This document shows positions 1 to 28,027 of a stretch of DNA of 28,027 nt, in pieces. Source of the DNA: a virus; the IMG/VR virus record IMGVR_UViG_3300038701_001567, positions 1-28,027 of that record. One strand, written 5' to 3'. The notes beneath the pieces are model-generated. The model worked only from the letters and a program-made list of their open reading frames with translations, searched no databases and was not told the origin of the DNA. Made by a program: the position numbers and the translations under genes. Position 1 is the stretch's first letter, and every line of letters starts with the position of its first letter.

Positions 1-2
1 AG

Positions 3-554
3 GAAGGCATTTCGGGCCGGTCACTCGATAAAGGCGATCTTGGCGATTTCATTGAAGCCAACGCGCTGGATATCGAAAACCCGACACCAGCAATCCTTGC
101 CCTGGACGCCAGCAAAGCCAAAGCAGGCTGGGAATCCCGGATGATCGAAACGGCACAACGCATTGAGGGGCGGTTTGGGCAATTGGGGCAATTGCTCAGC
201 CTGTCCAAGTCGTTTGCGATTTATGAAAGCTCGGACCTGTCCGTGAAGGTCAATCGCGACACTGGGGAACAGCAAATCCAATTCCTTAATGAACACAAAG
301 GCGCGGACGGCCAACCAATCAGCTTGCCCAATCTCTACATGATCACTGTGCCTGTTTTTGAAAATGGCGCGCTGTTCCGCTTGCCGGTGCGGTTCCAATA
401 CAAAAAATCCGGCAGCACTGTGAAATTTACACTCACCGTGCACAACCCCGATCGCGTCTTTGACATTGCGTTCCGTGAGGCAGTCGAAACGGCACAGCAC
501 TGCACCGAATTGCCGGTGTTTTTCGGCAAACCCGAAACCGCGCCGCGCGATTGA
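3..554 (+). CDS. DUF2303 family phage protein (5'-truncated)
   Basis: The frame is open from the window edge, so the N-terminus is missing. The first internal ATG (141) is not the real start, because residues encoded upstream (SLDKGDLGDFIEANALDI, then a GWES segment) fit the same family. The visible part matches the DUF2303/YfdQ layout as I recall it: a helical start, a RFGQLGQLLSLSKSFAIYES stretch, a dual QFLNEH motif, PVFENGALFRLPVRF and a HNPD motif near the C-terminus. The family is common in temperate phages near early or recombination genes and has no firmly assigned biochemical role. It is followed 40 bp downstream by the methyltransferase gene on the same strand, so they may be co-transcribed. 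Family membership is fairly secure; function is unknown. Confidence 0.83.
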   Translation, partial: EGISGRSLDKGDLGDFIEANALDIENPTPAILALDASKAKAGWESRMIETAQRIEGRFGQLGQLLSLSKSFAIYESSDLSVKVNRDTGEQQIQFLNEHKGADGQPISLPNLYMITVPVFENGALFRLPVRFQYKKSGSTVKFTLTVHNPDRVFDIAFREAVETAQHCTELPVFFGKPETAPRD

Positions 555-562
555 CAGGGAAA

Positions 563-586
563 GCCGGGGCGGCTTGTCGCCTCGGC
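563..586 (+). other. GC-rich hairpin upstream of methyltransferase start
   Basis: GCCGGGGCG (563-571) pairs with CGCCTCGGC (578-586) over nine positions, one of them a G-T pair, around a six-base loop. It fills the gap between the DUF2303 stop and the methyltransferase ATG. There is no U-tract, so it is not a standard intrinsic terminator. It could slow transcription or affect methyltransferase translation, whose ATG lies eight bases beyond the stem and has no clear Shine-Dalgarno sequence. Confidence 0.35.
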
Positions 587-594
587 ACAATCTC

Positions 595-1977
595 ATGAGC
601 GCATATTACAATGAACATGATCCCTACGCCGCCAAGTGGCTGCGAAACCTCATTGCCTGCGGCGCCATCGCCCCCGGCATTGTTGACGAACGCTCAATAT
701 CAGACGTGGCGCCCGCGGACCTTGACGGTTTTACACAATGCCATTTCTTTGCCGGTATCGGGATTTGGTCAGCGGCTTTGCGCGCGGCTGGATGGCCTGA
801 TGACAGGCCGGTCTGGACCGGATCATGTCCCTGTCAACCTTTCAGCGCGGCAGGCCAAGGCCTTGGGATTGATGATGAGCGGCACTTGTGGCCCCACTGG
901 CACTGGCTCATCGAACAGTGTCGCCCTGAAACTGTCTTTGGAGAGCAGGTTGCGAGCGCTGACGGCTTGGGATGGGCTGACCTTGTATCGTCTGACTTGG
1001 AAGCGACGGGTTACGCCGCAGGGTTTGTCGATACCTGCGCTGCGGGCTTCCGGTCATTCCACATCCGCCAAAGGCTCTATTTCGCGGCCCAGGATCAGCG
1101 ATCTGCCGAACGGGGCGTGTGGCAAGACGTTGCCGGGCGATATGGCGGGCCGGTCAACAGCCTCGGCACGGGACCACAAGGACACGGCCGGCATGTCGCT
1201 GACGGGGCAGAACCCGGATGGCTCGACGCGCGACCGCACGGATCAATTGCCGAGGCAAGCGCAGCTTGCAGGCTGGCCGACGCCGATCAGCTCGGACGGG
1301 ACGGGTGGCGGGCAAGCCAAGAGGTTTCAAAACCCGAACAGATCGTCGGAACTGACGGACGCCGTGATGATGACCGGCTGGCCGACACCGATGGCCGGGA
1401 CACCGGCACAGAACGGCAACAACGCCGCCGGAAACTCGGATTACAGCCGCAAAGTGGTGGACGCAGTGAGCGGCTGGCCGACGCCGGACGCGGGAGCATT
1501 CAACGTGACGTCCAGCGCGGAGACAACGAAAACGCGCCGGGAAAAACTGAAACGCAAACACGGCAACAGCAATGGCGCGGGCCTGACGATCGGGTCAGCG
1601 TCACAACTGACAGGTTGGCCGACGCCGATGGCAACCGAAGCCCCGAACATGAGCCAGAACAGAGGCACGGACCACGGCGGGACACGGCAGCGCCTGACGC
1701 TGCAATCAGCACAAGCGATCTGTTCTCAGATGTCGTCGCCGATCCGTCTGACGGTTACTGGCGCGATGCTGACTGGCTCTGGTGCCGGGATGGAGTCTGG
1801 CGGCCAGTTGAACCCGGCACATTCCCGTTGGCTCATGCGGTTGCCAGCCGTCTGGGACGCTTGCGCGCCTACGGAAACGGGCTCGACCTTGCGCAAGCGA
1901 CGGGATTTGTCCGCGCCTACATGACCCGCGATCTGGCCAAACCCATGGCCGGCGATCTTTTTGAATGGGGGATATGA
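595..1977 (+). CDS. DNA (cytosine-5) methyltransferase
   Basis: The 460-residue product would methylate cytosine at C5 in a short DNA target using S-adenosylmethionine, probably protecting phage DNA from host restriction. Visible motifs are: motif [13 protein letters not shown] (about residues 51-62), motif [10 protein letters not shown] with catalytic Cys80, motif VI as GEQV (116-119) instead of the usual ENV, motif [12 protein letters not shown] (156-163), and a C-terminal RLRAYGN motif in the family's motif X region. Between about residues 225 and 360 lies a low-complexity spacer with repeated RLADAD/RLADTD units, where target recognition would be expected. ATG 595 is chosen because the N-terminus [18 protein letters not shown] is family-like; the open frame upstream is a shadow of DUF2303. 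The stop overlaps the next ATG (TGATG). No partner restriction enzyme is visible, so this is an orphan enzyme. Specificity cannot be read. Confidence 0.92.
611..1924 (+). CDS. overlapping 437-codon 'GWPTP' frame inside the methyltransferase gene (uncertain)
   Basis: A 437-codon frame lies within the methyltransferase gene, shifted by one base (+1 frame). It resembles a set of phage proteins I recall from annotation: [16 protein letters not shown]-like text, [20 protein letters not shown], several GWPTP motifs and a C-terminus [21 protein letters not shown]. Many of those database proteins may come from the same dual-frame arrangement, since GGCTGGCCGACGCCGAT reads RLADAD in one frame and GWPTP in the other. 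No Shine-Dalgarno sequence precedes ATG 611 or the ATG at 617. The frame is either a real overlapping gene or a conserved shadow imposed by the methyltransferase. I lean to shadow but cannot exclude translation. Confidence 0.27.
1271..1629 (+). repeat. four dispersed copies of GGYTGGCCGACRCCGRN
   Basis: Near-identical 17-base units occur at 1271-1287, 1376-1392, 1472-1488 and 1613-1629, spaced 96-141 bp apart in the variable part of the methyltransferase gene. Each encodes R/D/E-RLADA(D/G) or TDRLADAD in the methyltransferase frame and GWPTP in the overlapping frame. They could support recombination that changes spacer length between relatives. Confidence 0.6.
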
Positions 1978-2378
1978 TGAACCAACCCAAAATCAGAACC
2001 TTGTCCGATCTGGCCATTGTGCTGCGCGAAATTGACAACAGCGCGGATAGCGACATGGGCTTTGACATGAACATGCTGTTTTCCACTCGCCACAACACAG
2101 ACCATGCCTGTGGCTGCGCGGCCTGCATTGGCGGCTGGGTGCATGCCGTGCGGCCAGACCTGCGGCAAACGACCCTGTGCGCCGCCGTTGCGCAACTTGG
2201 TTGCACGCTTGCCCAGGCCACAGACCTGTGCCTGCCCGGCATCGGGCGCGGCGGCATAACCAGCCCAACACAGATTGCGCCCGTCTATGACGCCACACCA
2301 ACACAAGCGGCGCGCGCCGTCGAAATCCTTGCCGAGACCGGCGCCGTGGATTGGCCGCGCGCTTTGAAAGAGGGGTAA
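1977..2378 (+). CDS. small Cys-containing phage protein, unknown
   Basis: The 133-residue product is not assigned to a known function. It has a CGCAACIGGW motif (about residues 46-55) in a HACGC context; similar Cys-x-Cys-x2-Cys-x-x-GW stretches occur in small phage and integrative-element proteins of unknown role. A helical C-terminal half includes a Thr/Ala-rich segment ending in VDWPRALKEG. The start at 1977 is chosen because a GGGGG tract (1967-1971) is better spaced to it than to the alternative ATG at 1974, and because it forms TGATG with the methyltransferase stop, indicating translational coupling. A run of Gs fits a strong ribosome site. It lies in the early + strand operon between the methyltransferase and excisionase-like genes. 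Confidence 0.72.
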   Translation: MNQPKIRTLSDLAIVLREIDNSADSDMGFDMNMLFSTRHNTDHACGCAACIGGWVHAVRPDLRQTTLCAAVAQLGCTLAQATDLCLPGIGRGGITSPTQIAPVYDATPTQAARAVEILAETGAVDWPRALKEG

Positions 2379-2380
2379 CC

Positions 2381-2800
2381 ATGTCTGATCATTTTGGAAT
2401 GGGCGCAGGCCTGACCGGCGCTGCCAGGATATATTTTCAAGCCGCGCGCCGCTCAGGCCGGACAGCGGCGCTTGTGGATAGCCTCAAATCCGGTGACCGC
2501 GTGGTGTTTACAACGCAGCGCGAAGCCCGGCGCGTGAAAGATCTGTGCCGGGATCGCGGCGTGGACATTGACACATTCGTGTGCAGCCCCGCGCAAGCCC
2601 AATCCCTTTTTTTCAGGCCAAGCCCAACAGGGGATGCGCGCACGCTGTTTGATCACCAATGGGTGCAGGAATATTACCAAAACGCATTGGACAATGCGCA
2701 ACGCGAGGTCGCGCGCCTGCAAACCGAACTGTCAGGCACCGGACAAGCCCACGAGGAAACCCGCCAGGCGGCGCAGGAAATAGCCAAATGGCGAATTTGA
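2381..2800 (+). CDS. phage protein of unknown function with C-terminal coiled coil
   Basis: The 139-residue product is not recognised with confidence. The N-terminal part contains a GDRVVFTTQREARRVKDLCRD segment (about residues 44-64) that looks like a small alpha/beta fold. The C-terminal quarter (HQWVQEYYQNALDNAQREVA onward) is a heptad-like helix suitable for coiled-coil pairing. A strong Shine-Dalgarno sequence (GAGGGG, 2370-2375) precedes ATG 2381 with good spacing; the gene starts two bases after the previous stop. Its end overlaps the excisionase-like gene by 13 bp. I infer an early, non-structural role from position only. Confidence 0.7.
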   Translation: MSDHFGMGAGLTGAARIYFQAARRSGRTAALVDSLKSGDRVVFTTQREARRVKDLCRDRGVDIDTFVCSPAQAQSLFFRPSPTGDARTLFDHQWVQEYYQNALDNAQREVARLQTELSGTGQAHEETRQAAQEIAKWRI

Positions 2801-3168
2801 CCCCCTCCGAACGCTTGCTCAGCACGGATGAGGCTGTGGCGTGGCTGGCCCGGCTTGGCATCCGCACATCGCGCTCGGGCCTTGACAGCGCAGCTGCGGC
2901 AGGCAGGCTGGCGCAGATCCGCGTGCGCGGGCGGGTGCGGATCCTGTATCGCCGCAGCGATCTGTTTGACGCTTTTACTGATTTGGACCAACCATGCCCC
3001 TCAAACTCACAAAGCGCGGCACGATCTACCACCTCACCGGCTCGATCGCGGGCCAACGCATTCGCGAAAGCACGGGCCTTGACAACCGCCGTGCCGCAGA
3101 CGCGTACCGCTTGCGGCGCGAAACGGAAATCACAGAACGTCACGCGCATGGATACAGCACAACGCTGA
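2788..3168 (+). CDS. putative excisionase / helix-turn-helix protein overlapping int
   Basis: The 126-residue product starts with STDEAVAWLARLGIRTSRSG followed by LDSAAAAGRLAQIRVRGRVR and a YRRSDLFDAF segment. This is the usual pattern of excisionase or MerR-like small DNA-binding proteins: a helix-turn-helix, a basic wing and a closing aromatic 'DL.AF' helix. The domain ends near residue 70, but the frame continues for about 57 residues into the integrase gene (175-bp overlap) as Ser/Arg-rich low-complexity sequence, so the tail is probably not conserved. AGGA upstream (2775-2778) is a possible ribosome site for ATG 2788. Its position just before int and attP supports an excision-directing role. 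Domain call moderately sure, excisionase role inferred. Confidence 0.66.
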   Translation: MANLTPSERLLSTDEAVAWLARLGIRTSRSGLDSAAAAGRLAQIRVRGRVRILYRRSDLFDAFTDLDQPCPSNSQSAARSTTSPARSRANAFAKARALTTAVPQTRTACGAKRKSQNVTRMDTAQR

Positions 3169-4106
3169 CCTTCGCCGAGGCGGCGCTGACCTATCTGCAA
3201 GCAGGCGGTGAGGCGCGGTTTCTGGGACCGGTGCTGGACTATTTTGGCCCTGACACTCTTCTGACATCGATCGACAATGATGCCGTCACCCGTGCGGCGG
3301 ACACCATCCTGCCAGGGCGCGCCCCTGCCACCATCAACCGCCAGGTGATCACCCCGATCAGCGCGGTTCTGACCATGGCCGCCGAGGACGGGCATGTGCC
3401 GCCTCGGCGGTTGCGGCGCAGGCGCGAACCGCGCGGCCGGCTGCGCTGGCTTAATGCCGAGGAAATGGACCGGCTTTTGACCTGCGCGGGCCAGCTCACC
3501 TTGCCGCGCCACAGCACAGCCGAGCCCCACACGCGGGCCAAGATCGCCTTTCTGATCGGCAGCGGCTGCCGGACGGGGGAGTGTTTCGCCGCAGATGTGA
3601 AGGATTGGCACCCGGCCACGCGCCAATGGTGGATCCCCGGTGTGGACACTGGCGCAGGCAAGACCGCAGGTGCTGCGCGCATGGTGCGGCTGCCGCAGCG
3701 GGCTGTGGATCTGATTGGCGATCTGCCGGATCTGGGGCGGGCCTTTCGCACGCCTTACGGCAAGCCGATCACGCTGACCAGGGCGCGCGGCGGGCAGATG
3801 GCTGCGGCGTTTAATGCCGCGCGCGATGCGGCAGGTCTGGGACGGGACGTCACACCCCATGTGCTGCGCCACACATGGGCGACGTGGTTTTACGCCCAGA
3901 CACGGGATTTTGGCGCGCTCATTGATCTGGGCGGCTGGGACAAGGCGGACACCGCCAACCGCTATCGCAAGATTGCGCCAGATGATCTGGGACAGCGCTT
4001 GCTGGACTTTGGCTGGGATTTCCGGATTGGCACAAATCTGACACAAGCGGCGGGATCAGAACCAGAAAAACCCAGCAATGTCAGAGTGTTGCGCAAAGGC
4101 TCATGA
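2994..4106 (+). CDS. int: tyrosine recombinase phage integrase
   Basis: The 370-residue integrase would catalyse site-specific recombination between phage attP and a host attB. The N-terminal half holds an arm-binding-like beta segment (KRGTIYHLTGSIAGQRIRES) and a SAM-like core-binding helix bundle. The catalytic half shows the family residues in order: Arg193 (GSGCRTGE), Lys near 223 (GAGKTAG), His289-x2-Arg292 (HVLRHTWATW), Trp315 in GGWDK replacing the usual His, and nucleophile Tyr324 (NRYRKI). ATG 2994 gives the normal MPLKLTKRG start and lies inside the excisionase-like frame. The last 80 bp double as an arm-type attP site (4027-4046), and the tRNA-derived core begins directly after the stop. 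Identification is firm. Confidence 0.95.
   Translation: MPLKLTKRGTIYHLTGSIAGQRIRESTGLDNRRAADAYRLRRETEITERHAHGYSTTLTFAEAALTYLQAGGEARFLGPVLDYFGPDTLLTSIDNDAVTRAADTILPGRAPATINRQVITPISAVLTMAAEDGHVPPRRLRRRREPRGRLRWLNAEEMDRLLTCAGQLTLPRHSTAEPHTRAKIAFLIGSGCRTGECFAADVKDWHPATRQWWIPGVDTGAGKTAGAARMVRLPQRAVDLIGDLPDLGRAFRTPYGKPITLTRARGGQMAAAFNAARDAAGLGRDVTPHVLRHTWATWFYAQTRDFGALIDLGGWDKADTANRYRKIAPDDLGQRLLDFGWDFRIGTNLTQAAGSEPEKPSNVRVLRKGS
4027..4046 (+). repeat. attP left arm-type site (inside 3' end of int)
   Basis: TTGGCACAAATCTGACACAA here differs by one base from a copy at 4270-4289, in the same orientation. The two lie on opposite sides of the tRNA-derived core, as integrase arm sites do. Each 20-mer is itself a tandem pair of a GRCACAA half-site about 11 bp apart, roughly one helical turn. 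Confidence 0.68.
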
Positions 4107-4108
4107 GG

Positions 4109-4149
4109 CCTTAGCAGGGGAGCGCCTTCGACCACTCGGCCACGTCTCC
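4109..4149 (-). other. attP core: 5' half of tRNA-Ser(GCU)
   Basis: Read on the minus strand, these 41 bases form the 5' half of a tRNA-Ser with anticodon GCU: acceptor strand GGAGACG, a D-arm GCCGAGTGGTCGAAGGC and an anticodon stem-loop CTCCC-CTGCTAA-GG. After that the sequence departs into the integrase gene and no 3' half, variable arm or T-arm follows, so it is not a functional tRNA gene. It adjoins the integrase stop and is flanked by matched arm repeats, which marks it as the identity block for recombination with a host tRNA-Ser gene. The exact crossover point cannot be read without attB. Confidence 0.8.
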
Positions 4150-4158
4150 GCTGATCGT

Positions 4159-4185
4159 TCTATGGTCTAAGGCACTGATCCGCAA
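4159..4185 (-). promoter_or_regulatory. possible promoter reading into the tRNA-Ser half
   Basis: On the minus strand TTGCGG (4185-4180) and CATAGA (4164-4159) are separated by 15 bp and point toward the tRNA 5' end at 4149. If the phage donates the 5' half on integration, it would also have to supply the tRNA promoter, and this is the only candidate I see. The match to consensus is weak. Confidence 0.22.
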
Positions 4186-4230
4186 GCGCTTTTTTGACGT
4201 CAATTGAAATCCTGCCAAACCCTTGGATTC

Positions 4231-4291
4231 GTTGGTTTTCGTTGGTTTTCGCGGGCTTTGTGTCAATTTTTGGCACAAAACTGACACAAAG
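4231..4291 (+). repeat. attP right arm region with arm-type copy, tandem 10-mers and dyad
   Basis: The second arm-type copy, TTGGCACAAAACTGACACAA, lies at 4270-4289. Just before it GTTGGTTTTC is repeated in tandem (4231-4240, 4241-4250). CTTTGTGTCA (4256-4265) and TGACACAAAG (4282-4291) are a perfect 10-bp inverted repeat. Such clustered repeats beside a core fit integrase, excisionase or host-factor binding. The span from 4150 to 4323 has no gene. Confidence 0.62.
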
Positions 4292-4323
4292 GTTCCGGGT
4301 CCGTTCCGCCCGAAACGACCGAT

Positions 4324-4473
4324 TCACTTGCGAACCGTCGCTGCGTCAATCCGGCCCCGCATCCAGGCGATCATGCGCCTCTGGATGTCCGCCCGCTCAA
4401 GATCACCCGCCGCCTCATAGCGCGCCAGGGCGCGGCGGTAGATTTCCAGTTTTTCAGTCAAGGAAATTGCCAC
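4324..4473 (-). CDS. small helical protein (49 aa)
   Basis: A GTG start at 4473 lies two bases after the preceding TAG and gives MAISLTEKLEIYRRALARYE, continuing to TVRK. The whole sequence is predicted by eye as two charged helices rich in Arg, Ala and Glu, without membrane segment or motif. No clear Shine-Dalgarno sequence is present, so expression would depend on coupling to the gene before it. It is the last gene of the leftward small-gene operon and ends about 35 bp from the attP right arm. Function unknown; existence moderately supported by coding-like composition and tight spacing. Confidence 0.45.
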   Translation of the reverse strand: MAISLTEKLEIYRRALARYEAAGDLERADIQRRMIAWMRGRIDAATVRK

Positions 4474-4475
4474 AG

Positions 4476-4646
4476 CTAAAATTGCGGGCCGTCACCAATG
4501 ATGGCCCACAACTGCACCGGCCACGTTGCCGCCACCACCATGGCGGCTTCACGCTGTTTCGGCGTTGCCTCGGGATTGTGGATCGATATTGCGATTGCAA
4601 TTGCCCCAAGCCCCCAGACCTGCGCAACCGCACGGATAAAGCCCAT
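4476..4646 (-). CDS. small hydrophobic protein (56 aa)
   Basis: ATG 4646 starts a product beginning MGFIRAVAQVWGLGAIAIAI. Residues about 5-22 form a plausible membrane helix; a polar charged turn (HNPEATPKQREA) follows and then a second hydrophobic stretch VVAATWPVQLWAII. Two-helix membrane topology is possible, as in small holin-like or superinfection-exclusion proteins, but no family is recognised. It begins nine bases after the stop of the 41-residue gene; GGGGCCGG lies in the gap and may serve as ribosome site. Role inferred only from composition. Confidence 0.5.
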   Translation of the reverse strand: MGFIRAVAQVWGLGAIAIAISIHNPEATPKQREAAMVVAATWPVQLWAIIGDGPQF

Positions 4647-4655
4647 CACCGGCCC

Positions 4656-4781
4656 CTAAGAAAACGCGGCAACGCCGACATTCCCCATCCACACCGCATC
4701 AGCGATAAGCGCAATAGTTACCAGCAATCCATCCGATTCCTTGGTTTTCACACAGTACCAAGCCACAGCAAATGTCAGCAT
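4656..4781 (-). CDS. very small membrane-like protein (41 aa)
   Basis: ATG 4781 overlaps the stop of the upstream gene as TGATG and is preceded by GAGGGTGAG, the signature ribosome site of this operon. The product starts MLTFAVAWYCVKTKESDGLL and continues through VTIALIADAVWMGNVGVAAF. Two short hydrophobic stretches flank a polar KTKESDG turn, so a membrane hairpin is plausible. It ends in TAG, unlike the TGA-ending neighbours, and the next gene lacks the signature junction. Function unknown. Confidence 0.5.
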   Translation of the reverse strand: MLTFAVAWYCVKTKESDGLLVTIALIADAVWMGNVGVAAFS

Positions 4782-4957
4782 CACTCACCCTCACTTCTGT
4801 AGACCTCAAAGACCGTCTCCTGCGACGTGCTGCAATCGACAAGCTTGACCTTTCCGGCGTCACGCAGATTGCAAACGGCATTGTGACTGTAACCACCCGG
4901 CCACCATGTGATGCACCCAGCCTTGTCTATCGCCGCAAGAATTTGATCTTCGGTCAT
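4781..4957 (-). CDS. small winged-helix-like protein (58 aa)
   Basis: The product begins MTEDQILAAIDKAGCITWWP and ends YRSEGE. A first helix (QILAAIDKAG), a HNAVCNLRDAGKVKLVD segment that looks like a recognition helix running into a strand, and a second strand TVFEVYR give the outline of a small winged helix. This is inference from pattern; no specific family is recognised. It is flanked on both sides by the GAGGGTGAGTGATG junction: its ATG overlaps the previous stop and its own last codons (GAG GGT GAG) supply the ribosome site of the next gene. It could regulate this operon or bind host DNA. Confidence 0.6.
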   Translation of the reverse strand: MTEDQILAAIDKAGCITWWPGGYSHNAVCNLRDAGKVKLVDCSTSQETVFEVYRSEGE

Positions 4958-5151
4958 CACTCACCCTCGCCTTTGATGACATCACAACACCACGCCTTGA
5001 ACCGCAGCCGAGCGGATCGCGCAGCCGCAACCGTATGCCCCAACACAAAGCCACGGCAGCCGCATTTAGGGCATGACTTTTGCGGCAAACCCCACTGCGC
5101 GGGCCAATCAAAACCACAAGCATTGCAAGCGCAATGGCCAACCACGCCCAT
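4957..5151 (-). CDS. small zinc-ribbon protein (64 aa)
   Basis: The product contains CNAC-type and CPKC-type knuckles (Cys9/Cys12 and Cys27/Cys30, with further Cys7 and Cys32), the arrangement of a four-cysteine zinc ribbon, followed by a basic tail (ARSARLRFKAWC). It ends KGEGE. Small zinc ribbons of this sort occur in many phages, often binding nucleic acid or a protein partner; the target here is unknown. The second of two adjacent ATGs (5151) is chosen because it has the seven-base spacing from GGAGGG seen at other junctions. The ATG of the next gene overlaps its stop. Confidence 0.66.
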   Translation of the reverse strand: MGVVGHCACNACGFDWPAQWGLPQKSCPKCGCRGFVLGHTVAAARSARLRFKAWCCDVIKGEGE

Positions 5152-5213
5152 CATTCACCCTCCTTTAATTGCAACGCTGCGCGCCACATCCTCGAACCAT
5201 CACGCCGGAACAT
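5151..5213 (-). pseudogene. orphan 'LQLKEGE' 3' end, possible gene remnant
   Basis: Downstream of the 253-residue gene a frame ends ALQLKEGE, stopping at the same TGATG junction used elsewhere. The nearest ATG in frame gives only 20 residues (5213-5151). A longer version begins at GTG 5375 (74 codons) but lies mostly inside the 253-residue gene. It may be the remaining 3' end of a lost cassette gene, or an overlapping gene. A parallel TGATG at the end of the 253-residue gene opens an 11-codon frame only. Confidence 0.3.
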
Positions 5214-5961
5214 CCACGGTATATCTGTGCGTTCTGATCCCAGATTGAGGATCCCCGACCCACCCACCTTTTCGCCATTTCGGATAATTTGGGTTTGGGT
5301 GCTCCACCCTATGGCCACGACGATAGTGCCAAGCGACCGTTTTTCCCGTAGGATTAGGCTTGCCGTTACACGCACACGCCCTCTTTTTCCCCAACCGAAT
5401 TTCTACAAACTTGTGAATCGGAATACCCCTGCGCCCGCGTGATCGCGCTTGCTGCCTCGATGGCCGAATATCTACACCATGGCACAAACCGGCAGTTTGC
5501 ATTGCCTCAATGCAATACCAGGCCGAATTGATGGCACTTTGGCACGCCTGCGCAATCTCATCGGCACGCTTATCCGGAACCGACTTTTTGAGATTGACTT
5601 GTAAATCTCCGTCCTCAAACAGCATGAATTGCTGGCAACCCACTGCACCTGCCGGACCATACGCCAATAGGGCACCAACCAGATTTAGACTGCGTCCGCT
5701 TGCTGTCTTTTGCCCGCGCGGGTCCCGAGACAATGCAATTGAATGCGACTCAATATCTATCCAAGTGTGCTGCGCTGGCAGCTCACACGAAACTATTTCC
5801 GCAGAGCAATGCCAGTCACCGGGCATCGACGCTCGCGCGTCAATTATTGGCGCCAGAGCGCTGCAATCAAAATATTGAGCCCCCACCATAATTTCCCGTA
5901 TGAAACCTTGGACCTCAGGGAACAAAGGCGCCTCAAATGCCCTAATAGCCAAAGGTGTCAC
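5200..5961 (-). CDS. hypothetical phage protein (253 aa)
   Basis: The GTG start at 5961 overlaps the previous stop (GTGA) and follows a GAGGGCGGG ribosome site. It is the largest product of the accessory operon after the recombinase. No enzymatic motif is clear. The N-terminal two-thirds seem mixed alpha/beta. The C-terminal part (about residues 170-253) is basic and aromatic, with RRGIPIHKF, a TVAWHYRRGHRVEHPNPNYP stretch, PKWRKGGWVGDP and THRYTV. I recall similar WHYRRGH/'GGWVGDP' endings in hypothetical alphaproteobacterial phage proteins, without a known role. Five Cys residues lie in the middle and C-terminal parts but not in a metal-site pattern. Unknown function. Confidence 0.7.
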   Translation of the reverse strand: MTPLAIRAFEAPLFPEVQGFIREIMVGAQYFDCSALAPIIDARASMPGDWHCSAEIVSCELPAQHTWIDIESHSIALSRDPRGQKTASGRSLNLVGALLAYGPAGAVGCQQFMLFEDGDLQVNLKKSVPDKRADEIAQACQSAINSAWYCIEAMQTAGLCHGVDIRPSRQQARSRGRRGIPIHKFVEIRLGKKRACACNGKPNPTGKTVAWHYRRGHRVEHPNPNYPKWRKGGWVGDPQSGIRTHRYTVDVPA

Positions 5962-6155
5962 GACCCGCCCTCACTTGTGTTACCGCCCATATCATCCAGA
6001 CCGGCATAAAACTTAGTCAGCACCATTGCCGCAAAAACTGCATCACGATCGCGGCCAATCCCCTTTCCCAAAACCCGCAATGCCGTTTCGTCCTCGTACA
6101 ACTCGCCTGTTATCTGGCTTGCCGCCCCAAAAATCTCTTTTGCACTTACAGCCAT
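5958..6155 (-). CDS. small helical protein (65 aa)
   Basis: The ATG at 6155 overlaps the stop of the Acb2-like gene (TGATG) and follows GAGGGTGAG. The product begins MAVSAKEIFGAASQITGELY and ends TSEGGS. The central segment (GIGRDRDAVFAAMVLTKFYAGLDD) is helical and amphipathic. No family is recognised. The last codons form the GAGGGCGGG ribosome site of the following gene, a variant of the usual EGE junction. It sits directly beside a candidate counter-defence gene, which is the only hint about its role. Confidence 0.6.
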   Translation of the reverse strand: MAVSAKEIFGAASQITGELYEDETALRVLGKGIGRDRDAVFAAMVLTKFYAGLDDMGGNTSEGGS

Positions 6156-6322
6156 CACTCACCCTCGTTAATTGGAGGGATGGCGCGCCGCGCCCACATC
6201 ATCGCCTCATCAAGTTTTGTTTGCGCAAGCGCCCGCTCGCGCGACGGAGGCAGCAACTCAAGCGCTTCCATCGCATCTGCAATTTGTTCTTGGACCACAT
6301 GTCCAGCCGTCAAATCAGTCAT
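6155..6322 (-). CDS. putative Acb2/Tad1-like hairpin protein (55 aa), candidate anti-CBASS sponge
   Basis: The short product begins MTDLTAGHVVQEQIADAMEA and contains PPSRERALAQTKLDEAMMWA followed by RRAI. The pattern P-x-S-R-E-x-A-L-A-x-T-K-L-x-E-A-x-M-W-A-x-x-A-I is, as I recall, the hallmark of the Acb2/Tad1 hairpin family. Characterised members oligomerise and sequester cyclic oligonucleotide or cyclic ADP-ribose signals of CBASS and Thoeris defence. Residues about 8-24 and 27-48 form the two helices of the hairpin. It lacks the longer N-terminal helix of well-studied Acb2, so it is a minimal version and ligand binding is unproven. The start follows GAGGGTGTATG; the end is NEGE with TGATG overlap. 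Family call moderately confident, function inferred. Confidence 0.6.
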   Translation of the reverse strand: MTDLTAGHVVQEQIADAMEALELLPPSRERALAQTKLDEAMMWARRAIPPINEGE

Positions 6323-6531
6323 CATACACCCTCGCTTTTGTGCACCGTGGCGAGCACTATAAGTGCCTCTCCGATCACCCGCAGCAACTCACGCTGCAAT
6401 GAAAGCGAAAGATCCAGCTTGTCGCCCTCGCTCAAATCATCTTCGATGTAATCCCCGATCACCCGAGATATTTCGGACTCCCAAGCGGCCAAATGCCACG
6501 GACTTATGGCCTCATCAAGCTTGATCGGCAT
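6322..6531 (-). CDS. small acidic helical protein (69 aa)
   Basis: The second of two adjacent ATGs (6531) is preferred because GGAGGG lies seven bases upstream and the ATG forms TGATG with the recombinase stop. The product begins MPIKLDEAISPWHLAAWESE, is strongly acidic in the middle (DYIEDDLSEGDKLD) and ends in a hydrophobic helix (LLRVIGEALIVLATVHKSEGV). The final codons GAG GGT GTA supply the ribosome site of the Acb2-like gene. No family recognised. An acidic DNA-mimic role is conceivable but not supported beyond charge. Confidence 0.6.
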   Translation of the reverse strand: MPIKLDEAISPWHLAAWESEISRVIGDYIEDDLSEGDKLDLSLSLQRELLRVIGEALIVLATVHKSEGV

Positions 6532-7220
6532 CATTCACCCTCCAATTGATCATCATCAACAGCCGACACAGCCAGGCCAGGAAAACCCTTTCGCGCCCAA
6601 CGCCGCACCGTTTCAGCGCTGGTGATAGGCTGCGCATTCTTGTCAGCATTGTTTAAGCGCACGCGCAGATCCTCTGCCTTTATCGCCAAATCACCGTCCT
6701 CATCTCGCAACTTTCCACCCCGCTCAAGACGCCGCAAAAGCCCAATACGTTTAGGGAAATCCAATATCTTATTCGGCTGCCCAAACTTCTTTCCACGCTT
6801 GCGCGCCTCCATAAGCCCTGCCTTAGTGCGCTCAGAAATCATGCTGCGCTCCAACTCGGCAAATACCAAAGCCATTTGCAGCATTGCCTTTCCCATTGGC
6901 GTGGACGTGTCGAAACTTTCTGTTATCGAAACAAAATTGATCCCGTCGCTTTCGATTTGCTCCAACACATCCAAGACGCCCCGCAGCGTCCGCCCCAAGC
7001 GGTCCAATTTCCAGACCACAAGGGTGTCGTGCGGGCGGATCGATCGCAGCAAATAAGACAACTGCTTGCGCTTCATGGACCCGCCGGAAGCGTGTTCTTC
7101 GTAAATCCAATCCGGATCCACACCATGGCGGATCAGCGCAGCGCGCTGCAAAGACAAATCCTGATCGTCGGTTGAAACGCGGGCATAGCCGTACAGACGG
7201 CGCAAAGGCTCTTTGGTCAT
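6531..7220 (-). CDS. serine recombinase (resolvase/invertase family)
   Basis: The 229-residue product has the N-terminal resolvase domain: YARVSTDDQDLSLQR with nucleophile Ser16, then LVVWKLDRLGRTLRGVLDVL, the ITESFDTSTPMGKAMLQMAL motif and the ELERSMISERTKAGL helix E region. The C-terminal domain ends in a helix-turn-helix-like ITSAETVRRWARKGFPGLA (about residues 197-216). It is about 40 residues longer than small resolvases such as the Tn3 type. It would cut and rejoin DNA at paired short sites, as invertase, resolvase or autoregulator. It heads the leftward small-gene operon, next to a control region with dyads. Its last codons encode LEGE and overlap the next gene. The phage also has a tyrosine integrase, so this is a second recombinase. 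Confidence 0.9.
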   Translation of the reverse strand: MTKEPLRRLYGYARVSTDDQDLSLQRAALIRHGVDPDWIYEEHASGGSMKRKQLSYLLRSIRPHDTLVVWKLDRLGRTLRGVLDVLEQIESDGINFVSITESFDTSTPMGKAMLQMALVFAELERSMISERTKAGLMEARKRGKKFGQPNKILDFPKRIGLLRRLERGGKLRDEDGDLAIKAEDLRVRLNNADKNAQPITSAETVRRWARKGFPGLAVSAVDDDQLEGE

Positions 7221-7386
7221 TCAGCCGTGACACCACGGCGCCGGACTTTTGTCGAGTCTTGTGTGCATCGATCATGTTTCATGCATACAGCGCTCGCCCG
7301 ACTAAAGTAAAGTCTTGTGTTGCATTCATCGCACAACTAAAGTCGCATCTATTGTGCAAAACGCACTCACACAGAAAGGACGGGGA
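7221..7386. promoter_or_regulatory. divergent control region with dyads and direct repeat
   Basis: Between the leftward recombinase and the rightward small gene lie: the direct repeat AGTCTTGTGT(T)GCAT (7255-7268 and 7311-7325); a 27-bp dyad GCACAA-15-TTGTGC (7331-7357); a dyad TGCAT-12-ATGCA (7264-7285); and a short dyad GACT-7-AGTC (7300-7314). A candidate rightward promoter is TTGTGT (7315-7320), 17 bp, TAAAGT (7338-7343); it overlaps the 27-bp dyad, so a bound protein would block it. Serine recombinase sites are typically 26-28 bp imperfect dyads, so a recombination-site role is possible; a repressor operator is equally possible. Roles are inferred. Confidence 0.5.
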
Positions 7387-7614
7387 ATGTTTTCAAAAAG
7401 TAGCTTTGGCGGACTGCAAGTATTTGTGTCAGCCCATGCCGTACAAACTCGGCCCATATTTCCCGACAAAAAACCAACTAAGCGGCGGCGGCGGCGGGTA
7501 ATTGGCAAGTTTGGGGGCTGGACGAAAGACTTTCCCGCCGCATTTCAGGCAGGTCCAGCTCTCTACGTCCACCCCAAAATCTACGCCGAACTAAAGCGCA
7601 ACCAGCACGCTTAA
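7387..7614 (+). CDS. small basic phage protein (75 aa)
   Basis: ATG 7387 follows AAGGA with six-base spacing. The product begins MFSKSSFGGLQVFVSAHAVQ, continues with TRPIFPDKKPTKRRRRRVIG (a strongly basic patch from the middle on) and ends KFGGWTKDFPAAFQAGPALY then HPKIYAELKRNQHA. The GGWTKDFPAAF...VHPKIYAEL pattern resembles small, mostly uncharacterised phage or integrative-element proteins carrying a 'HPAIYAEL'-type ending. The Arg run is coded by a perfect CGG repeat (GGCGGCGGCGGCGG), a possible slippage site. It is the only + strand gene right of attP within the window, read away from the recombinase. Confidence 0.6.
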   Translation: MFSKSSFGGLQVFVSAHAVQTRPIFPDKKPTKRRRRRVIGKFGGWTKDFPAAFQAGPALYVHPKIYAELKRNQHA

Positions 7615-7638
7615 CCCAAACAACATAAAGGACCGGAC

Positions 7639-7857
7639 TTAAGCGCACGCGCGCTGGAAATCCCCTAACAGATCGGCCCCTGTCTCAACAGACTTTGGGC
7701 CGCCATCTTCCAGCAAGGCCCCAGCATGCGCGGCGCGGCCTTGCGCCGACGCTTCACAGATCGCCGCAGTCCGCGCCGTCTCGGCCGGCGGCAAGCGCAT
7801 GCAAGATGCACCGATTCCGAGCATCAGAAAAACCGCCACTCTCACGGTCAAATTCAT
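7639..7857 (-). CDS. Rz1-like outer-membrane spanin subunit
   Basis: The 72-residue product begins MNLTVRVAVFLMLGIGASCM, a signal-type hydrophobic segment ending in Cys19, followed by a short mature region. The lipobox is imperfect (GASC, without the usual Leu at -3), so lipid attachment is likely but not certain. The gene overlaps the i-spanin gene in another frame (7754-7857), the arrangement of Rz/Rz1 pairs that fuse inner and outer membranes at lysis. ATG 7857 is chosen because the upstream in-frame part is an unrelated extension inside the i-spanin gene. This is the last gene of the leftward late operon. Confidence 0.64.
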   Translation of the reverse strand: MNLTVRVAVFLMLGIGASCMRLPPAETARTAAICEASAQGRAAHAGALLEDGGPKSVETGADLLGDFQRACA

Positions 7858-8005
7858 TGCGCACCCTTTCTTTTTCGGCGGTGTCAGACCTCGCCTGATC
7901 AACCCTGACGGCGGCAGCGCCAGCATCACGCGCGGATCGATCGAACAACCACAGACCCGCCAGGATCACCACCAGCGCGGCCACGCCCACGGCCAGGCGC
8001 GTCAC
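7754..8005 (-). CDS. Rz-like inner-membrane spanin subunit
   Basis: The 83-residue product begins with GTG 8005 that overlaps the endolysin stop (GTGA). An N-terminal membrane helix (LAVGVAALVVILAGLWLF, about residues 4-21) is followed by a charged helical periplasmic region (DQARSDTAEKERVRNEF). That is the topology of i-spanins, which form a periplasmic coiled coil with an outer-membrane lipoprotein. The overlapping 72-residue gene is the expected partner. The protein is shorter than lambda Rz but similar to alphaproteobacterial versions. Assignment rests on position, topology and overlap rather than sequence identity. Confidence 0.68.
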   Translation of the reverse strand: MTRLAVGVAALVVILAGLWLFDRSARDAGAAAVRVDQARSDTAEKERVRNEFDRESGGFSDARNRCILHALAAGRDGADCGDL

Positions 8006-8691
8006 GTCACGCCCTTAAGACACAATGCGCGCTCATCAGCCCGGCGGCGCACAAGCCCACGCACAACGCGCCCCCCCGCCCGATTCCACCAGGTCAGCGC
8101 CTCACAAGCGCCCGCAATGTTGCCAGCATTCAAGCGGCGCGTTGCTGTGCTTTTGCCCGCGCCTGCAATCCCAACATTGAAAGCCAAAGACGTAAAAGCC
8201 GCGTCCCGCTCTGGCGTCAGCCGTGTTTCCAACGTCGCTTGCGAAAAATACCGATGCAGGCCCTCGCGATACTCTTTCAGCTCAGCCGCAAGCAACGCTT
8301 CGCATTCGGCGTCGGTCTTGACCTGCCCCGGACCTGCGGTGCGCGTATGCCCGTAACAGATCGTCCAGACACCCACGATGTCCTGATAAGAAGCGTTGCG
8401 TTTTCCTTCCCACTTGGCCACCAACGGCACGGCCACGGCCATGAATGCCGCCAAGCTCACAGCCCCGCCGCATTTCAGGGTGGTGCGATCAATGCCTTGA
8501 TCCAGCAACCGCCCGACAATGCCAAGCATCAGGAAAGCTATGCCAAAGAGCCACCAGACGCGCGGGCTGGTGTCGATGCTCCAGAGAACATAGATCATTT
8601 CAGGGGTCACGATTGCGCCGACTCCGAGGTAATTGGCCCACATGGACCACGCATTAAGCGACACGGATTTCCAGTTTTCGATAAGTCTCAT
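8002..8691 (-). CDS. holin-like membrane domain fused to GH24 endolysin (SAR-type)
   Basis: The 229-residue product joins two lysis parts. Residues 1-67 (MRLIENWKSVSLNAWSMWAN...) hold two hydrophobic segments and match the layout of phage holin-like DUF7940 proteins. Residues about 74-92 (GGAVSLAAFMAVAVPLVA) form a weakly hydrophobic signal-arrest-release helix leading into the lysozyme. The T4-lysozyme-type catalytic triad is present with correct spacing: Glu95, Asp104, Thr110 in the KWEG...YQDIVGVWTICYGHT region. Start ATG 8691 overlaps the upstream stop (ATGA); the earlier in-frame codons are unrelated. Together with the following spanin pair it forms a complete lysis set. The lysozyme call is firm; the holin role of the N-terminal domain is inferred. 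Confidence 0.88.
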   Translation of the reverse strand: MRLIENWKSVSLNAWSMWANYLGVGAIVTPEMIYVLWSIDTSPRVWWLFGIAFLMLGIVGRLLDQGIDRTTLKCGGAVSLAAFMAVAVPLVAKWEGKRNASYQDIVGVWTICYGHTRTAGPGQVKTDAECEALLAAELKEYREGLHRYFSQATLETRLTPERDAAFTSLAFNVGIAGAGKSTATRRLNAGNIAGACEALTWWNRAGGRVVRGLVRRRADERALCLKGVT

Positions 8692-9290
8692 CTTGGGGCC
8701 TCTGTTACGGTTAGGGGGATCCACGGAGTCCAGCGCGGAATGGGCTCGCGCATACCGGGGCAATGCGGGTAAACCACGCGCACCCGAAATTCATGGCGGC
8801 CCGGCTGGATGAACTGAGGGATTTTCAGGGGCACAGCAAACGTGCGCGGTGCGCGGCTCAATTCCACCGGGCTGAAATCAACATACTCGATTTGAATTGA
8901 CTGGCCGTCCTGCGTGCGAAGAAATGGCGCAGTATCAATTGGCTTACCGCACGTCTCGCCATACCGCGTGCGCGACCCATTTAGCGCAACGATACATTCC
9001 GCAGCCGTGCAATCAGCCACCTGCCCCGACGCGCTTACATTCCAATCAACGACCGGCGGCGGCGGCATGTGGACTTCAATAAACTCCAACCGCTCAAGCA
9101 CCGCCGAAACGCCCGTGAAGTCCTGCGACCAGGACTTTAGCCCCGGTCCGAGATATTGGGTATACGCCGCACCAATAATCGCACCAGCCACCGCCAGAAA
9201 TCCGGAGACTTTTGTGATGCGATCCATTAGATCAAGCGCGGCCTTGCCACGCGTCTTTGGCTGGCCAGCGGCCACGTCTTCGCTTGTCAT
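8688..9290 (-). CDS. single-pass membrane protein of the lysis/tail border
   Basis: The 200-residue product has a polar cytoplasmic start (about 25 residues), one membrane helix FLAVAGAIIGAAYTQYL (about 31-47), and a periplasmic domain with four Cys residues that could form disulphides (VADCTAAECIV and CGKP) and beta-rich sequence ending PWIPLTVTEAPR. No family is recognised. Its stop overlaps the endolysin fusion start, so the two are translated together. It could anchor or regulate lysis, or alter the envelope during infection. The 73-bp gap before the next gene (9291-9363) shows no clear terminator or promoter; AAGG upstream of ATG 9290 is a weak ribosome site. Confidence 0.62.
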   Translation of the reverse strand: MTSEDVAAGQPKTRGKAALDLMDRITKVSGFLAVAGAIIGAAYTQYLGPGLKSWSQDFTGVSAVLERLEFIEVHMPPPPVVDWNVSASGQVADCTAAECIVALNGSRTRYGETCGKPIDTAPFLRTQDGQSIQIEYVDFSPVELSRAPRTFAVPLKIPQFIQPGRHEFRVRVVYPHCPGMREPIPRWTPWIPLTVTEAPR

Positions 9291-9363
9291 TTTAAGGGAC
9301 CTTTTAGTGTGGCGTGCCCTTCTCAGCCTCTGCGGCGTATTGATAGGGCCTCGAAACTCTACG

Positions 9364-9780
9364 TCACGGCAGATCTACATCTGGCGCACTCAGCCCAGCC
9401 GCGTCAAAGACACGATGCGCAAAGCCGTGTGGCTCCGTCGACGCCCCGACGACGACCAGCAGGTCTGACTGATTGGCCTGAGGCACCGTCTCGCCGGGAT
9501 AGACCATTCTCAGGGCCTGCCATGCGCGGGTTGACCCCGCTAGATTCACGTCGTTCCCCTTGTCCCAATCTGGCCGCGTTGGCTTTGCGTCCAGCCCAGA
9601 CAAAAAGGCCTGTGTCGTTGAAAATGCGGCGACGAAGTAGCTATCCCCGTCGCCGTCAACTCTAGTGGCAGTGAGGCCCGCCATTTGGGCGGTATCTCCT
9701 GCTAAGATGCACGACAAATGCCGCGCATCGTTTGGCATCGTACCCGCGTCAGGCACGATGATTGCAAGTGGTAGGGTCAC
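9364..9780 (-). CDS. hypothetical protein coupled to the large tail fibre (138 aa)
   Basis: The product begins MTLPLAIIVPDAGTMPNDAR and shows no known motif. Position directly downstream of the 1082-residue fibre, with an ATGA overlap, suggests a fibre assembly factor or fibre-associated protein; many phages place small fibre chaperones there. The sequence is mixed and soluble-looking with no membrane segment. The ending LSAPDVDLP is acidic. Identification by context only. Confidence 0.5.
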   Translation of the reverse strand: MTLPLAIIVPDAGTMPNDARHLSCILAGDTAQMAGLTATRVDGDGDSYFVAAFSTTQAFLSGLDAKPTRPDWDKGNDVNLAGSTRAWQALRMVYPGETVPQANQSDLLVVVGASTEPHGFAHRVFDAAGLSAPDVDLP

Positions 9781-12700
9781 GTCAGTCCCTCCATTACCCA
9801 GGATTCAACGTCAGCCAGCTCACCCGCTGTCAGGTCGCGATCTATGACAAGGATGCGGGGGCCAACCTCGCCGCCTAGCCGCCACCCTGCGTAGCCGGAA
9901 AAGAACAGATTTGTCCAAGCCGATACGTCCGCATTTTGAATCCGCACAGAATGCCAAGCATCATCGCACAGCGTTGCATGCAGTCCGTCGCGAGTGACGG
10001 TTGATTGGTCGATAAAGGCATTATCGACATACAAGTCGGCAGCGCCCATTCCACTTGCGGCGCACGTAGACCCGGTAGAACCATCATGCGCGGGGTGACT
10101 GTGCTGCGAGCCGGTCCCGCCCGACAGCAGCAAAACTTGACTGTCAGCGGACTTGATCGCCATAACAATTGTCATGTCCGACCCGAGGCCCGAGGACATC
10201 AACGTCAGATTGTCGTCGGTGCCGTCAAAGTCTAGCGAGCCGTCAGCCGTCAGGTCAGGCCGCTCGGCAACGACGGCCTGAGTGACGTGATTGCCATTGC
10301 CGCTTAGATCGTTAACCCGCGCGACACTGTCGCCGGTTGTCGCTGCCGTTGTCCCGCCGGTGTCCGTAAACGAGTTTGCCGTGTCGAGTGCAACGCCCTC
10401 CTCGCCGCCAGAAAACAGCGTTGCCGGGTCAAAGACACTTGAGGCCCCGGCAAAATGCGCCTGCAAAGCCTCAACAGTCGCGTCCATCGCCGCAATCTCC
10501 GCAGGCGTCAACGCCTCATCAGCGGCAAAAAAGCCAGCAATACTTGCGTCAGAATAAACACCGCCCGTATTTCCCAGAATCATCTGAGTGTCCGCAGGCG
10601 TCACAGACGCATCAGTTTCGCTATCCAGCTCGGCCCCGTTATAATCGTAAATTTTGACCAGACTTGCGCCCTCGCGCTGACCAACACGCAAACCGACATG
10701 CGCAACAGAAACGCCCGTGGCCGTTGTGTTTGACGTCTGGTGCACCTTGGCGCGCGTGGCGCCGCCGGTGTTGTTGCGCATAAACATGTGATCATTCGGC
10801 AGGCTTGTCAGCTCGCCTTGCGTGCCTGACGCATACGCGCTGTACCACAAACCAAATGCGCAGTCATTTTGCGGCATATCCGTTGACGGGTTGACCTGCA
10901 AATCCATTCCGCCGTTTGAAGACGCTTGCCCAGCCCAACCGGTGCCAGCACTCCAAACCCACGCGTTGATTGGATCAGGGGATGCATCCACCATGCTGAC
11001 CGACTGCCCCACAAGATCCAAGCTGGACGCCGTTGCGTCCCCCAGGCTTGCATACATGCGGAAGATCTTTGGCCACCAGGTACTGGCCTTGGCCGCGACG
11101 TAAAACGCATCCAAGGCGTCCGCGTCCGCACCCGAGATTGTGCCACCCCCGTTGGTTGTCACCTGCGCAATAAACGCATCCGTTTCAGCCTCATAGCTTG
11201 GCGCGCTGGCAAACGTGGTGACGGTCCATGTGTCCGACACGCCGCCAATCGTCAAAACCACGTCCGTGCCCGTCGAATTTGACGCGCTGGCCGTCTGGCG
11301 CACTTGGATTTTCTGATATTTGTCAACAAAGCCCGCTGCGCTTGTCCAATCCGTCACAACCGCGTCACTGTCCAGACTGTTCAAAGTCCGATACTCACCG
11401 CCGGTGATTGACACAGCCGCCTGCCGCTCAAGACCTGCGATCAAGACGGCCTCAGAGAGCACCACCGCAGACGGCGTGGCCTCGGTCACATCCGCAAACG
11501 CAAACGCATCCGGCACCGCGTCCAAGATGCTGCCATATGTGGCGTCATACGTCCCGTCATAGGCCTCATAACACCGCAAGCCCTTGCCTTCCGTCCACGG
11601 CTCTACCGGGTGGATGCTATCAAAATTGCTTTCGATAAAGTCAGTGTCCACCGCTGTGGCGTTGCCATCGCCAACCACACCCGCAAGCGTGGCCTCGCGC
11701 ACCTGCCAGGCGCGCAGGAATCCGGCGCTGTTTGTTGTGACCGAAGCCCCCTCATATCCAAGCGGGCGGATCCGCTCCGCAACAAAAAGACCCGTTGAAA
11801 CCCGTGATCGATACGCCGCAAGGAACGCGCTAAAATTGCTCGCGTAATTGTCGGACTTTGTTTCATCATTGGCGTCAGCCTCGCCCTGATTCCACAGCGT
11901 GACCTCTTCGCCAAAGCCCGCAGCCACCAGCGCGCGCGCGCGCGTCATCTTAGCTTCCAGATGCTCGAAATTGTCATTGCTTGTGGCCGGGTTCCAAGCC
12001 GTCGCCAAGTCCTGCCCGTTCTGGCTTTCCTTGACAATGTAGACATCCCGCATATCGCCCGCTTGGCGCATCTGATAGATAAATTCCGCCTCAGACCCCC
12101 AAGCCGTGCCGGTGTTGTCCGGGTCAGCATTCGACGTGATGTCGTAATTTTCAAACGTACCGGCGGCGATATTTTCCAGCGTTGTGCCGCCTGTGCCCCG
12201 CTCAAAAATCGTCACACCTGAAAACGGCGTGCCCGTGGTGTATTTCGCGGCCGGCGTGGCGGAACTGTTCCCGGCTGTCCGGCTGTTTGATTGACCCGCA
12301 ACAATGAGCAAAAGAGCCGCTGACGTGGTCAGCGCTGGCACAGACACCTGCGACCCCGCCCGCACACCAACCGGTGTCAGCGATGCAAAGCCCGCCGCGC
12401 TCAGCACGGGCACAGACACCTGCGATCCCGCTTGCACACCAACCGGCGCCAGCGATGCAAAGCCCGCCGCGCTCAGCGCAGGCACAGAAACTTGCGATCC
12501 GGATCGCACACCAACCGGCGTCAGCGTCCATTCATTTGACGCAAAGACCAAGGCAGGCACAGACACCTGCGGCGCGGCACGCACACCAACAGGCACCAGA
12601 CCCAAGGCGGCTTCCGGCGTATATCCGCCCGTCTCATAGACACGCAACAGGCCGCCGCGCTCATAGGTCCGCCCGTATTGGGTGACCACTGTGACAGCCA

Positions 12701-13025
12701 CGCGGTACGATTGGCCGCCGACACCGCCCGCCAGCCAAACAAACGCCACGCCACCCGCATAGCCGGATTTGACTTGCGTCAAACCGACTGGCGTGTGCCA
12801 GACCACAGACGCCAACGCGTCACCGTCAACGCCCAATGCTTGCGAAAAATCAATGCCGACATCCAGGACGTCTTGCGGATCCTTGATCGGCCACGTGCTT
12901 TCCGGCGCAAGCGCAGCATCAAGCACAATCCGGCGCGCCAACGGCGGCGCCAAAGGTGTGAATGCGATAGCGGGCGCAGACACAATTGGCCGGGCCTCAA
13001 GACCCGCAAGCGTCAAATCTGGCAT
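9777..13025 (-). CDS. tail fibre with SASA-type esterase and two lectin-like domains
   Basis: This 1082-residue protein is modular. Residues about 30-131 (ARRIVLDAALAPESTWPIKD...) look like the Ig-like fibre attachment domain of phages. Residues about 143-232 are four tandem copies of a roughly 24-residue unit (L-x-PVGVRAGSQVSVPALS). Residues about 240-490 match a sialate O-acetylesterase/SGNH fold: GQSNS with nucleophile Ser246, WNQGEAD (378-384), and DSIHP with Asp469/His472. Further regions resemble concanavalin A/laminin G lectin domains, one around 650-860 and a second near 900-1070 (VNDLSGNGNHV). It would bind and de-acetylate host surface polysaccharide. The ribosome site AAGGAAAAG is good. 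The product should be displayed at the tail tip. Confidence 0.8.
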   Translation of the reverse strand: MPDLTLAGLEARPIVSAPAIAFTPLAPPLARRIVLDAALAPESTWPIKDPQDVLDVGIDFSQALGVDGDALASVVWHTPVGLTQVKSGYAGGVAFVWLAGGVGGQSYRVAVTVVTQYGRTYERGGLLRVYETGGYTPEAALGLVPVGVRAAPQVSVPALVFASNEWTLTPVGVRSGSQVSVPALSAAGFASLAPVGVQAGSQVSVPVLSAAGFASLTPVGVRAGSQVSVPALTTSAALLLIVAGQSNSRTAGNSSATPAAKYTTGTPFSGVTIFERGTGGTTLENIAAGTFENYDITSNADPDNTGTAWGSEAEFIYQMRQAGDMRDVYIVKESQNGQDLATAWNPATSNDNFEHLEAKMTRARALVAAGFGEEVTLWNQGEADANDETKSDNYASNFSAFLAAYRSRVSTGLFVAERIRPLGYEGASVTTNSAGFLRAWQVREATLAGVVGDGNATAVDTDFIESNFDSIHPVEPWTEGKGLRCYEAYDGTYDATYGSILDAVPDAFAFADVTEATPSAVVLSEAVLIAGLERQAAVSITGGEYRTLNSLDSDAVVTDWTSAAGFVDKYQKIQVRQTASASNSTGTDVVLTIGGVSDTWTVTTFASAPSYEAETDAFIAQVTTNGGGTISGADADALDAFYVAAKASTWWPKIFRMYASLGDATASSLDLVGQSVSMVDASPDPINAWVWSAGTGWAGQASSNGGMDLQVNPSTDMPQNDCAFGLWYSAYASGTQGELTSLPNDHMFMRNNTGGATRAKVHQTSNTTATGVSVAHVGLRVGQREGASLVKIYDYNGAELDSETDASVTPADTQMILGNTGGVYSDASIAGFFAADEALTPAEIAAMDATVEALQAHFAGASSVFDPATLFSGGEEGVALDTANSFTDTGGTTAATTGDSVARVNDLSGNGNHVTQAVVAERPDLTADGSLDFDGTDDNLTLMSSGLGSDMTIVMAIKSADSQVLLLSGGTGSQHSHPAHDGSTGSTCAASGMGAADLYVDNAFIDQSTVTRDGLHATLCDDAWHSVRIQNADVSAWTNLFFSGYAGWRLGGEVGPRILVIDRDLTAGELADVESWVMEGLT
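12337..12600 (-). repeat. tandem 72-bp coding repeats
   Basis: Units beginning GGCACAGACACCTGCG on the + strand occur at 12337, 12409, 12481 and 12556 (spacing 72, 72 and 75 bp). They encode the PVGVR-x-G-x-QVSVPAL unit of the large fibre. Copies two and three also share GCGATGCAAAGCCCGCCGCG, so the array has duplicated recently and could vary in copy number. Confidence 0.72.
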
Positions 13026-13047
13026 TGGCTTTTCCTTCTGACAGCGA

Positions 13048-13419
13048 TCAGCTTTCGGCTGCCGCGTCCGTCACTGTGATGTCGATTGCAGCGGTGCTAT
13101 ATGTGCCCCCCGCCGTAACCGACTGGCCGCTTGCCAGGGCACCCGTCGCAACCAACGTGTCCGAGCCATTGGACAAGGCCCAAAAGGCCGCCGTGCCAGT
13201 CCCGTCCACATCGTCGTCCGTGATTGCTGGCACCACCACTTTGCGGCCCGATGTATCGCCATTCTGCGCCGCGCCAACCGTGACGGGTGCGGCGGCCAGC
13301 TCGGCGGCGGCGATCGCCGCATAATTGGCGGGCTCCGAACTACAAATGTGCAGCGTGGTGCCATTGGTAACGATCCAAGCCAAAGCCTGATCAAATGCCG
13401 TATCCGAGATAAAAGGCAT
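13048..13419 (-). CDS. tail-associated structural protein (123 aa)
   Basis: The product begins MPFISDTAFDQALAWIVTNG and contains LHICSSEPANYAAI and a beta-rich Ala/Thr/Val tail. The FD.AL.WI.TNG...ICS.EPA pattern is common, as I recall, among small phage tail proteins of alphaproteobacterial phages with no defined role. It has a very strong ribosome site (AGGAGAAAACAC) and stands between the tip protein and the large fibre. It may link or decorate the fibre. Structural role inferred from position. Confidence 0.66.
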   Translation of the reverse strand: MPFISDTAFDQALAWIVTNGTTLHICSSEPANYAAIAAAELAAAPVTVGAAQNGDTSGRKVVVPAITDDDVDGTGTAAFWALSNGSDTLVATGALASGQSVTAGGTYSTAAIDITVTDAAAES

Positions 13420-13448
13420 GTGTTTTCTCCTGTGATTTTTGAGAGGGT

Positions 13449-14093
13449 TTAGGCGTACCAGTCGCCACTTGCCGTGACCTTCAACGACACAGCCCCAGAC
13501 GACTGCGATGCAAAGGCCGTTGCAAAAAGGGTCGCGCCAACGGACGTCACACTGCCCGCCACGATACCGGCGGCGGATTGATTGACCGGCATTCCGACCA
13601 CGCTTGGCGGCGACGAAAACGCCGCCGGGTAAGTCCAGGACGCACCATTGATCGCAAAAGATACAAAGCCGCCCAAATAAGCCTGCGCGATAGCAAGGCT
13701 CGGGTCGTCAATGTCAGCATTGCAAACCTGATAGCCGCACTCCAAACGCAGAAACGTGCCATTTGCGCCCGATCCGCGCTCTGGTGCACGCGACACCACC
13801 CAATTGGTGCCATCATAAACGGCCACCGTGTCAACATCCGTGCGGATGTATCCAGCGGGCAGCGCCGCGCCTGTGACAGTGACAGCCGACACCGGGGCCA
13901 ATCCGTTAAGCGCAATTGTTGCCGCCCCGGTATTGGCACCCGTCGCCCGAAACCGGACCTCTGCGCCTGCGAAAACCGCTTCCATGCGATCGCGGCTGAT
14001 CAGCTCGATCGCATCCGCCGTGCCGCGCGATGCGCACCAGGTGCCTGACGCCAGCTTTGTGACGTCGCGGACCATTGGGAATGGATGTGTCAT
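13449..14093 (-). CDS. tail fibre tip-like protein (214 aa)
   Basis: Beta-rich, low in charged residues, with a GWTYPAAF-like ending WTYPAAFSSPPSVVGMPVNQ and repeated Thr/Gly/Ala-rich strands. This resembles C-terminal receptor-binding domains of phage fibres in which an aromatic FP-type segment precedes Ala-Val rich strands. The first part (FRATGANTGAATIALNGLAP) resembles a fibre shaft repeat. The stop is 29 bp from the next gene, which has its own strong ribosome site. Receptor binding is inferred. Confidence 0.6.
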   Translation of the reverse strand: MTHPFPMVRDVTKLASGTWCASRGTADAIELISRDRMEAVFAGAEVRFRATGANTGAATIALNGLAPVSAVTVTGAALPAGYIRTDVDTVAVYDGTNWVVSRAPERGSGANGTFLRLECGYQVCNADIDDPSLAIAQAYLGGFVSFAINGASWTYPAAFSSPPSVVGMPVNQSAAGIVAGSVTSVGATLFATAFASQSSGAVSLKVTASGDWYA

Positions 14094-14094
14094 T

Positions 14095-17028
14095 TTATGT
14101 CCGACCTCTGTTGACGCGATACGCGAGCCACGGGACTGTCATTGTCGCGGCAGATGCAGTCAGGCTGTGACCGGCGACCGTCAGGCCAAACAGCTCATTG
14201 TCATCAATTGCGCCGTCCGCGACGTAATCCCCCGCCGCAACCTCAAACAGCGCACCATTGATCCGAAACCGCGCGTCACCATCCCGCTTCACATCAAGCT
14301 GATATTCAAACGCGCCAGACGTGCTGCCAAATTCAATGTCAGTTTCGACCACCAGCGGCGTGCCGCCATTGTTGCGCGCGACAAGGTGCACCATCGCACC
14401 CGAGGCATAGCGGCTGAATAGAAAGCCAATAAAGTCATCATCCGTCGCGGTGATCGCACCCGCGCCGGTCACCACTGCCGGCAGTGACGCGACATCCGAT
14501 TGCGTAGACAGACCCACAAAAAACTCGACATTTGAGGTGCTGGACAGGATCGATCCCGATACATGCACCGCGTCCGCCCATTCGTTATTTAGGCAATTTG
14601 CGGGTTCCAAGACCTTGCCCGTTGACAGTTTGAAGCCACTTTCCATGTCCTCTGTGCCCGAGGCTGGGATTGTGAAGGCAAGCCCTTCCTCGGATCGCTC
14701 GGACGTCACGCCAACCCCGGCAAATTCCAACAAACCGCCCGCCCCTTGTGACAGATCCCAGAACTGGCCACGCGAGCCTTTGACAAAGGACAGCGGCGAA
14801 AAGTCACTCAGCGCATCATCGTTGGCGTTTGGCGCCACACCAGGCGCAACCCGGATTTCATCATCGACGTTGTCCCACGTACAATTGATGTCCCCAAGCC
14901 GGATTGTTTCCAGCACTTCAACACCCACACCAAAATTCTGGATGTATCCGGCAACCGAGACATTCACGCCGCCATCAATGACAATCGCTTTTGCCGGGCC
15001 CTGATTGGATCCCGGCCCGGAAAACCACCCCGTGATCTGCACATTTGTTGGCGCGTTGGCACTGCTATCCACCAGCACCATGGGCTTGTCCATGTCATTG
15101 CCGTCATCTTGCGGGCGGCCCTGTTGATTGATGCTGATATTTTTTCCGTGAGTGATGTGATAGGCGTAACCGATATTTTCCTCAGTGTGCTGCCCGATAA
15201 TCTGGACGTTGGACAATCCCGTGCCCCCCAAAACCGGGTGAGCACCAATCAGACAGCCTGTATCGTTGGACACCGTGCGACCGCCCAAAATCAGCGGATT
15301 TGAACACTGCGACAATGACAGACCCGTCAGGCGATCATCCGAGCCATTCACCACCAAGTCTTTGCCATTTTGGAAATTGCACCCGGTCACCAGCATGTGA
15401 TTGCAATACAGGAACTCGGTCACGGCATAGGCGTGCGCGTAAGGCACCACCGCCACAGCATCACCGTTGGTGTCAGTCACACCCAAATGGTTTTGCCCCC
15501 AACTTGCGGGCAGCGCTGACAGGAAATTGCTGTCCCCCGTTTCCGGCTCAAATTTCAGGCTGTCCGCGCGGAACGTGCCTTCGATATTGATAAACCGCGC
15601 GCAGCCTTCGATTGACAGATTGCGTAGCACCGCTTGGGATGTCGGTTGACGGCTGATTGACCAGCGCAAATCAGATCCATCATCGGCCACGGATTCATCC
15701 GTATATGTTTTGCCAAAGGTCAGATAAACATTGGACAACACGTTGTAATTCCGATGCACCCCCTCCCAATGAAACCGCGTGCCCGCGCTATAGCCGTTAG
15801 CCGCACCCTCGACATTCATCCAGATGTCAGCACCGCCACAATCGACGCGCGCCAGGTCAAAAAGCATGCGCCAGCGCTCGGCGCTATAGATCTTGATGGC
15901 CTCTTGGAATTTGACAGACTGGTCAATTGCATCGCTATCCACAAGGCCCAGCGATGACAGCGGCACCAACGCGTTTTCATCCAGCTTGAACCGGCCACCC
16001 CCCGCCGGCGCAAAAACCGACAGGTTGTTCGCAGTTTCCGTGCTTGCAGGATCAAAGACAAACCGCGCCCCAGCCCGATCGCCGCTTAGGATGACATCCG
16101 CGCCGTCACGCCAACCGCGATCTGCGGCCTCGGAATATGCGCGGAAATCAACGTCACTGGTAAACCCCGGCCCGGCCTCAAAGAGTTTGTCACCGCCTGC
16201 CGTTGTGATCTTGTGATCCGTCGCCGCCGCCGGGGCGACAGCATACCATTGACCATCACGGACCTGCACGCGCAGACCTTCGGGCAGCGCGCTACCGTCA
16301 TAGGCTTGCACAGCGGCCAGATCCTCAAAGATCACCCGGCCAATGTAATTTTCAAACTGCGCCGCGCCGGTGTTGTTGGTGTAAAGCGCCAACCCCTCAC
16401 CTGCGGCCACCAAAAACGTCTCACCGTCCGCAGTGCCCGCCAGGCCCGCAATGGTGTCAGCATAGATTGTGGATCCTGCCGCCGCTGCCGCCTGCGCAGA
16501 TAGCGCCTCACTGGCTGCCGCCGCTGCCTCACTTGCCGCCGCTGCGCCTTCGGATCCACTCGCCGCCGCCTGCGCGGTTTCGGCGGCCCCCTGCGCCGTC
16601 TCTGCCGCGGCCTGCGCCAGCTCGGACGCCGCTTGCGAGGCCTGCGCTTGATCAGATGCAGCCCGCGCGTCCGCCAGATCACCTGCCAGGCTTGAGACAA
16701 TGCGATATTGCGTGCCGTCCCAAGCAAAATCAATCACCGCGCCGAGCGTCAGATCCCCTGCGGTCAACACGTTGCCATCATTGGTGACAAGATCGTACCG
16801 CGTGCCACCATCAAGCGCCAACGTGGCCGGCCCCTGATTGTCCCGCTCAATTTGCGCGCGGAACAGCGTTGTCAGCGGGTCCGTGTCATAAGAGCGACCA
16901 GATGCACCAATCAACGTATTGCCGTTGCCTGTCAGCGTCACAATCACCGGCGCCATCTTTGCCAGGATATTTTGCAAGCTCGAAAAGCTGGCTTGGTTGT
17001 CTGTTAGACTAACTTGCGGGTCAGACAT
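14095..17028 (-). CDS. large tail spike / fibre with Ala-rich coiled coil
   Basis: This 977-residue protein begins MSDPQVSLTDNQASFSSLQN and has a beta-rich N-terminal domain (about 30-110), an alanine-rich heptad region (about 115-190, DQAQASQAASELAQAAAETA onward) typical of trimeric fibre shafts, then a long beta-rich body. The middle contains features of a pectate-lyase-like right-handed helix (SDVDFRAYSEAAD, short Asn/Gly-bounded strands, repeated INxxG-type turns). The C-terminal quarter is a beta sandwich-like domain (VHVSGSILSSTSNVEFFVGL). It is probably a tail spike for binding or cleaving surface glycans. Enzymatic residues cannot be assigned by eye. Ribosome site AAAGGGGC. Confidence 0.74.
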   Translation of the reverse strand: MSDPQVSLTDNQASFSSLQNILAKMAPVIVTLTGNGNTLIGASGRSYDTDPLTTLFRAQIERDNQGPATLALDGGTRYDLVTNDGNVLTAGDLTLGAVIDFAWDGTQYRIVSSLAGDLADARAASDQAQASQAASELAQAAAETAQGAAETAQAAASGSEGAAAASEAAAAASEALSAQAAAAAGSTIYADTIAGLAGTADGETFLVAAGEGLALYTNNTGAAQFENYIGRVIFEDLAAVQAYDGSALPEGLRVQVRDGQWYAVAPAAATDHKITTAGGDKLFEAGPGFTSDVDFRAYSEAADRGWRDGADVILSGDRAGARFVFDPASTETANNLSVFAPAGGGRFKLDENALVPLSSLGLVDSDAIDQSVKFQEAIKIYSAERWRMLFDLARVDCGGADIWMNVEGAANGYSAGTRFHWEGVHRNYNVLSNVYLTFGKTYTDESVADDGSDLRWSISRQPTSQAVLRNLSIEGCARFINIEGTFRADSLKFEPETGDSNFLSALPASWGQNHLGVTDTNGDAVAVVPYAHAYAVTEFLYCNHMLVTGCNFQNGKDLVVNGSDDRLTGLSLSQCSNPLILGGRTVSNDTGCLIGAHPVLGGTGLSNVQIIGQHTEENIGYAYHITHGKNISINQQGRPQDDGNDMDKPMVLVDSSANAPTNVQITGWFSGPGSNQGPAKAIVIDGGVNVSVAGYIQNFGVGVEVLETIRLGDINCTWDNVDDEIRVAPGVAPNANDDALSDFSPLSFVKGSRGQFWDLSQGAGGLLEFAGVGVTSERSEEGLAFTIPASGTEDMESGFKLSTGKVLEPANCLNNEWADAVHVSGSILSSTSNVEFFVGLSTQSDVASLPAVVTGAGAITATDDDFIGFLFSRYASGAMVHLVARNNGGTPLVVETDIEFGSTSGAFEYQLDVKRDGDARFRINGALFEVAAGDYVADGAIDDNELFGLTVAGHSLTASAATMTVPWLAYRVNRGRT

Positions 17029-17038
17029 GATTGCCCCT

Positions 17039-18877
17039 TTATGAAATGGTCAGCGCATATGCGCCGCTTGGCGTGCCCTGCACGGCATCGTCATCATCCA
17101 GCGCCACCAGCCAGAAATCCGCCGCGCCCGCCGGGCACGTGGCCGTCACAGAAAACGAGTTGTCATTTTCAATGCTTTGCGCGCTGCCGATCTGCACGGC
17201 ATCGGTAAAGGCGGCACCCGTCGTTGCCCGGAACACCGCCACTTGCGTGACAAAGTCGGATGTCGGCGCAACGCCTGTCATCGTGACTTCACCAGCAACC
17301 GACACATCACGCGTGACGTTGAACAGGGTTTCCGGCTCATCATCCACAGCCCAATCATACATGGCGGCGCTGTGTTCCTCACATGTCAGCGGGACGCGCA
17401 TTGCTGCACCGTCGCGCTGATCAAGCCAGATTGTCGGATCTGCCGACAGCACACGCATTGTGCCGTCCATTTCCGCAAAGCCCGGCAACGCAATGGTCAC
17501 ATTGGACCAGGGCACCAAATGTGCAGCACTTGGCGGCGCCACCAGCGACAGCGTCTTTTGCGCGGCAACCCGCGCCGCTTCCAGCTTTTGCAGCCGCGCG
17601 GCCCGCGTTGGGCTGTCAATCAAGGTCAGCGACAAAGACTGATCAGCGCCCGCGCCGTCTGCAATATCCAACGGCGGCAAGGATCCAGTCTGAAACGCGT
17701 TGCCCGCATCCGTGTATGTCCCGAGCATCCGCGATGGCACATCCCGAGACAGGCGCATTGTGCCAAACGACAACACCTGATCATCCAGTGCGTCCGTGAC
17801 TGTGTAGACCGGCGATTGCCACGCGCCGGGAGCATACCCGATGCGCCCGCCAATATCGATCAATCGGCCACCACCGGCCCGCGCCAGCGGCTCAATCTGC
17901 GCCATGATTTCCGCGTTGGTCCACTGGATTGTTCCGGCGACAGTATAGCGCTTTTCCGTGCCGCCCCGCTTGAGCGCCACATCCTCATCCGCGATGTCCG
18001 CACCATCAATGAAAGACTGCAAATCGATCTGGCTCAATTGCCAAGGCGCAATGGGATTGAGTCGGATCGCGTCTAGCAGACACAGCGCCTGATTGTCGGA
18101 AAAGGTCCAACTGTTTGGCAAGTCGGGATCCTGCGCAGGGTCGCGCGGATCCCAAACCCGCGTTGTATCCATGAGCACCTCAATGCTCGGAAATTCACGC
18201 GGCAGGCCCGGCCAGCGCTTAAAATATTTTTCGTTATCATCACCTTGGTCCATCCGATACCAAAGGACCGTCATGCCTTGGCCGCTGTCAGACAAGGCAA
18301 AGCGCTCGCCCAACAATTCCGTCATGATCCGATCCGGCGGCGCTGTCTGCGATCCGCGCCCGATCCAGACCCGGAAAAAGTCCGCCCCGGTATCGTCGCC
18401 ACCAAACCCCACAAACGGATCCGGCTGCGGCGCCAGACCGAGTCCAGAAAAATCGAACACATTGCCTTGCACGTGCTGATTGGCATTGCCCCAAGGCTCA
18501 TCAGCGGCCGGCGCGGGACGCTGCGCAGATCTGATAAACACCTCACCGCCAGAGGATGGCCGGTTGCTCAGGATCACCGCGCCGTAAATCTGGCGACCGT
18601 CTTTATACGGCAGCAATGGTGATCCAGTCATAAGCGTGCGACCGTACGCGGTGCGGTTGACCACCAGCGTGCGCGGGATTTCCAGCGCCCGCCGCAAGCT
18701 GGATTGCTCGGGCGCAAAACTGCGCGCCGCAGCCGATGACGCACCAAGCGACAGCAACGCACCACCCGCAAAAGCGACAGCCGCACCATATTGCGCGCCG
18801 AATAGGGCCGCAGACGCCAAAGGCGCGCCGAGCGCCGTGCCAATCCCCGCCAAGGCTGCGCCAACCACTGTGCCCAT
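17039..18877 (-). CDS. tail tip / host-specificity protein
   Basis: The 612-residue product starts with a hydrophobic Gly/Ala-rich segment (MGTVVGAALAGIGTALGAPL, then GAAVAFAGGALLSLGASSA). This is a common start of siphovirus tip proteins in which hydrophobic helices lie inside the tail tube or contact the tape measure. The body (about 90-500) has the hub-like sequence pattern RTAYGRTLMTGSPLLPYKDG ... VWDPRDPAQDPDLPNSWTFS, and a fibronectin/Ig-like C-terminal end with ATCPAGAADFWLVALDDDD. It resembles the central tail protein (gpJ type) found in phages and gene transfer agents but is shorter. ATG 18877 is chosen over 18928 because the latter lies inside the upstream gene. Function inferred from position and layout. 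Confidence 0.75.
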   Translation of the reverse strand: MGTVVGAALAGIGTALGAPLASAALFGAQYGAAVAFAGGALLSLGASSAAARSFAPEQSSLRRALEIPRTLVVNRTAYGRTLMTGSPLLPYKDGRQIYGAVILSNRPSSGGEVFIRSAQRPAPAADEPWGNANQHVQGNVFDFSGLGLAPQPDPFVGFGGDDTGADFFRVWIGRGSQTAPPDRIMTELLGERFALSDSGQGMTVLWYRMDQGDDNEKYFKRWPGLPREFPSIEVLMDTTRVWDPRDPAQDPDLPNSWTFSDNQALCLLDAIRLNPIAPWQLSQIDLQSFIDGADIADEDVALKRGGTEKRYTVAGTIQWTNAEIMAQIEPLARAGGGRLIDIGGRIGYAPGAWQSPVYTVTDALDDQVLSFGTMRLSRDVPSRMLGTYTDAGNAFQTGSLPPLDIADGAGADQSLSLTLIDSPTRAARLQKLEAARVAAQKTLSLVAPPSAAHLVPWSNVTIALPGFAEMDGTMRVLSADPTIWLDQRDGAAMRVPLTCEEHSAAMYDWAVDDEPETLFNVTRDVSVAGEVTMTGVAPTSDFVTQVAVFRATTGAAFTDAVQIGSAQSIENDNSFSVTATCPAGAADFWLVALDDDDAVQGTPSGAYALTIS

Positions 18878-18878
18878 C

Positions 18879-19259
18879 TCAGACCGCCCAACTCGCCGTG
18901 ACACTGCCAACGGCAACCATCCCGGCAACGTCTTTGACCCACCAAAGCCCCGGCGACACGCACAACGCCAGCGCGCCGCCGGTATCCGTTGGCACCTGAT
19001 CCGTCACAAGCCCCAGCTCGCCGACATCCCCAACGCCAGGGCGCAGCCCCACACGCGCGGCCTGATCATGGGCCATTGCCTCAAAACCACCGCGTGACAG
19101 GATCACCCGCAATGCCTCGCGCTCGGTCTGATATGTGCCGCGAATACCGGTCATCGGATCAACCCCCCAGCGCTCCAAAAAAACATCCGAGGGACATGTG
19201 CAGCAATCGCAAACGCCCCAATTGTGAGCCCGCGAAAATATTTCAAATGGCATCTTCAT
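18879..19259 (-). CDS. DUF6950 tail-tip protein, NlpC/P60-like
   Basis: The product begins MKMPFEIFSRAHNWGVCDCC; the WGVCDCCT...DVFLERWGVDPM segment with Cys17/19/20/22 fits the DUF6950 start in which one Cys aligns with the nucleophile of NlpC/P60 peptidases. The rest (YQTEREALRVILSRGGFEAM) is a helical match. In tail modules of gene transfer agents the NlpC/P60 peptidase sits at this place between hub and central tip genes and helps the tail cross peptidoglycan. Catalytic His is not obvious, so activity is uncertain. It overlaps the previous gene by ATGA and ends one base before the next start. Confidence 0.7.
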   Translation of the reverse strand: MKMPFEIFSRAHNWGVCDCCTCPSDVFLERWGVDPMTGIRGTYQTEREALRVILSRGGFEAMAHDQAARVGLRPGVGDVGELGLVTDQVPTDTGGALALCVSPGLWWVKDVAGMVAVGSVTASWAV

Positions 19260-19849
19260 CGGCTCAGCGACCCCGTGGCCAGCGCTTCCACAACGGTCTG
19301 CGCATGCCGCATGATTGTGTCATCCGGGAAAAGCGCTTGGCGTGTATCAAGCGTGATATATTGCTCTGTCTTTGATCGCTGACTTGGCCCGGTGCGTGCC
19401 TGCACCTGCACACTGCGCACCCGGCCCGTGCGGTCACCGTCATCGATCATCTCGACACTTTGGCCCATGCCGTCAATCAGACCGGTAAACACCTCCAGCG
19501 GATCACCGATCAGGACAGACCCGGACGGTTCCGTGACCGCGCCGACATAGACAAACACTTCAGCGCCACGCGCGTCACTTTCGAGATAATCCACCAGGTC
19601 ATCCGGCATTCCTGCCATCTGGAATGTGGCGATTTTCTGCGCCATGCCTTGCGTTTGCGCGGGCAACTGGATGCCCGCCAATCCTTGCGCACCGAGCCAG
19701 GTTTCACCGTCCCACGAAATGCCCCCAAAGCCGCCATGCGCAAAAACCGGATCGCCCGGCCAGTCAATGTGCACAAGCCAGACCGCATTCCAGCACCTTT
19801 TGGCAAATTCGGCGGCAAGCAAGGGATCAATCACGCGCTCTAAAGCCAT
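19256..19849 (-). CDS. tail hub-like protein (197 aa)
   Basis: The product begins MALERVIDPLLAAEFAKRCW and continues with WLVHIDWPGDPVFAHGGFGG then ISWDGETWLGAQGLAGIQ and a beta-rich TGLIDGMGQSVEMIDDGD region. This pattern (TW-x-G-x-x-G-L, then VFTGLIDGM) is like the DUF2163-type hub/baseplate domain of gene transfer agents and siphoviruses. Position between the distal tail gene and the NlpC/P60-like gene agrees with that order. It overlaps the upstream gene by 10 bp and the downstream by ATGA. Family assignment is by pattern and synteny only. Confidence 0.6.
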   Translation of the reverse strand: MALERVIDPLLAAEFAKRCWNAVWLVHIDWPGDPVFAHGGFGGISWDGETWLGAQGLAGIQLPAQTQGMAQKIATFQMAGMPDDLVDYLESDARGAEVFVYVGAVTEPSGSVLIGDPLEVFTGLIDGMGQSVEMIDDGDRTGRVRSVQVQARTGPSQRSKTEQYITLDTRQALFPDDTIMRHAQTVVEALATGSLSR

Positions 19850-20598
19850 GGGTCAACTTCCTCAAACGCGCCGTCAACCTCATCTTCAAATATCTCGGCA
19901 AATTGCCAATCATAACGCCAATCGCCCGAGCGCGGGCGGATCGCGCGCGGATACGGACCCACCGGGCGAAACACACCAGACGCTTGCGTGCCGATATTCA
20001 CGCGCGCATCCGCAAAGGCTGTCAGCGCGCCAAAAACCTTGATCACACCCGTGCCGTCCGCGCCCGACACAACCGGCGCGACAATCTGCGCCGTTTGCTC
20101 GGGGTCTGTGTAGATCGTCAGATATTCGGCAGGCTGCGCAATCAGCGTGTTGGCCGGCGCCCCGGTCACTGTGATTGTCGCGAAGCCGTCCACATCCGCG
20201 CCGCTTGTGCCTGTGATATTCGACCCCACGAACCATTCCACATCATCGCCGCCGCGCTGCCAGGTCACTGGCGTGCCGTCATTCTCCCACGTGATCTGGC
20301 GATATTGACGGGCTGTGATGTCGCGCCGCTTTTGGCCGTTCCAATTGATCGGACTGGAATACAGCCTGACCGCGTGCCGCCCTGCCAAAAGACGCTTGAG
20401 GCTTTCCATGTAGCCCGCGCCCATCTCCGATCCGTCAATACCGCTAACAGCAATAGACGCCATCCGCCGCGAACGCATGGACGCTGTCAGATAGTCCGAG
20501 CCGTCAATCAGCGACCGCGACCGATCCACCGGGTCATTGCGCGTCCACTCGGTGCCTAGCGCACAGATCGGCGGCCAGGCGTAAACCTTTGTTGTCAT
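19840..20598 (-). CDS. distal tail protein-like (252 aa)
   Basis: The product begins MTTKVYAWPPICALGTEWTR and includes RSRRMASIAVSGIDGSEMGA then a beta-rich middle with VTWQRGGDDVEWFVGSNITG. Its place directly after the tape measure gene is that of the distal tail protein in siphoviruses, which forms a ring at the tube end. Repeated strand-like segments with Trp/Tyr and Gly turns fit an all-beta protein. The C-terminus is acidic (EIFEDEVDGAFEEVDPWL). No direct family match is claimed; the role is inferred from order, with the ATGA overlap to the tape measure. Confidence 0.55.
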   Translation of the reverse strand: MTTKVYAWPPICALGTEWTRNDPVDRSRSLIDGSDYLTASMRSRRMASIAVSGIDGSEMGAGYMESLKRLLAGRHAVRLYSSPINWNGQKRRDITARQYRQITWENDGTPVTWQRGGDDVEWFVGSNITGTSGADVDGFATITVTGAPANTLIAQPAEYLTIYTDPEQTAQIVAPVVSGADGTGVIKVFGALTAFADARVNIGTQASGVFRPVGPYPRAIRPRSGDWRYDWQFAEIFEDEVDGAFEEVDPWL

Positions 20599-22508
20599 CC
20601 AAGCGGCTCCTCGCGTGCGCGGTCATATGTAGCCTGCACCGCAGCGCTCGCGATTGCGGGTGCCGCCTGCCCAATCTGGCGGCGCGCAACCCCGCCGCTA
20701 ATCCGCTCAACCGCCGCCTGCCAGTTTCCACTTTCATCCACGTACACACGGACGTCAGCGACACCGCCACCTGCGCCGCCGCCCTTGCGGTGATCAATGA
20801 CGCTTTCATTTGGGTGCAGGATGGCCGGGAACCCGCCCTTTCCGTCAATACCACCCGAGCGGCTGCCGCGCCCGGTAAACCCACCGCCATCAAAGGACAG
20901 CAAGCCGCCCAAAAGACCACCAAGCCCACCGCCACCGCCGCCACCGCTCAAGCCAAAAAGGTTGCCCAAAAGCCGCTGGATATTTGACCGCAACAGATCT
21001 GCCGCGATTTGCTGGAAAATACCGCGCAGCGCATCGCCAAGGTTTTCGCCGCTGACAATGGCATTGGCCATAGCACCGGACACGTCATCGATCGCCCGGA
21101 TAAGTCGCTCATTTTCGACGTTGCGGAATTCCTCCTGAACCATCGCAACCGCGCGGGCATAGGCCTCGGGCGCCTCTTTGAAAAAGCCGCGCGCGTTCAA
21201 ATCCGCCAGCTTTGCCAGCTCGGCATTGTATTTTTCCAGCGCCGTGCGCGTCTGGTCAATGTATCGCTGCGCCTCGCGCTGGCCCGCCAGGGTTTCGCGG
21301 TCCGGTCCTGCGGATCTGCCACCACGCGACCCGCCGGACCGCTTGCGCGTGCCAGACCCGCCACGGCTTGGACTTGGAGCGGTTGGCACATTGGCCATCA
21401 TGTCGCGGATGCGCGCCGTGCGCGCCGCTTGCTCATCAAAATTCGGATCACGCGGGTCCAGGATAACGCGGCCGGCATCTGCCGCCGCCTGTTGCGCAGC
21501 CCCGACAAGTCCCATGATCCGCATGGCTTTGTGCAACGTGATGTCCAGCCGATCTGACAGCGCAATTGCGCCATCGATCGCCGAACCAAAGTCAATCGCA
21601 CTTACAGCGCCAGCCACATCCTGCGCAGATGTCGCGGCCTGTATCAATTCGTCCACCAGCTCGGCGGCCTCACCGTGGTTTTGTGCCAAGAGCGAATTAA
21701 CCAGATCCAATTCCGCCTGTTGCGTGCGGATTGATGACACCAGGTCATCGCTGGCATCCAGGATGTCTTGCGTTGCTTTCAGCCGCTCGGACTCGGCGCG
21801 CCCCCGCACAAAAGCGTCATTGGCATCACCAACAATTGGCGCGGTTGCATCAGCAATGATCGCATCCAGGCGTTCCCGCTGTTCCGAAATACTGCGCTCA
21901 AGCGCGCGGCGGGTTTGTTCCATTTTGGCCAGCTCAAAGGCGGCCAAAGCCTCACGGGCTTGCGCCTCCAATCGCAGGTTGTGCAAGATCTCCGGCGTGA
22001 CAGCGCTTTGCGCCTCACCCGTCAACGCAATGGCTGCGGTATATCGATCTTGTGCGGCGCGGGCATCTTCCACCGCTGACGTGGCGGCTGCATAGGCGTT
22101 TTCCAGATCACCTTTCGCAAACTTCACATCCTCGGCAGATTTCAGAAAGCTTTGGCCCACTGACAACATGATTGGCGCAAGTGCACCGGCGGCGATGCCA
22201 ACCGTGCCCAAACCAATTGCAAGATCCGGCAACTGAATGGCCAAAGCTTGCAAATAATTGCCAGTGACAGCACCTTGCTGCGCAACTTGGCTCAATTGCA
22301 GTGAAGTATTGCGCAGGCCTTGACCCATGCCTTTTGTTGCGCGCTCGACATCGCGAGCCCCACGCACAACCGTGCGGTTGGACCGCTCAAAGGCTTTGTC
22401 AATCTTGGCGGCCCCTTTTGTGGCCTGCGCCTCCATGCGCGCCAGGCTGCGCAAAAACTCGCGCTCGGTAATGCCAATGCCAATTTCCAGATCGTCACTG
22501 TCTGCCAC
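20595..22508 (-). CDS. tail tape measure protein
   Basis: The 637-residue product begins with GTG 22508 immediately after the TAA of the small chaperone-like gene. It is predicted helical with heptads: REFLRSLARMEAQATKGAAK at the start, a hydrophobic stretch LAIGLGTVGIAAGALAPIML (about 95-115) that would enter the host membrane, a Gly-rich hinge near 520-555 and a C-terminal KGGFPAILHPNESVID plus VRVYVDESGNWQAAVERISG segment. The length implies a tail of roughly 95 nm if the usual 1.5 angstrom per residue holds, short for a siphovirus. The C-terminal GFPAILHPNE motif is typical of tape measures in alphaproteobacterial phages. Confidence 0.85.
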   Translation of the reverse strand: MADSDDLEIGIGITEREFLRSLARMEAQATKGAAKIDKAFERSNRTVVRGARDVERATKGMGQGLRNTSLQLSQVAQQGAVTGNYLQALAIQLPDLAIGLGTVGIAAGALAPIMLSVGQSFLKSAEDVKFAKGDLENAYAAATSAVEDARAAQDRYTAAIALTGEAQSAVTPEILHNLRLEAQAREALAAFELAKMEQTRRALERSISEQRERLDAIIADATAPIVGDANDAFVRGRAESERLKATQDILDASDDLVSSIRTQQAELDLVNSLLAQNHGEAAELVDELIQAATSAQDVAGAVSAIDFGSAIDGAIALSDRLDITLHKAMRIMGLVGAAQQAAADAGRVILDPRDPNFDEQAARTARIRDMMANVPTAPSPSRGGSGTRKRSGGSRGGRSAGPDRETLAGQREAQRYIDQTRTALEKYNAELAKLADLNARGFFKEAPEAYARAVAMVQEEFRNVENERLIRAIDDVSGAMANAIVSGENLGDALRGIFQQIAADLLRSNIQRLLGNLFGLSGGGGGGGLGGLLGGLLSFDGGGFTGRGSRSGGIDGKGGFPAILHPNESVIDHRKGGGAGGGVADVRVYVDESGNWQAAVERISGGVARRQIGQAAPAIASAAVQATYDRAREEPLG

Positions 22509-22655
22509 TTACAAAACCCCCAGATCGCGCAACCGTTCTTCCGACATTTCAGACCGGCCAGACCGCTTGCCGCCTTTGGACTGCACCACGCCATCAGCGC
22601 AGGCCGTGAATTCCCACAGGCTCATTTGATCCACTTGCATTGGCGTGAAGCCCAT
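22509..22655 (-). CDS. small tail assembly chaperone-like protein (48 aa)
   Basis: The gene opens at an ATG that overlaps the stop of the GTA gp10-like gene (TGATG) and ends one base before the tape measure start. The product begins MGFTPMQVDQMSLWEFTACA and ends RLRDLGVL. The position and the LSLWEF-type helix fit the small second chaperone (as in rcc01693-type proteins of gene transfer agents). In many phages it is made by frameshifting; here a stop-restart overlap exists instead. Function inferred. Confidence 0.62.
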   Translation of the reverse strand: MGFTPMQVDQMSLWEFTACADGVVQSKGGKRSGRSEMSEERLRDLGVL

Positions 22656-23041
22656 CACGGCGCCTGCACTGTAGAATTTGGAGAACTGCCATTTTCCGGG
22701 GGAGTCTCCGTCTCCCCCTGACCCTCCCCCACCGGATCATCCGCGACACCCAACAGCGCATGGGACAGGACCGCGATAGCGGGCGGCTTAAACGCCAAAT
22801 GCGGGTGCAGATCAATGACAGACATGACCTTTTGCGTGGCCACCCCACGCTCAAGGCCTGCGCCCATCAGACCACAGCGCAGCACCTGCACGATATCGTC
22901 AATATGCCAATCGCCAAACCGCAGGCGATTGAATAGCTGTTCCGGCCCAGCATTGCGCGCCTCTTGCAGTGCGCGCAACGCGCCGATTGGCAAGGCGAAT
23001 TCATCCTCGCCACCCGGCCAGGTCAGGGACACAGACCGCAT
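22655..23041 (-). CDS. GTA gp10-type tail assembly chaperone
   Basis: The product begins MRSVSLTWPGGEDEFALPIG and shows ALRALQEARNAGPEQLFNRL and a DDIVQVLRCGLMGAGLE segment, the usual order of the GTA gp10 (Phage_TAC_11) family, which binds the tape measure before assembly. After about residue 100 it carries a flexible Gly/Glu/Pro tail (EGQGETETPPENGSSP) typical of these chaperones. The start codon overlaps the tail tube stop (TAATG). The following 48-residue gene is coupled by TGATG. Confidence 0.82.
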   Translation of the reverse strand: MRSVSLTWPGGEDEFALPIGALRALQEARNAGPEQLFNRLRFGDWHIDDIVQVLRCGLMGAGLERGVATQKVMSVIDLHPHLAFKPPAIAVLSHALLGVADDPVGEGQGETETPPENGSSPNSTVQAP

Positions 23042-23499
23042 TAGGCTACCAAGGTGTTGACGGTATCGCCGTTGCGTTCCATTGCGATTTCAGCCGTCAC
23101 AATCTGCCCTTTGGTGCGGGAATTGCTCAAATTGGTAAGAATCATCGGCATGGTTTCCGCCGAAATGGCACCCGTGGGGCCATCCGCAACAACCTTTGTG
23201 TTTCGGATGCGGACATTTTTGGTCGCACCGGAATAAAACCAATCCTTTAGCGCCGCATCGCTGGACAGCGCCCAAACACCCGTGGCGCTGATTGTCACGT
23301 CATTGGTCCGCACACCGCGCTGAATTTTGAAAGGCAGGCTTTCATCATCACAATCTGGCACCTCGGTGCTATCGGTTGTGTTGGTGCGGTTGATGTCGAC
23401 ATCCATCAATCCGCAGACCGTCTGAAAGGTGCCAGACCCTGCGGTAAACTCGACCTCAAGGACAAATTCCTCATATGCCGTCGTGACTGCTAGTGCCAT
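23041..23499 (-). CDS. major tail tube protein
   Basis: The 152-residue product begins MALAVTTAYEEFVLEVEFTA and has the beta-barrel pattern of phage tail tube monomers (gpV-like), with GLMDVDINRTNTTDSTEVPD near the start, a short central helix DAALKDWFYSG and TKVVADGPTGAISAETMPMI at the end. It lies between the tail terminator-side genes and the chaperones, the expected place. It would form stacked hexameric rings around the tape measure. Ribosome site AGGAGGG-like upstream (GGAGGGCC, 23504-23511). Confidence 0.83.
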   Translation of the reverse strand: MALAVTTAYEEFVLEVEFTAGSGTFQTVCGLMDVDINRTNTTDSTEVPDCDDESLPFKIQRGVRTNDVTISATGVWALSSDAALKDWFYSGATKNVRIRNTKVVADGPTGAISAETMPMILTNLSNSRTKGQIVTAEIAMERNGDTVNTLVA

Positions 23500-23521
23500 T
23501 CCATGGCCCTCCTGTTTGCGC

Positions 23522-23947
23522 TCAAAGCTTTTTCACTGCGCGGCGCAACGCCGCTCGAATGTTGTTCCTGATCCGCTGCCGATTGGCCCGGTATGGCGGA
23601 AAGAAAAACGGCTGCGCGACAATGCGCCCGGTGCGGCGTCCCGTTGTCGCCTGCACCCGCTCATTGGTGCCAAACTCAAACCAGCGCGCATCAACCGAGC
23701 GGCCCCGCGCATATATCGTCACGGACAAGTCCGCCCGTTCCCGGTTGCGGACTTGGCGCACAACAACCGCCCCGCGCGGCGCGTCTCCCCAGGTCCAGGC
23801 GATTTCAAGGCCGGGCACCGGCGCCAGAAAGCGCATTTCTGCGACCAGCTTGGACGCCTCTTTTTCCACTTGCTTGGTAAGCGCATCATTCACCACTTGC
23901 GGCAACTGCCGAAACTTGCGGCGCAATCCAGCACTGTTGACGCTCAT
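23522..23947 (-). CDS. HK97 gp10-family neck / tail completion protein
   Basis: Product begins MSVNSAGLRRKFRQLPQVVN and contains VDARWFEFGTNERVQATTGR and a basic C-terminus (RQRIRNNIRAALRRAVKKL). A helix followed by strands and the RWFEFGT motif is the usual fingerprint of HK97 gp10-like proteins, which lie at the neck joining head and tail. It overlaps the DUF3168 gene by ATGA. Family call confident from motif and position. Confidence 0.85.
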   Translation of the reverse strand: MSVNSAGLRRKFRQLPQVVNDALTKQVEKEASKLVAEMRFLAPVPGLEIAWTWGDAPRGAVVVRQVRNRERADLSVTIYARGRSVDARWFEFGTNERVQATTGRRTGRIVAQPFFFPPYRANRQRIRNNIRAALRRAVKKL

Positions 23948-24375
23948 GGCGTCACGTCCCGCGTGTCCTCAACACGCACCGCAAAAACAACCACACCGCG
24001 CGCGGTGATCCCGTCAGGATCGTCAAACACGCGCACATCGCGGACAAAGCCTTGACCCAATCCAAACGGCGCGACATCGCCGAGAAATTGCCGGTGTAAG
24101 GCTTTTTTGATCACCCCTGCCAGATCACGACACGGGCCCTTGCGGCCCTGATCCCGCGAAAACACATCAATCTGCAAAATGACTTCCGCAGCCGCCGTGC
24201 AATTGGTGTCATCTTCGATCTCTTGGCTCGGGCCAAACACCACACGCGGATAAGATGGCGCGACGGCCGGCGGCTCATCAAAGACCCGGTCACCAGCCAA
24301 GGCCGCCACATCGGCATTTGCCAAAAGTGTCGCCAGGACTCTGGTCTGGACAGCGCGGGACGGGCTTAAGGCCAT
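23944..24375 (-). CDS. DUF3168 tail terminator protein
   Basis: The product begins MALSPSRAVQTRVLATLLAN and has the alpha-beta pattern of the DUF3168/gpU tail terminator family: ADVAALAGDRVFDEPPAVAP near the start, VILQIDVFSRDQGRKG strand, KKALHRQF helix, and a final VVVFAVRVEDT strand. It caps the tail tube and sets up contact with the neck. The start overlaps the upstream stop (TGATG) and the end overlaps the gp10-like gene by ATGA. Confidence 0.86.
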   Translation of the reverse strand: MALSPSRAVQTRVLATLLANADVAALAGDRVFDEPPAVAPSYPRVVFGPSQEIEDDTNCTAAAEVILQIDVFSRDQGRKGPCRDLAGVIKKALHRQFLGDVAPFGLGQGFVRDVRVFDDPDGITARGVVVFAVRVEDTRDVTP

Positions 24376-24755
24376 CAGACCGCCACCCCGGTTTCTGCGG
24401 TAATCTCCAAAAACCGCCGATCAGACGTCTCGACAATCGCGCGGATATTGTACCCCCCCGCCACAAGCTGCCCGGTGTCCGCGTCCACCCTTTCGCGGCG
24501 CAGATCCCGGCACCGCCAATCCGTGGTGATCTGGCGTGTCTCGGGATTGGCATAAACCGTGACAACAACCGGCTGCCGCCCCTGCAAACGTGCCGCTTGG
24601 ACATTTTCGCCGCCGCGCAAATACAGGATATGGGCAGCGGTCTTGGCGATCCGCTCAGACCAACCGTTTTCATATCCACCCGAGCCATCGGCGCTGGGGG
24701 CTGGCGCATCAAATGCCATGATGTCCCGCAAATGGCTGGCCTTGGGACGTCTCAC
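24375..24755 (-). CDS. head closure / head-tail adaptor protein
   Basis: GTG 24755 overlaps the stop of the connector gene (GTGA) and GGTGAGG seven bases upstream can act as ribosome site. The product starts MRRPKASHLRDIMAFDAPAP and contains NGWSERIAKTAAHILYLRGG and VVVTVYANPETRQITTDWRC. This is the phage head-tail joining (SPP1 gp16-like) layout: a small barrel with ADxxYL/LRG type segments. An internal ATG (about residue 13) could also start the protein. It would seal the portal after packaging. Confidence 0.8.
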   Translation of the reverse strand: MRRPKASHLRDIMAFDAPAPSADGSGGYENGWSERIAKTAAHILYLRGGENVQAARLQGRQPVVVTVYANPETRQITTDWRCRDLRRERVDADTGQLVAGGYNIRAIVETSDRRFLEITAETGVAV

Positions 24756-25333
24756 AGAAACACCTCACCCACGCGGAACCGGTTTGTCATGCTGACAATT
24801 CCGTGCGGGATTTCATCCATGCTCGCATAAGTCGCGGCACCGCGTGAATTGTACCAGTGTTCAACCAGCAACTTGATTGCCAGGCGCAGCCCGCTTGGCA
24901 CACGCTCTGGTCCGCCATAGCCGCAGGTATAGGTAATTGTCACCGCATCGCTGCGCGTGAACGTCGCGGGCCAGCCTGACCCCACCGGGCACACTTGCGC
25001 ACGCCCATCATCCGCGACAAGCTCATAGCGCGACGGCGCTAAGGTTTGCTCGGCATTGCTGGTGTCAAAATAGGTGATCGCATCGATCGATTGGACACGC
25101 GGATATTTCAGCGACACATCACCCGCAGGGAACGCATCCGCCACACCCGACCAGGTTTGCGTCACAATTGCACGGCCCAGAATGCCGTGTTCCGCGTCAA
25201 GCGCTTCCGTGGCCGCCTCAATCATGGTCGCAATCAAACCATCGTCATGCGTGTCATAGACCCGGCAATATTGCTTTGCCTCAGCCAGCGTCACGACAAG
25301 TGAGGCAGGCGGCGTGATGCGCTCGAATCTCAT
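24752..25333 (-). CDS. head-tail connector protein (HK97 gp6-like)
   Basis: The 193-residue product (from ATG 25333; an upstream in-frame GTG is less likely) begins MRFERITPPASLVVTLAEAK and continues QYCRVYDTHDDGLIATMIEA. The KxxxR-x(2-4)-DDxxI-x-x-x-I pattern of early helices is typical of the gp6-like connector family. The latter half includes VTITYTCGYGGPERVPSGLR then LAIKLLVEHWY, the usual ending. It forms a ring under the portal. The start shares TGATG with the small upstream gene. Confidence 0.87.
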   Translation of the reverse strand: MRFERITPPASLVVTLAEAKQYCRVYDTHDDGLIATMIEAATEALDAEHGILGRAIVTQTWSGVADAFPAGDVSLKYPRVQSIDAITYFDTSNAEQTLAPSRYELVADDGRAQVCPVGSGWPATFTRSDAVTITYTCGYGGPERVPSGLRLAIKLLVEHWYNSRGAATYASMDEIPHGIVSMTNRFRVGEVFL

Positions 25334-25503
25334 CACTTGTTTTCCGGCGGCTTGGCCGCTTTGGTTTTTGGCGCACCCTTGATCTTGCCACAGCTTTTGG
25401 CAATGTCCGCCAGCTCGCCATCAACCTCGGTGCCCTTCGGAATCACCTCGGGATAGATCTTGCCCGGCGGGACAACCTTAAAATCTTCTGTCAGCTTTGG
25501 CAT
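25333..25503 (-). CDS. small Lys-rich protein between capsid and connector (56 aa)
   Basis: The product begins MPKLTEDFKVVPPGKIYPEV and ends AKPPENK. It has a compact region with IPKGTEVDGELADIAKSCGK and a flexible Lys/Pro tail. Comparable small proteins occur at this place in alphaproteobacterial phages without a known role. TGA overlaps the next ATG (TGATG). Ribosome site GGAGGC lies before ATG 25503. It follows the post-capsid terminator. Confidence 0.62.
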   Translation of the reverse strand: MPKLTEDFKVVPPGKIYPEVIPKGTEVDGELADIAKSCGKIKGAPKTKAAKPPENK

Positions 25504-25519
25504 TTACAGCCTCCAAATG

Positions 25520-25545
25520 AAAAACGGGGCACCGAAGGCACCCCG
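25520..25545 (-). terminator. intrinsic terminator after the capsid gene
   Basis: On the minus strand CGGGGTGCC pairs with GGTGCCCCG (two G-U pairs) around TTC, forming a 9-bp stem, followed directly by TTTTT. This lies 25 bp after the capsid stop and before the next gene of the same operon. It would reduce transcription into the connector and tail genes unless bypassed or partially read through, so capsid mRNA should exceed later genes. Confidence 0.8.
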
Positions 25546-25569
25546 CTTGAGTGTCATATCTTGGCCCGA

Positions 25570-26832
25570 TCAGGACGCGGCGATGCGCAAAAGCTTGATG
25601 GCGTTGGTGTCTTTGAGTTTGCCGCCGACACGCTTGTACATGATGAACTTGATGTAACCGGGCTTGGTCACCTCATCGCGCACCATGCCCATGCCAACGC
25701 GGTCTGCGATGACATAGCCGCGCTGGAAATCACCAAAGGCCACCGGGAACGCATTGGCCGCAATCCCCGGCATATCCTCGGCAATCGTCACGCCATAGCC
25801 GTTGATGCGATCCGGCGCACCCTCGGCTTGCGATGCCTGCAAGAGATACACGCCGTCACTGGATTTGACCTTTGCAAATGCGGCCATCGTGTTGGAATTC
25901 ATCACCCAACGCGCATTGCCGCGATAGCCCGCTTTCAGCGTATAGGCCAGGTCATGCATCTCATCGAACGGGTCAGCAGACAAAGCCGCCGCAGCACCCG
26001 TTGCCACATATTGCAGCACACCAAACGCACGGGACGCATCCTCAGTGTTCACCGGCGTGCCATCCAGGAACCCCGTTGGCTTGTTCGACCCGTCGCCAGC
26101 AACAAAGGCCTGCCCCTCGGCGATCGCGTATTGCTCAGCGGCGCTTTCGGTCAACCAGCCTTCCACGTCAAAGAACAGATCTTCCAGGGAATGCCGCGTG
26201 GCCTCGGGCTTGGCCGCCAGGTCACCAAATGTCGGCGCACATTCGCCCAGATCCGGCGTGTCGGTCTGCGCGCGGGTTGTGGTTTCCCCAACCCATTCCG
26301 TGCCAAAGCCATTCAGGTTGACCAGCTCTTTGTAATCCGGCGTCCCGACTTGCACGACACGTGCGATGGCCCGGATTGGCGAAATGTCCTGCACCTGCTT
26401 GGCGATGTCGCGGGCGATTTGCTCGGGCAACGCATAACCGCCGGACCCTGCCGTACTGGTGCGCGTATCCGTAGCCTTGCGGCCCAGCTCATACATTTTT
26501 GACTGCGCCGCCGGGCTTTGGGGATCCCGGACATAGTCAAAAAACGCGGTCTTGTATTCGTCCTCAGGCTCGGGCGCACCGCCCGGCTGGCCAGGCCGAT
26601 TGAGTTTGGTTTCGACCTCGACAAGCCGCGCCTCGGTTGCCTCGGCTTTCAGCTCTGCCGCCTGCTTGGCCGCCAGCGCCGCCGCCAGATCGGTTTCCAT
26701 GCGGCCAATTTTTTCGGTCGAAACAACGTCCGCCGATTTCAAGCTTTCAAGCTCGGCGCGCATGGCCGTCAATGTCACATTGACCTTGGCCGTGCCTTCC
26801 TCAATCAGCGTTTTAACTTCATCAAATGCCAT
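25570..26832 (-). CDS. HK97-fold major capsid protein
   Basis: The 420-residue product starts with a coiled-coil delta domain (about residues 1-115, MAFDEVKTLIEEGTAKVNVT) that is normally cut off during maturation. The HK97 core follows: GGYALPEQIARDI, TPDYKELVNLNGFGTEWVGE, FVAGDGSNKPTGFLDG (typical 'GxGxxxPxG' turn) and the C-terminal RDEVTKPGYIKFIMYKRVGG. The cleavage point is probably near KATDTRTSTAGSGG. Ribosome site AGAGGTAAAAC is good. The next gene upstream encodes the matching protease. Its own terminator follows the stop. Confidence 0.93.
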   Translation of the reverse strand: MAFDEVKTLIEEGTAKVNVTLTAMRAELESLKSADVVSTEKIGRMETDLAAALAAKQAAELKAEATEARLVEVETKLNRPGQPGGAPEPEDEYKTAFFDYVRDPQSPAAQSKMYELGRKATDTRTSTAGSGGYALPEQIARDIAKQVQDISPIRAIARVVQVGTPDYKELVNLNGFGTEWVGETTTRAQTDTPDLGECAPTFGDLAAKPEATRHSLEDLFFDVEGWLTESAAEQYAIAEGQAFVAGDGSNKPTGFLDGTPVNTEDASRAFGVLQYVATGAAAALSADPFDEMHDLAYTLKAGYRGNARWVMNSNTMAAFAKVKSSDGVYLLQASQAEGAPDRINGYGVTIAEDMPGIAANAFPVAFGDFQRGYVIADRVGMGMVRDEVTKPGYIKFIMYKRVGGKLKDTNAIKLLRIAAS

Positions 26833-26843
26833 CTGTTTTACCT

Positions 26844-27482
26844 CTATGTGAACAGATCAATTCGCGCACGCAACGCCGCGCGCAGCTCATCAAGACCTTG
26901 CTCATCACCAGCGTCCTGCATGGCTTTGACGGCCTCATACCCGCCACCCATCAGGGCGCGGGCGACCGAGCGTGACAACTTAGCGTCCTGCATAAGTGCC
27001 AGCTCAAATTCGCGTTTTGTCATTTCGGCGGCTTTGCTCGCATCGATCCGCGCGCTTTCCTGCATCGGGAACGTGACAAGGGACACCTCCCACAGCTCAA
27101 CCTCTTGCAAGACGCGCTGGCCGCGATCACCGCGATCCGCCTTGATTGTGCGATACCCAATCGACAGACCATCGATCGCACCCGCATCCACCAGCGCCTT
27201 GGCCTCTTTGCCTTTGGCAACCTCAGACAAAATCCGGCCTTTGACAAACAGGCCCGCATCATCTTCGCGGACCTCATCCCAGACCCCAATGGGCTGACTT
27301 GGATCATGCTGCCACAGCATTTTCACGCGGCGATCCCCCATGGACGCCAGGCTTTTGGCATAAGCCCCCGGCGCGATCTGATCCCCGCCTTGGTCAATCT
27401 CACCAAAGCGCGACGCATACCCGCTCACCGTGCCCGTCGCATCCGCCTTAAACGACATCGTTTGCATCGCTTTGATCTGCAT
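26844..27482 (-). CDS. HK97-family prohead protease
   Basis: Product of 212 residues from ATG 27482, chosen because GGAGAAAG precedes it and the earlier frame lies inside the portal gene. Key residues are His59 (KMLWQHDPSQPIG) and Ser107 (AIDGLSIGYR), the His-Ser pair of the herpesvirus-like prohead protease family. The sequence SGYASRFGEIDQGGDQIAPG near the start is typical. It cleaves the capsid delta domain during head maturation. A C-terminal helical region from about residue 150 is likely a scaffold-binding tail. It overlaps the portal gene by 35 bp. Confidence 0.92.
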   Translation of the reverse strand: MQIKAMQTMSFKADATGTVSGYASRFGEIDQGGDQIAPGAYAKSLASMGDRRVKMLWQHDPSQPIGVWDEVREDDAGLFVKGRILSEVAKGKEAKALVDAGAIDGLSIGYRTIKADRGDRGQRVLQEVELWEVSLVTFPMQESARIDASKAAEMTKREFELALMQDAKLSRSVARALMGGGYEAVKAMQDAGDEQGLDELRAALRARIDLFT

Positions 27483-28027
27483 TGTCTTTCTCCATTGCCC
27501 CGCGCGGCACACGCCCGGCCCATACCTCATCAACCGGATTGAGCCCCAATTCCTGCCTGATCTCGTTTGGCGTCATGAACCCCGGCTGCCCGCCAGCCCC
27601 TAGCGCGCGCACGTAATATTCGGCCTGATCTTTGAAATCCCCGCGCAACAGGCCCCTTTCGTCCAGATCAGCGCGATATGTTTCGGAATTACCCAAAACG
27701 TCGCGGTTGAACGCCTGTTCAAAGCGCTGCATCCATGGGCCCAGGGTATGGATCACATGCATGCGAAACATCTGTTCCGCGCTGGCAAATGTCGCGGCCT
27801 TGTCGGCCTGCATCAGCATGATTGGCTGCACGCGGAACGCGCGAGCGATTTCCTCAATCTGCATGCGCCGGGTTTCGATGTATTGCGCATCAACAGATGT
27901 CATGGTCATGGACTGAAAGCCCGCATCGCCATCCAAGATGGCAATCCCGCCCTCGCCATCTGGGCCAAACTTCTTTTCCCAGGTCTCGCGCAATTTTTCG
28001 CGCGTCTCGGATTTCAGCGGCTCTTTG
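27448..28027 (-). CDS. HK97-family portal protein (5'-truncated)
   Basis: The frame is open to the right edge, so the N-terminal part is missing; TTG 27993 inside it is not the true start. Visible C-terminal sequence includes KKFGPDGEGGIAILDGDAGF, VDAQYIETRRMQIEEIARAF then RVQPIMLM, and TPNEIRQELGLNPVDEVWAG, the standard HK97 portal landmarks in order (glycine-rich loop, stem helix with RxxxxEIARxFxV, and the NExRxxxGLNPV motif). It forms the dodecameric DNA entry ring. The end overlaps the protease gene by 35 bp. The terminase is presumably beyond the edge. Confidence 0.93.
   Translation of the reverse strand, partial: KEPLKSETREKLRETWEKKFGPDGEGGIAILDGDAGFQSMTMTSVDAQYIETRRMQIEEIARAFRVQPIMLMQADKAATFASAEQMFRMHVIHTLGPWMQRFEQAFNRDVLGNSETYRADLDERGLLRGDFKDQAEYYVRALGAGGQPGFMTPNEIRQELGLNPVDEVWAGRVPRGAMEKDNADQSDANDVV

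Follow-up and report, generated by a model that had tools for sequence, protein, structure and literature searches.

A hairpin-only member of the Acb2/Tad1 family, possibly a trinucleotide-selective sponge, in a coupled small-gene operon of an apparent temperate phage

The window analyzed here is an entire IMG/VR virus record of 28,027 bases. It encodes a tyrosine integrase (2994-4106), a DNA methylase, a phage lysozyme, a capsid protein, and a prohead protease, and these genes mark it as a temperate tailed phage or prophage, represented by most of its genome or by a portion of it. A search of the window for a tRNA attachment site found zero tRNAs. We claim no host from the capsid protein: its best matches, about 40% identical, are found in 116 of the 149 genomes of the family of a Paracoccaceae MAG that encodes a relative of the protein described below, and these matches may be mainly capsids of gene transfer agents. 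The phage has an invertase-like serine recombinase (6531-7220) in addition to the tyrosine integrase (2994-4106). Its tail gene region includes a 1082-aa protein (9777-13025, minus strand) with several copies of the repeat PVGV(R/Q)(A/S)GSQVSVP(A/V)L.

The serine recombinase, of the resolvase/invertase family (PF00239, E = 4.2e-43; PHROG 125, DNA invertase, 1.7e-57), is the first gene of a minus-strand operon (4324-7220) that further comprises about ten small genes. The gene of interest (6155-6325, minus strand) starts with ATG and encodes a hairpin-only Acb2/Tad1-family protein of 56 aa, MMTDLTAGHVVQEQIADAMEALELLPPSRERALAQTKLDEAMMWARRAIPPINEGE. The string SRERALAQTKLDEAMMWA followed by RRAI, in which a sequence-only reading of this DNA had recognized a minimal Acb2/Tad1-like hairpin, is found letter for letter in this minus-strand frame. 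That reading had placed a 55-residue protein at 6155-6322; an open reading frame does lie there, but on the minus strand, which had gone unstated, and its full extent is 6155-6325, with 56 residues. The plus strand of 6155-6322 was ruled out, as its translation resembles nothing of the hairpin protein. From stop to stop the open frame measures 77 codons, and upstream it contains no ATG, GTG, or TTG from which the protein could be extended.

The hairpin gene overlaps the upstream gene (70 aa, 6322-6534, minus strand) and the downstream gene (66 aa, 5958-6158, minus strand) by 4 bases each. At its 3' junction (6153-6166, minus strand), a ribosome-binding-like GAGGGTGA runs into the stop codon and the start of the next gene, and this junction is shared with viral contig L002. 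Six start sites of the operon lie in the 14-base GAGGGTGANTGATG or a one-base variant of it (minus strand, at 4779, 4955, 5149, 6153, 6320, and 6529). The coupling sequence takes the form GAGGGTGA(A/G)TGATG or GAGGGTGTATGATG; a search with GAGGGTGAATGATG, allowing at most one mismatch, found six matches in the operon and none in 100 shuffles, and the coupling sequence thus recurs from one gene to the next. The shared coupling sequence and the 4-base overlaps bear out the tightly coupled operon that had been proposed, and the two neighbors are present as claimed, except that each is one residue longer than the 65 and 69 aa given for them. The suggestion that these neighbors are themselves counter-defence genes is unsupported: neither matches a family in Pfam, PHROG, or PADLOC, and they have almost no relatives, the 70-aa protein none in the viral contigs searched and the 66-aa protein a single one, in contig L058, that covers the first 16 codons. 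For a 253-aa open reading frame no phage relative was found, and the operon DNA gave no match to isolated phages. Another gene of the operon (4957-5154, minus strand) encodes a 65-aa protein with a CxxC...CxxC zinc-ribbon-like pattern.

The window and L002 are similar in DNA (89.5%) only at positions 6149-6300, which comprise the hairpin gene with its 3' junction; the similarity to L058 is restricted to 6112-6167, the same 3' junction with the first codons of the next gene. L002 and L058 come from one metagenome and have flanks that are 87-98% identical; however, where L002 carries the hairpin gene and a 64-aa gene, L058 has about 110 unrelated bases instead (regions compared: L002 5990-6460, L058 3320-3603). 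The difference is flanked by a NusG-like gene on one side and, downstream, by sequence common to both contigs that leads up to the terminase genes. This presence and absence, together with the similarity limited to the gene and its junction, indicates that the hairpin gene is an accessory gene that is exchanged singly. Counter-defence genes are often exchanged in this way, but the pattern is not specific to them. At the repeated coupling-sequence junctions the DNA similarity to other phages is interrupted, and the comparisons suggest a cassette-like exchange of genes at these junctions.

The 56-aa protein almost certainly belongs to the Acb2/Tad1 hairpin family. In hmmscan it matches PF24729 (Acb2/Tad1 hairpin) with 44.1 bits (E = 2.3e-11, cut-off 27), its residues 13-49 aligning with positions 18-56 of a profile of length 58. 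It also matches PHROG 1454 (E = 1.3e-11, beginning only at position 34 of 81), PHROG 15810 (E = 1.5e-8, limited to residues 17-48 of the window protein), and PHROG 717. T4 Acb2 (Vs.4) matches PHROG 717 and PHROG 1454, and therefore these PHROGs of unknown function can be tied to Acb2. Among solved chains, the nearest in a single-sequence search is 9ptq, "Acb2 homolog 43" (E = 0.0022), with CbTad1 next. The window protein was combined with seven close relatives into a profile (eight sequences) for a search of the whole PDB (177,635 sequences), and the top eight matches (E from 2e-7 to 0.011) are all Acb2 or Tad1: 9ptq (2e-7), Tad1 (0.001), T4 Vs.4 (0.002), and five more Tad1 entries. The 14 control genomes gave zero matches to the hairpin family, and neither PADLOC nor NCBIfam returned a match for the hairpin protein. 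The PF24729 score and the PDB profile search thus confirm the family call of the sequence-only reading; the HMM search that it had suggested as a check yielded a significant match to PF24729 and no refutation.

AlphaFold2, run on an alignment of the relatives, predicts helices at residues 7-22 and 29-48 with a mean pLDDT of 86.5, reaching 96-98 across residues 11-40. The two helices are antiparallel in the model, as is characteristic of PF24729. A structure prediction had also been called for, and in the monomer modeled here it returns the helical hairpin. Based on DSSP and the alignment, helix 2 (residues 29-48; 6182-6241, minus strand) contains R29, at the position of Acb2 R67, as well as T36-K37, E40-A41, and M43-W44. 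In a Foldseek search of the PDB the first nine matches are all Tad1, including 8kbf, which was solved with cA3; their E-values are weak (0.26-1.0) because the fold, with its two helices, is so small. Among viral models the best named matches are "Acb2/Tad1 hairpin domain-containing" proteins of 50-113 residues, and therefore standalone short forms are already in the databases without an assigned function. Such hairpin-only forms are also catalogued, again without function, as PHROG 15810, a 55-residue phage family that includes gp10 of the Gordonia phage WilliamBoone; it has the size and hairpin-only layout of the window protein, but a different N-terminus.

We compared residues in an alignment of 34 sequences comprising the window's group, actinophage, Caulobacter phage, prophage, and PaMx33-type proteins, and T4 Vs.4, with PaMx33 numbering set from a PDB alignment; the six close relatives considered are those in L002, L003, L005, L015, L018, and L019. 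We take Y11 and K26 of PaMx33 Acb2 to be residues of the cyclic-dinucleotide pocket, and R67 to function in trinucleotide binding. The short N-terminal helix of Acb2 with its cGAMP-binding tyrosine (Y8 in T4, Y11 in PaMx33) is absent, the window protein beginning after that column; the column is a gap also in the six close relatives and two other short forms, and holds Y, F, or H in nearly all other sequences. The lysine of the first long helix of Acb2 (K26 in PaMx33) has no counterpart either: the column holds Q in the window protein (Q12) and in L002, either S or A in the group's other members, and K or R nearly everywhere else. The R67 column holds Arg in 32 of the 34 sequences, all short forms included (the exceptions are Asp in T4 and Lys in L039), and the T74 column (T68 in T4) holds Thr in 30, the whole window group included. 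The core TK-x-x-EA-x-MW is kept in the window protein and its close relatives, and Tad1-type proteins have the same (S/C)REN...T(K/H) signature. The N-terminal antiparallel beta domain of Tad1, which helps to build the gcADPR pocket, is absent as well, with no strands in the 56-aa model and no upstream start codon. In T4 Acb2, the substitution Y8A leaves the protein binding-deficient and unable to act, and T68M lowers the affinity (PMC12657230).

The profile start positions and the alignment agree with the earlier statement that an N-terminal part is missing, and they appear to narrow its alternative that the protein "may have lost binding": the Y11 and K26 positions and the beta domain are gone, and the hairpin signature is kept. 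With Acb2 (PaMx33/PaP2 p26, T4 Vs.4) the window protein has the PF24729 hairpin in common, with T4 Vs.4 the T, K, EA, MW core, and with PaMx33-type Acb2 the arginine at the R67 position. However, Acb2 has 88-94 residues instead of 56, and in the window protein the N-terminal helix and counterparts of Y11 and K26 are lacking and both the first long helix and the loop are shorter. Tad1 (CbTad1 7uav, 8kbf) is the best structural match, with a C-terminal hairpin that aligns across 38 residues, but possesses the beta domain that the window protein does not. The nearest solved sequence, 9ptq (76 aa, six chains), shares LP-GRE-KS-TKLEEAM and is about 10-20 residues longer. Neither the name "Acb2" nor the name "Tad1" fits the window protein, because one defining part of each was tested for and is absent.

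Acb2 forms a homo-hexamer, takes up cyclic di- and trinucleotides, and inhibits CBASS, and Tad1 acts on gcADPR and inhibits Thoeris. In both proteins, trinucleotides are bound at the trimer interface, apart from the pockets for dinucleotides and gcADPR (PMC12043709). The window protein keeps the hairpin alone, and therefore at most the trinucleotide site, which Acb2 and Tad1 have in common, would be kept; the Tad1 pocket domain is absent, so that gcADPR binding and inhibition of Thoeris are not expected. Our preferred proposal is that three hairpins would associate, with perhaps a pair of these trimers combining, after the pattern of Acb2 and Tad1; of the binding pockets, just the one for cyclic trinucleotides on the trimer axis would be left. 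The protein would then sequester signals of the cA3/cAAG type, not cyclic dinucleotides or gcADPR, and would weaken the action of CBASS effectors (NucC or Cap4, for example) or of type III CRISPR using cA3. It would be smaller than any characterised sponge known to us. That the window protein is a nucleotide sponge appears probable, and that it is selective for trinucleotides is plausible at somewhat below an even chance. The reading as a whole, a hairpin-only Acb2/Tad1 member that is predicted to be a trinucleotide-selective sponge and is encoded in a coupled small-gene operon of a temperate phage, comes near to being evenly balanced; the generalization that the standalone Acb2/Tad1 core would bind only cyclic trinucleotides, via the trimer-axis pocket, and would be spread as a single coupled cassette is put forward tentatively. 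Several observations speak against a trinucleotide sponge: T4 Acb2 is a working sponge with Asp at the R67 position, the constraint between the window and L002 is weak, and the hairpin also occurs in fusions.

Alternatively, the hairpin may be a module for oligomerisation or protein contacts that binds no nucleotide and has another role in the phage, for example in the regulation or scaffolding of a partner. In L019 and L062, a hairpin belonging to the same subfamily follows a distinct domain ("SHKKVWALKI...EEGYT", PHROG 11049) in a fusion, and a divergent hairpin is fused to this domain in L088; since the hairpin is also joined to an unrelated domain (L019, L088), it could be a mere assembly module, and the loss of the dinucleotide pocket positions would fit such a role. 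However, the short forms conserve the R67-position arginine and the TK...EA.MW residues to the same degree as full-length Acb2 and Tad1 do, and a mere helical contact would not obviously need them. We consider this explanation unlikely, though deserving of attention.

At five of 19 distinct loci, with the L019 fusion not counted, the PHROG 11049 domain is either fused to an Acb2/Tad1 hairpin or lies within 1.5 kb of one; L079, L080, L082, and L084 are the adjacent cases. Judging from its position, the domain may be a linked counter-defence domain. In L104, a single phage locus has two hairpin genes, one of the Tad1 type and one that is divergent and without the conserved arginine.

It is rather improbable that the protein, through a pocket built unlike that of Acb2, is a sponge for other or broader signals (cyclic dinucleotides, gcADPR, or another ring). 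Ligands do vary among sponge families (PMC12043709), and short members occur in very different phages (WilliamBoone gp10 with 55 aa, L102 with 50 aa), but the Acb2 Y11 and K26 positions are missing, as is the Tad1 domain that helps to form the gcADPR pocket.

A further possibility is that the gene is a decayed, functionless remnant of a longer Acb2. Relatives of the hairpin protein were found in 11 viral contigs, some of them mutually identical, and in one Paracoccaceae MAG. Close short forms occur in L002 (55 aa, 76% identical), L003 (62 aa), L015 and L016 (57 aa each), and L018 (56 aa); WilliamBoone gp10, L037 (59 aa), and L102 are less close. Longer proteins with the hairpin at their C-terminus occur in L005 (112 aa) and L019 (160 aa), and in the family of the L005 MAG, PF24729 occurs in 16 of 395 genomes, almost always in longer forms. 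Decay might be read from L021, L022, and L023, identical contigs in which an in-frame TAG (at about 3127) occupies the codon of the hairpin Trp conserved in relatives; it reflects either a broken gene or a recoded stop, and intact copies occur elsewhere. The pair of the window and L002 also evolves fairly fast outside helix 2 (dN 0.138, dS 0.285; few sites, weak constraint). However, L015 and L016 encode identical proteins although 11 of 171 bases differ, and L015 and L018 have a dN of 0.097 and a dS of 1.13; in this best pair the substitutions show purifying selection on the short form, and the selection is strong across L015, L016, and L018. The conserved N-terminus FTAADATAESIADAM, common to L015, L016, L018, and L019, recurs with the short form, and the window gene has an intact start, an intact stop, and coupled junctions. 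The short form recurs in several phages, the best pair shows it to be under purifying selection, and as an accessory gene it is carried by one of two near-identical phages and lacking in the other; we therefore regard it as not being a remnant, an origin that is very improbable. Finally, a chance likeness of a small helical reading frame, invited by a short and helical protein and a structure search that by itself is not significant (E = 0.26), is already refuted by the profile matches (44.1 bits to PF24729; E = 2e-7 from the family profile to 9ptq) and the diagnostic residues.

If the trinucleotide-selective reading is false, the case shows that a database entry called "Acb2/Tad1 hairpin domain-containing protein" is not to be taken for a counter-defence gene before its pocket residues have been checked. 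If it is true, the trinucleotide activity would stand alone in a protein of 56 residues, apart from the dinucleotide and gcADPR activities with which Acb2 and Tad1 combine it, and the protein would serve as a convenient small reagent for quenching cA3 while sparing cGAMP. It would also reveal which part of the Acb2/Tad1 sponges is their shared core.
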